Shown here: positions 1-61,903 of the stretch, one piece after another
Layout: the number at the start of each line of letters is the position of its first letter
How positions within the stretch are numbered: position 1 is the first letter of the stretch
Source of the DNA: Anaerolineae bacterium
Lineage (GTDB): Bacteria > Chloroflexota > Anaerolineae > Aggregatilineales > Phototrophicaceae
DNA length: 61,903 nt
NCBI GenBank assembly: GCA_023382675.1
Contig: JAHDWN010000027.1
Location: 1-61,903 of the forward strand
Reading direction: 5' to 3'
Notes under the pieces: model-generated
Told to the model about the DNA's origin: nothing
Database searches by the model: none
What the model saw: only the letters and a program-made list of their open reading frames with translations
Program-made: the position numbers and the translations under genes

Positions 1-679
1 CGCCGCTGTTGTTGGGATGAATGCCGTCGTAGGTATCTGCCCCCACATTGAAGCCGCTGAACTGATCGACGAGGACGACGGGCGACTGGGCGCTGTTCTT
101 TTGCGCTGCCAGCGTCGCGATGGCGTTGTTGAGCGGGCTCACATTGCTGAACTGGTTGGGGATGATCTGTGCCAGCAGGATGACCACGTCAGGCCGCACG
201 CCGCGCAGGACATCGATGATCTGGCCGAGTTCGTTGGTCGTGCTGGTGACGCTTTGCCCCTGGAGGATGTCGTTGGTGCCCAGGTGGATGAGGACGACCT
301 GCGGTTGATAAGCGGCGGCCCAACCGGGTAGCTGAGCCAGCACCTGATCCGCGCGCCAGCCCCAATGTCCCTCGTGATTGAGGTCGAAATCAGGGTTGGG
401 CGGCGGGGCGGCGTAGTTGCTGGTCTGGCTGCCGACGAAATCCGCGCCGTAGCCACCAGCTTGAATGAGCTGCCACAAGGCGCGCCGGTAGCTGTTCTGC
501 TGGCCGCTGCCCTGGGTGATCGAATCGCCGACCGGCATGATGGACGTTATCGTACCGGATTGTGCCAGCGCGCGCGCATTGCCAATGAGATCGAGGGCTG
601 TGGTTTGCGCAAGGCTGGGAACGATCAGCAGCAGGAGGACGACCAGAGCCAAGCCACGCAGCATCGATGAAAAGCGCAT
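1..679 (-). CDS. SGNH/GDSL-family hydrolase, secreted (3' end cut by window edge)
   Basis: Reading the minus strand from the ATG at 679 gives an open frame that runs off the left edge without a stop, so the C-terminus is missing. Residues 1-25 look like a signal peptide (MRFSSMLRGLALVVLLLLIV). Family blocks are visible: the nucleophile block PVGDSITQG near residue 50, an Asn block (HLGTNDI), and the Asp/His block DGIHPNNSG at the edge. These fit a secreted SGNH esterase, lipase or acyl-hydrolase; the substrate cannot be told. Nearly all of the catalytic domain is present, so only a short tail or an extra C-terminal domain is lost. Confidence 0.85.
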   Translation of the reverse strand, partial: MRFSSMLRGLALVVLLLLIVPSLAQTTALDLIGNARALAQSGTITSIMPVGDSITQGSGQQNSYRRALWQLIQAGGYGADFVGSQTSNYAAPPPNPDFDLNHEGHWGWRADQVLAQLPGWAAAYQPQVVLIHLGTNDILQGQSVTSTTNELGQIIDVLRGVRPDVVILLAQIIPNQFSNVSPLNNAIATLAAQKNSAQSPVVLVDQFSGFNVGADTYDGIHPNNSG

Positions 680-1162
680 ACAGCCTCGTCGCTATTTGAA
701 TCGTTACAGGGTTGCCACGCGCCGACGTTTGCCTCCGCTCGCCAGCCCCTGAAAGCCGCAAACCAGGTTGCTTCGGCAAGCGCGCTCAGGCAATTGGCGC
801 GAGTCTCCATGGTACAGCAAAAACCCGGAAGGAGCTTCAAAATTAGTAAACTCTAACGCTCATTTGCGCTCGTCGTGGGGGCAGGCGGGCTGGCATTGGC
901 GGCACTCTCCAGCGCGTTGTGGTACCGACGAAACATGGCTTGCCCAGCTCGCGTTATGATGTTCTTCACAATCGAGAATTATCTTTGTCACTTTGCGGGC
1001 GTGCTTCGCTGTCAAATATGCTAGGCTACCTTAGAGGAAAAATGTCAATCGTTATAGATTTCAACGCTGCACACATTCTTTTCGTCGCTCCAACGCCACA
1101 AAATCCGAAGGTAGACCCTTTCGGCGTTGTTTGCCGCCTGAAGAGATTTAGGAGAAGCCGCA
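680..1162. other. Intergenic region without a recognised gene
   Basis: This gap lies between the divergent SGNH hydrolase and the small membrane gene, so both promoters probably sit here. No open frame shows a plausible start together with a family signature, and no strong hairpin stands out. It is AT-richer around 1010-1080 than the flanking genes. Confidence 0.5.
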
Positions 1163-1573
1163 ATGTTGAATACAGTGTTCGGTATCTTTCTCGTGCTGCA
1201 CGGATTGGTGCATCTGCTCTATCTGGCCCTGAGCCGCCAGTTGTTTGATCTTGACCCGCCGCTGGTCGGCTGGCCGGAGCGGTCGTGGGCGTTTTCGAGC
1301 GTGCTGGGCGACGTGAACACGCGCCTGCTGGCGACGGTGCTGTATGGGGCAGCGACGATCCTGTTCGTCGTCGGGGGTGTCGGTGTGCTGGCGCGCGCGG
1401 ACTGGTGGTCGCCGCTGGTGGTGATCGCTGCCGTGTTTGCCTCGGCAATCACTGTGCTGTTCTGGGATGGGCAGTTTCAGCGGCTGCCGGATAAAGGCTT
1501 CGTCGGCATCGTCATCAACATCGCGATCCTCGTCGTCGTCTTCCTGATCGAGCGCGGCACGATCACGCTCTAG
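1163..1573 (+). CDS. Small four-helix integral membrane protein, function unknown
   Basis: A 136-residue protein with about four hydrophobic segments: near residues 2-25, 55-77, 82-102 and 113-133. GGAG at 1150-1153 precedes the ATG by about ten bases and is a plausible ribosome site. No catalytic motif is visible and I do not recognise a named family. Its short loops and codon use match its neighbours, so it is probably a resident gene. The immediate neighbours do not suggest a role. Confidence 0.65.
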   Translation: MLNTVFGIFLVLHGLVHLLYLALSRQLFDLDPPLVGWPERSWAFSSVLGDVNTRLLATVLYGAATILFVVGGVGVLARADWWSPLVVIAAVFASAITVLFWDGQFQRLPDKGFVGIVINIAILVVVFLIERGTITL

Positions 1574-1600
1574 GTCGAGACAGCGTGGCGAGGTAGGGGT

Positions 1601-1656
1601 GTGCTTGGTGCTCAGGTAGGCGATGAGTGACGAGGCATGAGCAATGCGTGTGCTTG
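1601..1656. repeat. Heptanucleotide repeat array (degenerate)
   Basis: Successive 7-mers such as GTGCTTG, GTGCTCA, GATGAGT, GACGAGG and CATGAGC follow each other in a 7-nt register just after the membrane gene. This is the first of more than ten such arrays in the window. Confidence 0.5.
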
Positions 1657-1694
1657 ATAGTTTCTAGCCGTGCCGGAAGACATGCGCGCTTGAG

Positions 1695-2051
1695 CTATCG
1701 CAGCGGTAGACGAATGATCTGGTTATCCCATTCGTTGGGTTGACTGGCTTCGATGAGCAGGAGCAAATCATCAATCGCAGCCCCAATCGACGTACCCTGT
1801 CGAATAAGTACCACACCCGTCATTGATCTGCCCGAAGTTACAAATGTCTTGAACTTCGGCTCGATGGTACGGATGTCGCTTGTGACAAGCAGATAACCTT
1901 CATTTGTCGCCCACTCCAGGATGGTGTCGTCGTCAACTGTCCGAAGTCCTATGTCCTGTACGCGGGTGATCTCAGCTGTAGAGCTGCGGAGTCTCAATCC
2001 GCGAATAATGTCGTTGTCGAAATTCTCGTCAAACAGGAGCTTGATCGCCAT
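1695..2051 (-). CDS. DUF5615 family PIN-like protein
   Basis: A 118-residue protein starting MAIKLLFDENFD, with acidic residues typical of the DUF5615/Mut7-C PIN-like fold: D8, E9 and D12 at the N-terminus, the DDDTILEWA segment, and VTSDIRTIE in the middle. Families of this kind are predicted metal-dependent RNases and are usually found directly downstream of a DUF433 gene, as here, with a gap of only 15 bases. A toxin-like role for the pair is an inference from family context; toxicity is not shown by sequence. Confidence 0.8.
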   Translation of the reverse strand: MAIKLLFDENFDNDIIRGLRLRSSTAEITRVQDIGLRTVDDDTILEWATNEGYLLVTSDIRTIEPKFKTFVTSGRSMTGVVLIRQGTSIGAAIDDLLLLIEASQPNEWDNQIIRLPLR

Positions 2052-2066
2052 CGCGCAGGTCGCATT

Positions 2067-2393
2067 TCACGTGGATGATGTGCGCCGGGCGAGCAGGCGC
2101 TCACGGATTCCGGTTTGTGGATAGTCTGCGTCGATGCGGTCGTCGATTTGCTCTTGTACCCGTTCACTCTCAGCGAGATAAGCGTCCAGTGGCTGCCTGT
2201 GCTGCAAGTAGTAGGCAATCACCGCATAGACATCCGACAATGAGAGAGTCGGGTATTTCTGCGCAATTGTTTCGGGCGTCGCGCCGTGGTTGAAGTGATA
2301 GAGCACAGAATCGAGAGTCACACGCGTCCCGGTGATACGAATCACGCCTTCCGGGGTGTACTCAAGAGGAACCGGCGGTGCCTGGAACTCCAT
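2067..2393 (-). CDS. DUF433 domain protein, partner of the DUF5615 gene
   Basis: The start is placed at MEFQAPPVPLEY (2393) because GAGG lies just upstream of that ATG; a longer in-frame start at 2453 has no such support. The protein is 108 residues. It carries the DUF433 pattern: VIRITGTRVTLDSVLYHF, then a helix-turn-helix-like stretch with ETIAQKYPTLSLSDVYAVIAYY. DUF433 proteins are regarded as DNA-binding, antitoxin-like partners of DUF5615 proteins. The order (DUF433 then DUF5615) and the 15-base spacing indicate one transcript. Confidence 0.8.
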   Translation of the reverse strand: MEFQAPPVPLEYTPEGVIRITGTRVTLDSVLYHFNHGATPETIAQKYPTLSLSDVYAVIAYYLQHRQPLDAYLAESERVQEQIDDRIDADYPQTGIRERLLARRTSST

Positions 2394-2564
2394 AGGTAGC
2401 CTCGCGAATAATCTCGTTGTCTCCAGCATACGCCCACGCCCTGTCGCTGTCAACGCGGCGTGAATTCACATCGCTCGCCAGACATAACAAGATGCTTACT
2501 TGACACGGATCGAAAATCCGTTCTATTATTGCGCAAGGGTCGATGGTGTGCGAGGTATCAACGC

Positions 2565-3071
2565 ATGGCATCTCTACCGCTGCAAACCTATGACTTCAAG
2601 GCGCAGTTGGCGCTGGGGAAGCAGGCTGAAGCTTTCCTGGACCGCTACTTCTCGCGCTGGTTCACCATCCGGCAGGTCGATGCGCAGACCGAGCGGCGCG
2701 ATGGCTACGACCGCGTCTTCACCCGCAAGAACAACGGCGAACGCCTCAAGATCGAATATAAGGCTGACTGGCAGGCTGCCGAGACGCACAACGCCTTCAT
2801 CGAGACGATCTCCGTCTACGAGGCGCGCACGCCCGGCTGGGCCTACACCTCGCAGGCGGACATGCTGATCTACTACGTGCCGCCGCTTGGCGTGATCCAC
2901 ATGCTGCCGCTGGAGGTTGTGCGCTTCATGCTGCCGGGCTGGAAGCTGCGCTATCGTGAAGTGCCCGCGCCCAACGAGGGCTATCACACCTATGGCGTGC
3001 TCGTGCCGCTGGCACAGTTCGCCAAGTTTGGCCGCAAGCGCACGGTGCGCGCCGTTCAGCCCAGCTTGTAG
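2565..3071 (+). CDS. Uncharacterised protein, possible PD-(D/E)XK nuclease fold
   Basis: The frame is open from 2460, but the conserved-looking protein begins at MASLPLQTYDFKAQL (2565), giving 168 residues. Residues near 40-62 read ERRDGYDRVFTRKN then RLKIEYKAD, an Asp followed by Glu-x-Lys as in PD-(D/E)XK nucleases; a GEAEAFLD-like helix precedes it. No named family was recognised, and the nuclease assignment rests only on this short motif. It is followed by a three-hairpin repeat and a convergent kinase gene. It could be a stand-alone repair or restriction-like enzyme. Confidence 0.5.
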   Translation: MASLPLQTYDFKAQLALGKQAEAFLDRYFSRWFTIRQVDAQTERRDGYDRVFTRKNNGERLKIEYKADWQAAETHNAFIETISVYEARTPGWAYTSQADMLIYYVPPLGVIHMLPLEVVRFMLPGWKLRYREVPAPNEGYHTYGVLVPLAQFAKFGRKRTVRAVQPSL

Positions 3072-3078
3072 GATCGCC

Positions 3079-3220
3079 AATGGCTCAAAGCCACTGGCTG
3101 GCGCTGCGAAGCCTGCTTCAGCAGGCTGCCAGAATGCACTGAGGATTGACCAGCCACCTTCCAGGTGGCTTCGCTTGAACTTAGCCCGATGCTTCGAGCA
3201 TCGGGTGGGCGATCTGTGCC
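3079..3220. repeat. Three-hairpin intergenic repeat element
   Basis: Three consecutive palindromes are visible: GCCTGC/GCAGGC around 3110, CAGCCACC/GGTGGCTT around 3152-3172, and GCCCGATGC/GCATCGGGT around 3183-3210. They fill the gap between two convergent genes and could act as a bidirectional transcription or mRNA-end structure. The style resembles the ~180-bp element at 13081, but the sequence is different. Confidence 0.6.
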
Positions 3221-3232
3221 CTCTATCTGAGA

Positions 3233-3724
3233 TTACAGCTTGTAACCGAACTTACGCAGCAGGCCTTTGCGCCAGGCGATGCCCTCGTCGTCTTCGATGC
3301 CCTTGCTGGGGAAGCCATCGATCACACCCAGGATGCCGCGCCCCTGCTCGCTCTCGGCGATGATGACTTCTGTCGGGTTGGCCGTCGCGCAGAAGATGCG
3401 CACGACTTCCGGCACGGCCTTGACCGCGTGAAGCACGTTGATCGGGAAGAAGCCGTCGCCGAGGAAGAGGATGAAGCTGTGCCCGGCGGAGAGCGCCAGC
3501 GCGTTCTGCTTTGCCAGCGCGATCATCGCCTCATCGGTGCCTGTCCAGCGGACGAGACACGCGCCGGAGGCTTCGCAGAAGGCCAGCCCGAACTTGATGT
3601 TGGGCACGGCGGTCACGAGCGCCTCGTGCATGTCTTCGACGGTCTTGATGAAGTGGCTTTGCCCCAGGATGAAGTTGGTCGCTTCCGGCTTTTCGATCTG
3701 GACGGTGCTTAGGTTCAGGGACAT
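3233..3724 (-). CDS. Adenosine-specific kinase
   Basis: The 163-residue protein matches the small adenosine-specific kinase family (COG1839 type). Features include an N-terminal ATNFILGQSHFIKTVEDM, then FGLAFCEASGACLVRW, HSFILFLGDGFFP and the conserved VFCATANP-like segment IFCATANPTEV, ending in GIEDDEGIAWRKGLLRKFGYKL, the usual family C-terminus. The family phosphorylates adenosine to AMP in the cytoplasm. Length is normal for the family. It is transcribed toward the three-hairpin repeat at 3079-3220. Confidence 0.85.
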   Translation of the reverse strand: MSLNLSTVQIEKPEATNFILGQSHFIKTVEDMHEALVTAVPNIKFGLAFCEASGACLVRWTGTDEAMIALAKQNALALSAGHSFILFLGDGFFPINVLHAVKAVPEVVRIFCATANPTEVIIAESEQGRGILGVIDGFPSKGIEDDEGIAWRKGLLRKFGYKL

Positions 3725-3778
3725 GGATGCTGCTCCCTAATGTGGTCATGCGCTATCAGCGGAATATACCATACCGGG

Positions 3779-4981
3779 TTAGCGCATGTGCAGCAGGTGT
3801 TCGATCTCGTCCGCGGCCCGCGTGACGCCGCCGGTGGCTCGAAACGTCTCGCCCATCTGCTGCGCATTTGCCTTGAACTTCGGCTCGGTCAGCAGCCGCG
3901 CCGCCGACGCGCGGATCGCCTGACTGGTCACCTGCCCACGTTTGAGCATCAGGCCCGCCTCCAGTTCGACCACGCGCATGGCGTTCAGCGTTTGCTCTGC
4001 CTGCTGGGGAACGACCAGCAGCGGCACGCCAAAATACAGGCTGTCGTGGATGCTGTTCAGACCGCCATGCGAGATGAACAGCGCGGCGCGTTTGAGAATA
4101 TCGACCTGCGGCACCCACGAATAGATGGCTACGTTTTCCGGCAGCGCCCCGAATGACTCCGGATCGAGACGCTTGCCTGTCGTCATCATGACGAAATCCT
4201 CCCCACCGGCGAAGGCGTCGATGCAAGCCCTGAAGAAGGCCGCGTTTTCGTTGTTCAGTGTGCCGAGCGAGACGTAGATCAAACGCCGACCCTGGACTCG
4301 ATCATAGGAGAAGGGCGCGCTGGCCGGGGCTTCGTAGGGCGTCCAGCCGACAAAGCGCACGCTGTCGTGGACGGTATCCGCAAACGGCTGATACTCCCTG
4401 GATGTGTAGTGGATCGAAATGTCGCCGAGGTTGTTCAAAATCCCCACAAAATTCAGGGGCGGCAAGTCGTATGCTTTCGTCAGGCGGTTGGCGCGCCGGT
4501 TCGCGTCAATACCCTTGTCCAGGTCGCGCAGGATCAACGGCAGTACGAGCGGCAGCAGCTTGAGCATCGTGGCGGGGGGTGGGGTGGTCAGCGGCGCGAG
4601 TGCCAGCGACGCGACGGTGGGCAGCTTCAAGATCTGCGCCGTTAGACGACCCCAGGAACACATGCTGTCAAACATCACGTAATCGGGCTGCGAGTCGCGC
4701 GCGTGCGCCAGCAGTTGGGGCAGCACCTGCTCGCTGGTCGTGATCATGGCCTGGGCGACGCGCTGAGGCACGCTGCCGCTCAGACCTTGAGACGTGAAGT
4801 AGTCATTGCCAATATCGCTGTAGGCGTGGAACGTCGCCCCTGCGGACTCAACGGACGTCCGGTATTCTTCCGTGACGAAGTACGTGATCTCGTGCCCACG
4901 CCGAACCAACTCCTGCACGACCGGGAGTGACGGCGTGACGTGTCCATGACCAGGAATACTGAAAAAGAGAGCTTTTGGCAT
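3779..4981 (-). CDS. MGT-family glycosyltransferase (GT1, macrolide/UDP-glucuronosyl type)
   Basis: A 400-residue GT-B glycosyltransferase. The N-terminus MPKALFFSIPGHGHVTPSL carries the acceptor-side GHGHVxP motif of MGT enzymes. The C-terminal donor-binding region reads SWVPQVDILKRAALFISHGG, then NSIHDSLYFGVPLLVVPQQAEQ, as in family GT1. AAGGGA stands about 11 bases before the ATG. Such enzymes transfer sugars from nucleotide donors to lipids or secondary metabolites; the acceptor is unknown. No biosynthetic cluster surrounds it. Confidence 0.88.
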   Translation of the reverse strand: MPKALFFSIPGHGHVTPSLPVVQELVRRGHEITYFVTEEYRTSVESAGATFHAYSDIGNDYFTSQGLSGSVPQRVAQAMITTSEQVLPQLLAHARDSQPDYVMFDSMCSWGRLTAQILKLPTVASLALAPLTTPPPATMLKLLPLVLPLILRDLDKGIDANRRANRLTKAYDLPPLNFVGILNNLGDISIHYTSREYQPFADTVHDSVRFVGWTPYEAPASAPFSYDRVQGRRLIYVSLGTLNNENAAFFRACIDAFAGGEDFVMMTTGKRLDPESFGALPENVAIYSWVPQVDILKRAALFISHGGLNSIHDSLYFGVPLLVVPQQAEQTLNAMRVVELEAGLMLKRGQVTSQAIRASAARLLTEPKFKANAQQMGETFRATGGVTRAADEIEHLLHMR

Positions 4982-5099
4982 GATCGCGTTCCCTTGAAGG
5001 TTAAGTGGTCAAGACTTCCTTTTGCGCAGAGGCGTAACCTGGTCAAAGAGGCCGCGATGATTGCGTTGTTGTCTGTGAGAAATATTCCCTTGGTTGGTG

Positions 5100-5201
5100 T
5101 CACATGGCTGCGACGATGGCGACGAGAATGGCCGCCACGAGGACGAACGAAAAAAGCCGACCGAGCATCGTCACGCATCCATCATCACTCTGATCTTCCA
5201 T
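5100..5201 (-). CDS. Candidate 33-residue single-pass membrane protein
   Basis: A short frame begins at 5201 after a purine-rich GGAAAGGA placed about 8 bases before the ATG. It encodes an acidic head (MEDQSDDGCVTMLGRL) followed by one hydrophobic helix (FSFVLVAAILVAIVAAM) and a stop. The layout is that of a small membrane protein. It is upstream of, and co-directional with, the glycosyltransferase, separated by about 120 bases. There is no family match; evidence is the ribosome site and hydrophobic segment only. The rest of 4982-5401 shows nothing else. Confidence 0.4.
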   Translation of the reverse strand: MEDQSDDGCVTMLGRLFSFVLVAAILVAIVAAM

Positions 5202-5401
5202 ATCGAGTCCTTTCCTTTCGCAGCATTCGTTGAGCGGGTTTGCTAAATCTGGTTGGATTGAGACGGCGGCGGGCGCGCCGTTACCTCCGATGACTTCGTT
5301 TGCGCATCCCTACGGCTGCCCGCTACATCCACACATTCTCTGTGTCCTCCGTGCCTGTGCACAGCAGGCAGGCCTCCTTTAGGGTTGTGGTTCCAATGCG
5401 C

Positions 5402-6454
5402 TCAAATCTGAGCGATGATCGCCTGGGCGAACTCGGATGTGCTCAGCCACTCGCCGCCGCCGGCGATGTCCGCCGTGCGCGCGCCGCACGCCAGCACCTT
5501 GTCCACCGCTGCCTCGACTGCGCGCGCCTCGTCCTCCAGCGCCAGACTGTAACGCAGGAGCATGGCCGCGCTCAAGATCGTGCCAATGGGGTTGGCTTTG
5601 CCCTGCCCGGCGATGTCCGGCGCGCTGCCATGCACCGGCTCGTAGAGGCCGAAGCGCCCGTCGCCGAGCGACGCCGACGGCAGCATGCCCAGCGACCCGG
5701 CCAGGACTGAGGCTTCGTCGCTCAAAATGTCGCCGAACATGTTGCTCGCCAGCAGCACGTCGAAGCTGGCCGGGCGCGTCAGCAGGTGCATGGCGCAGCT
5801 ATCGACCAGCGCGTGCTCAAGCTGCACGTCGGCGTAGTCCTCGTGGACTTTCGTCACCGTGCGCCGCCACAGACGCATCGCCGCCAGCACGTTGGCCTTA
5901 TCCACCGACGTGACCTTGTTGCGCCGGATCTGCGCCGCGCGGAAGGCGACATGCGCGACGCGCTCGACCTCCGGCACCGAGTACATCTCAGTGTCGTAAG
6001 CCGTGTCGCCGTCGCCCTGCTCCTGGCGCGCGCCGAAGTACATGCCGCCGGTCAGCTCGCGCACAAAGAGCATATCGACGCCTTCGAGCAGTTCCGGGCG
6101 CAGCGGAGCATAATGCGCCAGCGCCGGATAGGCCTTGACCGGGCGCAGATTGGCGAACAGCCCGAAATGTTTGCGGATGCCGAGCAGCCCTTGCTCCGGG
6201 CGCACGGCGGCAGCGTCATATTTCGGCAGCCCGACCGCGCCGAGCAGGATGGCGTCGCTGCTTTCGGCGGTGCGCAGTGTCTCCGGGGGCAGGGGGTTGC
6301 CGGTCTTATCGATGGCGCTGCCGCCGATCAAGGCTTGCTCGTAGCTGAATTCGTGCCCGAACCTGGCGGCGACCGCGTTCAGCACGTTGACGGCCTGAGT
6401 CGTGACCTCTGGCCCGATACCGTCGCCGGGGAGGACGGTGAGGGTAGCTTTCAT
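5402..6454 (-). CDS. leuB: 3-isopropylmalate dehydrogenase
   Basis: A 350-residue protein of normal LeuB length. It begins MKATLTVLPGDGIGPEV and contains FVRELTGGMYFG, VTSVDKANVLAAMRLWR and the metal/substrate segment SNMFGDILSDEASVLAGSLG, then EPVHGSAPDIAGQGKANP. LeuB oxidises and decarboxylates 3-isopropylmalate with NAD+ in leucine synthesis, and the same enzyme class acts on 3-methylmalate in the citramalate route. It is on the same strand as the leu/ilv cluster but about 9 kb from its last gene, with no visible leader peptide of its own. Confidence 0.95.
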   Translation of the reverse strand: MKATLTVLPGDGIGPEVTTQAVNVLNAVAARFGHEFSYEQALIGGSAIDKTGNPLPPETLRTAESSDAILLGAVGLPKYDAAAVRPEQGLLGIRKHFGLFANLRPVKAYPALAHYAPLRPELLEGVDMLFVRELTGGMYFGARQEQGDGDTAYDTEMYSVPEVERVAHVAFRAAQIRRNKVTSVDKANVLAAMRLWRRTVTKVHEDYADVQLEHALVDSCAMHLLTRPASFDVLLASNMFGDILSDEASVLAGSLGMLPSASLGDGRFGLYEPVHGSAPDIAGQGKANPIGTILSAAMLLRYSLALEDEARAVEAAVDKVLACGARTADIAGGGEWLSTSEFAQAIIAQI

Positions 6455-6602
6455 TGTTTGTGTTCCCTGATGATCGTGAATTATCCAGTGCAGGTCACAA
6501 CCATAGCACGCCGCCGCGCAATGATCCAGCAGTTGCCCTCCTCTTCACGTGAGTGTGTAATACCACGACTCACAGCGTTTGTGAAAAACCTATAGGGATC
6601 GT

Positions 6603-6633
6603 TTGTACTCGACAACAAGACACAAACTATACT
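6603..6633 (+). promoter_or_regulatory. Possible promoter of the first STAS-like gene
   Basis: TTGTAC at 6603-6608 and TATACT at 6628-6633 are separated by 19 bases, in an AT-rich stretch 45 bases before the gene at 6677. The spacer is longer than ideal, so this is tentative. Confidence 0.3.
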
Positions 6634-6676
6634 TGGGGATGTAGATCGTTTAGATGTTGCCGAGGACGCCGCATAA

Positions 6677-7081
6677 ATGCCAATCCACGTCGGGTGGGAT
6701 GACCATACACACGCTGCTGTTCGCTTCGATCTCCATGGTTACTGGTCTTGGGCGGCATTTGTCGGTGCCATCGCCCAGGCGAATACCCTGGTGGAAAGCT
6801 GCGAACAGGATGTTGCCCTGATTTTCTATCCCGACCGCGCCGGTGCCTGGCATCTGTCGAGTGACTTTCTATCGCAGTTACGCCTGCTGCGGCAGAAGCG
6901 TCACCCGCGCATCCGCCGGCTCGTCGTCGTCCTGCACCGTGGTGATGCGGTCGTTTGCAACATGATCAAAGTCCTCGCCCGTGTCTTGCCCCCGACGTTG
7001 CAGCCGGTGCTCGTCGAAACCCTGGCCGACGCACGCCACTTTCTCGCCGCGCAACTGCCTTCCGCCAGGGCATCATACTAG
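6677..7081 (+). CDS. STAS-like small protein, copy 1
   Basis: A 134-residue soluble protein starting MPIHVGWDDHTHAAVRFDLHG, followed by WSWAAFVGAIAQA. The alternation of a short strand, a Gly-Tyr/Thr-Trp-x-Trp turn and a helix, with a later LVVVLHRGDAVVCNMI strand-helix, resembles SpoIIAA/STAS-fold domains. It is a clear paralogue of the next gene: both have WDE/WDD near the start, G-x-W-x-W, and a final L-x-x-A-R segment. A regulatory or anti-sigma-antagonist-like role is inferred from fold only; no partner kinase gene is nearby. Confidence 0.55.
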   Translation: MPIHVGWDDHTHAAVRFDLHGYWSWAAFVGAIAQANTLVESCEQDVALIFYPDRAGAWHLSSDFLSQLRLLRQKRHPRIRRLVVVLHRGDAVVCNMIKVLARVLPPTLQPVLVETLADARHFLAAQLPSARASY

Positions 7082-7326
7082 CCTGACAGTTTAAACTTCC
7101 TCTGTAACCCATCCCAGAAATCATCATCAGGTTATCGGCCCTGGGCGCAGGTTTAGCGTATTTGCGCCTGCCAGCCTATACGTTTGTTTGGCCGCATGTC
7201 GCCCTATGATATTTACATGTTTTATTAAATTTCGATGTAGTATGGACACCTCCTAGGTTTATTGTGTAAATGCGTGAAAATGCGTGTTCATCAAGTGGGC
7301 GGGCATACGCCAAAGAAGGTAGAGGG

Positions 7327-7773
7327 ATGATTGGCATCTCAGTTCTGTGGGATGAACGTGCAGACAACATGCTGCGCATGGACATCTCTGGGACCTGGCT
7401 GTGGCCGGACATTTACGATGCCCACCGCCAGGCATGGGAAATGGTAGAGCAAACGGGACGGCCAGCGACGCTCGTGTACAATCTCGATTTGTTCGCCTGG
7501 CATCAGTACCCAATCCACAGTGTAGTTGTCCCCATGCAAAACGTCTACAAAATGCATCATCCCAATGTGATCCAGGTGATAGCTATCACCGGAACGCAGA
7601 GCGTTTTTGTGCGTTCGATGGTGCAGATGCTGCTGCGGCAATTACCTCAACTGCATACGCTGAGCCTTGCTCGCGACCTCAACGAAGCGCGGCAAATTAC
7701 CGCGCAGGTCACGGGCATACCGACAAAACCAGGCACCGGGACTCTACATCCCCCGTCGATTGCGTTCACCTGA
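7327..7773 (+). CDS. STAS-like small protein, copy 2
   Basis: The start is set at MIGISVLWDERADNMLRMD (7327), because AGAGGG lies directly before this ATG; the frame is open from 7270. The 148-residue protein parallels the gene at 6677 (SGTWLWPDIYDAHRQA corresponds to HGYWSWAAFVGAIAQA). It has a Pro/Thr-rich tail from about residue 130. The two genes are tandem duplicates diverged well beyond nucleotide similarity. The 245-base gap before it is AT-rich (TTTTATTAAATTTC around 7220) and probably holds its promoter. Confidence 0.55.
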   Translation: MIGISVLWDERADNMLRMDISGTWLWPDIYDAHRQAWEMVEQTGRPATLVYNLDLFAWHQYPIHSVVVPMQNVYKMHHPNVIQVIAITGTQSVFVRSMVQMLLRQLPQLHTLSLARDLNEARQITAQVTGIPTKPGTGTLHPPSIAFT

Positions 7774-8067
7774 GCGTGTAGACGGGGCGCGAAATCGTCA
7801 CGGATCAAAGCGGTCTCTACTTACGCGCATGTGCGCCATGCCCATGATTTGTGGTGCGCACTGCGCGTGCCCTCAATTTGCCCCATGCCAATTCGATCCG
7901 GTAAGGACAATCGTCACTGCCTGTCTATGACCATGATCGACACATGATCTGACACAATAAGGGCTGGCGTGTCATCGCTGAAGATGTAACAGCGGTGACG
8001 GTCGGCTTTCGGCCTCTGACCGAACCTCTCATCTGAGTTTGACCAAGAACACAAGAAAGAGTCATTC

Positions 8068-8919
8068 ATGCAAAAGACGATCCTGGTTCTCGGCGGAACG
8101 GGTATGTTGGGCGTGCCGGTCGCGCGGCGACTCAAGGCTGACGGTTTCGAGGTGCGCATCCTGGCGCGCGATCCGGCCAAAGCGCAGGCGCTGCTCGGCG
8201 ATGACTTCGCGATTTGCGAGGGGGATGTCACCGACTGCGCCAGCCTGGAACTGGCGTCAGAGGGGTGTCACGGCGTACACGTCAGCGTCGGCGGCGACTC
8301 CGAGTATCGCGCGGCTGAGAACGTCTCCAATCAGGCGCCCAGGCTCGGAATCAAACACATTACCTATGTCTCTGGCTCAACCGTCCGGGAGCAGAACGAC
8401 TGGTATCCGATGGTGCATCAGAAATTGATGGCCGAAAGCGCGATCCAGGAGTCCGGCGTGCCGTACACGATCTTCTGCCCGACCTGGCCAATGGAGCAGC
8501 TGCCGCGCTTCGTTCGCGATGGCCGGGCGATGCTCATCGGCGACCTGCCTGCGCCCTATCACTGGTTCGCGGCGGATGATTTTGCGGCGATGGTGTCGAA
8601 TGCTTTCCAGCGCGAGGCAGCGCGCAACAAGCGCCTCTACGTCCATGGCCCGGAGGCCATCACGGTCAAGTCGGCGCTGGAACGTTATTGCCAGACGTTG
8701 CATCCCGAAATCAAAGGTGTTTCGGCCATGCCGCTCTTCCTCGCCAGGCTCATGGCAGCTGTGACCGGCAACCAGATGCTCAAGTTTGCCGCCGGCCTGA
8801 TGGACTATTTCAGGAAGGTCGGCGAGCCAGGCGATCCGACGGAGGCGAACGAGCTCCTGGGTGCGCCGACGACGACGCTCGACGCCTGGATAGCGCAGCG
8901 ACGGAAGGCCATGGCCTGA
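8068..8919 (+). CDS. NmrA-like NAD(P)-binding oxidoreductase (atypical SDR)
   Basis: A 283-residue protein with an N-terminal Rossmann motif VLGGTGMLGVPVARRLKADG, then VRILARDPAKAQ and ICEGDVTD, characteristic of NmrA/atypical short-chain dehydrogenases. Residues 90-110 read IKHITYVSGSTV, and FCPTWPMEQLPRF follows. Members bind NAD(P) and act as reductases, isomerases or redox-sensing regulators; which applies here is unclear. The 290 bases before it contain no other gene. Confidence 0.8.
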   Translation: MQKTILVLGGTGMLGVPVARRLKADGFEVRILARDPAKAQALLGDDFAICEGDVTDCASLELASEGCHGVHVSVGGDSEYRAAENVSNQAPRLGIKHITYVSGSTVREQNDWYPMVHQKLMAESAIQESGVPYTIFCPTWPMEQLPRFVRDGRAMLIGDLPAPYHWFAADDFAAMVSNAFQREAARNKRLYVHGPEAITVKSALERYCQTLHPEIKGVSAMPLFLARLMAAVTGNQMLKFAAGLMDYFRKVGEPGDPTEANELLGAPTTTLDAWIAQRRKAMA

Positions 8920-8962
8920 ACGGCAGCCGGACAGTCACTTCATGGCGGATGTCCGGTTGGCC

Positions 8963-9325
8963 TTAGATCGTCTCTGGCTGATCGACGGTGTGAGCATCGC
9001 GGACGTTGCCGGTGTTGAGCGTGCCCGCCGGTTCGAACAGGAGGATGTGTACCTCGTCATTGGCGACCGGCTTGTGTTCGACGCCGCGCGGGACGATGAC
9101 GAATTCGCCCTCGCCGATTTCCAGCTCGCCATCGCGCAGCTTCATCGTCAGGCGGCCTTTGATGACCAGGAACAACTCGTCCTCATCATCGTGATGATGC
9201 CAGACGAACTCGCCCTGGAGTTTGACGAGCTTAACATGCATGTCGTTGACCTGCCCGACGATCCTGGGACTCCAGTGTTCGCTGAATTTCGCCAGCTTGT
9301 CTGCGAGGTTGATTTTAGTCAGCAT
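8963..9325 (-). CDS. Cupin domain protein
   Basis: A 120-residue single-domain cupin. The first cupin motif is EFVWHHHDDEDELFLVIKG, with several histidines and a glutamate as metal ligands, and the second is VIVPRGVEHKPVANDEVHIL. Small stand-alone cupins bind a divalent metal and act as isomerases, oxygenases or sensors; the substrate is not predictable. It is convergent with the NmrA-like gene. Confidence 0.85.
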   Translation of the reverse strand: MLTKINLADKLAKFSEHWSPRIVGQVNDMHVKLVKLQGEFVWHHHDDEDELFLVIKGRLTMKLRDGELEIGEGEFVIVPRGVEHKPVANDEVHILLFEPAGTLNTGNVRDAHTVDQPETI

Positions 9326-9477
9326 GAGGTTGGCTTCTCCTTCTGCCTCGTCGAAGAATCGCTCGGTCGGCTTACACCTGTCTGCCGGTGCGACATACTA
9401 TTCTAGACTATGTGCGTGACACATGCGTCTATAATCGGAACAGGTATCGACCACAAGGCTTAAGGAGGCGACCGATT

Positions 9478-10341
9478 ATGCGCGACGAACTGCCGGGCGA
9501 TGATTTTCCCGCGAATCCCTTCCACAAACCCGGTTACATCCTTGAATTCAATGACGAATTCGATGGCCCTGAAATCGATACCGACAAGTGGCTTCCATAT
9601 TATCTGCCACACTGGAGTTCGCGAGCCGCATCAGCGCCCAAGTATACTTTTGCGGATAGCTGCCTCGTACTGCAAATCACGCACGATCAGCCACCGTGGT
9701 GCCCCGAATTCGACGGCGAAGTGCGCTGCTCGTCGATCCAGACGGGCACATTCTCCGGCCCGGTCGGCAGCTCGCTCGGGCAGCACCGGTTCAGCAGCGC
9801 CTGTGTCGTCCGAGAAGCACAGGCGAATGTGCGTAAATACACGCCTCAGTTTGGCTACTTCGAAACGCGCGTCAAAGGCCTCACGACCAGCGCCAATCAC
9901 GTCTCCTTGTGGATGATCGGCTACGAAGACTCGCCCGAACGGTCTGCGGAAATCGCCCTGTTTGAACTGCTGGGCGCGCGGACGGGTTCGACCTCGTCCA
10001 GTGTCCGCTACGGTGTTCATCCCTGGGGCGATCCGAACATCCGGGATGAATTCTTCGAAGACACCTTTGACATCGACACGGCCCACTTTCACGTCTATGG
10101 TCTTGAGTGGACGCCGACTCAGCTCGATTTCTACATCGATAACGTCAAATTGCGGACGATCCACCAGTCGCCCCAGTATTCCATGCAGTTGATGCTCAGC
10201 ATCTACGAACTGCCGTTTGCGGATGCGTGGACAGGAGCCCTTAACCCGAGCGATCCCTATCCCAAGACATTCACCATCGACTACGTCCGCGGCTATCAGC
10301 CAGAAGCGGGCTATGGCACGGGCGTGTCCAGCGCTGGCTGA
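9478..10341 (+). CDS. Glycoside hydrolase family 16-like protein
   Basis: The start is placed at 9478 because AAGGAGG precedes it at a good distance; the 287-residue product has no signal peptide. The fold signature is clear: EFNDEFDGPEIDTDKW at the start, a GYFETRVKG strand, then SLWMIGYEDSPERSAEIALFE, and VYGLEWTPTQLDFYIDN near residue 210. In the catalytic strand (E158-I-A-L-F-E163) the Asp between the two glutamates of classical GH16 enzymes is Ala160. The two carboxylates remain, so activity is possible but altered. Cytoplasmic location would be unusual for the family. Confidence 0.7.
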   Translation: MRDELPGDDFPANPFHKPGYILEFNDEFDGPEIDTDKWLPYYLPHWSSRAASAPKYTFADSCLVLQITHDQPPWCPEFDGEVRCSSIQTGTFSGPVGSSLGQHRFSSACVVREAQANVRKYTPQFGYFETRVKGLTTSANHVSLWMIGYEDSPERSAEIALFELLGARTGSTSSSVRYGVHPWGDPNIRDEFFEDTFDIDTAHFHVYGLEWTPTQLDFYIDNVKLRTIHQSPQYSMQLMLSIYELPFADAWTGALNPSDPYPKTFTIDYVRGYQPEAGYGTGVSSAG

Positions 10342-10350
10342 GCGCTTGCC

Positions 10351-12213
10351 TTATCGATCAAGCTGGAAGGGCACGTCGATGATGACACGACCGCTGCCGT
10401 ATTTGCGCCGCTGATAAAAGAGCGCCACCCGAATCATCCAGGCGGTTTGATTGTGCAGGAGATTTTGCCACCCATGCCTGGGGATGAACTCCGGCATCAC
10501 CAGGACGGCTTGCTGCCCATCGTCATGTTCGCGATCCGTTTGCTCTAGAAAATCCAGGATTGGGCCGACGACTGAACGATAGGGCGACGGTACCACGACC
10601 AACGGCACACCCTGTCCCCAGATCAGCCACTGTTGGCGGATATGGTCGGTTTTTCCTGGATCAAGCTCGACGTAAACCACGGTCACATTATCTGAGATTG
10701 AACAGGCAAATTCCAGCGCCTTGATTACCCCGCGATGGACACCAGACATTGCCAGCACTACTCGCTGCAACGGCGGGGGATGAATGCTGGGTTGCAGTCC
10801 ACTCAAAGAAAGCTGCGGACGCAGGAGGCGGTAATGATGTTCGACTGCTCGGAACGCAAACACGAGAACCACAATCAGCAGCGCAACGATCCACGCGCCG
10901 TCCAGAAACTTGCTGACGGCCACGACCAGCAGTGTTATGGCGGTCGTGATCGCACCGACGCCGTTGAATACCAGCTTCCACTGCCAGCCCGATCCGCGCA
11001 GTCGCCACCAATGGATGACCATCCCGATCTGGGACAATGTGAACGCCAGGAAGACGCCGACCGCAAACAGGGGAATGAGCGCGTGCGAATCGCCCCCGAA
11101 AATGACGATCAACACGGAAACGAGCGCGCTCAACAGGACGATCCCGTTGGAGAATACGAGCCGATCCCCGAGCGATGAAAGTTGGTGTGGCAGATAGAGA
11201 TCCTTTGCCAGCAGGTCGGAGACCCGTGGAAAGCCGACATAACTGGTATTGGCGGCGACGAGCAGGATCAAAAGGGTAGCAACCTGGATAAACACGTGGG
11301 GAAACCCACTCCCCACAATCCGCCGTGCCAGCGCCGACAAGATTGTCTCCTCTGATCCCGCGACAACGCCGAAGTGTTGAGTCAGGCCAATGCTGCCGAG
11401 CAGCAGTACGCCCATCAAGACTGCCATGACCGCCAGGGTCAGCCGAGCGTTTCGGGCCTCCGGCGTCTTGAAGATCGTGATGCCATTGCTGATAGCTTCG
11501 ACACCCGTGAGCGCAGTGCAGCCAGAGGAAAAGGTGTGCAAGATCAGCACGACGGTAATCGGTTCGGTCGCGGGGAGGGCGGCGGCTGGCAGCGTTCCTG
11601 TGCCCTCGATGAGCGCGCGCCCAAGTCCATAGGCGATCATCGCCAGATAAGAGAAGACGAACAGGTAAACCGGGATTGCCACCAATGTCCCGGATTCGCG
11701 CAAGCCGCGTAGATTCGCCACGGTGATGATCGTCAGCAGTACCAGCGCCAGGGCTGTGCGCTGCGGCCACAGCGACGGAAAGGCCGAGGCAATCGCAGCT
11801 GTGCCTGCGGTCAGGCTGACCGCAGCCGTCAGCACATAATCGATCAGTAGGGCAGCCGCAGCGATCAGGCCGGGCAGTCTGCCGAGATTCTCCTTCGCCA
11901 CGGTGTAGGAACCGCCCCCGGCAGGATAAGCCAGAATGGTTTGGGCGTAGGACAGCGTAAGGATGGCGAGCAGCGCGGCGATAGCCAGGGCAATCGGCAG
12001 TGAGAAGTTTAGCCCCACCCAGCCCGCTGCCAGCAGGCCAAGATAGATCTCCTGGTTAGCATAAGCGATGGAGGACAGAGCATCGGGTGACAGCGCCGCC
12101 AGTGCCCTGACATTATCGAGGCGAGTCTCTCCAGATTTGAAAGTGGGGAGGGGATGACCAAGCAAAAGCTCGCGAAGTCTTGACATGACAACCGTTTGGG
12201 CAAACCAGGGCAC
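10351..12213 (-). CDS. KimA-like APC-superfamily transporter (probable potassium uptake)
   Basis: A 620-residue protein from a GTG start, or 611 from the ATG at 12186. About 12 membrane helices are followed by a soluble C-terminal domain of about 150 residues. The N-terminal helices read LSPDALSSIAYANQEIYLG, YAQTILAYPAGGGSYTVAKE and LLIDYVLTAAVSLTAG, closely parallel to Bacillus KimA (YdaO), including the Asp and Tyr of the first motif and the Asp/Thr of LIDYVLT. KimA is a proton-coupled K+ importer. The family also contains amino-acid permeases, so substrate is inferred. No c-di-AMP riboswitch was seen in the 145-base gap upstream. Confidence 0.72.
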   Translation of the reverse strand: MPWFAQTVVMSRLRELLLGHPLPTFKSGETRLDNVRALAALSPDALSSIAYANQEIYLGLLAAGWVGLNFSLPIALAIAALLAILTLSYAQTILAYPAGGGSYTVAKENLGRLPGLIAAAALLIDYVLTAAVSLTAGTAAIASAFPSLWPQRTALALVLLTIITVANLRGLRESGTLVAIPVYLFVFSYLAMIAYGLGRALIEGTGTLPAAALPATEPITVVLILHTFSSGCTALTGVEAISNGITIFKTPEARNARLTLAVMAVLMGVLLLGSIGLTQHFGVVAGSEETILSALARRIVGSGFPHVFIQVATLLILLVAANTSYVGFPRVSDLLAKDLYLPHQLSSLGDRLVFSNGIVLLSALVSVLIVIFGGDSHALIPLFAVGVFLAFTLSQIGMVIHWWRLRGSGWQWKLVFNGVGAITTAITLLVVAVSKFLDGAWIVALLIVVLVFAFRAVEHHYRLLRPQLSLSGLQPSIHPPPLQRVVLAMSGVHRGVIKALEFACSISDNVTVVYVELDPGKTDHIRQQWLIWGQGVPLVVVPSPYRSVVGPILDFLEQTDREHDDGQQAVLVMPEFIPRHGWQNLLHNQTAWMIRVALFYQRRKYGSGRVIIDVPFQLDR

Positions 12214-12358
12214 AGCTGCCGTGTTCTGTGTTATGCATCCACATTCATCATACCCGACATTGTGCCCCTGGATGCCAGTCTTTTTGAGCAGTGCGCGCGA
12301 TGTTCAGGGCAAGAGGCAGCGAATATGCCTCCGTTTGCTTGTTCTCTCATGCCGTGAG

Positions 12359-12940
12359 TCAATCGGTTCTCAGCCTTGCCTCCAGCCTGGCTTTGACCGC
12401 CGGCCACTCGCTGTCGATGATGCTGAACATGGCCGTGCTGCGGTGATAGCCGTCGGGCGTGATCATATGATTGCGCAGGACGCCCTCGAAGACCGCGCCG
12501 AGCTTCTCGATGGCACGGCGGCTCTGCGCATTGCGGTCGTCAGTCTTGAGCTGGACCCGCAGCGCAGCCTGATCTTCGAAGGCGTGGCGCAGCATCAGGT
12601 ACTTGATCTCCGGGTTGACCGCGGTGCCCTGGTAGCCTTTGGCGATCCAGGTGAAGCCGATCTCGACTGTGCGGTGCGCCGGTTGGATCTCCAGGAAGCT
12701 GGTGACGCCGATGGCCTTGCCGGTCTCCTCGAGGACGATGGCGAAGGGACACCAGTCCGGTCGCGCGCGCACCATCTCGATCAGCGCGCGCCAGCCCGCC
12801 GGGGTGAACTCCGACGGCGGGAAGTGATAGGCGAACAGATCCGGCGTCGCGCTGGCGGCGAGATCCTCGGCGTGGCGGGCGTCGAGCGGTTCCAGGCGCA
12901 CGACCGCGCCGGACAGGATGATCGGTTGGATGTCCATCAA
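12359..12940 (-). CDS. GNAT family N-acetyltransferase (RimJ/RimL type)
   Basis: A 193-residue protein with the RimJ/RimL pattern. It begins with LSGAVVRLEPLDARHAEDLAA, followed by a central IGFTWIAKGYQGTAVNPE as the acetyl-CoA-binding region, and KTDDRNAQSRRAIEKLGAVFEGVLRNH near the C-terminus. These enzymes acetylate protein N-termini or small amines using acetyl-CoA. It is upstream of, and co-directional with, the KimA-like gene, with a 145-base gap. No neighbour identifies the substrate. Confidence 0.85.
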   Translation of the reverse strand: MMDIQPIILSGAVVRLEPLDARHAEDLAASATPDLFAYHFPPSEFTPAGWRALIEMVRARPDWCPFAIVLEETGKAIGVTSFLEIQPAHRTVEIGFTWIAKGYQGTAVNPEIKYLMLRHAFEDQAALRVQLKTDDRNAQSRRAIEKLGAVFEGVLRNHMITPDGYHRSTAMFSIIDSEWPAVKARLEARLRTD

Positions 12941-13080
12941 TTTTCCTCGATAGCGACGGCGATAGCATTCAGTCGATGTTTGGGCGGCACGGCGCTGTTG
13001 GCTCTCTGTTTCCGCTCAGGTTGATCGCGCCTGGGGGCAGATGTTACCGCAGCTTGACCAACTTCGTCCAAACGGCGCAT

Positions 13081-13262
13081 TCGGAAATGGGGGCAAAGCG
13101 CCATTTCGCCGCCGGGGAATGTAATTCCCCGTCTAAACGCGCGCCTCCTGCGGAGGCTTAGTAGCGTCATGATGGTTGGCACAGCCCTCGGAGAGGGCGT
13201 TTCGGTAGCCCGTCCCATTTCATGGGCGGGGGTGCCCCAGAATCCGAATACACCCGCCAAAC
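13081..13262 (+). repeat. ~180-bp multi-hairpin repeat element, copy 1
   Basis: Contains a chain of palindromes: GGGGAAT/ATTCCCC at about 13114-13130, GCCTCC/GGAGGC at 13143-13157, AGCCCTC/GAGGGC near 13183-13199, and CCCGTCCCAT/ATGGGCGGG near 13209-13231. The same order and spacing recur at 35503-35685 and, inverted, at 57073-57233. It fills the gap before the CBS gene; the rest of 12941-13391 holds no gene. Confidence 0.85.
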
Positions 13263-13391
13263 CTAAGCTGTCATTCGGCGCGGTTCTGCATGCAGCAGGA
13301 AATTCGTTATACTCGAACCGAAAACTCAGAGCATGGGCTATGGAGCGCAGGCAGCGACACCCGCACTGCGGGACGCTGAAGGAGGTGCCCG

Positions 13392-13865
13392 ATGCACGTG
13401 TCGGACTGCATGATAACCGAAGTATACACCATTGGCGTCGATGCGACCTTGAATGACGCTGTCCGGATCATGGCCGAGTACAGGGTGGGCACGCTGCCCG
13501 TCGTTAACGCAGATCGCCGCGTTCTGGGCGTGCTCTTGTTGGACGACATTCTGCTTGAGTTCATGCCCGATTTCGTCGGCGTGTTGCGTTCGGTTGACTT
13601 TGTTCAGGATTATGGCTTCCTGGAAGGTGGACACCCTCCGCCCGGAATAGCGGAAAAGCCGGTCCGGGACATTATGCGACCGCCTTATTTCGTCCCCGTC
13701 GACAGCGGCCTGATGGCGGCGATGGTGCTGATGCACAAACATCAGGTTACAGACGTGCCGATTGTGAACGAACAGCAGCGATTGGTCGGGCTGGTTTCTT
13801 ATGTGCGGGTCGGGAGTTTGTTTCTGAAGGGCTGGCTCAGCCGCCTGCCGCCAAAGGAGAAGTGA
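13392..13865 (+). CDS. Tandem CBS-domain protein
   Basis: A 157-residue protein with two CBS domains. The first begins MHVSDCMITEVYTIGVDATLNDAVRIM and continues to GTLPVVNADRRVLGVLLLDD; the second has VRDIMRPPYFVPVDS and VTDVPIVNEQQRLVGLVSY. GGAGG stands seven bases before the ATG. CBS pairs bind adenine nucleotides and gate transporters or enzymes. Its stop overlaps the start of the permease gene by four bases, so it is very likely the regulatory subunit or sensor of that transporter. Confidence 0.85.
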   Translation: MHVSDCMITEVYTIGVDATLNDAVRIMAEYRVGTLPVVNADRRVLGVLLLDDILLEFMPDFVGVLRSVDFVQDYGFLEGGHPPPGIAEKPVRDIMRPPYFVPVDSGLMAAMVLMHKHQVTDVPIVNEQQRLVGLVSYVRVGSLFLKGWLSRLPPKEK

Positions 13866-15166
13866 TTCCTGGTGTGAACGAGTTGATTGCCATCGCGATC
13901 TTCGCGGCGGCGCTGGTCTTCTTATTCCTGGAAAAAGGCCACCGGGTCGTGGTGACCACTGTGGCTGCCTCGGCCATGGTGCTCGCTGGCCGCGTGTTCG
14001 GTTTTTACGATGAAGCATTGGCGCTGGAGGCGGTCGAGTTCGAAACGCTCGCGCTGCTGATGGGGATGATGGTGATCGTCGCCCTGATCCAGCCGACGGG
14101 ATTTTTCCAGTACGTCGCCATTCATGTCGCACGGCGCAGCGGCGGCAGCCCGGCGCGCCTGCTGCTGATGCTCGGCATCACGACCTCGATCTTCTCCATG
14201 TTTCTGGACAATGTCACGACGGTCGTCTTCATGGCGCCGATGACGTTCCTGATCGTCGAGTTGATGGGCATTTCGCCGATTCCGCTCCTCGTCTCGCAGG
14301 CGATCTTCTCAAATATCGCCGGTATGGCAACCCTCGTTGGCGACCCGCCCAACATCCTGATCGGAACTGCCTCCGGGCTGACGTTCAATGACTTTCTGAT
14401 TCACATGGGCCCCATGGCCCTGGCAGCCTGGATTTCGGCCTACCTGGTCTTGCGCTACCTCTTCCGCCGCGAGCTGACGGCGGCTAATCCTGACGCGCTG
14501 GCCGCGCTTCAGGGCCTCAAAGCCGATCAAGCCTTGACCGGCCCCGCCGACGCCAGGCGGAGTCTGATCGTGCTGGCCGGCATCGTGATCGCATTTTTGC
14601 TCGAAGGGCCGCTGCACGTGACCCCGGCTTTCGCCGCGGTGGCCGGCGCAGGCATTGCGCTGGCCTGGACGCGGCAGGACGCCAAGGCTGTCCTCAAAGA
14701 TGTCGAATGGGACGTGCTGCTCTTTTTTGCCGGGCTGTTTGCGATGGTCGGCGGCTTGAAGGGTGCTGGCGTGTTAGATCGAGTTGCCGAAACGGTGATC
14801 GCTTTGCAGGGCGTCTCGCCGCTGGCGCTTGGCCTTGTGATTATGTGGGTGATGGTCGTGCTTTCGGCGCTGGTCGATAACGTCCCGATCACCATCGCCA
14901 TTATCCCGGTTGTGCTTGCCCTGGCAGCGGAGGGGGTTGAGGTTCGCCCGATCTGGTGGGCGATTGCGCTGGGGGCTGGTCTGGGCGGCAACGCCACGCC
15001 CATCGGAGCGACGGCCAACGTGGTCGTCATTTCCATCAGTGAGCGTTCCAACCAGCCCATCACGTACCGGCGCTGGCTCTCAATCGGCCTGCCGGTCACG
15101 CTGGCGGCGGCGGCGGTGGCCAGTGTGCTCTACGTGCTGCTGTACGCGTTCTACAGCGCAAGCTGA
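13862..15166 (+). CDS. ArsB/NhaD-type ion transporter (IT superfamily, SLC13-like)
   Basis: A 434-residue membrane protein with 10-12 helices, starting from GTG inside a GTGA overlap with the CBS gene. Family hallmarks are FSMFLDNVTTVVFMAPM, SNIAGMATLVGDPPNILIG and, in the second half, ALVDNVPITIAIIPVV and GGNATPIGATANVVV. These inverted-repeat motifs are shared by ArsB, NhaD and citrate/dicarboxylate carriers. The exact ion cannot be read from sequence. No arsR or arsC gene is nearby, so arsenite export is less likely than Na+/H+ exchange or anion transport. Confidence 0.82.
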   Translation: MIPGVNELIAIAIFAAALVFLFLEKGHRVVVTTVAASAMVLAGRVFGFYDEALALEAVEFETLALLMGMMVIVALIQPTGFFQYVAIHVARRSGGSPARLLLMLGITTSIFSMFLDNVTTVVFMAPMTFLIVELMGISPIPLLVSQAIFSNIAGMATLVGDPPNILIGTASGLTFNDFLIHMGPMALAAWISAYLVLRYLFRRELTAANPDALAALQGLKADQALTGPADARRSLIVLAGIVIAFLLEGPLHVTPAFAAVAGAGIALAWTRQDAKAVLKDVEWDVLLFFAGLFAMVGGLKGAGVLDRVAETVIALQGVSPLALGLVIMWVMVVLSALVDNVPITIAIIPVVLALAAEGVEVRPIWWAIALGAGLGGNATPIGATANVVVISISERSNQPITYRRWLSIGLPVTLAAAAVASVLYVLLYAFYSAS

Positions 15167-15191
15167 CCACCGCGCAGACCCCACAGCCCGT

Positions 15192-16787
15192 TCAGTCGCC
15201 GATGGCTGTTTCCTCGACGTGCTGCTCTTCCGCGACACTGACGCCGTACTCGATGCTGTCGATGAGCGCGTTCCAACTGGCGTGAATGATGTTCGTGCCC
15301 GCGCCGACCGTGCTCCAGCGCTGCGTGCCGTTCTGCGTGTCGATGAGCACGCGCGTGATCGCCGCCGTGCCGCTGGCCCCGTCGAGGATACGCACCTTGT
15401 AATCGGCGAGCTGGAAGTCGGCCAGCTGCGGATAATACGGCACCAGCGCCTTGCGCAGCGCCAGGTCGAGCGCGTTGACCGGGCCGTTGCCCTCAGCCGC
15501 CGTGTGTACCACGTCGCCTTTGATGTCGATTTTGACCATCGCCTCGGACGTTTGCCCGCGGCCTTTGCGATCCTCGACGATGACGGTGAAGTCGATCAGC
15601 GTGAAGAAGGGGGTGTAGCCCGGTCGGGCGCGATGCAGGCGTACGGCGACCGAGGCTTCCGCGCCCTCGAAGACGTAGCCCTCGTTCTCCAGCCGCTTGA
15701 TCTCGCTCAGCACCGCGACGGCCTCCTGCTTGGAGACATCCAGCCCGAACTCCTCAGCCTTGCTCAACAGGTTGCCCTGGCCGCTGAGATCGCTGACGAG
15801 CACGCGCATCACGTTGCCGACGAGCGTCGGGTCGATGTGCTGGTAGCTGTCGACGTTGCGGCGGATGGCGGCGACGTGGATGCCGCCTTTGTGGGCGAAG
15901 GCGCTCTTGCCGACGTAGGCCAGGTGATCATCCGGCGCGAGGTTGGCGATCTCGGCGACCGTGCGCGACAGGAAGGTTAACTGGCGCAGGTTGACCGGCT
16001 CCGGCAGGCAGCGCAGGTTCATCTTGAGTTCGAGGTCGGGGATGATGCTGCACAGGTTGGCATTGCCGCAGCGCTCGCCGTAGCCGTTGATCGTGCCCTG
16101 GACGTGTACCGCGCCCGCGCGCACCGCTTCGAGCGAATTCGCGACCGCCATCTCGCCATCGTTATGCGTATGAATGCCGAGCACCACATCGGCGAACGTC
16201 TTGCGCGCCGCCTCGAAATACTGCGCAATCTCCCAGGGCATCGTGCCGCCGTTGGTGTCGCAGAGTACGAGCGCGTCCGCGCCGCCGTCGATGGCCGCCG
16301 CCAGTGTGTCGAAACCATACTCGTAATCGAGCTTACAGCCGTCGAAGAAATGCTCGGCGTCGTAGATGACCTCTTTGCCCAGCGCCTTCAAATAGCGCAC
16401 GCTCTCGCGGATCATGCGCAGATTCTCGTCCGCTGTCGTCTGGAGGACGTCGGTCACGTGCAGCATCGACGTCTTGCCGACGACCGTCACGACCGGCGTG
16501 TGCGCATCCACCAACGCCTTGATGTTGGGGTCGTCCGCCGGGTCGCTGTTTTTGCGGCAGGTGCTGCCGAAGGCGGAAATGCGCGCGTGCTTGAGCGGAA
16601 TATCACGCACGGCGTCGAAATACGCCGCATCCTTGGGATTGCTGCCCGGCCAGCCGCCCTCGATGTAGGCGACGCCGAACGAGTCGAGCAACTGCGTGAT
16701 TTTGAGCTTATCCGCCAGCGAGAGCGAGATGCCTTCCCGCTGCGTCCCATCGCGAAGTGAGGTGTCGTAGATGGCGATCTGTGTCAT
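15192..16787 (-). CDS. cimA: (R)-citramalate synthase
   Basis: A 531-residue member of the LeuA/HMGL family, of the long citramalate-synthase type. The start is MTQIAIYDTSLRDGTQREGI, then GVAYIEGGWPGSNPKD, which is distinctive for citramalate synthases as opposed to LeuA. Catalytic HTHNDGEMAVANS and NGYGERCGNANL segments follow, with a C-terminal LeuA-type allosteric domain. It condenses acetyl-CoA and pyruvate into citramalate; with leuBCD this yields 2-oxobutyrate for isoleucine without threonine deaminase. It is the last gene of the minus-strand BCAA cluster. Confidence 0.9.
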   Translation of the reverse strand: MTQIAIYDTSLRDGTQREGISLSLADKLKITQLLDSFGVAYIEGGWPGSNPKDAAYFDAVRDIPLKHARISAFGSTCRKNSDPADDPNIKALVDAHTPVVTVVGKTSMLHVTDVLQTTADENLRMIRESVRYLKALGKEVIYDAEHFFDGCKLDYEYGFDTLAAAIDGGADALVLCDTNGGTMPWEIAQYFEAARKTFADVVLGIHTHNDGEMAVANSLEAVRAGAVHVQGTINGYGERCGNANLCSIIPDLELKMNLRCLPEPVNLRQLTFLSRTVAEIANLAPDDHLAYVGKSAFAHKGGIHVAAIRRNVDSYQHIDPTLVGNVMRVLVSDLSGQGNLLSKAEEFGLDVSKQEAVAVLSEIKRLENEGYVFEGAEASVAVRLHRARPGYTPFFTLIDFTVIVEDRKGRGQTSEAMVKIDIKGDVVHTAAEGNGPVNALDLALRKALVPYYPQLADFQLADYKVRILDGASGTAAITRVLIDTQNGTQRWSTVGAGTNIIHASWNALIDSIEYGVSVAEEQHVEETAIGD

Positions 16788-16795
16788 GGTCTGCC

Positions 16796-16822
16796 CTTAG
16801 CCTTTAGCTGTTAGCCCTTGAT
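16796..16822. repeat. Short heptanucleotide array
   Basis: CTTAGCC, TTTAGCT, GTTAGCC and CTTGATG follow in a 7-nt register in the gap before cimA. Confidence 0.55.
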
Positions 16823-16955
16823 GCAAAACTATGCAGGATTATTGGAGAACTGAGCCCCAATTTCGGGATGGCTATCGGAACTCCACGAAATCAAAAGGCG
16901 CAGAAATTGCAGACAAGCATTGAATGAACTTTCCGTGTACACCATTGACTTGTGC

Positions 16956-17627
16956 CTAGATATGCTCATCAATGAATTGCCTAAGAGTGCGTTCGATTCC
17001 TTTTGGGAATTCTGTTCCGTGTGCTTTCTGATCGCCCATATAGACAAGGCATCTTCGTTCATCCTTCAAGAACAGCGTGTCATACTTTGAAAACCACTCC
17101 AGTAGATGCGTATGAAGCTGTAATATCTCTTGTTCCAACTTATGAGACGGAGAAGTTCGAGCCTGTACAAAGTCAAGTGCTTCAGAATTGCTATCTAACC
17201 ACTCTAGTAGTTGTTTGTTTGCTTGACGCATTGCGCCCATAGTCTGCGCGCGCATTACAGAAAATATCTCGAGTTCTTCAGGTGACATTTGATCATGCAA
17301 GTGTGAGAAGAGTTCGTCATATCCAGATTGGATTAACCGCAAGTATTCAGTACTGAATCGCTTTGCTAGAGAGTCTGCAAGCCTGCTCCGGAGACTACGT
17401 TGACTATCGAAGACAGCGTTCGAAACTCCTAAATGTCGATAGAACTGTTCAAGCTTGGTTATCATGGTATGATGGTGACGCGAAATCTCCTCCTTATGCT
17501 TTTCTCGCGTATCGCGTCTATTCTTGTACCAGACCCCAATTGTCCCGAACAAAGTGGTGACTAGTATTACACCCAACCATTCAGGGATTCCGCTAAGCAG
17601 TCTATTGATCTCCCCTTGGAAGTCCAT
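16956..17627 (-). CDS. Membrane-anchored alpha-helical protein, unknown
   Basis: A 223-residue protein with one N-terminal membrane helix (WLGVILVTTLFGTIGVWY, about residues 17-34). A positively charged stretch (KNRRDTREKHKEE) and a long, mostly helical cytoplasmic part follow. No family was recognised. Its AT-rich codon use differs sharply from the flanking leuD and cimA, which points to later acquisition into the amino-acid cluster. A perfect 11-bp stem-loop separates it from leuD. Function unknown. Confidence 0.65.
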   Translation of the reverse strand: MDFQGEINRLLSGIPEWLGVILVTTLFGTIGVWYKNRRDTREKHKEEISRHHHTMITKLEQFYRHLGVSNAVFDSQRSLRSRLADSLAKRFSTEYLRLIQSGYDELFSHLHDQMSPEELEIFSVMRAQTMGAMRQANKQLLEWLDSNSEALDFVQARTSPSHKLEQEILQLHTHLLEWFSKYDTLFLKDERRCLVYMGDQKAHGTEFPKGIERTLRQFIDEHI

Positions 17628-17658
17628 ACATCACATCCATTCCCATGAGCCATACTCT

Positions 17659-17685
17659 GGATAGGGGTAATCACTACCCCTATCC
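17659..17685. terminator. Perfect stem-loop after leuD
   Basis: GGATAGGGGTA (17659-17669) and TACCCCTATCC (17675-17685) form an 11-bp stem with a 5-base loop. It lies just past the leuD stop. There is no T-run on the minus strand, so it may be an mRNA-stabilising or processing structure rather than a terminator. Confidence 0.5.
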
Positions 17686-17699
17686 TCTGAAGGCCGCCC

Positions 17700-18317
17700 T
17701 TACACGCTCAGTTCGCGGGTGTTGACGCGCGCGGGATGTTCGGACTCGAATTGGCTCACGGCCTCGTCCAGGCTGAGCAGGTAGCCCAGTTGATCGACGC
17801 CGTTGAGCAGGCAGTGCTTGCTGAAGCCATCGATGGGGAATTCGACCGCGCGCCCATCCGGCAGCGTCAGCGTCTGCGCTTCGAGATCGATGCTGACCTC
17901 GGTGTTCGGATCTTCCTGCGCCAGGCTGATCAACTGCTGGTGCGTCTCCTCGTCGACCATGACCGGCAGCAAGCCGTTCTTGAGCGCGTTGTTGCGGAAG
18001 ATGTCGGCGAAGTAGGTGCTGACGACCGCGCCAAAGCCCATGCCCAGCAGTGCCCACGGTGCGTGCTCACGCGACGATCCACAGCCGAAGTTGTGGCCGC
18101 CGATGAGAATCCGCGCGCCCTGGTACTGCGGCTGGTTGAGCACGAACTCGGCTTTCGGCGATCCGTCGGCGTTGTAGCGCCAGTCGGTGAAGCAGGCCGC
18201 ACCCAGCCCTTGCTTGTCGGTGACTTTGAGATAGCGCGCCGGGATGATCTGGTCGGTGTCGATGTCGTTGATCGGCAGGGGAGCTAAGCGACCCTGTACC
18301 GTTCTTATTGGATCCAT
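17700..18317 (-). CDS. leuD: 3-isopropylmalate dehydratase small subunit
   Basis: A 205-residue protein of normal LeuD length. Hallmarks are [35 protein letters not shown] and [22 protein letters not shown]. With LeuC it isomerises 2- to 3-isopropylmalate, and it also serves citramalate in the cimA route. In most bacteria leuD directly follows leuC; here about 516 bases with an S23-type gene and two heptad arrays separate them. Confidence 0.95.
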
Positions 18318-18333
18318 TGTCTTTCCTTTCGGA

Positions 18334-18368
18334 GTACTCGGTACTTGGTACTCAGTACTCGGTTTTTG
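18334..18368. repeat. Heptanucleotide array, left flank of the S23-type gene
   Basis: Five units in perfect 7-nt register: GTACTCG, GTACTTG, GTACTCA, GTACTCG, GTTTTTG. They begin 16 bases before the leuD start codon (minus strand). The array reads as the inverted complement of the array at 18784-18832 on the other side of the S23-type gene. Confidence 0.85.
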
Positions 18369-18383
18369 GCCGTGATAGGTTGA

Positions 18384-18758
18384 CTAGTTCTTTCTCTGTC
18401 GGTCAACGGATGTACGTAAAGCGTTGACAGTTCGTGCGACATCAGTCGCTTGATTCATGAGATCCTTGAACTCATCTTCGGATAGGTATCCTGCGTCAAG
18501 TGCGACATAAAGCTGGCTGCGTACTTCGGCGCATGAAGCCTTTGCCATAACCAGGAAGTGATGAAACTCGTTCGGATTCAATCGCTCAAATCCTTCGGCG
18601 ATATTGGACATGATGGATACAGACGCACGCCGAATCTGGTCGCGCAGACCATAGTCACGGCTGAAGGCATCGAGCCTGGTCATCACGTAGACTTGTCTCG
18701 TGAGTTCCCGTGCCTTTTGCCATGCAATCAACTCCTCGAATCTGGCAACTCCTGCCAT
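18384..18758 (-). CDS. Four-helix-bundle protein, S23/IVS family
   Basis: A 124-residue protein of the family found in 23S rRNA intervening sequences and related to Avd of diversity-generating retroelements. Typical motifs are [60 protein letters not shown] and GYLSEDEF. The biochemical role is not established; members bind nucleic acid or form pentamers. Here it sits outside any rRNA gene, between leuC and leuD, bracketed by two inverted heptad arrays, with codon use poorer in GC than its neighbours. It is probably a transferred unit. Confidence 0.88.
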
Positions 18759-18783
18759 CCTGATCCCTCACGACCACTTCTGC

Positions 18784-18832
18784 TTACCAAACCAAATACT
18801 GAGTACCGAGTACCAAGTACTGAGTACCAAGC
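18784..18832. repeat. Heptanucleotide array, right flank of the S23-type gene
   Basis: Seven units in register: CTTACCA, ACCAAAT, ACTGAGT, ACCGAGT, ACCAAGT, ACTGAGT, ACCAAGC. It ends two bases before the leuC stop codon. It is the reverse complement of the unit type at 18334-18368. Confidence 0.85.
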
Positions 18833-18833
18833 G

Positions 18834-20285
18834 TCACACCGTGACGTCTTCTCCCACCACCGTCCGTGGGTCCGTGACGACGCCGTGGAGAGCGGTGGCG
18901 GCGGCGGTAAGCGGCGAGGCGAGGAACGTGCGCCCACCCTTGCCCTGACGACCTTCGAAGTTGCGGTTGCTCGTGCTGACGGCGTACTGCCCAGGTTGAA
19001 GCTGATCGCCGTTCATGGCGATGCACATCGAGCAGCCGGCCTCGCGCCACTCCGCGCCCGCCGCCTTGAACACCTCATCCAGCCCTTCGGCCTCCGCCTG
19101 CGCCTTGACGCGCTGCGAGCCGGGCACGACCATCACGCGCAGGTTGTCGGCGACCTTGCGCCCGCGCAGGATCCTGGCCGCCTCACGCAGGTCGCCGATG
19201 CGGCTGTTGGTGCAGGAGCCGATGAAGACGACATCGACTTTCTTGCCCAGCAGCGGCTCGTTCGGCTGCAAGCCCATGTAGGTCAGCGCCTTGTCGAGCG
19301 CCAGCTTCTGGCTGACATCGCCCGCCGCGTCCGGATCGGGTACGTGTGCCGTGATCGGCATCCCCATGCCCGGATTCGTGCCGTAGGTGATCATCGGCGT
19401 CAGCGCGTCGGCGTCGAGCACGATCTCGTTGTCGAAGGTTGCGCCGTCGTCGGTCGGCAGCGTGCGCCACTGCGCGACCGCCGCATCCCAAGCCGCGCCC
19501 TGCGGCGCCTGCGGCCGCCCGGCGATGTACTCGAAGGTCGTGTCGTCCGGCGCGACCATGCCCGCGCGCGCGCCGCCCTCGATGCTCATATTGCAGATGG
19601 TCATGCGACCTTCCATGCTCAGCGAGCGGATGCCCTCGCCCATGTACTCGAAGACGTAGCCCGTGCCGCCGCCGACGCCATTCTTGGCGATGATCGCCAG
19701 GATGATGTCCTTGGCCGTCACGCCCGGATGCAGCCTGCCGTTGACGCGCACCGCCATCGTCTTCGGCTTGTATTGCAGCAGCGTTTGCGTCGCCAGCACG
19801 TGCGCGACCTCGCTCGTGCCGATGCCGAAGGCCAGCGCGCCGAACGCGCCGTGCGTGCTCGTGTGACTGTCGCCGCAGACAATCGTCATGCCCGGCTGCG
19901 TCAGACCCTGCTCCGGGCCGATGACGTGGACGATGCCCTGGTTCTCGGTGCCGAGGGCGAACAACGGGACGCCGAAGTCCTGGCAGTTCTGCGTCAGGAA
20001 GTCGAGCTGGTACTGTGCCTGCGCATCGGTGACCGGGATGATGCCGTCCGCGCCACGCGGGGTGGTCGGCGTGCTGTGATCCATCGTCGCCAGCGTGCGA
20101 TCAGGCCGCCGCACCTTGAGGCCGCGCTCGCGCAGGACGGTGAATGCCTGGGGCGATGTCACCTCGTGGACGAGATGCAGATCGATGTAGAGCACCGCAG
20201 GCATATCTTTGCCGCCCGCCTGCACCAGGTGCGCGTTCCACACCTTCTCGAATAGTGTTTGGGGATTGTGTCCGTTCTGACTCAT
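18834..20285 (-). CDS. leuC: 3-isopropylmalate dehydratase large subunit
   Basis: A 483-residue bacterial-type LeuC. It begins [13 protein letters not shown] and contains [20 protein letters not shown] and the iron-sulfur ligands in [14 protein letters not shown] and [13 protein letters not shown]. It ends [19 protein letters not shown] followed by the usual tail. It binds a [4Fe-4S] cluster and works with LeuD in the cytoplasm. Its stop codon almost touches a heptad array. Confidence 0.95.
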
Positions 20286-20367
20286 CTTTTCGTGTTACTC
20301 CGTCTCGATTTGACTGCTGTTGAGCCGCACAGGCGCGGGGATCACGCTTCACCTCACCCCAAATGAC

Positions 20368-20391
20368 GGACGCCCCGTTGGGCGTCCCTAC
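20368..20391. repeat. GTAG-headed REP-like palindrome
   Basis: GGACGCCC-CGTT-GGGCGTCC is a perfect 8-bp stem followed directly by CTAC, which is GTAG on the minus strand. It lies between leuC and the racemase gene. Confidence 0.65.
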
Positions 20392-20416
20392 GGTGTGACC
20401 TCTGCGCCTCTGGGGT

Positions 20417-21127
20417 TCAACTGCCTTCTGTGATGGTCGCCAGCGCCGCCTCGACCGCCGCCACCGCATGGATGGTCGTCGTATCGAACACCGGCACGGC
20501 GCAGTCTTGCTGCTGGATCAGCAGCCCGATCTCGGTGCAGCCGAGGATGATGCCCTGCGCGCCATCCGCAATCAGCCTTTCCATAATGCGGACGTAAGCC
20601 GCTTTTGACTCGACGCGGATGTCGCCCAGCACCAACTCGTCGTAGATGATGCGGTTGACTGTCGCGCGGTCGTCCGCCCCCGGCACGAGCACGCGCAGCC
20701 GGTGCCTCTGCTCCAGCCGCCCGCGATAGAAATCCTGCTCCATCGTATAGCGCGTGCCGAGCAGGCCGACCGTCGCCAACCCCTGCCGCTGGATCTGCGC
20801 GGCGGTCGCATCGGCGATGTGCAGCAGGGGAATGTTCACCGCCGCCTGCACGGCATCCGCCATCTTGTGCATCGTGTTCGTGCAGATGATGATCAGGTCA
20901 GCGCCGCCACGTTCGAGCCGCCGCGCTGCGTCGATCATCATGGCCGTCGCTTCGTCCCAGCGCGCCTCGCTCTGCAAGACCTCGATCTCCGCGAAATCGA
21001 CGGAGTACATCAGCGTTTGCGCGCTGTGCAGCCCGCCGAGCCGCGCCTTCACCGTCTCGTTGACGATCCGGTAGTATTCCAACGAGCTTTCCCAGCTCAT
21101 CCCGCCAATCATGCCGATGGTTTTCAT
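20417..21127 (-). CDS. Aspartate/glutamate racemase family protein
   Basis: A 236-residue protein of the aspartate racemase type. The N-terminus is MKTIGMIGGMSWESSLEYYR. The two catalytic cysteines are in IIICTNTMHKMAD (about residue 83) and IILGCTEIGLLI (about residue 195), both with the expected neighbours. It interconverts L- and D-aspartate or related amino acids without cofactor. It is co-directional with leuC; the link to branched-chain synthesis, if any, is only positional. Confidence 0.9.
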   Translation of the reverse strand: MKTIGMIGGMSWESSLEYYRIVNETVKARLGGLHSAQTLMYSVDFAEIEVLQSEARWDEATAMMIDAARRLERGGADLIIICTNTMHKMADAVQAAVNIPLLHIADATAAQIQRQGLATVGLLGTRYTMEQDFYRGRLEQRHRLRVLVPGADDRATVNRIIYDELVLGDIRVESKAAYVRIMERLIADGAQGIILGCTEIGLLIQQQDCAVPVFDTTTIHAVAAVEAALATITEGS

Positions 21128-21130
21128 CGT

Positions 21131-21784
21131 CTACGCTTCGCTCTCCCACATCGCTCGAACTGTTTCTCCCGTTTCATAGATATTGGGCAGTGGTGTTTCC
21201 CATAGGGTCGGCACATGCAGCCTGAACTTCGGCAATAGCGGCGTCGTGTAGTTGCCGCCCGTATCTTCGGTATTCCGGAAAAATGTCCCCGACTCCACTT
21301 GGCGGAAAAAGACCGCATTCCGTCGTGTCGGATCAATGATCCAGTACTCCTGCACGCCAGCCTTTTCGTATTGCACGAACTTCGCCCCATAGATATCGGA
21401 TTCACTGCCTGGCTGCACCACTTCAATCACGAGATCAGCAGCGCCGTCAAAGTATGTTTGGGTCATTTTGTGGGCGTTCTCATTGAGAATGAGAAACACA
21501 TCCGGTTCACGAGCAATCATCTCACTCAGCTTCATCGTGAACTTGAGACCACGCGTGAAGCCAATTGGATTCAGGGCGAGGTAGGCATCGAGTAGGGCGT
21601 GCAGGTAGAAGCGCATGTCCTGATGCTCAATGGTCACAGGTGCAGGGCGAAACACCATGCCATCGACAAACTCGATGTGCTGACCCATAAACAGGTGCAT
21701 ACACTGCTCAAATGTCAAACCAGTCGCTAACACGGTAGCCTCTGGTCTCAGCCACCACTCATCGTACATGCCAAACCTCATCAC
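21131..21784 (-). CDS. Uma2 family (DUF820) putative nuclease
   Basis: A 217-residue Uma2 protein. The pattern includes GLTFEQCMHLFMGQHIEFVDG, IAREPDVFLILNE, DLVIEVVQPGSESDIYGAKF and YEKAGVQEYWIIDPTRR, matching the PD-(D/E)XK-like core of DUF820. The biological role of the family is unknown; members are numerous in Chloroflexota and Cyanobacteria. It starts eight bases inside a heptad array and ends three bases before the racemase start, so the two are probably co-transcribed. Confidence 0.85.
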   Translation of the reverse strand: MMRFGMYDEWWLRPEATVLATGLTFEQCMHLFMGQHIEFVDGMVFRPAPVTIEHQDMRFYLHALLDAYLALNPIGFTRGLKFTMKLSEMIAREPDVFLILNENAHKMTQTYFDGAADLVIEVVQPGSESDIYGAKFVQYEKAGVQEYWIIDPTRRNAVFFRQVESGTFFRNTEDTGGNYTTPLLPKFRLHVPTLWETPLPNIYETGETVRAMWESEA

Positions 21785-21810
21785 CCATTACTCATTACGC
21801 ATTACTTACA
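21776..21810. repeat. Heptanucleotide array between methyltransferase and Uma2 genes
   Basis: CCTCATC, ACCCATT, ACTCATT, ACGCATT and ACTTACA run in 7-nt register. The array carries the methyltransferase stop codon (21806-21808) and the Uma2 start codon. Confidence 0.7.
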
Positions 21811-22573
21811 TCCGTCTCCCCACGACCAGCGCGCCGGGAATGCTAAGGCCGTAATCCGCACCAATGGCGAAGAATTCCCGCGCTTCTGCCGGGGCGGCGT
21901 CGAACAGCGCGCGCAGTGCCTCCACCAACAGCGGCGGTGTGCCAATCCGCTGCACCCACGCGTCGAATTCGAGCGGCTGCATCCAGCCATAAACGACCTG
22001 CGGATCGAAGCGTGCGTCGTGCAGCATATCGCACCACTGTTCGCGCGTATGGTCGCGCACGTGCGAGGGATCGCGCACCAGTTCGATGGTCTGGAGCCAC
22101 GTGTCCAGCAGCGGCGAGTCCGGCGCGACGATGTCGCTCAGGATGAACGAACCGCCCGGCTTGAGCACGCGGTGAAACTCGCGCAGCGCCGCCAGGGGTG
22201 TCGCCCAATGATGCGCCGAATAGCGCGAGACGACCAGATCGAATGCGCCGTCGGCGAACGGCAGCGCCGCCACGCTGCCCTGCTCCGTGACGACGTTGTG
22301 CAGGCCGCGCTCTGCCGCCAGCCGCCTGACCTGTTCCAGCATCGCCGGTGTCAGATCGTAGGCGACGACATGCGCGGCGTGGGGTGCGAAGGCCAGCGCC
22401 GTGTGCCCCGCGCCGCAGCCTGCGTCCAGCACGTGTTCGACGCCCGTCAGCCTGGCAAGCTCGACCATGCGCGCCAGGTCTGCGCCCTGCGCATGGACGG
22501 GACTCGTCGCGTAGTTGGCCGCCGTACTGCCGAACTGCTGCTGTACCGCCTGATCCAAGGTTGCTGTAGACAT
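21806..22573 (-). CDS. Class I SAM-dependent methyltransferase (UbiE-like)
   Basis: A 255-residue methyltransferase. Motif I is VEHVLDAGCGAGHTALAFAPH (about residues 44-64), followed by VVAYDLTPAMLEQVR, the acidic-loop region FADGAFDLVVSRYSAHHW and LKPGGSFILSDIVAPDSPLLD. This is the UbiE/COQ5-like pattern used for small-molecule methylation; the acceptor is unknown. The stop codon lies inside a heptad array. Confidence 0.88.
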   Translation of the reverse strand: MSTATLDQAVQQQFGSTAANYATSPVHAQGADLARMVELARLTGVEHVLDAGCGAGHTALAFAPHAAHVVAYDLTPAMLEQVRRLAAERGLHNVVTEQGSVAALPFADGAFDLVVSRYSAHHWATPLAALREFHRVLKPGGSFILSDIVAPDSPLLDTWLQTIELVRDPSHVRDHTREQWCDMLHDARFDPQVVYGWMQPLEFDAWVQRIGTPPLLVEALRALFDAAPAEAREFFAIGADYGLSIPGALVVGRRM

Positions 22574-22637
22574 AGGCGAAGCGATCTCTCCTACATCTGG
22601 CGTGCCAGATTGCTTCTCTGTGATAACAATGGTTCGG

Positions 22638-22659
22638 GGGGCGCATCATGATGCGCCCC
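22638..22659. repeat. REP-like palindrome
   Basis: GGGGCGCAT-CATG-ATGCGCCCC is a perfect 9-bp stem in the gap between the methyltransferase and leuA. No GTAG tetranucleotide adjoins it. Confidence 0.55.
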
Positions 22660-22694
22660 GATCGTTCCCACTGCCATGTTTAGCCTTTGCGTCC

Positions 22695-22745
22695 GCCGAC
22701 GAGTTAATTCGTCGGCTAGCCGAAATCAAGCGCACTGAAGGCGCT
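22695..22745 (+). repeat. Two-hairpin repeat element, copy A
   Basis: GCCGACG...CGTCGGC, then TAGCCGAAATCA, then AGCGC-ACTGAAG-GCGCT. The same element occurs at 28279-28330 and, inverted, at 31855-31903. Confidence 0.85.
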
Positions 22746-22807
22746 CTTTCAAGACACCAGTTCTGCCAATCCCTGTGTGACTTTATACAGGGAGCTATGT
22801 TCCCTCG

Positions 22808-22918
22808 AACCCAGAACCCGGAACCCAGAACTGCATCTCCGCACCGTGAACCGTGAACCATGTACCGTGAACCCAGAACTGAGCACAGAGTACCGAGCAC
22901 TGAGCACCAAGTACGACT
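22808..22918. repeat. Long heptanucleotide array downstream of leuA
   Basis: About 15 units: AACCCAG, AACCCGG, AACCCAG, AACTGCA, then after a break ACCGTGA, ACCATGT, ACCGTGA, ACCCAGA, ACTGAGC, ACAGAGT, ACCGAGC, ACTGAGC, ACCAAGT. It ends next to the leuA stop codon. Confidence 0.75.
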
Positions 22919-22919
22919 C

Positions 22920-24524
22920 CTAATCCCCGACACTGACAGTCGCAGCTTCGCCCTCGGCCTTCATGTCGCGCAGGCCCATGCCCGCAATCATACGGTTGAG
23001 CGCGCTCAGGTAAGCCTTGACGCTGCTGACGAGGATGTCCGGGTCGGCACCGTAGCCGCCGAATGTGCGCTCGCTGTCCGGCGGGGCAATGCTGACCGTG
23101 ACCTCGCCCAGGGCGTCGATGCCCTCGGTGACGCTGTGAACGCTGTACTCAAGAAGACGGCACGGCGCTTTGACAATGCCGTCGATAGCCTTATAGCACG
23201 CATCCACCGGTCCGACGCCGACGGCCGCGTGGACGAACTCGCGCCCGTCGTTGTTGGTCAGCTTGACCGTCGCCGTCGGCATTCCCATCGTCCCGGCCAC
23301 GACCTGCATGTCGTCGAGCTTGAAGAATTCCTGTGGCTTGACGTGCTCCTCGGTCATCAGCGCGACCAGATCAGCATCGGTCACATTCTTCTTCGCGTCT
23401 GCCAGGTCTTTGAAGCGCTCGAAAATCGGCACCAGCGCCTCGCGGTCGAGCTTGTAGCCCAGCTCTTGCAGGCGCACGGCCAGCGCGTGCCGCCCGCTGT
23501 GCTTGCCCAGCACCAGCCGGCTCTTTTCGACGCCGACATCCTCCGGCTTCATGATTTCGTAGGTGCTGCTGTGCTTGAGCATCCCGTCCTGGTGGATGCC
23601 CGCCTCGTGGGCGAAGGCGTTCTTGCCGACGATGGCTTTGTTCGCCTGCACCATCAGGCCGGTGTAATTGCTGACCATCCGGCTCGACTTCATGATCTCG
23701 CGCGTGTTGATATTCGTGCGCAGGCCGTAGTAGGGCTTGCGCGTTTCGATTGCCATCACGACTTCTTCCAGGCTGGTGTTGCCTGCGCGCTCGCCAATGC
23801 CATTGATCGTCACTTCGACCTGGCGCGCGCCCGCGACGACACCGGCCAGGGTGTTGGCCGTCGCCAACCCCAGGTCGTTGTGGCAGTGTACCGACCAGAT
23901 GACATCACTGCCCGGCCCGCCGCCCGGCGTCTCAGCGATCAGATTGCCGATCAATTCGCCGAACTCCGCCGGGATGGTGTAGCCGACCGTGTCCGGGATA
24001 TTGATCGTCGTCGCGCCGCATTCAATCGCCAGCGTGCAGACTTCGACCAGGAAGGCTGGATCGGTGCGCCCGGCGTCCATCGGGCTGAATTCGACATCTT
24101 CGCACAGGCTGCGCGCCAGCGTCACCATCTTGCGGATCACGTCCAGCGCTTGCGGTTTCGTCAGTCCGGTCTGATATTGCAGGTGGATGTCCGACGTGCC
24201 CAGGAAAGTGTGGATGCGCGGCTTGGCGGCGAACTTAACGCCCTCCCAGCAGGTGAGGATGTCCTTCTCGACGGCGCGCGCCAGCCCGGCGATGACGGGG
24301 CCGTCTTCCGTGCCCACGTCGCTGGCGATGCGTTGTACCGCCGCCAGATCATCCGGCGACGCGGCGGGGAAGCCCGCCTCGATGATGTCCACGCCGAGCT
24401 TGGCGAGCTGGCGCGCGATCTCCAGCTTTTCGGCGCTGCCCAGGGTTGCGCCGGGGCTTTGCTCGCCGTCGCGCAGAGTCGTATCGAAAAAGCGGACGAC
24501 GTTGGGGTCAATCTTGCTAGTCAT
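22920..24524 (-). CDS. leuA: 2-isopropylmalate synthase
   Basis: The start is set at [20 protein letters not shown] (24524), with AAGGATC upstream; a longer frame from 24542 would swallow that site. The 534-residue protein has the LeuA catalytic domain ([47 protein letters not shown]) and the C-terminal leucine-binding regulatory domain. It condenses acetyl-CoA with 2-oxoisovalerate, the committed step to leucine, normally inhibited by leucine. A short upstream frame overlaps the start by eight bases. Confidence 0.95.
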
Positions 24525-24597
24525 CGGGAGTGATCCTTTCATGAATCAGGTTCGGTAATCGCGAGCGGCTAAGGTCAGCAAGACCATCTTCAGTCAT
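24517..24597 (-). CDS. Candidate 26-codon upstream frame overlapping the leuA start
   Basis: Starting at 24597 this frame reads [20 protein letters not shown] and six more codons. Its stop (TAG in ATGACTAG) lies inside the first codons of leuA. In front of it is AAGGGGGTGATC, one mismatch from the full complement of the 16S 3' end, a far stronger ribosome site than that of leuA itself. Four of 26 codons are Leu. It may couple ribosomes onto leuA; there is no dense Leu run or terminator as in the ilv leader. Confidence 0.4.
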
Positions 24598-24640
24598 GCG
24601 ATCACCCCCTTTCTAACTACGCCGGGTTCGTCGGCTTCCA

Positions 24641-25528
24641 TCACGCTTTGTCCTTATCTGCCCTGTCATGAAAACGATAGCGATCCACATCGCTCACGGG
24701 CACATAACCGATCTGCTGGTAGATGTGATTGGATGTCGGGTTGAGCTGGTCTGTATACAAGAAACAGAACTGTTTCCCCCGGTCGAGCACTATCTGGCTG
24801 ACCGCTGCCGTACAGGCGCTGGCATAGCCCCGGCCGCGTAGTTCCGGAGGCGTATACACCATGGCGACGCGCATCCCGTTCTGCGTCGGGCCAGTGTAGA
24901 CCGCCATCGACACGACCTGCCCGCCATCGATCCAGACGCACAGGCCGCGCTCCGCCGGATCGCTGGCGAGCATCTGGTCGACAATCTCGGCTGCGCGGGC
25001 TTCTTCGCCCAACGCTTCGTTGTAAAACGACGATGTCCAGGCGATGAGCAAGTCCCGATCTTGCGCTGCTGCCACGCGGGCGTATCCCGTTGGCGGCTGC
25101 TGCGGCGGATGCACAGCGTCCAGCTTGTACAGGCGCATCGCCGTGATGCGCCGGAACTGCCGTCCACTTATGCGCGCCCAGGCCTGCGCAAACGCCAGTG
25201 CGTCCGCGGCATCCGCCGTCACGCCCACAAGCCACGGATCGAACTGGTAGAGGTCGTCCACGATCATGGCGACTGCGTCCGGCGGCGGATCATACGACAG
25301 CAGCACTTCATGTTCCGGATCGGTGCGCAGCGCGGCAGCGACAATGGCGTCACCGTCATCGACGGTCGCCATGTACGCGCCGCTCTCCTGGCCGCGCCGC
25401 AGCAGCGCCGCGCTCAGGCCAAGTATGATGTTGTGTTCAGCCTCGCGTCGCAGCAAGAACGACTCTGCCAATGGCCAGAATGCCTCGATGGTGTCGTAAC
25501 GCCTCAATCTTAGTGTCACAATCGTCAC
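24641..25528 (-). CDS. GNAT family acetyltransferase, two-part
   Basis: A 295-residue protein with a divergent N-terminal half and a C-terminal GNAT core: VVSMAVYTGPTQNGMRVAMV, YTPPELRGRGYASACTAAV (acetyl-CoA loop, about residue 230) and LNPTSNHIYQQIGYVPVSD. This is the FR47-like layout. Substrate unknown. It ends 44 bases before the short frame upstream of leuA and starts three bases after the next GNAT gene's stop, so the two GNAT genes form a tight pair inside the ilv/leu cluster. Confidence 0.82.
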   Translation of the reverse strand: MTIVTLRLRRYDTIEAFWPLAESFLLRREAEHNIILGLSAALLRRGQESGAYMATVDDGDAIVAAALRTDPEHEVLLSYDPPPDAVAMIVDDLYQFDPWLVGVTADAADALAFAQAWARISGRQFRRITAMRLYKLDAVHPPQQPPTGYARVAAAQDRDLLIAWTSSFYNEALGEEARAAEIVDQMLASDPAERGLCVWIDGGQVVSMAVYTGPTQNGMRVAMVYTPPELRGRGYASACTAAVSQIVLDRGKQFCFLYTDQLNPTSNHIYQQIGYVPVSDVDRYRFHDRADKDKA

Positions 25529-25531
25529 CCG

Positions 25532-26059
25532 CTATCGACTATCACGCTTCAAATCCAGCGCCATCATCTCGACATCGTAGTACTGATCGTCGATCTTGAA
25601 GGCGCGCCGGTTGACGCCATAGCTGACGAAACCTGCCTCTGCATACATGCGCCGGGCGACTTCGTTGCCGACCGTCACTTCCAGATCGAGGATCTCGATC
25701 TGCGGCTGCTGGCGGGCGTAAGCGAGCGCCGCATCCAGCAGCCTGCGCGCGATGCCCTGGCCACGCAGCTCCGGCGCGACGTAGACACGAATGATGGTCG
25801 CCCGGTGGCGCAGCTTGAGCCAACGCCCGATGCTCACGCCGATCAGACCGACCAGCTTGCCGCCGACGAACGCGCCAAACGTCGGCGCGATCTCGAGCAT
25901 GGCGGCGAAGTGGGTTAGCGGCTGATCCACTTCCTCGCTGTACGAGACCGTAAACGCATCCGGGCTTTCTTGCAGTGCGCGCAGGCGCACCGCTTGATAC
26001 GCGGCGGCATCGTCCCTGGTCAACAGCCGGATGTGAACCGTTTGTGCCTGCACCATCAT
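25532..26059 (-). CDS. GNAT family N-acetyltransferase
   Basis: A 175-residue GNAT enzyme. Motifs are VHIRLLTRDDAAAYQAVRLRA at the start, GRWLKLRHRATIIRVYVAPE with LRGQGIARRLLDAALAYA (acetyl-CoA-binding loop, about residue 95) and NEVARRMYAEAGFVSYGVNR. It is three bases upstream of the second GNAT gene and co-directional. No specific substrate can be assigned. Confidence 0.85.
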   Translation of the reverse strand: MMVQAQTVHIRLLTRDDAAAYQAVRLRALQESPDAFTVSYSEEVDQPLTHFAAMLEIAPTFGAFVGGKLVGLIGVSIGRWLKLRHRATIIRVYVAPELRGQGIARRLLDAALAYARQQPQIEILDLEVTVGNEVARRMYAEAGFVSYGVNRRAFKIDDQYYDVEMMALDLKRDSR

Positions 26060-26181
26060 CTACGCTGCTTTCACGCCGTCACCAGCATCCGCGGCAATTG
26101 GCCCTATCGGATCCACAGTCACAGATTGATATGAATCGCGTTTGTTGCCGCCAGCGACGAGATGAATTTCACCGGTCGCCT

Positions 26182-26206
26182 GGGCGAGGCAGCGCCTCGC
26201 CCCTAC
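26182..26206. repeat. GTAG-headed REP-like palindrome
   Basis: GGGCGAGGC-AGC-GCCTCGCCC, a 9-bp stem, followed by CTAC (GTAG on the minus strand). It lies just downstream of ilvC in the 196-base gap before the GNAT pair. Confidence 0.7.
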
Positions 26207-26255
26207 AAAAACGTCATTCATTCTCATTCTGTCGGTTTACTTAAGAGCCGACAGC

Positions 26256-27269
26256 CTAATCCGACTGTTTGATCCGCTTGGCGTGCAGGAACGGCATCAT
26301 GTCGCGCAGTTCCTCGCCGACCTGCTCGATCAGCAGGCTGTGCTCACGGTTGCGCCGCGCCTTGAAATTCGGCGAGCTGCTCTTGAACTCCTTGACCCAC
26401 TCCTCGGCAAACGAGCCGTCTTGAATCCGCGCCAGCACCCCGGCGAATTCTTCCTTGACCATGTTCTCGACCTGGTCGCCGATGGTGTAGCCGCCGTATT
26501 CCGCCGTATCACTCACGCTGTACCACATGTAGCTCATGCCGCCTTCGTACATGAGATCGACGATCAGCTTGAGTTCGTGCAGGCATTCGAAGTAGGCGAT
26601 CTCTGGCTGATAGCCCGCCTTGACCAGCGTCTCGAAGGCGGCGCGGATGAGCGCCGTCACGCCGCCGCAGAGTACGGTCTGCTCGCCGAAGAGATCCGTT
26701 TCCGTCTCTTCCTTGAAGGTTGTCTCGATGACGCCCGCGCGCGTGCAGCCAATCGCCCGCGCATAGGCCAGCGCCAGCGCCTTAGCGCTGCCGGTCGCGT
26801 CCTGATGCACGGCCAGCAGACCCGGCGTGCCCGCGCCTTCTTTGAAGACCTCGCGCACGCGGTGACCGGGCGCTTTCGGCGCGACCATCGTCACGTCGAT
26901 GTTCGCCGGCGGCACGATCTGCTTGAAGTGAATGTTGAAGCCGTGCGCGAACATCAGCATCGCGCCGGGCTTCAGGTTCGGCCCGACCGACTCGGCGTAG
27001 ACCTGCCCCTGGATGGTGTCGTGGATCAGGATCATGACGATGTCGGCGGCTTTGGTCGCGTCCGCCACGCTCATGACCTGGAAGCCGTCGGCCTCAGCTT
27101 TGGGCTTGCTGCGCGTGCTGCCCTCGTGCAAGCCGATGATGACTTTGCAGCCGCTCTCCTTGGCGTTGAGTGCGTGCGCGTGCCCCTGGCTGCCATAGCC
27201 GATGATCGCAATCGTCTTGCCGTTGAGCAGGCTCAAGTCTGCGTCCTTGTCGTAGTACATTGTTGCCAT
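26256..27269 (-). CDS. ilvC: Ketol-acid reductoisomerase
   Basis: A 337-residue class I enzyme. The N-terminal NADPH-binding site is [20 protein letters not shown]; the phosphate loop that follows ([14 protein letters not shown]) suggests NADPH preference. The C-terminal knotted domain shows [24 protein letters not shown] and [19 protein letters not shown]. It converts acetolactate or acetohydroxybutyrate to the dihydroxy acid, with Mg2+. It follows ilvN in the usual ilvB-ilvN-ilvC order. Confidence 0.97.
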
Positions 27270-27303
27270 GTGTGTCCGTCGTCCCCTTCTGAGAATGCAA
27301 ATG

Positions 27304-27376
27304 AGTAGATTAGCGGATTAGCCGTTAGCTGTTGGCTTTCGGCGGTCGGCTATCGGCTTTTCGCCTGTGGCTTCTG
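27304..27376. repeat. Heptanucleotide array before ilvC
   Basis: TAGATTAGCGGATTAGCC, then GGCTTTC, GGCGGTC, GGCTATC, GGCTTTT, CGCCTGT and GGCTTCT in 7-nt register; the left and right halves are partly complementary. It lies between ilvN and ilvC. Confidence 0.75.
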
Positions 27377-27400
27377 GAATCTATCCTTTAGCCTGCTCTC

Positions 27401-27473
27401 TCACCTCACCGCCCGGCCCCCTCACCGTCTACGGAGAGGGAGAGTCGAAGCGCAGCGAGACGGGGGTGAGATT
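27401..27473. repeat. Imperfect GC-rich palindrome between ilvN and ilvC
   Basis: CTCACC at the left and GGTGAG at the right bracket a partly self-complementary segment (CCGTCT/AGACGG, CTCACCG). It may form a long hairpin. Its boundaries are approximate. Confidence 0.4.
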
Positions 27474-27474
27474 C

Positions 27475-27512
27475 TTAGCTAATAGCCGCAGGCTAATAGC
27501 CAACAGCCTAAA
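27475..27512. repeat. Heptanucleotide array at the ilvN stop
   Basis: TTAGCTAATAGCCGCAGGCT and AATAGCCAACAGCC repeat the AGCC theme at 7-nt steps. The ilvN stop codon (27508-27510) is inside the array. Confidence 0.6.
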
Positions 27513-28065
27513 CATGATACCCGTTGGTCGAAGGCTGGGCGGCGCGCTCGTAGCTGCTGTCCAGGATGCGCGTGCCGCGCCCCATCGCCACGACGCCCGT
27601 GCGCACCATCTCGACGATGCCAATCGGCTCCAGCTCGGCGATGCACTGCTCGACCCGGTCTTCCTGGGCCGTGATCTCGACGATGGCGTATTTCGGGCCG
27701 ATGTCAACGATGCGCGCCGGGTAGCGCTCGACAATCGTCGTCAGCGCGTTACGCGATTCGGCATCATCCGAGCGCACCTTGACCAGCGCCAGGTCGCGGC
27801 TGACGTGCAGGTCTGCGCCGACGTTCGCCACGTCGATCACGGGCACCAGCTTGAGCAGGTTCGCCATGATCCGCTGTGGATGCGCGCGGGCGCTGTCAAC
27901 GACAATCGTCATGCGCGAGATGTTCTCGCGGTGCGTGCGCCCGACGCTCAAGCTGTCGATGTTGAAATTGCGGCGGCGAAACAGGTTCGTCACGCGCATC
28001 AGGACGCCGGGTTGGTTTTCGACCAGCGCGACGATGGTGTGTTTACTCGAAGTATTATCTGGCAT
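27508..28065 (-). CDS. ilvN: Acetolactate synthase small (regulatory) subunit
   Basis: The start is set at MPDNTSSKHTIVALVENQPG (28065), with GAGGAG eight bases upstream, giving 185 residues. It has an N-terminal ACT domain (VALVENQPGVLMRVTNLFRR, RRRNFNIDSLSVGRT) and the second IlvN domain (ELALVKVRSD-like DLALVKVRSDDAE, IVDIGPKYAIVEITAQEDRV). It binds valine and controls IlvB. It follows ilvB after a 390-base, repeat-filled gap, which is long for two subunits of one enzyme. Confidence 0.95.
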   Translation of the reverse strand: MPDNTSSKHTIVALVENQPGVLMRVTNLFRRRNFNIDSLSVGRTHRENISRMTIVVDSARAHPQRIMANLLKLVPVIDVANVGADLHVSRDLALVKVRSDDAESRNALTTIVERYPARIVDIGPKYAIVEITAQEDRVEQCIAELEPIGIVEMVRTGVVAMGRGTRILDSSYERAAQPSTNGYHV

Positions 28066-28225
28066 CGAAGCCACTCCTCAAAGTTGATCTCAATCTCGCT
28101 CTACTGTTCCCGCGCCCAGACTCGAGATTTGGACGCCGAACGAAAAGTTGAACCACAGAGACACAGAGGGAAAGGAGTTGAACCGCCAAGCCGCAAAGGC
28201 CACAAAGAGGTTCGTTCCTGACCAC

Positions 28226-28260
28226 GCTCATCACCTCATGCCTCGTTCCTCATCACTCAG
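28226..28260. repeat. Heptanucleotide array
   Basis: GCTCATC, ACCTCAT, GCCTCGT, TCCTCAT and CACTCAG in 7-nt register, between ilvB and ilvN. Confidence 0.6.
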
Positions 28261-28278
28261 TCCGAGTGCCGAGCGCCC

Positions 28279-28330
28279 GCCGACGGCTGAAGCCCGTCGG
28301 CTAGTCAAAATCAAGCGCACTGAAGGCGCT
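28279..28330 (+). repeat. Two-hairpin repeat element, copy B
   Basis: GCCGACGGCTGAAGCCCGTC and GGCTAGTCAAAATCA, then AGCGC-ACTGAAG-GCGCT. The second half is identical to copy A at 22695-22745. Confidence 0.85.
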
Positions 28331-28400
28331 AGTAAACGGTGTGCTAACGTCTGGATTGTTCTCGCTTCATGTCTTGCGTTCATGAGCATCCTCTCTCCAG

Positions 28401-28449
28401 AACTCAGAACCTAGTACTGAGTACCAAGTACTGAGTACTCAGCACTTGA
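28401..28449. repeat. Heptanucleotide array next to the ilvB stop
   Basis: AACTCAG, AACCTAG, TACTGAG, TACCAAG, TACTGAG, TACTCAG and CACTTGA in register. The unit type matches the arrays flanking the S23-type gene at 18.3-18.8 kb. Confidence 0.8.
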
Positions 28450-28456
28450 ACACCCG

Positions 28457-30160
<1,704 letters not shown>

Positions 30161-30249
30161 AGGTTTGTCTCCATCCCCGTTAGCGGCTCTTCAAACGCGA
30201 ATCTGTCAAAAAGCGATGGCGCGGTACGCCGCTCGCTCCCATCCCTCGA

Positions 30250-31182
30250 TCAATCCCCGGCCACCGTTTGCTTGATCGGCGTCAGCCAGCCGTGTCGGTC
30301 TGGCGCGCGCCCGCTGGTGACTGCGAAAAAGGCTTCCTGCACGGCCTGTGTGATCGGCCCGCGCGAGCCGCTGCCGACCTTGATGCGATCTACCGAGCGC
30401 ACCGGCGTGATCTCTGCCGCCGTGCCGGTGAAGAAGATCTCGTCGGCGATGTAGAGCATGTCACGGCTGATGGCTTCGTAGCGCACCTCGTAGCCCAGCT
30501 CCTTGAGCAGGGTGATCGCCGTGTCGCGTGTGATGCCAAGCAGGATCGACGAGGCGATGCCGGGCGTATAAACGACGCCGTTCATCATGACGAAGATGTT
30601 CTCGCCCGCGCCCTCGCTGACGTTGCCGCTGTAATCGAGCGCGATGCCTTCGGTGAAGCCGTTGTCATGCGCTTCCATGGTGATGAACTGGCTGTTGACG
30701 TACTGCCCGCCGATCTTCGCCATCGAAGCGAAGGTATCCGGCGCGATCCGCCGCCACGAGCTGACCTGGACATCGACGCCCTGCTCGATGGCTTCCGCGC
30801 CCAGGTAGCGCCCCCATTCGAAGGCGAAGAGCACGACGTCGGTCGGGTTTTTGCGCCCCTCGACGCCGATGGGGCCTGCGCCGCGAAAAACGAGCGGGCG
30901 GATGTAGCACGCGCCCAGGCCGTTCTTGTTGATCGTGTTCAGGATCGCCTGGTTGATGTCATCCTCGCTGTAGGGGATGTCGATGCGGGCGATCTTCGCC
31001 GAGTTGAACAGCCGGTGCGTGTGCGGCTGCAAACGGAAGACCGCCGGCCCCTGTTCGGTGGCGTAGCAGCGTATGCCTTCGAAGACGCTGCTGCCGTAGT
31101 GCAGCGCGTGCGTGGTGACGTGGACTTTGCAGTCATCCCAGGCGACGAACTCTCCGTTATGCCAGATCCAATCCGAGCGCAT
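30250..31182 (-). CDS. ilvE: Branched-chain amino acid aminotransferase
   Basis: A 310-residue fold-type IV PLP enzyme. It shows ALHYGSSVFEGIRCYATEQG, the PLP lysine in MAKIGGQYVNSQFITMEA, DYSGNVSEGAGENIFVM and FFTGTAAEITPVRSVDRIKV. It transfers the amino group in the last step of Leu, Ile and Val synthesis. GGGGAGA precedes its ATG. It is the first structural gene of the operon, directly behind a 440-base leader that holds the leader peptide and two terminator-like hairpins. Confidence 0.96.
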   Translation of the reverse strand: MRSDWIWHNGEFVAWDDCKVHVTTHALHYGSSVFEGIRCYATEQGPAVFRLQPHTHRLFNSAKIARIDIPYSEDDINQAILNTINKNGLGACYIRPLVFRGAGPIGVEGRKNPTDVVLFAFEWGRYLGAEAIEQGVDVQVSSWRRIAPDTFASMAKIGGQYVNSQFITMEAHDNGFTEGIALDYSGNVSEGAGENIFVMMNGVVYTPGIASSILLGITRDTAITLLKELGYEVRYEAISRDMLYIADEIFFTGTAAEITPVRSVDRIKVGSGSRGPITQAVQEAFFAVTSGRAPDRHGWLTPIKQTVAGD

Positions 31183-31201
31183 AATCTCTCCCCTTCGTAA
31201 G

Positions 31202-31230
31202 TGAGCCTCTAGCCTTTAACAATTAGCCGA
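31202..31230. repeat. Weak heptanucleotide array before ilvE
   Basis: AGCCTCT, AGCCTTT, AACAATT and AGCCGAT in 7-nt register, 20-48 bases upstream of the ilvE start. Confidence 0.45.
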
Positions 31231-31270
31231 TAGCGCGTGAACGCTCGGCTGGTGACGGTGTGCGAACTGC

Positions 31271-31326
31271 GGAAAACAAAACGCGCTTTCCGTTTGATTG
31301 CCCGTCTGGGGCACGGAAAGCGCGTT
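31271..31326 (-). terminator. Second terminator-like hairpin in the ilvE leader
   Basis: AACGCGCTTTCCG (minus strand from 31326) pairs perfectly over 13 bp with CGGAAAGCGCGTT, with an inner TGCCC/GGGCA stem. On the minus strand it is followed by TTGTTTTCC. It lies downstream of the attenuator terminator, about 90 bases before ilvE. It could be a second control point or a block against read-through. Confidence 0.6.
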
Positions 31327-31485
31327 GGGCGCTGCACAGGGGCTGCCCGCATCCGCGTGGCAGCGTGGCATCGCGGCGGCAGCCATGAACGGGCGCGCCT
31401 GAGCGCGTCGTTGGTCTGCGGGGTGGGGTCTGCCTTCGTACATGGTCGCTGCCTGCCTGTTTGCCTGCCCTCTGATTCCCTGAAC

Positions 31486-31510
31486 GAAAAAGCCCCCGCT
31501 TGGGGGGCTT
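31486..31510 (-). terminator. Attenuator terminator of the ilv operon
   Basis: On the minus strand AAGCCCCC-CAAGC-GGGGGCTT is followed by a T-run, the shape of an intrinsic terminator. It lies 46 bases after the leader-peptide stop and upstream of ilvE, so it would end transcription before the structural genes. Confidence 0.85.
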
Positions 31511-31553
31511 CTTACTAGTCTGTCTGCTGCACTTCGTCAGCCGCCGCCCAAGC
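31498..31553 (-). promoter_or_regulatory. Candidate antiterminator pairing
   Basis: On the minus strand GCTTGGGCGGC (31553-31543), immediately after the leader-peptide stop, can pair with GCCCCCCAAGC (31508-31498), which is the 5' arm and loop of the terminator. Ten of 11 positions pair, seven of them contiguous at one end. Forming it would prevent the terminator. Confidence 0.6.
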
Positions 31554-31555
31554 CG

Positions 31556-31627
31556 TTACGCTCCACCCGTAATAAGGAGGACTACGATGCTAATAAGGAC
31601 GACGAGAAGCTTGTGCGTTTGATTCAT
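31556..31627 (-). CDS. Branched-chain amino acid leader peptide (attenuator peptide)
   Basis: A 23-codon frame starting ATG at 31627 reads MNQTHK, then LLVVLISIVVLLI, then TGGA and stop. Twelve of 13 consecutive codons in the middle specify Leu, Val or Ile, the three end products of the downstream genes. The peptide starts about 25-30 bases after the predicted transcription start and ends shortly before an antiterminator/terminator pair. This is the ilvL-type attenuation architecture. Its ribosome site is weak. A membrane micropeptide is an alternative reading, but position and structures favour attenuation. Confidence 0.85.
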   Translation of the reverse strand: MNQTHKLLVVLISIVVLLITGGA

Positions 31628-31659
31628 GAGCTTTGGAAAGATTTCACATACTTGTGTAG

Positions 31660-31688
31660 AGCGTAACGAATGTAAAGTGTGTTGTCAA
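31660..31688 (-). promoter_or_regulatory. Sigma70-like promoter of the ilv operon
   Basis: On the minus strand a perfect TTGACA (31688-31683) is followed after 17 bases by TACGCT (31665-31660). Transcription would begin near 31653, giving a 26-base leader before the attenuator peptide. Confidence 0.7.
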
Positions 31689-31716
31689 GGGGTTGGTGGG
31701 ACAATTTTGGAAAGGG

Positions 31717-31791
31717 TGCTCAATGCTCGGTGCTCAGTTCTGGGTTCACTGTGCGCCGGATGGGCATGAGGAACGAGGTGATGAGGGGCAG
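31717..31791. repeat. Heptanucleotide array between ilv promoter and RAYT gene
   Basis: GTGCTCA, ATGCTCG, GTGCTCA, GTTCTGG, GTTCACT and GTGCGCC in register, followed by a second block with GATGGGC, ATGAGGA, ACGAGGT and GATGAGG. Confidence 0.7.
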
Positions 31792-31854
31792 GGCGGTGAT
31801 TGTGCTCTTAAATGGCATTGTCAGATACGACGTGTGTTGTGCATGGTCTGAATC

Positions 31855-31903
31855 GAGCGCCTTTAGCGCGCTTAGATCTAGCCGACTGGCTTGAGCCGTC
31901 GGC
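31855..31903 (-). repeat. Two-hairpin repeat element, copy C, at the RAYT 3' end
   Basis: On the minus strand GCCGACGGCTCAAGCCAGTC and GGCTAGATCTA lead to AGCGC-GCTAAAG-GCGCT. The first hairpin encodes the last residues and the TAG stop of the RAYT gene. Confidence 0.8.
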
Positions 31904-32459
31904 GGCGCTCGGCGTCGTCCGTCCAGTGCGCCGGATTGTGAACGATGTAGGCGCAAATCTGGTCGTATTCGCGGCGATTGCGGATGATGTGTTCGTAGTA
32001 GTTGCGCTGCCAGGGGCTGCCTTCAAGCAGATCCGCCGCAACGAGGCGGCGCGTGGCGGCAGATTTGAATTGCCCGATGATCGCGCTGAGCGACCCCGCA
32101 TCCGGCCCACGCGGGCGCGCCGCCGAATCCTGCATATCGTCTGTAGGGGCGACCCGCCGGGTCGCCCTCCGCCGGGTCGCCCCTGGCGAATTATCCAGGT
32201 CGATGATCCCGTGCAGGTGGTTGGGCATAACGACGAAGGCATCGAGCGTCACCGTCGGGCGCACGACGGCGGTGTACAGCCATTCGTCGCGCACGATCTC
32301 ACCCAGGGCATTCAAAACCATTTCGCCGTCGATCACGTCGCCGAACAGGCATTGGCGGCGCAGAGTGCAGAGAGTGACGAAATCGGCACGCCCATCGCGA
32401 TAATCGAACCCGCGCAGGCGAATCGACCTGCGGTGATGACGATCGGGGTCAAATGGCAT
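31878..32459 (-). CDS. RAYT: REP-associated tyrosine transposase (Y1/HUH family)
   Basis: A 193-residue single-strand transposase of the IS200/TnpA-REP kind. The HUH motif is in FVVMPNHLHGIIDLD (about residue 78), and WQRNYYEHIIRNRREYDQI near residue 150 carries the family's C-terminal signature and probable nucleophilic tyrosine. Such enzymes cut and join GTAG-marked REP hairpins and are normally single-copy, domesticated. A REP palindrome lies in frame inside the gene (ATRRRATRRVAPTDD), between the HUH motif and the Tyr region, and the C-terminus is formed by a two-hairpin repeat. It may still fold if that loop is tolerated. Confidence 0.85.
   Translation of the reverse strand: MPFDPDRHHRRSIRLRGFDYRDGRADFVTLCTLRRQCLFGDVIDGEMVLNALGEIVRDEWLYTAVVRPTVTLDAFVVMPNHLHGIIDLDNSPGATRRRATRRVAPTDDMQDSAARPRGPDAGSLSAIIGQFKSAATRRLVAADLLEGSPWQRNYYEHIIRNRREYDQICAYIVHNPAHWTDDAERRRRLKPVG
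32143..32183. repeat. GTAG-headed REP palindrome inside the RAYT gene
   Basis: GTAGGGGCGACCC-GCC-GGGTCGCCC followed by a second half-palindrome CCGCCGGGTCGCCCC. It is translated in the minus frame as an Arg/Thr/Ala-rich insertion. Confidence 0.8.
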
Positions 32460-32506
32460 CGGGCGGTGTCTCCGCGTTTGTCTCGTGAGGGCGACGTGGC
32501 GGGTGT

Positions 32507-32531
32507 GGGCGACCCAGCAGGTCGCCCCTAC
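32507..32531. repeat. GTAG-headed REP palindrome at the STAND gene stop
   Basis: GGGCGACC-CAGCA-GGTCGCCC plus CTAC. The minus-strand GTAG supplies the TAG stop codon of the TIR-STAND gene. Confidence 0.75.
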
Positions 32532-35422
32532 CCCTCATCCTCCCCGCCTTCCGCATCCGCAATCCCGCGCAGCATCTTGTCCGCGTCCTCGATGTAGCCC
32601 ATTATCCGGTAATAGCGTTCGGCCTCGCGCCAGCAGGCAACCGCCGCCGGCATGTCGCCCCGCAATTCGAGCGCCATACCGAGATGGCGTTGGGCTTTGG
32701 CATGGTTGTACGGGGCCTGTTCTGGCGTGAGAAAGCGCAGCGCTTCACGATAGGCTTTGATAGCGAGGTCAAGGTTTTCTTCCCGATTTTCGATCTCGGC
32801 CAGATCAACCAGAACCAGGCCGACATTTTCTTGTGTGAGACTGTAGTCGAGCGGCGCGGCCTCCGGCGTCCTGTAGAGGAGTGCTAATTCGTATGCTTTC
32901 ACTGCGCGCCGCAGGTTGCCCGCCCGATCTTCGACCGCCGCCAGGTCGACATAGGCATTGCCCAGGTTGTTCTGCGTCATGGCGTAGTCGAGCGGCGCGG
33001 CTTCCGGCGTGCGAAAGCGCAGCGCCTGCTCGTAGGCCGTCACTGCGCGGCGCAGGTTGCCCGCCCGGTCTTCGAGCGCCGCCAGGTTGCTGTAGGCAGT
33101 GCCCAGGTTGTTCTGCGTCGTGGCGTAGGCGAGCGGCGCGGCCTCCGGCGTGCGGAAGCGCAGCGCCTGCTCAAAGGCAGCCACCGCCCGGCGCAGGTTG
33201 CCCGCCCGGTCTTCAACCGCCGCCAGATTGCGGTAGGCATTGCCCAGGTTGTTCTGCGTCATGGCGTAGGCGAGCGGCGCGGCCTCTGGCGTCCTGTAAA
33301 GGAGTGCTAATTCGTATGCTTTCACTGCGCGCCGCAGGTTGCCCGCCCGGTCTTCGAGCGCCGCCAGGTCGCGGAAGGCAGCGCCCAGGTTGTTCTGCGT
33401 CATGGCATAGTCGAGCGGCGCGGCCTCCGGTGTGTAGAAGCGCAGCGCCTGCTCGTAGGCGACGACTGCCCGGCGCAGGTTGCCCGCCCGGTCTTCGACC
33501 GCTGCCAGGTTCTGATAGGCAGTCCCCAGGTTGTTCTGCGTCATGGCGTAGGCGAGCGGCGCGGCCTCCGGCGTCCTGTAAAGGAGCGCCTGTTCAAAGG
33601 CCGCCACCGCCCGGCGCAAGTTCTCGCGGCGGTCGCCCAGGGGGTGTTCTTGATAGGCGACGCCCAGGCTGTTCTGAGCGTTTGCGATCAACGCTTCATT
33701 GCCCCCAACTTGCAAAGATGTCAGCGCACGTTCGATCCATTCGAGCCGCTGCAGGTATCGCCCGCGATTGGCGAGAAATGAGCTCACCGCATTCGCCAGC
33801 CAGAGCGCAGCCTCGGCACCCTCGCGCATCGCCCATTCGAAGGCGGCTTCCAGGTTGGCGCTCTCGACATCCAACCCAAGGTAATCCTGCTTGCGGTCGT
33901 GCTCCCGCGCCATCGCCTTGTAGAAATCATAGTGTGGACGCTGGGCACTCTCGTCCTCGCCGCCGACCTCGGTGGCCATCGGGTCGACGGTGTAGCGGCC
34001 TTGGGCATCCATGCTGACGAACTGCCAGCGCTGCAAGCTTTCCAGGGCGGCGGCCAACGCCGCGTCATCCCGGATGGGTGTGGACGTAGGGGCGACCCGC
34101 CGGGTCGCCCGTACAGCGGGATCATCCTCGCCCTCGTCGCCCACCACGCACAGCGCCCGCGCAGCCTCCCAGGTGAAGCCGCCCTGAGTGACGTTGAGGC
34201 GGCGCAGCGCCCAGGCCGGAGCGTCACCCTCGGCGGCGCTCATCTCGCGCAGCGTGCGCCCGATCATATCGTCGAGCGCTCCCTGCACATCGGGGTTGTT
34301 GACGTCCGCCAGCCAGCCGATGACGACATGCACTTGTTGGTGGCTCATCTGCCCGACTGCCCATTCGATCAGCTTGGGGTGATTGCGCCCTTCACGCGCG
34401 ATGTCGTCGGCGCGCTCGGCGATTTTTTCCTGCCTGGCGTCGTGGAAGCGCGCCATATCCGGCACGGCAGCGGCGGCCTCTGCCTGCGCCAGCGCTGCCG
34501 GGTGGACGTGCCTGCCGCCGCGCAGTTCGCGCCAGGCTGCCCGGCTCGTGAGCAGGATCTGCGCCCCGGCGGCGTGCAGCGCCTCAATCCGCTCGACAAA
34601 GGCCGCGCGCCGCTCCGCCTGTTTGACCGACTCGGCATTGTCGAGCACGATCAGCAATTGCCCGCCCGCGCGCACGAGATCGAGCAGGGCGGGCCAGTCG
34701 GTTTCCTTCGGTTGGGCGTAGTGCGCGCGCAGGAGTCCAGTCAGTTCGTCCTCGGTCGTCGTCTCGCCCAGGCGCAGCCAGATCGCCTCGTCCACGTCCG
34801 GGCTGCTGGCGACGATCTCGGCGGCCAGCCGCGACTTGCCCAGGCCGCCGACGCCTTCGATGGTCGTTGGGGCGGCGCGCAGGCAGGTGAGCGCTTCGTC
34901 ATAGGCGGCCTCGCGCCCGCGCATGGGGATGGCGATCAGCTCGCGCGGAATCGGCTGATGCGGCGGTGTCGTGAGCTTGCGGCGTTCGCGCACGAGCGGG
35001 CTGTCTGCCGGATCGAGCGGGACGCTCGCACCCAGCGCTTCAATCAGTTCGCGCATCCCGCCGTCGAAATCGTGCGCCAGATCGACGTACTGGATCGTGC
35101 CCAGCTCTATCGGGACGTCTTCGACTGGCATCGATTCGACCAGCGCGACGTAGAAACCTTTCTCGCGCTGGTCGCGGTGATGGAGCAGGCGCGTCCATTC
35201 CGCCCGGCACCAGCGCGACTGCTTCGCCGCATACGACAGCAGCAGCAGGCCGTGTTGGCAGTCTTTGACCGCCTGCTCAATCTGCTCACCCCAATATTCA
35301 CCGACCGGGATGCCCTTGCGGTGATCCGCCCAGGGGATCAGCGACGCGCGCTCCAGCGCCGCGCAGACACGGTCGCACATGGTATCATCGGCGGTGGCAT
35401 GGCTGACGAAGATTTGGCTCAT
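32528..35422 (-). CDS. TIR-STAND ATPase with TPR repeats (NLR-like conflict protein)
   Basis: The start is MSQIFVSHATADD at 35422, with GGAGG seven bases upstream; the open frame extends further but only through a repeat element. The 964-residue protein has a TIR domain (residues 1-130; SRWCRAEWTRLL carries the usual catalytic Glu) and an NB-ARC-like ATPase with Walker A GVGGLGKS near residue 190 and Walker B LLIVLDNAE near 257. At about 595-930 follow seven 47-residue TPR units. TIR domains of this kind degrade NAD+ or make signalling nucleotides when the STAND module oligomerises. A defence role is inferred. A REP palindrome is inserted in frame near residue 440. Confidence 0.85.
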   Translation of the reverse strand: MSQIFVSHATADDTMCDRVCAALERASLIPWADHRKGIPVGEYWGEQIEQAVKDCQHGLLLLSYAAKQSRWCRAEWTRLLHHRDQREKGFYVALVESMPVEDVPIELGTIQYVDLAHDFDGGMRELIEALGASVPLDPADSPLVRERRKLTTPPHQPIPRELIAIPMRGREAAYDEALTCLRAAPTTIEGVGGLGKSRLAAEIVASSPDVDEAIWLRLGETTTEDELTGLLRAHYAQPKETDWPALLDLVRAGGQLLIVLDNAESVKQAERRAAFVERIEALHAAGAQILLTSRAAWRELRGGRHVHPAALAQAEAAAAVPDMARFHDARQEKIAERADDIAREGRNHPKLIEWAVGQMSHQQVHVVIGWLADVNNPDVQGALDDMIGRTLREMSAAEGDAPAWALRRLNVTQGGFTWEAARALCVVGDEGEDDPAVRATRRVAPTSTPIRDDAALAAALESLQRWQFVSMDAQGRYTVDPMATEVGGEDESAQRPHYDFYKAMAREHDRKQDYLGLDVESANLEAAFEWAMREGAEAALWLANAVSSFLANRGRYLQRLEWIERALTSLQVGGNEALIANAQNSLGVAYQEHPLGDRRENLRRAVAAFEQALLYRTPEAAPLAYAMTQNNLGTAYQNLAAVEDRAGNLRRAVVAYEQALRFYTPEAAPLDYAMTQNNLGAAFRDLAALEDRAGNLRRAVKAYELALLYRTPEAAPLAYAMTQNNLGNAYRNLAAVEDRAGNLRRAVAAFEQALRFRTPEAAPLAYATTQNNLGTAYSNLAALEDRAGNLRRAVTAYEQALRFRTPEAAPLDYAMTQNNLGNAYVDLAAVEDRAGNLRRAVKAYELALLYRTPEAAPLDYSLTQENVGLVLVDLAEIENREENLDLAIKAYREALRFLTPEQAPYNHAKAQRHLGMALELRGDMPAAVACWREAERYYRIMGYIEDADKMLRGIADAEGGEDEG
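32665..33630. repeat. 141-bp tandem coding repeats in the TPR region
   Basis: The sequence around GCAGGTTGCCCGCCCGGTCT recurs at exactly 141-base steps (for example 32911, 33052, 33193, 33334, 33475, 33616). Units differ by few substitutions. Each encodes one 47-residue TPR unit with NLRRAV, TPEAAPL and TQNNLG. Confidence 0.9.
34086..34110. repeat. GTAG-headed REP palindrome inside the STAND gene
   Basis: GTAGGGGCGACCC-GCC-GGGTCGCCC, the same as in the RAYT gene. It is translated in frame (AVRATRRVAPT) between the ATPase and TPR regions. Confidence 0.8.
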
Positions 35423-35502
35423 GGGCATCCTCCGGCGCGCGGGGTGTGTGTTACCGGAGATTGTACGCCTGTAAGAGCGGCGTGGCAAAGAGCGGCGGGC
35501 GT

Positions 35503-35685
35503 TCGGAAATGGGGGCAAATGCGCCATTTCGTCGCCGGGGAATGAAATCCCCCGTCTAAACGTGCGCCTCCTACGGAGGCTGTTCGGCGCGATGACTGCT
35601 GAAACAGCCCTCGAAGAGGGCGTTTTCATAGCCCGTCCCATTTCATGGGCGGGCGCGCCCCAAAACTCGAATGCACCCGGCAAAG
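35503..35685 (+). repeat. ~180-bp multi-hairpin repeat element, copy 2
   Basis: Same order of hairpins as copy 1: GGGGAATGAAATCCCC, GCCTCC-TAC-GGAGGC, CAGCCCTCGAAGAGGGC and CCCGTCCCATTTCATGGGCG. It lies in the divergent gap between the TIR-STAND gene and the YrdB gene; nothing else is seen in 35423-35762. Confidence 0.85.
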
Positions 35686-35762
35686 CGGGTTCGAGCTTCC
35701 CCTCTGCACAAAGCCGTGAGCCGGTGCTATGATTCGCCGCGCGCCGCCCTGCGGAGATCATC

Positions 35763-36095
35763 ATGCTCAAACTGCTCAATCTTGCGCTGCGCTTCCTGCT
35801 CGAAATCTGCATCCTGATCGCATTGGGCTACTGGGGATTCAACAGCAGCGATGAGACGCTGCCGCGAATCGCGGCTGGCATTGGCGCGCCGCTGCTCGCC
35901 GCCATCAACTGGGGCATATTTGTCGCGCCCGCCTCGCGCCGCCGCCTGCAGGATCCGCTGCGGCTGCTGGTCGAGATCGTCATCTTCGCGGCTGCCGTCC
36001 TGGCGCTGGCTGCTGCCGGTCAGCCAACGCTCGCCCTCATCTTCGCTGTCGTCACCGCCATCAATATCTCGCTCGTTCGCCTCTGGAAGCAGTGA
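35763..36095 (+). CDS. YrdB family (DUF2568) small membrane protein
   Basis: A 110-residue protein with four hydrophobic helices. The sequence LNLALRFLLEICILIALGYW, then GIGAPLLAAINWGIFVAPAS and LVEIVIFAAAVLALAAAGQ, matches the YrdB/DUF2568 family (Bacillus YrdB-like). Function unknown. It is followed after 15 bases by the SRPBCC gene and a coupled membrane gene, so the three form a small operon. Confidence 0.82.
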   Translation: MLKLLNLALRFLLEICILIALGYWGFNSSDETLPRIAAGIGAPLLAAINWGIFVAPASRRRLQDPLRLLVEIVIFAAAVLALAAAGQPTLALIFAVVTAINISLVRLWKQ

Positions 36096-36110
36096 AAAGG
36101 CCACCGCCAT

Positions 36111-36563
36111 ATGAAGATCGATCAGAATGCGCCGCTGCACGCGAGGAAAGACGTCCTCATTCATGCGCCCATCGAGCAGGTCTGGGCGCTGCACACCAAT
36201 CTGCAGCGCTGGCCGGTCTGGCAGCCTGATGTCGCCACCATCACCGTCGAAGGCGACGTGGTCGGCGGGACAGTTTTTCGCTGGAAAGCCGCCGGTCTCA
36301 ACATCACGTCCAAGCTCCAGGTGGTCGATCCGCCGCGCCAGATCGGCTGGACGGGCGTCTCGCTCGGCATGAAAGCCATCCACCTGTGGACGTTCGCGCC
36401 GGAGGGCGACGGCACGCGCGTCACCACCGAAGAGTCGCTCTCCGGCTGGATGCCGACGCTGATCAGGCTGTTTTCGCCCCGGTTCCTCGAACAGTCGCTG
36501 GAGAAATCATTGCAAACGCTCAAGAACGCCGTCGAACGCACACCAGGATCACCCGCAGCGTGA
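36111..36563 (+). CDS. SRPBCC family protein (polyketide cyclase/START-like)
   Basis: A 150-residue START-like protein. It shows DVLIHAPIEQVWALHTNLQR with WPVWQPDVATITVEGDVVGG, VFRWKAAGLNITSKLQVVDP and GTRVTTEESLSGWMP. The fold makes a deep hydrophobic ligand pocket; activities range from lipid binding to cyclase. Its stop codon overlaps the GTG start of the next gene by four bases. Confidence 0.82.
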   Translation: MKIDQNAPLHARKDVLIHAPIEQVWALHTNLQRWPVWQPDVATITVEGDVVGGTVFRWKAAGLNITSKLQVVDPPRQIGWTGVSLGMKAIHLWTFAPEGDGTRVTTEESLSGWMPTLIRLFSPRFLEQSLEKSLQTLKNAVERTPGSPAA

Positions 36564-36859
36564 CCGATGACACGCGCCGCCAGCAGCGTTTCAGCCATTA
36601 CAAAGCCGCCGCCAGAGGGCTGGCCTGGCGCGCCTTCGCCTGGATACTCTTCAGCCTGGCCGGGGTTGCGCTGGGGGCGCTGGAAGCCTTCGGGCCTGGG
36701 GGATTCAGCCGCATGATCTTGTATGTCGCCAGCGCGGGGCTGATCGCGGGGGTGTTGGCGCTTGCGCGGGCGTTCTGGTGGCTGCAGGACAGCGCGATCA
36801 ACCGCGTGCTCGATCAGGAAGATGCGCGCGCCGCTGAGGCGCGGTCACGCTTTTATTAG
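36560..36859 (+). CDS. Small two-helix membrane protein coupled to the SRPBCC gene
   Basis: The start is a GTG at 36560 in a GTGA overlap with the preceding stop, giving 99 residues. Two hydrophobic helices, WRAFAWILFSLAGVALGALE and MILYVASAGLIAGVLALARA, are followed by a charged tail (LDQEDARAAEARSRFY). No family was recognised. The overlap implies translational coupling and a joint function with the SRPBCC protein, possibly membrane recruitment. Confidence 0.6.
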   Translation: MTDDTRRQQRFSHYKAAARGLAWRAFAWILFSLAGVALGALEAFGPGGFSRMILYVASAGLIAGVLALARAFWWLQDSAINRVLDQEDARAAEARSRFY

Positions 36860-36869
36860 AATTCACGCC

Positions 36870-37796
36870 CTACGGCAGCGGCTTGTGCGCCAGGTCGGCG
36901 ATCGTCTCCGGGGCGACCCGCCCCCAGTGCAGCGCGACCGCGCTCTCGACCTCGTCACGCACATCCAGCGATGGGCTGCTGCCGAGGCTGTCCGTCCCCA
37001 TGTAGACCGGCACCCCAGCGGCTATGAATTTCTCCAGCGGCATCCGGCCGCAGCGCAGGCGCAGATTGCTGCGCGGGCAGTGGACAACAGGGCTGCCGCT
37101 GTCTGCGATCCGTCGAATGTCGGCGTCATCCACCTGAACGGTGTGAATCAGCAGCGGGCGTAAAGCCAGCGCGCCGGTGTCTTCCAGATATTGGATGGGT
37201 GACACGCGGGGCGACGGGAAATCCACCGCATCACGCCGTCGCCGCTCACTGATCGGTCCCGTGCCGTGCATGAACCATTCGTATTCCTCGGCGCTTTCCG
37301 CGGCGTGGATGCACAGCGGCAGCGCCTCCGTGCGCGCATAATCCAGCCCGCGCCGCCAGTAGTCCGGGAGCAGCGAATACGGCGCGTGGAGCGAGAGGCC
37401 AATGCGCAGACCGTTGCGCTCATGGGGTCGCCAGCGCTCGACGAGCGCGCGGGCGCGCGCAAACTTCGCTTCGCCCTTCTCCGGGGTCGTGGCGATCATC
37501 TCGAACCAGATGATCCCGCCCAGGCCGGATTCCAACAACGGCTCGACGCTGTAGCCGGTCGAGGAGATGTCGCCGACGCTCGTCGTCTCGGTCGTTAACA
37601 GCGTGGCGATGCCCGCCTCGATCCCGGCACGGATGGCCGTCTCGCGCTGGTCGCCAACGGCGCGCTTGGCCGTATCGAGAGTCTGAGTGATCCACTGGCT
37701 GAACGTGACGCCTGTCACAGCAGGGCGGTAGGGGGCCAGCCAACTCTGTTCCAGGTGTGTATGGGCATTGACGAGCACGGTCGAATCCTCAGGCAA
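36870..37796 (-). CDS. Amidohydrolase (SsnA/TrzN-like), short form
   Basis: A 308-residue protein with all metal/catalytic motifs of the cyclic deaminase group: LVNAHTHLEQSW (HxH), LCIHAAESAEEYEW, LLIHTVQVDD and YMGTDSLGSSPSLDVRDE (catalytic Asp). It lacks the usual N-terminal beta-sandwich strands before the HxH and ends about 60-80 residues early, at ADLAHKPLP. It may be a trimmed active form or a truncated gene. It begins 30 bases after the Clp-N/kinase gene, so the two form an operon. Confidence 0.75.
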   Translation of the reverse strand: MPEDSTVLVNAHTHLEQSWLAPYRPAVTGVTFSQWITQTLDTAKRAVGDQRETAIRAGIEAGIATLLTTETTSVGDISSTGYSVEPLLESGLGGIIWFEMIATTPEKGEAKFARARALVERWRPHERNGLRIGLSLHAPYSLLPDYWRRGLDYARTEALPLCIHAAESAEEYEWFMHGTGPISERRRRDAVDFPSPRVSPIQYLEDTGALALRPLLIHTVQVDDADIRRIADSGSPVVHCPRSNLRLRCGRMPLEKFIAAGVPVYMGTDSLGSSPSLDVRDEVESAVALHWGRVAPETIADLAHKPLP

Positions 37797-37826
37797 AGTG
37801 TGATGATCTGCTTGGCGCGGCGATAC

Positions 37827-39773
37827 CTACGGCGCGGGCGAGCTGCCGCTCAGATCGGTGTGATCGGGGTCGATGTCGAGCGAGAGTTCGGTCACGTTCG
37901 CGCCGCTCATCTGCCGCAGCTCCAGCAGCCGTATACACCACGCAGCCAGCAGGAACATGAAACGCCGTGCGCCTTCTGACATCGTCTCCCAGGTGACGGC
38001 ACGCAGCGCTGCGAAGGCCAAAGCCAGCCAGTATTCTGTCCAGTCATCCGGTTTCGCCAGGCACTCCCTGGCAATGCCACGCAGGGCCTCGATTGCCAGG
38101 AACGCCGGGTCGAGCTGCGCATCCGGCGCGACGGGTGGGGCAGGTGGCAGCCCGGCAGCGCGCGCGAGCGCCCGCCGCGCATCGGCCCAGCTTGCGCCCA
38201 GCCGCGGCATGACCAGTTCGGCGTGCAGGCTGACTTCGAGGTTCGCCCAGTCGAATAGCGTGTGACCGTCGCGTGTATGCGCGAAGTCGATCAGGAAGGG
38301 GCCGCCGTTCGGGCCGAGCAGGATGTTGCCCAGGTGCAGATCGCCATGGATACGGCTGATCGATCCCTGCACGTGGCGGTCGAGCAGCATGTCATAGGCC
38401 AGCAGCGGGTTGGGCAGCCGTTCGTCCGGCGGGAAGACCGGTATGGTTCGCGCCAGGGGATCGAAATCCGGCGCGAGCGCGCGCACCGCGTTCAGTAGCG
38501 CCTCGTGGCGCGTGCCATAGACGCGCCCGGCGATCATCTCGACCGGTTCGCCGCGATAGAGCGTTGATTGTTCCAGGTCGAAGCCGCGAATCTCGATGCG
38601 ATTGGCGCGCCGCGCGGCCTCGCCGCCGGTGGCCGCCGCCAGTTGGATGCGCTTGAGATCGCGCTCGGCCTTGTAGAGCGCGAATCCGGTGACGACCACG
38701 ACTTCGCCGTACTCGACCGTGCGAAAGAGGCTGCGTCGCACCGGGTCACGCAGGACGTGCGCGCCCTCCGGGACTGGCGTGTTCGACGGCAGCATCTCCA
38801 GCGTCAGCAGCGGCGGCAGCAGCCAGTCGTATTCTTCCCACGCCTGGAAGCGATAGGGACGCCGCTGCATCCACCAGGTGCGTCCGAACGCGGGGTAGAG
38901 CGCCTCGCGCAGCCACTTGCCGAGCTGTTCCGGCGGCAGCGTCAGCGCCGAGATGGGCGCGCGGTCTTGCCCGGCCACAAACGTGTATTTCAGCCCGGCC
39001 AGGCCAGTTGTCTCTGGGGTGGTCGGGCGGTCTTCGAGCCGGGCGGTCAGCGGCGGCAGCGTTGTGCGCACATGCTGCTCGTAGCGCCGCGCCTCGTCCA
39101 GGATCGTCTCATCGCGGTCGATCTTGACGACCACCGGCGAGTCTTCGATGCTGTCCGGCTGCACCGGCGTCACCGCCAGCACCAGCGATCCGCTGTGCCC
39201 GCCGGTCAGCCGCCGTTCGATGCGCAGCTGGCTGTAGCCGTGGAACATCCGCCGCAGCACGAACAGGTGCTCCTCGGTCAGCGCGCCTGATGCCGGGTCG
39301 TAATCCGGTGCGAAGTCGATCTTGACGTAGGGCTGCGTGATCACGCGCGTGGCGGAGTACGCCATGACGTCGGTCGCGAACGCCTCCAGGTCGATGCCGA
39401 GCGTGCGCCAGACGCGCACCGGGATGCTGTCGTCCTCTTCGAGCACAGCGCGCAGGAGTTCGCGCTCGGTGATTTCGGTGCGCCCGGCCTCCAGTGCCAG
39501 GTCTTGCGCGATACTCATGACCATCTGGCAGCGCGGGCTGTTGGGCATCCCCGCCCACAGCCGCTGGGTGCTGCCTTTGCCGCTGTGGCGGCGGATGGCG
39601 TCAATCACATAGTCGGTCTTGTAGCCGTACTGCTCCAGCAGGCTGGCCGCGATGCCGCCGCGCAGTTCGAGCGCGCCGGTCACAAGGTGCTCGACGCCGA
39701 TGAAATGATGATTCATGCGCGCGGCTTCCTGCCGGGCGTTGATCAAGATGTCGCGGAGTGGGGTGTCGCTCAC
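37827..39773 (-). CDS. Clp-N domain fused to a phosphotransferase-like kinase
   Basis: A 648-residue fusion. Residues 1-145 form a Clp repeat domain as in ClpA/ClpC: ARQEAARMNHHFIGVEHLVTG, then PRCQMVMSIAQDLALEAGRT with ITERELLRAVLEEDDS. From about residue 170 a phosphotransferase fold follows: ERRLTGGHSGSLVLAV, VVVKIDRD (ATP lysine), IHGDLHLGNILLG (catalytic loop, about 505) and FLIDFAHTRDGH (metal Asp). Clp-N normally recruits substrates or adaptors to a protease ATPase, absent here. Related kinase modules occur in STAND-based conflict systems; that link is inference. Confidence 0.72.
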   Translation of the reverse strand: MSDTPLRDILINARQEAARMNHHFIGVEHLVTGALELRGGIAASLLEQYGYKTDYVIDAIRRHSGKGSTQRLWAGMPNSPRCQMVMSIAQDLALEAGRTEITERELLRAVLEEDDSIPVRVWRTLGIDLEAFATDVMAYSATRVITQPYVKIDFAPDYDPASGALTEEHLFVLRRMFHGYSQLRIERRLTGGHSGSLVLAVTPVQPDSIEDSPVVVKIDRDETILDEARRYEQHVRTTLPPLTARLEDRPTTPETTGLAGLKYTFVAGQDRAPISALTLPPEQLGKWLREALYPAFGRTWWMQRRPYRFQAWEEYDWLLPPLLTLEMLPSNTPVPEGAHVLRDPVRRSLFRTVEYGEVVVVTGFALYKAERDLKRIQLAAATGGEAARRANRIEIRGFDLEQSTLYRGEPVEMIAGRVYGTRHEALLNAVRALAPDFDPLARTIPVFPPDERLPNPLLAYDMLLDRHVQGSISRIHGDLHLGNILLGPNGGPFLIDFAHTRDGHTLFDWANLEVSLHAELVMPRLGASWADARRALARAAGLPPAPPVAPDAQLDPAFLAIEALRGIARECLAKPDDWTEYWLALAFAALRAVTWETMSEGARRFMFLLAAWCIRLLELRQMSGANVTELSLDIDPDHTDLSGSSPAP

Positions 39774-40113
39774 GGGCGCAGGTGCTTTCCGGTCGCCTGT
39801 CGGTATTGCCTATTATACCGGGATTCGGATTCTGCGTTGCGTACGCCCGACCTGCGGTGTGACGGGGGCGGCGTGTCCGAAGCATCGCCCGACTGGAAGA
39901 TGGCTGGTTCTTGAGATGCGGATGCGACCACATGCACGAAACAGCTCCGTTTGCATGGGCCTACCCCAAAATGCCAGCGTGAGGCATTGAGCCGCGCGCG
40001 ACGGTCAGAATTGCGCTGGTCTGCGCGGACATATGTGTCTTGGCAGCGTGAAACATCCGTGCTAAAATCCGCCCTAGAACACCTGTGCCATCACCGCCGA
40101 TAGGGAGTCTCAC
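39774..40113. other. Divergent intergenic region, no gene seen
   Basis: This 340-base gap separates the Clp-N/kinase gene from the YcaQ-like gene and should hold both promoters. No convincing small frame, array or strong hairpin was found. Confidence 0.5.
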
Positions 40114-41328
40114 ATGCCGGTCAAGCTGACACGCAAGCAGGCGCGCGCCGTGCTGATTGCCGCCCAGGACTTACTCGACATCCCCGCAGCCGCGACCAAG
40201 GCCGACGTGCTCAATACGATCCACACGATGCACGTCCTGCAGATCGACACCATCCACGTCATCAACCGCAGTCCGTACCTCGTGCTCTGGAGCCGGATCG
40301 GGGATTTCGAACTCGATTGGCTGACGGATCTGCTGGCTGAGCGCAGGCTGTTCGAGTACTGGTCGCACGAGGCGTGCTTCCTGCCGATTGAGCATTATGG
40401 CTATTACCGCCGTCTCGCCCTGGAGAATCAAAAGGGCTGGATGATCCACTCGCGCACTTGGCTCGACGAGAATCCGCACGCGCACGCGGAGGTGATGGCC
40501 GCCTTACGCGAGAACGGCAAGGCGCGTTCGTCAGATTTCGAGCGCACGGACGGCCAGAAGGGTGGTTGGTGGAATCGCAAAGATCAGAAGCATGCGCTCG
40601 AATGCCTGTACAACCTGGGCGAGGTGGTGATCGTCGGGCGTGAGAAGTTCCAGCGCATCTATGCCCTGCGCGAGCACGCGCTGCCCGAGTGGGACGACGC
40701 GCACATCCCCTCTCACGAGGAGACGCTGGACGACCTGACGGCGAAAGCGGTCGCCGCGCTCGGCGTGACGACGCCGATCTGGGCGAACGATTATTTCCGC
40801 AGCAACCGCCGTGAAACGCTCAGTTCAGTGGATCGTCTCTTAGAGCGCAGGGTGCTCAATACGGTCGCGGTCGAAGGCTGGGATCAGCCGCTCGTCTATC
40901 ATGCCGACAACGAAGCGCTGATCGAGCGCGCCGCCGCCGGTGATCTGCAGCCGACGCGCACGCATCTGCTGTCGCCATTCGATCCGATCGTTTGGGATCG
41001 CGCCCGGCTGGGAGCGCTGTTCGACTTCGACTACCGCATCGAGTGCTACACGCCCGCGCCCAAGCGCAAGTACGGCTACTTCTCGCTGCCGATCCTGCAC
41101 CACGACGAGATGGTCGGGCGCTTCGACGCCAAGGCGCACCGCAAGGACGGCATGTTCGAGATCAAGGCGCTGCATCTCGAACCGGGCGTCACGCCGGACG
41201 ATAATCTGCGCGACGACCTCGCCCGCGAACTCAAGCGCTTCGCCGCCTGGCACGGCACACCGGAGGTGAGGATAGCGTTTGTGAATGACAAGCGGTTCGG
41301 CAAGGCGCTGGCGAAGGCGATGAAGTAG
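40114..41328 (+). CDS. YcaQ/AlkZ-type DNA glycosylase (interstrand crosslink unhooking)
   Basis: A 404-residue winged-helix protein. The N-terminus MPVKLTRKQARAVLIAAQDL is followed by TMHVLQIDTIHVINRSPYLVLWSRIG, where QID is the QxD catalytic motif of AlkZ/YcaQ glycosylases; YWSHEACFLPIEHYGYYRRL is also typical. The C-terminal half shows THLLSPFDPIVWDRARLGALF. AlkX/YcaQ enzymes unhook N7-alkylguanine crosslinks. The mode of regulation is not visible. Confidence 0.88.
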   Translation: MPVKLTRKQARAVLIAAQDLLDIPAAATKADVLNTIHTMHVLQIDTIHVINRSPYLVLWSRIGDFELDWLTDLLAERRLFEYWSHEACFLPIEHYGYYRRLALENQKGWMIHSRTWLDENPHAHAEVMAALRENGKARSSDFERTDGQKGGWWNRKDQKHALECLYNLGEVVIVGREKFQRIYALREHALPEWDDAHIPSHEETLDDLTAKAVAALGVTTPIWANDYFRSNRRETLSSVDRLLERRVLNTVAVEGWDQPLVYHADNEALIERAAAGDLQPTRTHLLSPFDPIVWDRARLGALFDFDYRIECYTPAPKRKYGYFSLPILHHDEMVGRFDAKAHRKDGMFEIKALHLEPGVTPDDNLRDDLARELKRFAAWHGTPEVRIAFVNDKRFGKALAKAMK

Positions 41329-41546
41329 GGGGAGCGGGGTGGGAGGAGCCCGTGCCTAACCAGAAGAAGCCGGAAGTCAGCACAGAACACTTGATCTGAG
41401 GATTCGTACTGTTTGAGGTAGGCACTTTTTCTTGTCTGTTTGCGAGGAACCAGCTGATACGAAATAGCAGCCACTCAAAGGCCACATTATTAACGGTCCG
41501 GCAAGCTTTTTGCAATTTCAATTTCGCGTACTCAGTAGAGCCTTAT

Positions 41547-42062
41547 CTATTTTAACCTTACTGTGAGCGTATAATCACCTATCCCTTCCGCGACCTGAAT
41601 CATATAGAGGTCGGTTGAGAGAATTCTTATGTCATTGAGCGATGCAATAAAGTTGTTTTCCTGTCCGCGAGCGTTGCTGTAATCCCATCTATTACCATCT
41701 CGGTCACAAAAGCTAAGGTAGGTTCTAGATGAAGCTGATCTTAGCTCTATATCAACTCTTTGGTCTGCCGATAAAGTAATCAACCAGCGATCAAAACTAT
41801 TTCTACTAAGCGTACCTTGAACTGACTGTCCTGCAGTAAGAGTGCCGACAGTCTCTCCAAAGTAGCTTTCAGTTACAGTTAGCGTGTACAGACCTATCCC
41901 TTCTGCAACCCTTATCATATATAAGCCACCTTCCAAGATACGAATCCGCAATATACCTCCATAGTAAGTGTCATTGATGTAAGCGGAATTTGCGTTTGTA
42001 TTGTCAAGATCCGGGGGAATTCTCCAAAAAGATCGGTATGGGCGCTCATAGATCACCCTCAT
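41547..42062 (-). CDS. PPC-like beta-rich repeat protein, probably a fragment
   Basis: A 171-residue, AT-rich protein with two similar halves ending LYMIRVAEGIGLYTLTV and LYMIQVAEGIGDYTLTV. These resemble bacterial pre-peptidase C-terminal (PPC) domains, in which such strands close the jelly roll. No signal peptide is seen at the start MRVIYERPYRSFWRIPP, although such domains are usually extracellular, so this is likely the 3' remnant of a longer secreted protein. Confidence 0.5.
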   Translation of the reverse strand: MRVIYERPYRSFWRIPPDLDNTNANSAYINDTYYGGILRIRILEGGLYMIRVAEGIGLYTLTVTESYFGETVGTLTAGQSVQGTLSRNSFDRWLITLSADQRVDIELRSASSRTYLSFCDRDGNRWDYSNARGQENNFIASLNDIRILSTDLYMIQVAEGIGDYTLTVRLK

Positions 42063-42134
42063 GCGACATCGGTGTAGATGTTGCTTGTCGACCTAGCCAC
42101 GCAGGTGGCGTCCAACGGCATATAGGATGTCTTC

Positions 42135-42977
42135 ATGCACGACTCCAAAGAACTCATCCCAGTCGATACCACTGGCCGACGGCTCGCGCTCACACGCACA
42201 GGGAGCGGCGCGCCAACCGTCGTGCTTGAAACGGGGCTGGCAGCCGAGGCGAAGGAATGGGAACCGGTCTTCCAGGCCGTCAGCCAGATGACCGCTGTCT
42301 GCCGTTATGACCGCGCCAATCGCGGGCAGAGTGACCCCGCGCCAATCCCGCGCACCTTAAACGATCTTGCTGCCGATCTGCACGCGCTGCTCGTGAACGC
42401 CGCCATCTCGCGACCCGTCGTGCTGGTCGGTCATTCGCTCGGCGGGCTGATCGTGCGGCTGTATGCGCATGAGCATCCGGAGGCTGTCGCCGGACTGGTG
42501 CTGGTCGATCCGATGCACGCGGATCAGTTCGAGCGGATCGGGCCGCACTTTCACCCGCCGTATCCCGGCGAGCCGGAGTGGTTGGCGCAGTTTCGCCGCT
42601 TCTGGACGACCGGCTGGCGCGACCCCGCCCAGAACAAGGAAGGGGTTGATTTTGTGGCGAGTCAGGCCCAGGCGCACGCCATCGACTCGCTCGGCGACCT
42701 GCCGCTGCTGGTGCTCACAGCCGGCGCGTATCTTCACGACGTGCCCCCCGGAGTGGCTGCGCAGGCGCGTGCGGCGCAACTCCAGGCGCTCTGGCATGGC
42801 ATGCACCGCGAATTGGTGGCGCAGTCGTCCAACGCCAGGCACATGCTGGTCGAGACAAGCGGTCATTTCGTGCAGCGCGATCAGCCGGAGGTGATTGTCG
42901 ATGCTATCCGGCAAATGCTGGAGATGGTGCGGAAGGGGCGTAGTGATTGTGCAGAGTCTGTTTCCAACAGGAAGTAA
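42135..42977 (+). CDS. Alpha/beta hydrolase
   Basis: A 280-residue alpha/beta hydrolase. It has the oxyanion region VVLETGLAAEAKEWEPVF, then VCRYDRANRGQSDPAP, the nucleophile elbow VVLVGHSLGGLIVRLYA (Ser near residue 101), the acid region LPLLVLTAGA and the catalytic His in VETSGHFVQRDQPEVI. It is probably cytoplasmic, with an unknown ester or amide substrate. Confidence 0.88.
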   Translation: MHDSKELIPVDTTGRRLALTRTGSGAPTVVLETGLAAEAKEWEPVFQAVSQMTAVCRYDRANRGQSDPAPIPRTLNDLAADLHALLVNAAISRPVVLVGHSLGGLIVRLYAHEHPEAVAGLVLVDPMHADQFERIGPHFHPPYPGEPEWLAQFRRFWTTGWRDPAQNKEGVDFVASQAQAHAIDSLGDLPLLVLTAGAYLHDVPPGVAAQARAAQLQALWHGMHRELVAQSSNARHMLVETSGHFVQRDQPEVIVDAIRQMLEMVRKGRSDCAESVSNRK

Positions 42978-43093
42978 CCCTGGCGCGCCACAGAGCAGGC
43001 TGGCCAGGTCTTCTGATTCTGAACCTTTTTTGGGAATTATTTCCCAATGTTGACACCTGTCCCAATTTCTCTTACCTTCGTTCTAAATTATCG

Positions 43094-43162
43094 AAAAAGC
43101 CCTCCCCTCTGCCAAAGCCTGCGGTGTTTTTGCACCCGACCTCGACAAGAGGGGAGCTTTTT
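43094..43162. terminator. Bidirectional terminator-like structure
   Basis: AAAAAGC (43094-43100) with CTCCCCTCT pairs with AGAGGGGAGCTTTTT (43148-43162) around a large loop. A- and T-runs flank the stem on both strands. It could end the hydrolase transcript. Confidence 0.55.
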
Positions 43163-43244
43163 ATAGAGAGAGGTTATTCGGTGTCCGCAAATAGGACCTA
43201 CGTCACTACTGACGTCGATGTTCTGTAATAATCGGGGAGAGATT

Positions 43245-43345
43245 GGTTCATCCGCGAATTTGGTGACAGGCAGCTTAGCATGAGAGAGGCTCACGAGACT
43301 TCACGCGGGAGTCAATTTGTGCATCATCAAAAACGCGGATGAACC
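43245..43345. repeat. 101-base inverted-repeat structure
   Basis: GGTTCATCCGCG (43245-43256) and CGCGGATGAACC (43334-43345) are perfect 12-bp inverted repeats around 77 bases. It could be a small RNA, an insertion remnant or a REP-type doublet. The rest of 42978-43538 contains no gene. Confidence 0.5.
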
Positions 43346-43538
43346 GAAAGATTCCTCAAATTGGTCGGCTGAATCATCCCCGTGAATGAAGCCGAGATGC
43401 ACAACGTGTCGCGAGGATCGATGGGACATCGCCGGAGATTGGAGATTTGGCGCACTCACATCCATACAAGACTGCTTTACTCGAATGCTTTTCGCTGTTG
43501 AATTGGCACGTCAGAGCAGGCTAAGCGACTGAAATCCT

Positions 43539-44618
43539 ATGGACAGCAATGCCGAGCATCAGGAAGTCTTACGCGAACGGACAAGTTCAACAGGATGGTA
43601 CACTCCCAGTTGGGTTGACCAGTTCACCGGCAGGATTGATCGGCTACCGCTGCCGAACTGGGCATTCTATCTGGCCCTGTGGCTGCTACTTTTCGCTGTT
43701 GAGACCTTGATTCACTGGAATGACGGCAGCTACCCACCCGGCGTCTTTTACCCCTTTCATCTCGTCTTGACGGGCACGATTCCCTACACGCTTGCCCTGA
43801 TCGACTACCTGGACAAATGTGCCGAGATTGCCCTCCACAAGTTTCAACCGGCGCTAGTCGTAAGCGATGCGGAATTCACCAAGCTGAGTTATGAACTCAC
43901 CACGCTGCCTGCACGGCAGACGCTAACGGCAAGCTTGATCGGCGTTGGCATTGCCGCGCTGACTCTGATCCTGGCGCCGGATGACTGGAGCCGTCCTGCG
44001 GCCTTCTTGACCTCAAGCTTCACCCAGGGCTTCAACATCATCCTGGCTGTCCTGATGTGGTGGGTCGTCGGTGCGTTTGCCTACCACACCCTGCATCAAC
44101 TGCGGTTGGTGGATCGTATCTACGCTAAGCACACCCGTATCAATCTTTTCAGGCAAATCCCACTGTATGCGTTTTCTGATCTTAGCGCGCGCACGACAGT
44201 CGGTTTGCTTCTCCCGCTCTACGCCTGGTACGTCGTTCTGCCCGACACCTTTGCCAGGACGGGCAATGTAATTTCGGCAGTGGTGGCAAATTCGATTGCA
44301 GGCTTAATCTTTGTCTGGCCGCTTCTGGGCATTCATCGGCTGCTCGCGGATGAAAAGAGACGACTTCTGGCGGAGAGTGCCCAGCGGCAGGAAGCCGCGA
44401 TTGTCGAGTTACACGAACGGATGGATGAAGATAGGCTGGAAGGAATCGACTATCTGGTTAAGGGTATGGAGGGCCTGGAAATAAATCACAAGGCGGTCAG
44501 TCGCATCTCCACCTGGCCCTGGGCACCGGAAACGCCGCGAGGACTCGTGGCTGCGCTTTTGTTGCCTTTGATTGTGTGGTTAGGTCAGTGGTTTTTGCAG
44601 CGCATCTTAGGATCATAA
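43539..44618 (+). CDS. Polytopic membrane protein with cytoplasmic coiled coil, unknown
   Basis: A 359-residue protein with about seven hydrophobic helices (for example FYLALWLLLFAVETLI, LIGVGIAALTLILAP, FNIILAVLMWWVVGAFAY, VVANSIAGLIFVWPLLGI, LVAALLLPLIVWLGQWF). A charged helical stretch, EKRRLLAESAQRQEAAIVEL, runs toward ERMDEDRLEG before the last helix. No family or catalytic motif was recognised. It could be a sensor-like module, but no output domain is visible. It is followed 97 bases later by a multicopper oxidase. Confidence 0.6.
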   Translation: MDSNAEHQEVLRERTSSTGWYTPSWVDQFTGRIDRLPLPNWAFYLALWLLLFAVETLIHWNDGSYPPGVFYPFHLVLTGTIPYTLALIDYLDKCAEIALHKFQPALVVSDAEFTKLSYELTTLPARQTLTASLIGVGIAALTLILAPDDWSRPAAFLTSSFTQGFNIILAVLMWWVVGAFAYHTLHQLRLVDRIYAKHTRINLFRQIPLYAFSDLSARTTVGLLLPLYAWYVVLPDTFARTGNVISAVVANSIAGLIFVWPLLGIHRLLADEKRRLLAESAQRQEAAIVELHERMDEDRLEGIDYLVKGMEGLEINHKAVSRISTWPWAPETPRGLVAALLLPLIVWLGQWFLQRILGS

Positions 44619-44715
44619 GGGGTTTGAGCGGATTCGTGCACGCCAAAAATAGGCCAGCAAGTCAGCCACCGTGTTGACCGTTCAGTTCGTGAGCCTGCAA
44701 AAACGGGTATGTTCA

Positions 44716-46287
44716 ATGGGAGATACTTCAGTGAATCTAAAGAGTCTAGCGCAAACTGTTACTCTCCTTATGGGGCGCCTTCCGCAGCCATTCCCGCAAG
44801 ACACCGCAGGGCTGACGGAAGCAGCAGAAACGGAAATCGTCGAATTGCAGAACGGCGATACCATCGACCTGCGCGCGACCATTGTCCGCAAACAGGTCGG
44901 CGATGCCAACGTCAAGATGTTTGCCTACAATGGCTCAATCCCCGGCCCAACGTTGAAAGTCCGCCAAGGATCCGAGATTACCGTAAATTTCACCAATGAC
45001 ACGGAACTGGAAACGACGATACACTGGCACGGCCTGCGGCTCGATAACCGCCATGATGGCGTTGCCCAAGGCATCCACCACGGTCTCCAGCCGCCCGTCC
45101 CCGTCGGCGGCAGCTGGAGCTACCGGCTGCGCTTCCCTGATCCCGGTGTGTACTGGTATCACCCCCATATGCGCGAAGACTACACTCAAGAGCTCGGCCT
45201 CTACGGCAACATCATTGTCTTGCCGCATGATCCAGACTACTGGCAGCCAGTCAACGACGAATTTGCGCTTGTCCTGGACGACATTCTGATCGAGGGTGGC
45301 AAGATCGCACCCTTCAGCCGGACACTCCCGACGCACATTGCGATGGGGCGTTATGGCAGTGTAATGCTGGTGAATGGGGCGACCGATGGCAGGCTTGAAG
45401 TAAGTAAAGACGAGGTGGTGCGCCTCTATCTGACCAATACGGCTAACGTCCGCATCTTCAACGTTCGCGTCCCCGGCGCGCGGATGAAGCTGGTCGGTGG
45501 CGACAGCGGGCGCGTTGAGCATGAGCAGTTCGTTGAAGACGTGATGATTGCGCCATCGGAGCGGGTCGTGGTGGATGTCCATTTCGACACTTCCGGGCAG
45601 TTTGTACTGGAGCATCGTACTCCCGATAAGACTTACGCACTCGCAAGCATCGAAGTCAACGATCAGCCTGTCGAGCATGTGTATGCTCATCAGTTTGGCA
45701 CACTGCGTCACAACCAGGAATTTGCTGCCGAACGCGCACGGCTAGAGACGCACTATGAGCGCCCACCGGATAAGACCCTCTCGCTCGTAGGTGAGATGCC
45801 GGGCATGAAGCATGGCGCCCATGTCATGGAGCCGATTGAGTGGGAAGACACGATGGCAGCGCACAATCGTCTTACGACGCCGCAGAACATGTTTTGGAAG
45901 TTGGTTGACGGCGAGACAGGGAAAGTCAATCACGATATCGCGTGGACGTTCACCGTGGGTGATTGGGTCAAAATCCGTATCATCAATGACCTGCACTCCG
46001 ACCATCCGATGCAGCATCCCGTCCACTTCCACGGCCAGCGCTTCATTGTAATCAGCCGGGATGGTGTGCGCAGCGAAAATTTGATGTGGAAAGACACGGT
46101 ACTGATCCCAACTGGACAGACCGTGGACATTCTGATGGATGCCAGCAATCCGGGCGTGTGGATGGCCCACTGCCATATTGCCGAACATCTGGAAAGCCAC
46201 ATGATGTTGACGTTCGCCGTACAAGCGAAAGATCCAGGGGCGGATGCGCATCTTCGCCACGATCTGATGGATGACAGGAGTCAATAA
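44716..46287 (+). CDS. Multicopper oxidase (laccase/CopA-like)
   Basis: The start is set at MGDTSVNLKSLAQTVTLLM (44716); an upstream GTG at 44671 is possible. The 523-residue protein has all four copper motifs: TTIHWHGLRLDNR (about residue 102), VYWYHPHMRED, HPMQHPVHFHGQRFIV and WMAHCHIAEHLESHMMLTF near the C-terminus, including the type 1 Cys, His and Met. It oxidises phenols or metal ions with O2. No Sec or Tat signal peptide is seen, which is unusual for the family and suggests either a cytoplasmic enzyme or a misplaced start. Confidence 0.9.
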   Translation: MGDTSVNLKSLAQTVTLLMGRLPQPFPQDTAGLTEAAETEIVELQNGDTIDLRATIVRKQVGDANVKMFAYNGSIPGPTLKVRQGSEITVNFTNDTELETTIHWHGLRLDNRHDGVAQGIHHGLQPPVPVGGSWSYRLRFPDPGVYWYHPHMREDYTQELGLYGNIIVLPHDPDYWQPVNDEFALVLDDILIEGGKIAPFSRTLPTHIAMGRYGSVMLVNGATDGRLEVSKDEVVRLYLTNTANVRIFNVRVPGARMKLVGGDSGRVEHEQFVEDVMIAPSERVVVDVHFDTSGQFVLEHRTPDKTYALASIEVNDQPVEHVYAHQFGTLRHNQEFAAERARLETHYERPPDKTLSLVGEMPGMKHGAHVMEPIEWEDTMAAHNRLTTPQNMFWKLVDGETGKVNHDIAWTFTVGDWVKIRIINDLHSDHPMQHPVHFHGQRFIVISRDGVRSENLMWKDTVLIPTGQTVDILMDASNPGVWMAHCHIAEHLESHMMLTFAVQAKDPGADAHLRHDLMDDRSQ

Positions 46288-46490
46288 CCTCACTCGTGTT
46301 TTGTTTGCGGAGGTCTCTTGTAAAGAATTGATTTTCGCGGTTGTGGTTGATGACCCTGCGCATCTCGCGGGCAATTGTACAGCGCGTACAGTCGTCTATA
46401 CCGCCTCGTCGCTGTATAGATGGATCAGGTGTAACAAGCGGCAGTCGCATGTCCGCGTCCGCTGCCTGCTCCAGCACCCCATCACCGTCA

Positions 46491-46522
46491 ACAAAACACG
46501 GGAGCCGCGCTCGGCTCCCGTG
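46491..46522 (-). terminator. Intrinsic terminator of the VOC gene
   Basis: CACGGGAGCCG-AGCG-CGGCTCCCGTG is a perfect 11-bp stem, followed on the minus strand by TTTTGTTG. It begins 26 bases after the VOC stop codon. Confidence 0.8.
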
Positions 46523-46547
46523 TCGATTATCGCTTCGCTGAGGGAGA

Positions 46548-47330
46548 CTAGCCATCCCAGGGCTGCGGCTCTTTCAACTGAATGAAAGTGCAGACTGCGC
46601 CCATCGGGTCGGCAACTACCGCGAACTCGCCGATGTCGCCCGCATTCGTTTTGCCCATCAAGACTTTGCCACCGTTCGTCTCGACTTTGGCGATGGTCGC
46701 GTCAATATCGGCGACGGAGAAATACGCCGACCACACCGGCGGCATCTCGCCCCAGTTTGCGTCCATCTGCATCGCGCCGCCGTTGGCGCGCCCGTTGTTG
46801 AGGAAGGTGACGTAGCCGCTGGCGGGGTCAACGCTGGTTTCCCAGCCGAACAGCTTCGTATAGAAGTCTTTGGCCTTGTCCAGGTCGCGGGTCGTCAGTT
46901 CGTTCCAGGTCATTGCGCCGGGGGTGTTGACCAGGCTGGCCCCAATGTGGTTCTTGGGCTGCCACGCGCCCACCACTGCGCCGGTCGGGTCCTGCAACAG
47001 CATCATGCGCCCGCTGTCAAAGACATCCATCGGCTCCATGATGACGGTTCCGCCAAGTTCCTTTACCTTCGCGGCAACCGCATCAGCGTCATCGACGTTG
47101 ACATAGCTGGTCCAGACCGACGGCATCCCCTCCGTCATCACCGGTCCCAGCCCGGCGACATTCAAACCGTCCTGCCTGAGCATGGTGTAGAACATATTCT
47201 CGCCCAGCGGCAGATCCTCAGCCTCCCAGCCCATCAGCGCGGTGTAGAACGCCTTACTCTTCGCGGAATCCGTTGATGAACAGTCTGCCCAGGAAAATGT
47301 GCCATGCGGATATTTCGTCACCTTGAACAT
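46548..47330 (-). CDS. Two-domain VOC (glyoxalase/bleomycin-resistance) protein
   Basis: The start is MFKVTKYPHGTFSWADCSST (47330), with GGAGG at good spacing. The 260-residue protein contains two VOC domains. The first runs FYTALMGWEAEDLPLG to VIMEPMDVFDSGRMMLLQDP with GAVVGAWQP; the second runs FYTKLFGWETSVDPASGY to GEFAVVADPMGAVCTFIQ. Tandem VOC proteins of this CFP30 type are hydrolase- or glyoxalase-like with unknown substrate. A strong terminator follows. Confidence 0.88.
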   Translation of the reverse strand: MFKVTKYPHGTFSWADCSSTDSAKSKAFYTALMGWEAEDLPLGENMFYTMLRQDGLNVAGLGPVMTEGMPSVWTSYVNVDDADAVAAKVKELGGTVIMEPMDVFDSGRMMLLQDPTGAVVGAWQPKNHIGASLVNTPGAMTWNELTTRDLDKAKDFYTKLFGWETSVDPASGYVTFLNNGRANGGAMQMDANWGEMPPVWSAYFSVADIDATIAKVETNGGKVLMGKTNAGDIGEFAVVADPMGAVCTFIQLKEPQPWDG

Positions 47331-47507
47331 CGCTCGTCCTCCATTCTGCAAATCGAATAGAAAATATGTTCTAAGACAGTGTAACTGAAGTCTCGCTGAA
47401 TGTCATCAGGCAATGTTTGACTTTGTGCCGGTGTCACCGCTTTCTAATGTTGTGTTCTATCTAGTGCAATTTCAGGGCACTGTGACTACATGTGTCCCCT
47501 CCCCTCC

Positions 47508-47537
47508 TTCCCCTCCCCATCGCGATGGGAAGGGGAA
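47508..47537. repeat. Near-perfect 30-base palindrome
   Basis: TTCCCCTCCCCATCG faces CGATGGGAAGGGGAA with a single mismatch and almost no loop. It lies in the divergent gap between the VOC and nucleoside hydrolase genes. It could be a cruciform or an operator; no function can be assigned. Confidence 0.5.
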
Positions 47538-47704
47538 GAACCGTCAGGTTCAGGGGTGGGGATTGGCGGTTCGCGCTTGCGCGCGCATTGTGGCATCACG
47601 CGCGGACATCTGGCCTGGGCGATTTTGCTCATGGATGGGTTGCCAGCGCTGGTGAAGACGTTACAATCCGAGGCGCGAATTCACCTGAACAGGGATGGGG
47701 CAGC

Positions 47705-48637
47705 ATGGAAAAGAGAAAGATCATCCTGGACTGCGATCCGGGGCATGACGATGCCATCGCGATCATGTTGGCGGCGAACAGCCCGGCCATTGATCTGCTG
47801 GGGATCACGGTCGTCGCCGGCAATCAAACCCTGGACAAGACGCTGATCAACGCGCTCAATGTGTGCCAGTACCTTGATCTCGACGTGCCCGTCTACAAGG
47901 GCTGCGGACAGCCGATGATCCGCGAGCAGCTGATTGCGCCGAGCATCCACGGCGAGTCCGGCCTGGATGGGCCGCAGTTCGGCGCGCTGACGAAGCAAGC
48001 GGAACCGCAGCACGCCGTGAACTTCATCATCGACACGCTGCTCGCGTCCGCTGGCGATGTGACGGTGGTGACGACCGGGCCGATGACCAATCTGGCAATG
48101 GCGATGCGGCTCAACCCGGACATCCTGCCCAAGATTCATGAACTCGTGCTGATGGGCGGCACTTATCAATTGGGAAACATGACCCCTGCCGCCGAATTCA
48201 ACGTGTTGGCCGATGGTGACGCCGCCCACGTCGTCTTCACCTCCGGGCGCAAGATCACAATGGCGGGGCTGGATGTCACGCGCAAGGTCTTATGCCTGCC
48301 GTCGATTGTGGAACGCATGGGCAGGATTGATACCAAGGCGGCGAGGTTATTTGTCGACTTGATGACGTTCTTCAACAAGACGCAAAAAGAAGTTTTTGGC
48401 TGGGATGGTGGCCCGCTGCATGATCCGGTGACGATTGCCTACCTCATCGATCCAACGGTGTTGACCCTGAAGGAGTGCTTCACCCAGATCGATATTCGCA
48501 GCGAGCAGAGTTATGGGCGCACGAACTGCGACATCTTCGATATCTTCAAGCAGCCGCCGAACAGCTCGATTGCGCTGGACATCGACATCGCCAAGTTCTG
48601 GGACATCATCGAAGCGGGCATCCGGGCGTATGCCTAG
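47705..48637 (+). CDS. Nucleoside hydrolase (IunH family)
   Basis: The start is MEKRKIILDCDPGHDDAIAI (47705), giving 310 residues, the normal length. The DCDPGHDDAIAI motif binds Ca2+ and ribose; VVAGNQTLDKT, VVTTGPMTNLAMAM, VLMGGTYQLGNMTPAAEFN and WDGGPLHDPVTIAYLI follow. The enzyme cleaves the N-glycosidic bond of purine or pyrimidine nucleosides for salvage. Confidence 0.92.
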   Translation: MEKRKIILDCDPGHDDAIAIMLAANSPAIDLLGITVVAGNQTLDKTLINALNVCQYLDLDVPVYKGCGQPMIREQLIAPSIHGESGLDGPQFGALTKQAEPQHAVNFIIDTLLASAGDVTVVTTGPMTNLAMAMRLNPDILPKIHELVLMGGTYQLGNMTPAAEFNVLADGDAAHVVFTSGRKITMAGLDVTRKVLCLPSIVERMGRIDTKAARLFVDLMTFFNKTQKEVFGWDGGPLHDPVTIAYLIDPTVLTLKECFTQIDIRSEQSYGRTNCDIFDIFKQPPNSSIALDIDIAKFWDIIEAGIRAYA

Positions 48638-48900
48638 CGGGTGATAGGCACCCGTGCGGGGATCACGCTGGTTTGTCACGTCGTGCGGCGGGCTAAAGCC
48701 CAAGTGTCAGGGTGGTGGCTCGCCCACGCACATCAACAAGCGATTCGTACAGTATTGAGGTATGCAGATGCGCCGGTTTCACGAGCCTTCCTTGCGTCAT
48801 GGCGGAACTGGTATTTAGGTGATGCCTGCGTACATCCTCACCAGGTGTTTAGTCCCAGAGTATCGAGGTACAGTTTCCCGTATGGGACAGGTACTTACAT

Positions 48901-48948
48901 GGCAGCGCCAGCAGTAGGCACGTGCCCGCGTCCGCCTTGCCCGCGACC
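48901..48948 (-). pseudogene. Remnant of the 56.4-kb gene family (short fragment)
   Basis: On the minus strand this reads KADAGTCLLLALP, matching ADAGTRLLLAMLG near the C-terminus of the gene at 56361-56876. The matching then breaks off. The rest of the 48638-49234 gap shows no gene. Confidence 0.55.
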
Positions 48949-49234
48949 TCAATCAGAAGCAGTCGTCAGTCACGTCAGAACACCGATGCTGGGGAATCAG
49001 TTCCCATTCTTCTCTAATATGTTCCCCGGATGTTGATAGTTCACTGCCTGACCGGCACTTGAAAGCCTCAGCCTTGGATCGCATCATCGAGCGCCGCAGA
49101 GGCGTATACTATAAAGGTCTTTCGTGTTGTCGGCGCGCTCTCTGGTGCGTTGTTGACTCCAGCTTCCGCGCTCACCGCATGAGCGACGTTTACTAGCCAT
49201 CACACATAACAGAATATGCCGAGGGGCATGGCTC

Positions 49235-52213
49235 ATGGACACTCAAATCTTCGCCTTCGTCAGCTCCAAGATGCTTGAACTCGCGCCTGAACGGCAGGTC
49301 GTCTTTGAGTTACTGCCCACGCTCGGCAGCGGCCTGGTCAACCTGCGCGCGTGGGCCTTCGAGAACGACGCGCCCGCCAGTAATAACAACATCCGCCAGG
49401 TTTATCTGGACGCCCTTGAGAATTCGGCCCTCTATATCGGCATCTTCTGGAATGCATACGGCGAATGGACGATTGACGAATTTGAGCACGCCACGCGCTG
49501 GGGTATAGACCGTCACATCTACGTCAAAGATGTCGAAGTGAGCCAACGCGACCCCCGCGTCACCGAATTCCTCAACAAATGGGCGGGCGTGACCTCTGGC
49601 ATCACCGCCAGGTGGTTCAGGACCACTGATGAGCTGAAAGCAGGACTGCGCGATTCGATAGAGCTGTGGGCGCGAGAACGCTTCGGACGCCGCACCAATG
49701 CTGACGGACGCCTTGTCCGCCACCCTGATGACTTCGCACGCCGCCCGAAAGCATTTATCGGACGCGAGCGAATGCGCCAGGAGGTTCGCGCGTGCCTTGA
49801 CGCCGGGCAAACTGTGCTGCTTCAAGGGCTGGGTGGCGTGGGCAAGTCTGCACTCGCCGCCGAAATTGCTGCACAGTTCGTCAACGTCAAGCCGATTATG
49901 TGGCTCGAAGCGGGGGACAGCGCGCCCGATGTCCTGCTCGAAACCGCCGCGCGTGCCATCAGTGTGGAAGCTGCCCGCCAGGTCGCAGGTACAGAAAAGC
50001 TCAATGACCGGATACAGATCGTGCGTGAGCACCTGCGCAGTGCACGGTTAGGCCTGCTTGTCCTCGATGATCTGTGGAACGAGCGGGCGTTGAACGCCCT
50101 GCTGCGTGCGCTGCCGAAGGACCTGCCGCTGTTGGTCACGTCACGCCGCCGCTATCCGCTGGACGCGCTGTTCGATGTGGAGACGCTGGCGCCGGACGAA
50201 GCGCGCCGCCTCTTGGCGTTACATGCCGGACATGATCACGCCGATGCCGACGAGCTGTGTATGCAGTTGGGCAATCTACCGTTCGCGCTGGAGGTTGCGG
50301 GAGCGACATTAAAAGTGAACCGCTGGACACCCACCGAATTGCTGAGGCGGATGGAAAACCGCCTGCCTGAAATGCAAATGCCACTGACGTTCCAGGAAGA
50401 AGGACGCCAGAGTGTCAAAGCTCTGCTTGATACGAGCCTCAACACACTTTATCAGTCGGACAAACTGGCGCGCGCAGTCTTCCTCGCGTTCGGTGCATTC
50501 TTCGCTCCATCCGCAACTTCGGAACTCTTATCGCTCTATCTGAACCAGGGCAGTCTCGACAATGCTATGCGCAAATTGGAGGAATACGCATTGGTGACTC
50601 GTGTGGCTGCCACCGACGAAAGCAGAGAGTATTACCGTATTCATGATCTTGTCTATCGATATGCGGCGGCACAAGTCATCTCTGATCAACGTAGTAGGGC
50701 ACTTGATTCGTGCCTCGATTATATGAAGCGTCACCGAGCGGCATCACCGGGAGATTTCTCCGCACAGAGTTCGGAACTGGACAACTTGATGGGTGCAGCA
50801 AATTGGGCATTTTCCTTGGGCGAATGGGAAAAAGCCGAACGCTTTGCGTGGGATCTATTCGGCAACAGTGAATTCCTGGATTTACGCGGCCTGTACACAA
50901 AGTCCGTGTCCTTGTTGGCACAAGCAGCTCAGGCAGCCCATCTACGCGGAGATAAGCAATCTGAAGGGAGGCATCTCGGCAATTTAGGCAACGTGTATCG
51001 TGCCTTGGCAGAGTATCAGAGAGCTATAGAGTATCATCAGCAGGCGCTCGTTATCAGCCGTGAAATTGGCAACCGGCGGGATGAAGGGAGCGATCTCGGC
51101 AACCTGGGCACAGTCTATAGTGATCTCGGAGAGTACGACAAAGCTCAGGAATACCTTCAACAGGCATTGCTCATCAGCCGCGAAACCGGCGACAAAGACC
51201 GCGAAGGGAACTGTCTGGGGAATCTTGGAGTAGCCTACCTGCAATTGGGGCAGTATCGGCACGCTATTGATTATTTCGAGCAAGCTCTTACGTTTGCTCA
51301 TGCTCTTGGCAGCACACGTCGTGAAGGTGAATGGCTTAGCAGACTGGGTGCAGCTTTTATGTATCTGGGGGAATATCAGCGAGCAATCGAATACCAGCAA
51401 GAAGCGCTGATCCTGGCTCGTCAAATTGGCTACAAACGTGAGGAAGAGGGATGTCTTGTCGCTCTGGGTAACATCTGGATGCGGCTGGGACGTTACAGCG
51501 ACGCCTTCGATTGTTACCAGCAGTCACTAGACATTGCTCGTCAAATTGGCAACAAGCATGGAGAACTTAGTAATCTTGGCAATATGGGTGGTGTCTACCT
51601 GGCTGTGGGAAATCACGGGCAAGCGCTTGATTATTTTCAACAAGCCCTGGTACTCAGCCGTGAAATCGGCGACAAACACGGCGAGGGCGATTGGCTCGGC
51701 AACATAGGCACCGCCTATTTCCGTCTCGGAGAATTCTGGCAAGCCATCGATTATCACCAGCAAGCGCTCAAACTCAGCCACGAAATCGGCGATCTGGATG
51801 GTGAGAGCATTACACTCAACAATCTTGGCAATGCCTACCGCAGCCTGGACGAATATGAACAAGCTATAGAATATCACCGGCGGGCGCTGAACACTGCTTC
51901 CCAGATCGGCAACAGGTATATACAGGGGGATGTACTCAGTGATCTTGGAATTGCCTATCGCCGAATTGGATGGTACGAAGAAGCCCTTAGCTGTTACCGT
52001 CAGGCACTGGAGATTAACCGCCAAGTCAGCAACAGACTGGGTGAAGGCAACGTCCTCGCGAACTTAGGCAATATCTACCTGAACCTGGAGCAGTGTGACA
52101 AAGCACTGGCCCACTATCTGCAAGCACGCGAGGTGTTTGTCACGCTCGGTTTGCCGGACATTATTGCACAACTGGATCGCAGTATTGCCGACGCGCGAAA
52201 AAGACGGCGATGA
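49235..52213 (+). CDS. STAND ATPase: DUF4062-type N-terminus, NB-ARC, TPR array
   Basis: A 992-residue protein with GAGGGGC before its ATG. Residues 1-140 (TQIFAFVSSKMLELAPERQV, then IGIFWNAYGEWTIDEFEHA) resemble DUF4062, a TIR/nucleotide-sugar-processing-like effector fold. VLLQGLGGVGKSALAAEIA near residue 200 is Walker A, LGLLVLDDLWNE is Walker B, LLVTSRRRYPLDALF is sensor-like, and LGNLPFALEVAGATL is the GxP region. From about 575 to 980 there are ten 40-residue TPR units (YQRAIEYHQQALVISREIGN type). This is an NLR-like architecture often tied to phage defence; that role is inferred. Confidence 0.85.
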   Translation: MDTQIFAFVSSKMLELAPERQVVFELLPTLGSGLVNLRAWAFENDAPASNNNIRQVYLDALENSALYIGIFWNAYGEWTIDEFEHATRWGIDRHIYVKDVEVSQRDPRVTEFLNKWAGVTSGITARWFRTTDELKAGLRDSIELWARERFGRRTNADGRLVRHPDDFARRPKAFIGRERMRQEVRACLDAGQTVLLQGLGGVGKSALAAEIAAQFVNVKPIMWLEAGDSAPDVLLETAARAISVEAARQVAGTEKLNDRIQIVREHLRSARLGLLVLDDLWNERALNALLRALPKDLPLLVTSRRRYPLDALFDVETLAPDEARRLLALHAGHDHADADELCMQLGNLPFALEVAGATLKVNRWTPTELLRRMENRLPEMQMPLTFQEEGRQSVKALLDTSLNTLYQSDKLARAVFLAFGAFFAPSATSELLSLYLNQGSLDNAMRKLEEYALVTRVAATDESREYYRIHDLVYRYAAAQVISDQRSRALDSCLDYMKRHRAASPGDFSAQSSELDNLMGAANWAFSLGEWEKAERFAWDLFGNSEFLDLRGLYTKSVSLLAQAAQAAHLRGDKQSEGRHLGNLGNVYRALAEYQRAIEYHQQALVISREIGNRRDEGSDLGNLGTVYSDLGEYDKAQEYLQQALLISRETGDKDREGNCLGNLGVAYLQLGQYRHAIDYFEQALTFAHALGSTRREGEWLSRLGAAFMYLGEYQRAIEYQQEALILARQIGYKREEEGCLVALGNIWMRLGRYSDAFDCYQQSLDIARQIGNKHGELSNLGNMGGVYLAVGNHGQALDYFQQALVLSREIGDKHGEGDWLGNIGTAYFRLGEFWQAIDYHQQALKLSHEIGDLDGESITLNNLGNAYRSLDEYEQAIEYHRRALNTASQIGNRYIQGDVLSDLGIAYRRIGWYEEALSCYRQALEINRQVSNRLGEGNVLANLGNIYLNLEQCDKALAHYLQAREVFVTLGLPDIIAQLDRSIADARKRRR

Positions 52214-52267
52214 TCGGCAAAAATCCCCGGGGCACGCTTAGATACGAGCTGACCTGCACGGATCCCC

Positions 52268-52362
52268 TCACGCCACCTCGTCGGCGTAGAGCAGGATCGG
52301 TCGGCTGCCGAGCAGCGCCAGCAGCAGGCGCGTGCCCGCGTCCGCCTTGCCCGCGACCCCAA
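52268..52362 (-). pseudogene. Remnant of the 56.4-kb gene family (C-terminal fragment with stop)
   Basis: The minus strand reads ADAGTRLLLALLGSRPILLY, then ADEVA and a stop, parallel to ADAGTRLLLAMLGSYLILLY, then GDEVE in the gene at 56361. The upstream part is lost. It lies immediately after the STAND gene. The rest of 52214-52632 shows no gene. Confidence 0.7.
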
Positions 52363-52632
52363 GCGCTCCGCTGCCTAGCAGCGCACGCCTAAGATCAGGC
52401 TCACGTTCACCGGCGACAAGAAGTTCGGCAACGCTTTGGTGGAGGCAAGGTGGCAGGATAAGGGGGAGTTTGGGAAACTGGTGGAACTGTCCCTTACCTC
52501 TGGGAGCCTTGACCCGCCACAGGGCACTTGGGCTGGGGATTCTTATTCCGATCCGGCTTAAAATGAAAGGCCGGCCAGTCTACTCCATTTTCATGCTTGG
52601 AGGTGAACTCCGTTCATCACGACTTAACAGAA

Positions 52633-53283
52633 TTAACTCACTCTACTGACACATGAAGCTGAACCTAGCCACGTATGCGGGTTGCCATCCCAACACCAAC
52701 CCAAGTTAGGATGTCTTTTACCATCGATCCAGATTGCCGGAACTCGCTTGTCACCCGAATAGCGAGATGCTAACAGTGAGAAGCAATTATTCTTCATCAA
52801 AAAATCCGGATGTTGGGTAATAATCGCAACACCCTCATCAATTGTCAGAGGAGATCGCCTAGCTTCGACAATCAATTTCATGGCTTCATTCGGCGCCAAA
52901 TTGATATTAGCCTTACCTCGATCAATGTCTACCATGAGATACACCGGCTGATTGGGTAAGCTCACCGCCTCAATAGGTTTGAAGTCTTCAGGCTCATGCG
53001 GGAACATCTTGGTTATGGCTTGCCTGCCTTCCCATTCAATCCGTGCCATTGCCTTTTTTGTGGATACAAATTCACTTTTGACAACTATCACAAACGGGAG
53101 AAGGCCTTGTTCCAGGTCTTTCTCTGAGGCTTTCAGATCAACAACAATAGCCCTTAATGGCTCGATATGTTTGAGAAATCCTCGTTCGGATAACTCAGCA
53201 GCTTCAGGGTAGCTTTTGTGTAAAAGAGTTGAAACCTGACGGTCAAATTCCATCACCATTTGAGTGGCAAGTTTGCTTTCCAT
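52633..53283 (-). CDS. DUF5701-like protein
   Basis: A 216-residue, AT-rich protein. The C-terminal half matches the DUF5701 pattern: PVYLMVDIDRGKANINLAPN, EARRSPLTIDEGVAIITQHP and NNCFSLLASRYSGDKRVPAI, ending LGWCWDGNPHTWLGSASC. No function is established for the family. Base composition is unlike the flanking GC-rich genes, as for other genes in this patch, suggesting acquisition. Confidence 0.65.
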   Translation of the reverse strand: MESKLATQMVMEFDRQVSTLLHKSYPEAAELSERGFLKHIEPLRAIVVDLKASEKDLEQGLLPFVIVVKSEFVSTKKAMARIEWEGRQAITKMFPHEPEDFKPIEAVSLPNQPVYLMVDIDRGKANINLAPNEAMKLIVEARRSPLTIDEGVAIITQHPDFLMKNNCFSLLASRYSGDKRVPAIWIDGKRHPNLGWCWDGNPHTWLGSASCVSRVS

Positions 53284-53412
53284 GATCTTCCCATGCCTTT
53301 AATCGTTTTGAAGCATAGACAACTTGTTCTAATCGGTCAATGGGCCAATTCGGGACTTTAACAACACGCAGCTGAATTAAAGGAACTGATGGGTTAATGT
53401 AATCGGTGAAAG

Positions 53413-53886
53413 GTGTATCAGGGGGCGCATGATCTGACCAAAATCTCTCCAATTTTATGCGCTGTGGCTGGTGAAGATTTTGTTGCGGCTGAACTGACAC
53501 GTCGTGGATACATTGCCTCGATTACACTCAGAAATACGCGCGGCATTGACATCTTGGTCTCGAATGAGATCGCTTCTCGTCAGGTCGGGCTTCAAGTCAA
53601 GTCTAATCAGGGGAATTCGCGAAAATGGATCCTGAATTCAAGAGCCGAAGACTATTTCGCGGACAACCTGTTTTATGCCTTCGTGAATCTCAAGGCCGAT
53701 CAAGAACGTCCCGACTTCTTCATTGTCCCAAGCAAGGTTGTAGCCGACACTGTGAGAGAAGGACATGCACGTTGGCTGAAGGAACCTGGAATCCACGGTC
53801 AACCGCATAATGATTCAAACGTGCGCCAGTTTCGAGACGTTGACGGAAAGTATCTCGAAAAATGGTCTTTGCTGGGCTTGGACTAA
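53413..53886 (+). CDS. Putative PD-(D/E)XK nuclease-fold protein
   Basis: A 157-residue protein from a GTG start; the first 15 residues may be untranslated. The core reads AGEDFVAAELTRRGYIASIT, then NTRGIDILVSNEIASRQVGL and QVKSNQGNSRKWILNS. The Asp followed by Gln-x-Lys, with a preceding Glu-containing helix, is the layout of PD-(D/E)XK proteins of unknown role. DFFIVPSKVVADTVREGH follows. It may be a lone nuclease or part of a decayed restriction-type system; no partner methylase with specificity domain is nearby. Confidence 0.6.
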   Translation: MYQGAHDLTKISPILCAVAGEDFVAAELTRRGYIASITLRNTRGIDILVSNEIASRQVGLQVKSNQGNSRKWILNSRAEDYFADNLFYAFVNLKADQERPDFFIVPSKVVADTVREGHARWLKEPGIHGQPHNDSNVRQFRDVDGKYLEKWSLLGLD

Positions 53887-53998
53887 CGCAATATTGGCGC
53901 AGATGCCTAGTTATGGTCATGGTCGAGTACAAATTCCCCGAAGTATTCGGCTGAGATATTCCTTGAGCGCAAACCCACACCAACGCATCTCATTTCAC

Positions 53999-54023
53999 GC
54001 AGCGCCAGCAGCAGGCGCGTGCT
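53999..54023 (-). pseudogene. Very short remnant of the 56.4-kb gene family
   Basis: The minus strand reads STRLLLALR, matching GTRLLLAML of the gene at 56361; the DNA block CAGCGCCAGCAGCAGGCGCG is shared with the fragment at 52.3 kb. Confidence 0.4.
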
Positions 54024-54115
54024 AATCTCATGGTGGGGCCGTGGCGGATGAATGTCGGGTGATACAATTGAGGACAAAAGGTTCACAAGCCCAGGCTGCG
54101 CAAGGACACGATCCG

Positions 54116-54720
54116 ATGACGATGCAACGCGATCCCGAAAACAGCGAAGTCAACGCTCTGGCAACCTTTGCCAGCCTCGACGACGCTCATATCCTCGAAA
54201 TCGGCAGTGGGGATGGTCGCCTCACCTGGCGTTATGCTCAGCGCGCACGTTCGACGGCGTGCTCCTCGCCTGGTCTTTGTGATGAATTGCTCATGCGGGC
54301 ATGGTTCATGCCCTGAACGAAATCTGGCGCGTGCTTATCCCAGGCGGCACTCTGACTGATCTGCGCCCCTTCGGCGCGCGCTGGCCGGTCGAGATTGTCT
54401 CCGGCGTTGACGTCTGGACGGCAGGGCTGGTCGATGGCAGCCTGGACTTCCCGGACGATCTCGCCGCCAACGCTGCCACCGAACACGTGGCTGCGGCCGG
54501 GTTGTTCAGCCGCGAACACAGCGGCTCGTTCGAACTCTTCACCTACTGGGACACCGCCGCCGAGTACAAAACCTATCTGGATGCGCGCAGCCACGCCATC
54601 CTCCCGCCGGAAACCCTGGCCGAGCTGACGCGGTTGCAAATGCAGCATGGCTCGGATACGCGCGTCCGCACCCGCCAGACCATGATCATTGCTCGCTATC
54701 GCAAGCTGGCGCGGGGCTGA
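54116..54720 (+). pseudogene. Degraded SAM-dependent methyltransferase
   Basis: The first frame (from the ATG at 54116) gives NALATFASLDDAHILEIGSG with DGRLTWRYAQ, a motif I. It is then out of frame (FDGVLLAWSL, stop in another frame) and resumes as MVHALNEIWRVLIPGGTLTD to the end. Motifs between the SAM loop and IWRVLIPGGTL, normally 60-80 residues, are mostly missing. The gene therefore carries an internal deletion and a frameshift. It probably derives from a UbiE-like enzyme. Confidence 0.75.
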
Positions 54721-54777
54721 TCCGTCCCCGGCAGTTTGTCTGTCATGATTGGAGATGATTCTCCGCCGATAGCGCTC

Positions 54778-54816
54778 ATAGCACCTCGTTGATATAGAGC
54801 AGGATCAAGGTCGTTG
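54778..54816 (-). pseudogene. Possible C-terminal remnant of the 56.4-kb gene family
   Basis: The minus strand reads TLILLYINEVL and a stop, similar to YLILLYGDEVE at the end of the gene at 56361. It is short, so the assignment is tentative. Confidence 0.4.
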
Positions 54817-54830
54817 CTCTAAATCGCATC

Positions 54831-56276
54831 TCAACTTGTCGCTCTATAACGATCTTCATTGAAACGAGTTTTCAGATCCTCCGTTGGGAAATCCAACAAC
54901 AATAGTGACCAGTAAATCAACCAGTATCGGATTCGCCCAACATCTTTCCAGCGTTCAGAGAATTCATCAGTGAATCTGCCTTGATGAATGTAGCTATTTC
55001 TCCTTTGAATCATGTTGTTTAGCTCGTCGGAAACCACAGCATCTTTAGGCCAAAACTGAGTCATGTCAATCTTGAATTTGCCTGCGATACGCTCGATTTT
55101 CCCCTGTAGAGGACGTCTTCGAAATTCCCCTATCTTTGCGTAAAGATCCTTGCGAAGTTCGGTTTGGGCGTCACCCTCAAAATTCTGGCGAATTGTGTTC
55201 TCAAGTATGGACCTCAAGCTTCTCAGTTGTTCTTCGGTCAACATGTTCCTTTCGGTTTCGCCTGCAAATTCGTTAATGAACATTTCAAACGTAGTCCACA
55301 GTAGTCCGTATTGCACATCAAGATAATTCGTTTCGTAGGTTGCATGCAATATTCTGACCACTTCCAAAAGCTTTTCTCTCTCATGCGAACGTAGGCCCTT
55401 AAATTTGGAAACCATGCGATTGAACACGCCATTACGCAGCATATCAGGGCTAACTAGAGGATATGGGGTTGTTTGAGGGCTATTTTGCGGAGGAGCTTCA
55501 ACCGCTCGGCGCAACTCAACTGGAAATCTCTCTGACAAATCACCTTCACGCATCTCTGGAAACCGGATATGCCCATGATCCCACATCATGCGGTTGCCAC
55601 TGAGGATGGACAATAACCAGCAGACCTCATCGAACTCAGTTTCATGATCCTCTTGCCAGATTCGAGATATGAGCTCCTCAATTGAAATGTCTAGGCTTTC
55701 ATCGACTTCTAGCCTGATCGCCGGTATTTGTACTTCCATTCTGGCTTTGTTGCGGCCAAGCACATCTTGATAGTAGTGATAAGTACGAACTAATTCTGCT
55801 TGTCCTATGCTCATCTCCCACGCAATCCCAGTCAGTTCATCTTCTCTATGCAATTTGATCTCGCGATTCTCGGGGGATGTATCTTCGGTCAATTGGATCA
55901 AATTGGTGTGAGGCAGATAGAGATAAACTAGTCTCTGACCCTCTCTAGGAATGGTGAGATTTCCCTCAATCATTAGCTCGGCGAATCCGTCGAACTGATC
56001 TGGATGTGGGGCACCTGATATACTCTGTGTGATATTAATCGACGGAAACCAAATACAACCGGTCTTGCCTCGGTCTTTTGTGCGCACAGAAATCAGACTG
56101 TCACTGCCACGAGAACGTATCCAAGGATCAATGAAGCTATCTCTCTCTGGAATCACCGAAACCGAAACTGCACCCGGAGAATCTCTTGAATACTCATAGG
56201 TAACAAGAGCTGGTACGGATCGTCCGTTTCCAAGAATGTCGCCGTAAATGGTTGCCTTGTCTGCTGCCTTAAGCAT
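54831..56276 (-). CDS. Large orphan with C-terminal HEPN-like ribonuclease motif
   Basis: A 481-residue, AT-rich protein. The N-terminal half looks beta-rich (VPALVTYEYSRDSPGAVSVS, RLVYLYLPHTNLIQL), the C-terminal half helical. Residues 426-431 read RNSYIH, an exact RNxxxH (Rx4H) HEPN motif, inside NNMIQRRNSYIHQGRF, preceded by helices suitable for a HEPN bundle. The overall plan (beta-rich sensor, long middle, C-terminal HEPN) recalls ApeA-type abortive-infection proteins, but no direct identity was recognised. Expected activity is RNA cleavage after phage sensing; this is inference. Confidence 0.62.
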   Translation of the reverse strand: MLKAADKATIYGDILGNGRSVPALVTYEYSRDSPGAVSVSVIPERDSFIDPWIRSRGSDSLISVRTKDRGKTGCIWFPSINITQSISGAPHPDQFDGFAELMIEGNLTIPREGQRLVYLYLPHTNLIQLTEDTSPENREIKLHREDELTGIAWEMSIGQAELVRTYHYYQDVLGRNKARMEVQIPAIRLEVDESLDISIEELISRIWQEDHETEFDEVCWLLSILSGNRMMWDHGHIRFPEMREGDLSERFPVELRRAVEAPPQNSPQTTPYPLVSPDMLRNGVFNRMVSKFKGLRSHEREKLLEVVRILHATYETNYLDVQYGLLWTTFEMFINEFAGETERNMLTEEQLRSLRSILENTIRQNFEGDAQTELRKDLYAKIGEFRRRPLQGKIERIAGKFKIDMTQFWPKDAVVSDELNNMIQRRNSYIHQGRFTDEFSERWKDVGRIRYWLIYWSLLLLDFPTEDLKTRFNEDRYRATS

Positions 56277-56360
56277 CAGATACTCTCACTCCCGTAAGAC
56301 AATATGCACTCGATGGTAGGTTGTGGGGAAGTAGCGACCTACATCCTCGCGGACAACAAC

Positions 56361-56876
56361 TTATTCAACCTCGTCCCCATACAGCAGGATCAGGTAGCTG
56401 CCGAGCATGGCCAGCAGCAGGCGCGTGCCTGCGTCCGCCGCGCCGAGCTCGATGCGGATGCGCGAGGTGATGCGCTCGCCGCCGCCGCTGCTCAGCTTCA
56501 TCAGGCAGCTGCCATCGCGGCCTGTCCACTGCCAGACGGCCTCGCCCTCGTCGCCGAGCTTCTCCCAACGCACCTCGCCGCCACCCGGCAGCTCCAGGCG
56601 GCAGCCCTGGTGATGCAAGATGTAGCGCGGCGCGGAGTCCGGTGCGTCGGCGGGGCGAATCTCGAAGCGGCGCGTCAGCCCGCCGACGTGCGCAATCGTC
56701 CAGCGTTCACCGGCGGCCTCCGCCTCATCGACCTCGCGGAACAGCCCGGTGCGCGTGATCGTCGCGACCACGTCGCCCGTCATCGTCCGCAGTTCATACG
56801 TGTGTTTGAACAGACTGGGCTGCACCCAACGCAGGTCTTGCCCTTTGAGATCGGCGATTGTTTTCATGGGCTTCAT
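56361..56876 (-). CDS. Beta-rich protein of unknown function, intact member of a locally decayed family
   Basis: The start MKPMKTIADLKGQDLRWVQP at 56876 gives 171 residues; a start at the second Met (56867) is equally possible. Sequence is strand-rich (YELRTMTGDVVATITRTGLF, RYILHHQGCRLELPGGGEV, WQWTGRDGSCLMKLSSGGG) and ends in a hydrophobic ADAGTRLLLAMLGSYLILLY. A tubby/LURP-like barrel is conceivable but not established. Fragments of relatives lie at 48.9, 52.3, 54.0 and 54.8 kb. Confidence 0.6.
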   Translation of the reverse strand: MKPMKTIADLKGQDLRWVQPSLFKHTYELRTMTGDVVATITRTGLFREVDEAEAAGERWTIAHVGGLTRRFEIRPADAPDSAPRYILHHQGCRLELPGGGEVRWEKLGDEGEAVWQWTGRDGSCLMKLSSGGGERITSRIRIELGAADAGTRLLLAMLGSYLILLYGDEVE

Positions 56877-57072
56877 CTTTGCTTGTTCATGTCGCCGGAC
56901 GCGCGCCGTGGACGGGTGATCGTCCCCTGCATCCGACCGTGTGCCGTCGGGCGAGCGTCTTCTCTCCATTATACGCTGTTGAGCGCTGCCGGTTGCTGAT
57001 CTGGCGCGGTTTCGGTCTGGCTGTTGGTTGGGTATGAGGCTCAGGTTGCGCACAATGACTTGAGTCAGTTTC

Positions 57073-57233
57073 TGGGGAACGCCCGCCCATGAAATGGGAC
57101 GGGCTATTGATGCGCCCCCTGCGGGGACTGTGCTAGCGGTCACAACACTTACGAGCCTCCGTAGGAGGCGCACGTTTAGCCGGGGGGATTTCATTCCCCG
57201 GCGAGGAAGCGACACATCCACCTCTGTTTCCGA
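57073..57233 (-). repeat. ~180-bp multi-hairpin repeat element, copy 3 (inverted)
   Basis: The reverse complement of this stretch shows the same hairpin order as the copies at 13081 and 35503: GGGGAATGAAATCCCC, GCCTCCTACGGAGGC, CCCGTCCCATTTCATGGGCG. The middle hairpin is more diverged. The remainder of 56877-57338 shows no gene. Confidence 0.8.
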
Positions 57234-57338
57234 ATGTGCCCCACGCGCCCGCTGCACTGAGCCAGATGCCATGTGCGCTATACTCTGGCGCATGTTCGAC
57301 ATGCAATTGTTCGATGTGAATGAAAGCAGGCTATAGAC

Positions 57339-58532
57339 ATGAAACGTTGGCTACTGCTTGTTATGGTGCTGCTGTGGTTGGGAGGCTGGCAAACGGTGAG
57401 CGCACAAGAGTCCCCGTCCTATCGCATTGTCGGCTATTTCGCCTCCTGGGATATTTATGCGCGCGGCTATTTCGTCACGGACATCCCGGCGGAACACTTG
57501 ACGCACATCAACTACGCCTTCGTCAACATCTCCGAGGACGGCGAATGTGCGCTCGGCGATCCCTGGGCGGATGTCGAGTATTCGTATCCCGATGACACCG
57601 ACGCCGACCCGGTGCGCGGCAACTTCCATCAACTGCAACTGCTCAAGGCGGCGCATCCACATTTGAAGGTGCTGCTCGCGGTGGGCGGCTGGACATGGTC
57701 GGGGCGTTTCTCCGACGTGGCGCTGACGGACGAGAGTCGGGCGCGTTTCGCCGCATCGTGTGTCACGATGATGAGCCAGTACGGTTTCGACGGCCTCGAC
57801 ATCGACTGGGAGTATCCGGGCGGCGGCGGGCTGGAGACCAACGTCTCGCGCCCGGAGGATGGGCACAATTACACGCTGCTGCTGGCTGAACTGCGCCGCC
57901 AGTTGGATGCGCAGGGCGAGGCGGATGGCGGCGCGCACTATCTGCTCACCATCGCCGCGCCCGCTGGCGCCAGCAACTACCGCAACATGGAACTCGGTCA
58001 GATCCACGAGTCGCTCGATTGGATCAACCTGATGGCGTATGACTTCTTTGGCGGCTGGAGCAGTGTGACCGGGCTGCACGCCGCGCTCTATACGCCGCCC
58101 GGCGCGCCCGCAGGCACGATCAGCGCGGACATGGCGGTGCAGGCGTATCTGGCCGCGGGCGTCCCGGCGGACAAGCTCGTGCTTGGCGTGCCCTTCTATG
58201 GGCGCGGCTGGCGCGGCACGCGGGATCAAAACGATGGCCTGTTTCAGCCCTACGAAGACAGCGCCGGTGAGGAAGGCTCGTTCCGCTACCGTGACCTGAG
58301 TCTCTTCCTCAAGACGATGCCGCGCCATTGGGATGCTGATGCACAGGCTGCCTGGCTCTATCTGCCTGGGAACGGCCTGATGATCAGCTACGACGATGCG
58401 GAGACGCTGCGCGCCAAAGCGCAGTACATCATCGACCAGGGTTTGGGCGGCGCGATGTTCTGGGAACTGGGCGGCGATGACGACGAGCACACGCTGCTCA
58501 GCGCGCTGCACTTGGCGCTCAACGGGAGCTGA
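57339..58532 (+). CDS. Secreted glycoside hydrolase family 18 (chitinase-like)
   Basis: A 397-residue protein. Residues 1-23 are a signal peptide (MKRWLLLVMVLLWLGGWQTV, SA before QE). The GH18 barrel is clear: YRIVGYFASWDIYARGYFVT, LTHINYAFVNIS, KVLLAVGGWTWSGRFSDVA, the catalytic DGLDIDWEYPG (about residue 153, full DxxDxDxE), LMAYDFFGGWSSVTGLHA and LGVPFYGRGWRGT. It should hydrolyse chitin or related N-acetylglucosamine polymers outside the cell. Confidence 0.95.
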   Translation: MKRWLLLVMVLLWLGGWQTVSAQESPSYRIVGYFASWDIYARGYFVTDIPAEHLTHINYAFVNISEDGECALGDPWADVEYSYPDDTDADPVRGNFHQLQLLKAAHPHLKVLLAVGGWTWSGRFSDVALTDESRARFAASCVTMMSQYGFDGLDIDWEYPGGGGLETNVSRPEDGHNYTLLLAELRRQLDAQGEADGGAHYLLTIAAPAGASNYRNMELGQIHESLDWINLMAYDFFGGWSSVTGLHAALYTPPGAPAGTISADMAVQAYLAAGVPADKLVLGVPFYGRGWRGTRDQNDGLFQPYEDSAGEEGSFRYRDLSLFLKTMPRHWDADAQAAWLYLPGNGLMISYDDAETLRAKAQYIIDQGLGGAMFWELGGDDDEHTLLSALHLALNGS

Positions 58533-58654
58533 GATCCTGGCGCGATCCCGACGCCTTGCCGCCGATTGCGTCTGCCGCTCAACCGGGGCACGTGATTGCG
58601 GGTATAGTCTACAACGGAGGCCAACACGAGCAGTGGGGGAGAGGAGAGCGGTAC

Positions 58655-59296
58655 ATGAAACGTAAGCAGTTCTGGTTACGCGCTGCGCTCCACGTCGTGG
58701 CGCTGTTGGCGCTGGTCTGGGTGTGGAGCGCGTCGCTGGGGTACCCACTCGTCCAGGAGGGACAAGCCGACCGGGTGCTGGAAGCGGGCAAATGGGCCGT
58801 TCGCTTCTTGCTGTTCAGCCTGGCTATGTCTCCGCTCAACACATATTTGGGCTGGCGGAGCGCCATCGCGCTGCGTAAACCGGCGGGTTTGTGGGCGTTT
58901 GGCTTCGCGTCGCTGCATTTCGCCGTATCGTATTTGATATCATCGCCGCGTGGGACGTTTCTGGAGTTGCCGCTGGCTCAGTTCATCAGCTTTGGCGTGA
59001 TCGCGCTGCTGATCCTGGGCATCATGGCGCTGACCTCGAACCGCTGGGCGCAAAAGCGGCTGGGCAAGAATTGGAAGCGCCTGCACCGCCTGGTCTACGC
59101 GGCGAGCAGCGCGGTCTTGCTCCATGCCTGGCTGGCGCTGGAAACCAAACGCGCCTTCGCCGATCCTTTGCTCATTAATGAACTTCGGCTCTATATTGGC
59201 ATTCTCGCAGTGTTGCTGATCCTGCGCCTGCCATTTGTGCGCCAGATCCTGCGCGGCGGCACGCTCACTCTGGTGCGTCGCCCACGCGAGGCGTGA
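58655..59296 (+). CDS. MsrQ-like ferric-reductase-type haem membrane protein
   Basis: The start is MKRKQFWLRAALHVVALLAL (58655), with GGAGAGGAGAG upstream, giving 213 residues. Six hydrophobic helices carry histidines in AFGFASLHFAVSYLISSP and in LHRLVYAASSAVLLHAWLAL, suitable as b-haem ligands. This is the ferric reductase-like/MsrQ arrangement. MsrQ passes electrons to MsrP for repair of periplasmic methionine sulfoxide; no msrP gene is next to it, so the electron acceptor is uncertain. Confidence 0.8.
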   Translation: MKRKQFWLRAALHVVALLALVWVWSASLGYPLVQEGQADRVLEAGKWAVRFLLFSLAMSPLNTYLGWRSAIALRKPAGLWAFGFASLHFAVSYLISSPRGTFLELPLAQFISFGVIALLILGIMALTSNRWAQKRLGKNWKRLHRLVYAASSAVLLHAWLALETKRAFADPLLINELRLYIGILAVLLILRLPFVRQILRGGTLTLVRRPREA

Positions 59297-59300
59297 GTTT

Positions 59301-59375
59301 CGGCTTCTTGGAGCCGATAGCCGGATAGTCGATGGCGATTGGCTGTCGGCATTCGGCTATCGGCTAATTCGCTAG
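59301..59375. repeat. Heptanucleotide array
   Basis: GAGCCGATAGCCGGATAGTC and GGCTGTC, GGCATTC, GGCTATC, GGCTAAT. Like the array at 27304, an AGCC-type half faces a GGCT-type half and the two can fold back on each other. It separates two convergent genes. Confidence 0.75.
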
Positions 59376-59398
59376 TTTGCAAGTGTGCTGATCTGATT

Positions 59399-59752
59399 TT
59401 ACACATCGTCTGCCTGAATGCGCAGCCAGGTGCGCCCGATGCGGAAAAGCTGGCCCGGCGCGAGCATGACCGGCTCGGTCACACGTGTCTCCTCGTCACC
59501 ATCGGAGACGAATGCGCCGTTCTTGCTGCCGCAGTCGTGCAGCCACCAGTGCCCATCACGTAGGACGAGTTCGGCGTGCTCGCGCGAGATGAAGGTGTCG
59601 CGTTGCAAGACCACGTCGCGCGATTCCTGGCGGCCCACCGTGAGTGTCCACGTCTTGCCGTCGGAGATTCCGTCGCCATTTTCGGTGGCATAGGTGAGCG
59701 TGCGCCCGTCTTCGACGCCGGACATGATCATGAGGGTGAGGTTGGCATCCAC
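59399..59752 (-). CDS. FHA domain protein
   Basis: A 117-residue single FHA domain. The phosphothreonine-binding residues are present: WTLTVGRQESRDVVLQ (Gly-Arg), FISREHAELVLRDGHWW (Ser-Arg-x-His) and DCGSKNGAFVSDG (Asn-Gly). It binds pThr peptides in signalling scaffolds. A partner Ser/Thr kinase is not adjacent. Confidence 0.9.
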   Translation of the reverse strand: MDANLTLMIMSGVEDGRTLTYATENGDGISDGKTWTLTVGRQESRDVVLQRDTFISREHAELVLRDGHWWLHDCGSKNGAFVSDGDEETRVTEPVMLAPGQLFRIGRTWLRIQADDV

Positions 59753-59862
59753 AGCAGATGGTTTCCTGTTTCATCCTATAATGATCAGTATAGCAGAATG
59801 CTACCCGCGCGCGCTGATCTGTGGTTCAATAGTACCGATGCCGAAGGGAGAGGAGGGCGCTC

Positions 59863-60411
59863 ATGCTCGTCCACCAGCGTAAATACACACTCGAGGAATA
59901 TCGCGCGTTTTGTGATGCGCCGGAAAACGCGACTCGCCTGTTTGAACTTATCGACGGGGAGATGGTCGAAAAGAAGGGGAGCTTCAAACCGTCTGCAATT
60001 GCCTCAGAATTCAACTTCCAGATCAAAGATTATCTCAGGCAGAACCCGATAGGCTACGTGACCGGCGAGGCAGGTGGCTATATGCTTGCTCCGGGCTACG
60101 TCGTCATGCCGGATGTCGGCTACATTGCGAAGGCGCGGCTGCCGGAAGTGCCGGAGCGTGAAGCCCCACTCGCGCCCGATCTCGCTGTCGAGATCAAGTC
60201 GCCGACGGATAGCAAGCGCGAGCTGCGCAAGAAAGCTGAACTGTATCTGACGCATGGGACGAAGCTCGTCTGGCTGGTCTTCCCCGATGAGGAACAGATC
60301 GAAATCTACACGCCCGACCAGGATGTGATCGAAATCGGTATCGACGGTGTGCTCGATGGCAGCGACGTGCTGCCCGGCTTCACGCTCGCCGTGCGCTCCG
60401 TGCTTGGATGA
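59863..60411 (+). CDS. Uma2 family (DUF820) putative nuclease
   Basis: A 182-residue Uma2 protein with GGAGAGGAGGGC upstream. It contains KYTLEEYRAFCDAPENATRL with FELIDGEMV, PGYVVMPDVGYIAKARLPE and DLAVEIKSPTDSKRELRKKA, where Glu-x-Lys is the PD-(D/E)XK half-motif. KLVWLVFPDEEQIEIYTPD follows. It is only distantly similar to the Uma2 gene at 21131. Role unknown. Confidence 0.87.
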   Translation: MLVHQRKYTLEEYRAFCDAPENATRLFELIDGEMVEKKGSFKPSAIASEFNFQIKDYLRQNPIGYVTGEAGGYMLAPGYVVMPDVGYIAKARLPEVPEREAPLAPDLAVEIKSPTDSKRELRKKAELYLTHGTKLVWLVFPDEEQIEIYTPDQDVIEIGIDGVLDGSDVLPGFTLAVRSVLG

Positions 60412-60457
60412 TGTTCTTCGACTTTCCCGCGTAGCTCAAACATCTTCACCCCGCCGC

Positions 60458-61738
60458 TCACGCACCCAACGCTGCCGCAATCGCCTCGACGGTCGGCTCG
60501 ACATCCAGGATCACGTTGGGATTGACGGCGCGCACGTGTTCCAGCCGCCCAGCGTGATAATCGATTGTCGCTTCTGGGTCTTTGAGCACGTGACCGGTCA
60601 GCACGGCGACGACCGTCTCGTGCGGCTTGATCGTGCCCGCATCGACCAGCTTCTTCAGCCCGGCCAGCGATGCACCGGACGCCGGTTCGCAGCCGATGCC
60701 CATGCCGTCCACCAGCGCCTTGGCCGTCATGATCTCCTGATCCGTCACCTGCTCGACGACGCCCTCGGTCGTCTGCACGGCACGCACGGCCTTCGCGTAG
60801 TTGACCGGGTTGCCGATCTTGATCGCTGTCGCCAGGGTGTCGGCGTGCATCGGCTCCAGCCTGTCGAAGCCGCGCGTGAACGCCTGGTAGAGTGGGTTGG
60901 CGCCCTCCGCCTGGATGATGGCGATGCTGGGCATCCGGTCGATCAGGCCGAGCTTGAACAGTTCGCGCAGACCTTTGCCGAAGGCGCTGCTGTTGCCCAG
61001 GTTGCCGCCGGGCACGACGATCCAATCCGGCGCCTGCCAGCGTAACTGCTGAAGCGTCTCGAACATGATCGCCTTCTGGCCTTCGAGGCGGAACGGATTG
61101 ACCGAGTTGAGCACGTAGACATTCAGCCGCTCGGAGAGTTCACGCACTAGCGCCATATTCTTGTCGAAATCGGCGGCGATGCGCAGGCAGGTCGCGCCGT
61201 AGGCAATCGCCTGCGCCAGCTTGCCGAGCGCGATCTGCTTGTTCTGGAACAACACGATCCCTCGCAATCCGCCGTAGGCTGCGTAGGCCGCCAGCGAGGC
61301 CGACGTGTTGCCCGTGCTGGCGCAGGCGACGCGCGTCATGCCCAAGCGCTTGGCGTGGGTGACGCCGCCCGTCATGCCGCGATCCTTGAACGATCCGGTC
61401 GGGTTCTCGCCCTCGTGTTTGAGATAGAGTCGCTCGATCCCGGCCCATTGTGCCAGCCGTGGCGCGTTGTAGAGATTGGTGTTGCCTTCCGGGTGGCTGA
61501 TGATGGCATCATTGGCTACGTCAGGCGCGATCAGCTCCTTGTAGCGCCAGACGCCGCTGTTGAACGGCGCGTCGAGTGTGCCCAGGCGGCTGTCGAAAAG
61601 TTCGCGCGTGGCGACGCCTTTCAGCGCGTCCAGATCGTGCTCGACGTCGAGCAGGCCGCCGCAGGCTTCACAGGTATACATGACGGCGTCGATGGGATAT
61701 TGCCGCCCGCAGTCCATACATTGTAAGATTGAGCGCAT
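60458..61738 (-). CDS. thrC: Threonine synthase
   Basis: A 426-residue PLP enzyme with an N-terminal zinc ribbon (CMDCGRQYPIDAVMYTCEAC, two CxxC pairs). The PLP lysine is in NPTGSFKDRGMTGGVTHAK; ACASTGNTSASLAAYAAYGG and VPGGNLGNSSAFGKGL are cofactor-binding loops. It converts O-phosphohomoserine to threonine. Because a citramalate synthase is present, threonine is not the only precursor of isoleucine in this organism. Two heptad arrays lie upstream. Confidence 0.94.
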   Translation of the reverse strand: MRSILQCMDCGRQYPIDAVMYTCEACGGLLDVEHDLDALKGVATRELFDSRLGTLDAPFNSGVWRYKELIAPDVANDAIISHPEGNTNLYNAPRLAQWAGIERLYLKHEGENPTGSFKDRGMTGGVTHAKRLGMTRVACASTGNTSASLAAYAAYGGLRGIVLFQNKQIALGKLAQAIAYGATCLRIAADFDKNMALVRELSERLNVYVLNSVNPFRLEGQKAIMFETLQQLRWQAPDWIVVPGGNLGNSSAFGKGLRELFKLGLIDRMPSIAIIQAEGANPLYQAFTRGFDRLEPMHADTLATAIKIGNPVNYAKAVRAVQTTEGVVEQVTDQEIMTAKALVDGMGIGCEPASGASLAGLKKLVDAGTIKPHETVVAVLTGHVLKDPEATIDYHAGRLEHVRAVNPNVILDVEPTVEAIAAALGA

Positions 61739-61749
61739 TGTGTCGAAGC

Positions 61750-61795
61750 CTTTAGCGGTAAGCCGTTAGCCCAAAGCCTATAGCCATTAGCTGTT
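61750..61795. repeat. Heptanucleotide array upstream of thrC
   Basis: TTAGCGGTAAGCCGTTAGCC, CAAAGCC, TATAGCC, ATTAGCT in 7-nt register. Confidence 0.7.
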
Positions 61796-61847
61796 CGTGT
61801 AGCGTATTCGGGCCGTGCAGAAAATCTGGCCTGAGTGTACGCATAAA

Positions 61848-61903
61848 CAGCCAAAAGCTAAAGGCCAAAAGCCGATAGCCGAAAGCGAAAAGCCCACACC
61901 CAG
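61848..61903. repeat. Heptanucleotide array at the right edge
   Basis: AGCCAAA, AGCTAAA, GGCCAAA, AGCCGAT, AGCCGAA, AGCGAAA and AGCCCAC in perfect 7-nt register, possibly continuing beyond the window. Confidence 0.85.

What the first reader, a model, noticed from the sequence alone, without database searches (positions are those of the whole stretch)
31486..31688. Leader-peptide attenuator controlling an ilvE-B-N-C operon
Within 200 bases the minus strand shows, in order, TTGACA-17-TACGCT, a 23-codon frame with 12 Leu/Val/Ile codons in a 13-codon run, a GCTTGGGCGGC segment that can pair with the terminator's 5' arm, and an AAGCCCCC/GGGGGCTT terminator with T-run. This is textbook ribosome-stalling attenuation (ilvGMEDA/ilvBN type), well known in Proteobacteria and Actinobacteria but not, as far as I know, in this kind of organism.
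Basis: partly seen in the sequence, partly recalled or inferred. Interest (0 to 1): 0.85.

Follow-up and report, generated by a model that had tools for sequence, protein, structure and literature searches.

The report
BCAA leader-peptide attenuator in Chloroflexota
A short gene packed with leucine, isoleucine and valine codons, followed by a transcription stop signal, sits before the genes that make these amino acids and is conserved in many relatives in the bacterial phylum Chloroflexota, so these bacteria probably sense a shortage of these amino acids by a mechanism like that known from E. coli.

Summary
The minus strand shows a TTGACA-17-TACGCT promoter, a 23-codon ORF with 12 Leu/Ile/Val codons in 13, GGCTTGGGCGGC just after the stop codon, and an intrinsic terminator whose arm and loop can pair with that segment instead; ilvE, ilvB, ilvN, ilvC and leuA follow. 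Upstream of ilvE in the same family, 31 of 32 genomes with enough upstream DNA have such a leader. The antiterminator covaries: 20 double-changed cells against 5.9 in shuffles. An RNA model without the BCAA codons found further family loci; 17 of 17 new ones read carry leader and ilvE. Leaders also precede ilvB, ilvD or ilvE in other Chloroflexota. It is a known kind of regulator in a phylum for which nine searches of open papers (listings capped) showed no report. No conserved 1:2 protector hairpin was found, so the finishing ribosome probably masks the antiterminator strand. A second conserved terminator-like hairpin lies before ilvE. Nothing was tested experimentally; at equilibrium the modelled terminator still wins in 24 of 39 genomes with a stalled ribosome.

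The parts
31660..31688 (-). Promoter TTGACA-17-TACGCT
   Evidence: corresponding site in 41 of 41 aligned relatives (TTGACA in 39, TTGACT in 2; spacer 17 in 40, 16 in 1), 37 of 41 with p<0.05 against shuffles
31556..31627 (-). Leader peptide ORF, 23 codons + TAA (MNQTHKLLVVLISIVVLLITGGA), control codons 7-19
   Evidence: 41 aligned leaders with 9-13 L/I/V in 13
31543..31554 (-). Region 2 (antiterminator 5' strand) GGCTTGGGCGGC, one base after the stop codon
31498..31508 (-). Region 3 GCCCCCCAAGC: part of the terminator 5' arm plus loop, pairs with region 2
31487..31513 (-). Intrinsic terminator (11-bp stem, 5-nt loop) including its T-run
30250..31182 (-). ilvE, branched-chain aminotransferase
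   Evidence: TIGR01122 414.6 bits, cut-off 245.55
28457..30160 (-). ilvB, acetolactate synthase large subunit
   Evidence: TIGR00118 766.3 bits, cut-off 538.35
27508..28074 (-). ilvN, acetolactate synthase small subunit
   Evidence: TIGR00119 150.1 bits, cut-off 56.9
26256..27269 (-). ilvC, ketol-acid reductoisomerase
   Evidence: TIGR00465 445 bits, cut-off 226.15
22920..24542 (-). leuA, 2-isopropylmalate synthase, after two further ORFs; membership of the same transcript is inferred
   Evidence: TIGR00973 663.4 bits, cut-off 598.7
31280..31326 (-). Second terminator-like hairpin (14-bp perfect stem, 19-nt loop, then T-rich) between attenuator and ilvE
31216..31443 (-). Possible second small ORF (75 codons), in the window diverged from the form conserved in 12 relatives; weak

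Best explanation
This is a ribosome-mediated transcription attenuator of an ilvE-ilvB-ilvN-ilvC(-leuA) operon in a bacterium of class Anaerolineae (Chloroflexota). RNA polymerase starts about 25 nt upstream of the leader ORF. When charged tRNAs for Leu, Ile and Val are plentiful, the leading ribosome runs to the stop codon; its 3' edge then covers region 2 (GGCTTGGG begins one base after the stop), so region 3 is free to pair with region 4 and the terminator stops transcription. When any of the three amino acids is short, the ribosome stalls within the 12 control codons, region 2 stays free, pairs with region 3 as soon as that is made, and transcription continues into ilvE. Shown: the anatomy, its conservation, and covariation of the 2:3 pairing. 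Inferred: start site, translation of the leader, termination, starvation response, and occlusion by the terminating ribosome in place of a 1:2 hairpin.
For: Leader in 31 of 32 usable family genomes. Core of 41 leaders: L 31%, I 29%, V 26%, S 9%, with Phe 2, Ala 5, Met 0, Trp 0 of 533 residues; L/I/V fraction 0.85 in frame, 0.32 and 0.01 in the other frames. RNAalifold, unguided, picks the antiterminator; counted: 7 of 11 pairs with double changes, 20 such cells against 5.9 (sd 2.1) shuffled (0 of 500 as high) and 1-9 in slid controls. Region 2:3 duplex -19.6 kcal/mol against -10.4 for shuffled region 2, n=39. Model R1: one strong match in the own genome (66.2 bits; next 17.7, E 2.57); 101 of 151 genomes of the order, 88 of 95 in the family by the listing; 17 of 17 new family loci read have a leader with at least 10 of 13 and ilvE. 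Antisense control 0 of 134 loci, two genomes counted twice. Masking model: mean terminator probability 0.94 with the ribosome at the stop; in the window 0.07 with it six codons earlier.
Against: No transcript, translation or starvation data. In the equilibrium masking model a ribosome stalled at codons -14 to -3 lowers mean terminator probability only to 0.57-0.77 (medians 0.66-0.93, n=37); at codon -6 it is below 0.5 in 15 of 39 genomes. In the window it is 0.62-0.83 at codons -7 to -10 and 0.87-0.89 at -4 and -3. So most stalls must act kinetically, which was not modelled. Native region 2 is only modestly better than region 2 swapped from other genomes (-19.6 against -17.4), since both strands are nearly invariant. 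One family genome with ample upstream DNA, G025, lacks the leader. In Streptomyces coelicolor, mutating ilvB leader codons had no effect on regulation (passage in PMC1262725), so such anatomy can mislead. No Shine-Dalgarno is seen before the window's leader ATG.
Confidence: 0.9

Rival explanations
1. A fully classical trp-type attenuator, with a 1:2 protector hairpin between the leader codons and region 2, so that lack of translation also terminates.
For: Serine in the core is AGC in 45 of 48 cases and is followed by Leu in 32 of 48, giving AGCC, which could pair with GGCT of region 2. In some genomes the leader-region 2 duplex is strong (z -3.0 in G018, -2.8 in N_L044, -2.2 in N_L046); in 8 of 41 at most 4 of 40 swapped leaders pair as well as the native one.
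Against: On average leader-region 2 duplexes are no better than shuffles (mean z -0.29, n=37), and in 33 of 41 five or more of 40 swapped leaders pair as well.
Confidence: 0.25
2. The short ORF is a small membrane protein and the terminator belongs to it, without regulation.
For: The peptide is very hydrophobic.
Against: The core is almost only L, I, V and S, with 2 Phe, 5 Ala, no Met and no Trp in 533 residues, a restriction that hydrophobicity alone does not require; region 2 covaries with the terminator; model R1 found such leaders before BCAA genes.
Confidence: 0.03
3. The leader acts on translation initiation or through Rho, or senses general translation speed, with the hairpin as a simple terminator.
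For: A second conserved terminator-like hairpin lies downstream in many relatives; G008 and G027 have poor T-runs after their first hairpin.
Against: Terminator and antiterminator share region 3, and the pairing covaries; leader stop and ilvE are 98-425 nt apart, so in most loci the hairpin is far from the ilvE start.
Confidence: 0.05
4. A chance BCAA-rich frame upstream of an ordinary terminator.
For: None found.
Against: Conservation, covariation and simulations.
Confidence: 0.01

Closest known systems
ilvGMEDA and ilvBN leader attenuators of E. coli and Salmonella (named in PMC1183508, passages seen; peptide details recalled)
   Same: Leader peptide with mixed Leu/Ile/Val codons, mutually exclusive antiterminator and intrinsic terminator, operon of BCAA synthesis.
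   Different: No conserved 1:2 protector hairpin found here; region 2 begins one base after the stop codon; ilvE is the first gene. No sequence comparison with them was made.
ilvBNC attenuator / ilvB-II motif of Corynebacterium (PMC10272879, PMC11857589; passages seen)
   Same: BCAA-rich uORF, terminator, antiterminator; a cited title reports no ribosome binding site for that leader; CUU and GUA named as control codons in C. glutamicum.
   Different: There an anti-antiterminator hairpin covers most of the uORF, and the peptide is usually 15-17 aa with fewer BCAA codons; here 9-13 of 13.
ilvB leaders of Mycobacterium and Streptomyces (PMC1262725, passages seen)
   Same: Short ORF with runs of Ile, Val and Leu codons, terminator.
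   Different: There the ORF overlaps the candidate terminator and codon changes had no effect in S. coelicolor; here a covarying antiterminator is present.
Staphylococcus aureus ilvD attenuator (PMC5794164, passages seen)
   Same: Leu-rich peptide before an ilv-leu operon with alternative folds.
   Different: The antiterminator proposed there pairs with the U-tail; here with the 5' arm and loop.
Rfam Trp_leader RF00513
   Same: Sub-threshold resemblance around the terminator (19.8 bits, gathering 41).
   Different: Below cut-off, and no Trp codons in the leader.

Membership tests
Ribosome-mediated BCAA leader-peptide attenuators (functional class) | Short leader ORF rich in codons of the regulated amino acids | tested here: met
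   Present and conserved; its translation was not testable
Ribosome-mediated BCAA leader-peptide attenuators (functional class) | Intrinsic terminator between leader and first gene | tested here: met
   script-found in 39 of the 41 aligned loci
Ribosome-mediated BCAA leader-peptide attenuators (functional class) | Antiterminator mutually exclusive with the terminator | tested here: met
Ribosome-mediated BCAA leader-peptide attenuators (functional class) | Structural genes of the matching pathway downstream | tested here: met
Ribosome-mediated BCAA leader-peptide attenuators (functional class) | Read-through rises on Leu/Ile/Val starvation | not testable with these tools
   Needs experiment
Classical trp-type four-segment attenuator | 1:2 pause/protector hairpin involving the leader ORF and region 2 | tested here: not met
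   Mean z -0.29, n=37; swap test; single genomes could still have one
Rfam leader families | Score at or above the gathering threshold | tested here: not met
   0 matches in the window; best leader family Trp_leader 19.8 against 41

The most novel reading that the evidence does not exclude
The Chloroflexota ilv leader is a two-stage switch with its own design: a BCAA attenuator with no protector hairpin, in which the terminating ribosome itself masks region 2 and, in many relatives, a local hairpin of control codons with the Gly-Gly-stop segment pauses RNA polymerase; and a second terminator whose 5' arm lies in the end of a second small ORF, so that polymerase reaches ilvE only if that ORF is translated.
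Probability: 0.25. Interest if true: 0.75.

Novelty: new member of a known kind. Interest (0 to 1): 0.58.

Why it matters
It extends amino-acid-sensing attenuation to a mostly uncultured phylum, with a covarying antiterminator across a whole family, and bears on whether this mechanism is ancient or arose repeatedly. It gives a ready RNA model and predictions that held on new genomes. The shifted codon choice of the leaders (Leu CTT+CTC 156 of 164 against 27% in ilvE; also seen across the phylum) and the apparent lack of a protector hairpin make design rules of attenuators testable by comparison.

Tried and rejected
Protector hairpin 1:2: tested by shuffles and swaps, not supported as a general feature. 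A local hairpin between control codons (GTACTCG) and CGGGTTATAA looked promising: minimum free energy against codon permutations gives mean z -0.75 (SEM 0.15, n=41, relatedness not corrected; 9 of 41 with p<0.1), but the window and its nearest relative are no better than permutations (p 0.69 and 0.70), so it stays a suggestion. Other attenuators in the own genome: no ORF with tandem Trp codons before trpE and no BCAA leader before the second ilvC homologue; one other GCTTGGG/CCCCAAGC pattern place was not examined. Rfam: no match at gathering; the best sub-threshold hit, asX2, is on the other strand. Membrane-peptide reading rejected on composition.

What was dropped. Duplicates flagged and N_L039, N_L042, N_L049 were removed, and L063 (partial). 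Four of the 37 family genomes have no full ilvE orthologue (G011, G014, G034, G036) and G007 is cut by its contig end. For the 41-row alignment, five genomes of families f7/f8 and L048, which have leaders but another terminator sequence, were left out. G008 and G027 (no terminator found by the script, though a hairpin is visible) were left out of the n=39 sets; G006 and G017 also out of the n=37 sets. In one search region 2 was taken at a fixed place, which is wrong for G006 and G017 (weak values kept in the mean). In one search, 70 of 85 matched genomes had their ilvB-upstream DNA read, 56 of 91 matched genomes outside the class. Of 57 new family genomes matched, 20 were read.

Full report
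What is there. ilvE, ilvB, ilvN, ilvC and, after two further ORFs, leuA follow on the same strand. Chance does not explain it: 1 hit in the window for BCAA frame plus terminator, 0 in 20 simulations.

Where it comes from. Records with ilvE 91% to 71% identical are mostly titled Anaerolineae, Aggregatilineales or Chloroflexi; two, titled Pleurocapsa minor and Bacteroidetes, look like mislabelled bins. The window therefore belongs to Anaerolineae, phylum Chloroflexota, probably to Aggregatilineales.

Conservation. Of 37 genomes of the family, 33 have an ilvE orthologue (E below 1e-130). G007 has only 366 nt upstream, with the terminator present and the leader beyond the contig end. Of the other 32, 31 have a leader with 9 to 13 L/I/V in 13; G025 has none. 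With ten further named loci this gives 41 leaders. The twelve named loci with distant ilvE relatives (L050-L061: mostly titled as other phyla, one Anaerolineales MAG) have none, 0 of 12. In the 41, L, I and V are used about equally, and in-frame L/I/V is 0.85 against 0.32 and 0.01 in the other frames. A TTGAC[A/T]-16/17-TAnnnT site is the best one upstream in all 41, 37 with p<0.05.

RNA evidence. In alignment A1 (41 sequences) RNAalifold chooses the antiterminator, region 2 with the terminator's arm and loop. The named structure has 87.8% of cells paired, 7 of 11 pairs with double changes and 20 such cells; shuffles average 5.9 and 0 of 500 reach 20; slid versions give 1-9. Examples: GTTTGGG with CCCAAAC in G003 and G019, GCGGG with CCCGC in G032. 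Relatedness inflates such counts, but G003, G019 and G032 are in different genera.

Out-of-sample test. Model R1 was built from the stretch after the control codons, so it does not contain them. In the own genome it finds the locus at 66.2 bits, next 17.7. Among 151 genomes of the order it matches 101; by the listing 88 of 95 in the family and 13 of 56 elsewhere (30 genomes without a match are not printed, and their place in the order of the list implies that they lie outside the family). I read 35 places. All 20 in the family, out of 57 newly matched genomes, have a leader with at least 10 of 13 and ilvE downstream; 3 repeat leaders used for the model, so 17 of 17 are new. Of 15 places outside the family, 13 have a leader with 9 or more, before ilvD (11), ilvB (1) or ilvE (1); one, before leuB, is weak (7 of 13), one has none. 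Gene names for these come from reading the translated starts, not from a family search.

Wider distribution. Upstream of ilvB, 30 of the 71 genomes read of the class outside the order, and 8 of the 56 read outside the class, have a BCAA leader plus terminator; in two of the eight the hairpin is 96-108 nt from the stop. The antisense control gives 0 of 134 loci (two genomes twice). Leaders before other first genes were not sought, so these are lower bounds. One hit, G287, is a contig of 5,258,541 bases, which I recall as the size of the Chloroflexus aurantiacus chromosome; no call names it.

Mechanism. Region 2:3 duplexes average -19.6 kcal/mol against -10.4 for shuffled and -17.4 for swapped region 2. 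Leader-to-region-2 pairing is on average not above controls. A ribosome at the stop codon, with its edge 12 nt on (an assumed value), covers the GGCTTGGG core, and the modelled terminator probability is then 0.94 on average. With the ribosome further back, region 3 can be captured before region 4 exists, but at equilibrium the terminator still wins in 24 of 39 genomes at codon -6, and in the window at most other control codons too. The switch must therefore be largely kinetic. In G006 and G017 the ORF runs through region 2, which still lets a finishing ribosome mask it. This is why I favour occlusion by the terminating ribosome; the 1:2 alternative keeps 0.25.

Codon choice. Leucine control codons are CTT or CTC in 156 of 164 cases, whereas ilvE uses CTG for 46%. 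The shift to CTT/CTC and ATT holds in 17 new leaders, in 13 of other families and in 39 class/phylum leaders; the preference for GTA over GTG is weaker there (GTG 17% in the 17). Slow decoding and avoidance of RNA structure are both possible.

A second element. Between the attenuator and ilvE lies a hairpin with a T-rich tail, perfect over 14 bp in the window (z -4.73). A search for such hairpins finds one in 26 of 31 loci with more than 200 nt from leader stop to ilvE, and in 0 of 10 with less, where there is little room (no shuffle control was run). Its arms change together, e.g. GCGCCTATCGTC/GACGATAGGCGC and GCGCTTGCC/GGCAAGCGC (read by eye, not counted). In 12 relatives a small ORF ends in it, with motifs SPWTEAYQ and PTHDALSDIYN and varied third positions; of three such ORFs scanned, none has a Pfam match above its cut-off (best E 0.034). 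The window's version is diverged. This could be a second, translation-dependent terminator.

Known or new. Leader-peptide attenuation of BCAA operons is known or predicted in Proteobacteria, Actinobacteria and Firmicutes (PMC1183508, PMC1262725, PMC10272879, PMC11857589, PMC5794164; passages read). [quoted passage not shown] PMC3766115 reports T-boxes and riboswitches in Chloroflexi and says that the Rfam amino acid attenuators may have originated in gamma-proteobacteria (passages). PMC10272879 says the ilvB-OMG motif has representatives 'from various bacterial phyla' (passage), so Chloroflexota may be among them. The search for attenuation, leader peptide and Chloroflexi together gave two papers, whose passages on Chloroflexi report no attenuator there. 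The other searches showed no report for Chloroflexota in the rows listed, several lists being capped; subscription papers were not searched. I file it as a new member of a known kind.

Noticed in passing
window 31280-31326 (-) and the same place in relatives: Second terminator-like hairpin between the attenuator and ilvE, with visible compensatory changes; 26 of 31 long-UTR loci.
   Followed up: partly
L006, L010, L014, L017, L018, L019, L022, L027, L031, L036, L037, L038, between terminator and ilvE: Unannotated small ORF of about 60-70 codons with motifs SPWTEAYQ and PTHDALSDIYN in 12 relatives; its end overlaps the second hairpin.
   Followed up: partly
41 leaders and further leaders: Codon shift in the control codons: Leu CTT/CTC, Ile ATT, Val GTC/GTA; CTG 5-15% and GTG 2-17%, against 46-56% CTG and 34-51% GTG in ilvE or ilvB.
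   Followed up: partly
last 10 leader codons and stop in relatives: Conserved Gly-Gly before the stop codon; CGGGTTATAA can pair with control codons GTACTCG as a local hairpin, mean z -0.75; not better than permutations in the window itself.
   Followed up: partly
L235, L236, L238-L242, L244-L246, L249: Related leaders precede ilvD in other families of the order, so the element can stand before different BCAA genes.
   Followed up: partly
G000:C13:60884-61312 (L002): Second ketol-acid reductoisomerase-like gene in the genome, no BCAA leader found in the stretch read.
   Followed up: no
window 31878-32459 (-): Gene with a sub-cut-off match to REP-associated tyrosine transposase just upstream of the promoter.
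   Followed up: no
window 32528-35812 (-): 1094-aa ORF that by eye looks like a TIR-like start, an NTPase-like middle and near-identical C-terminal repeats.
   Followed up: no
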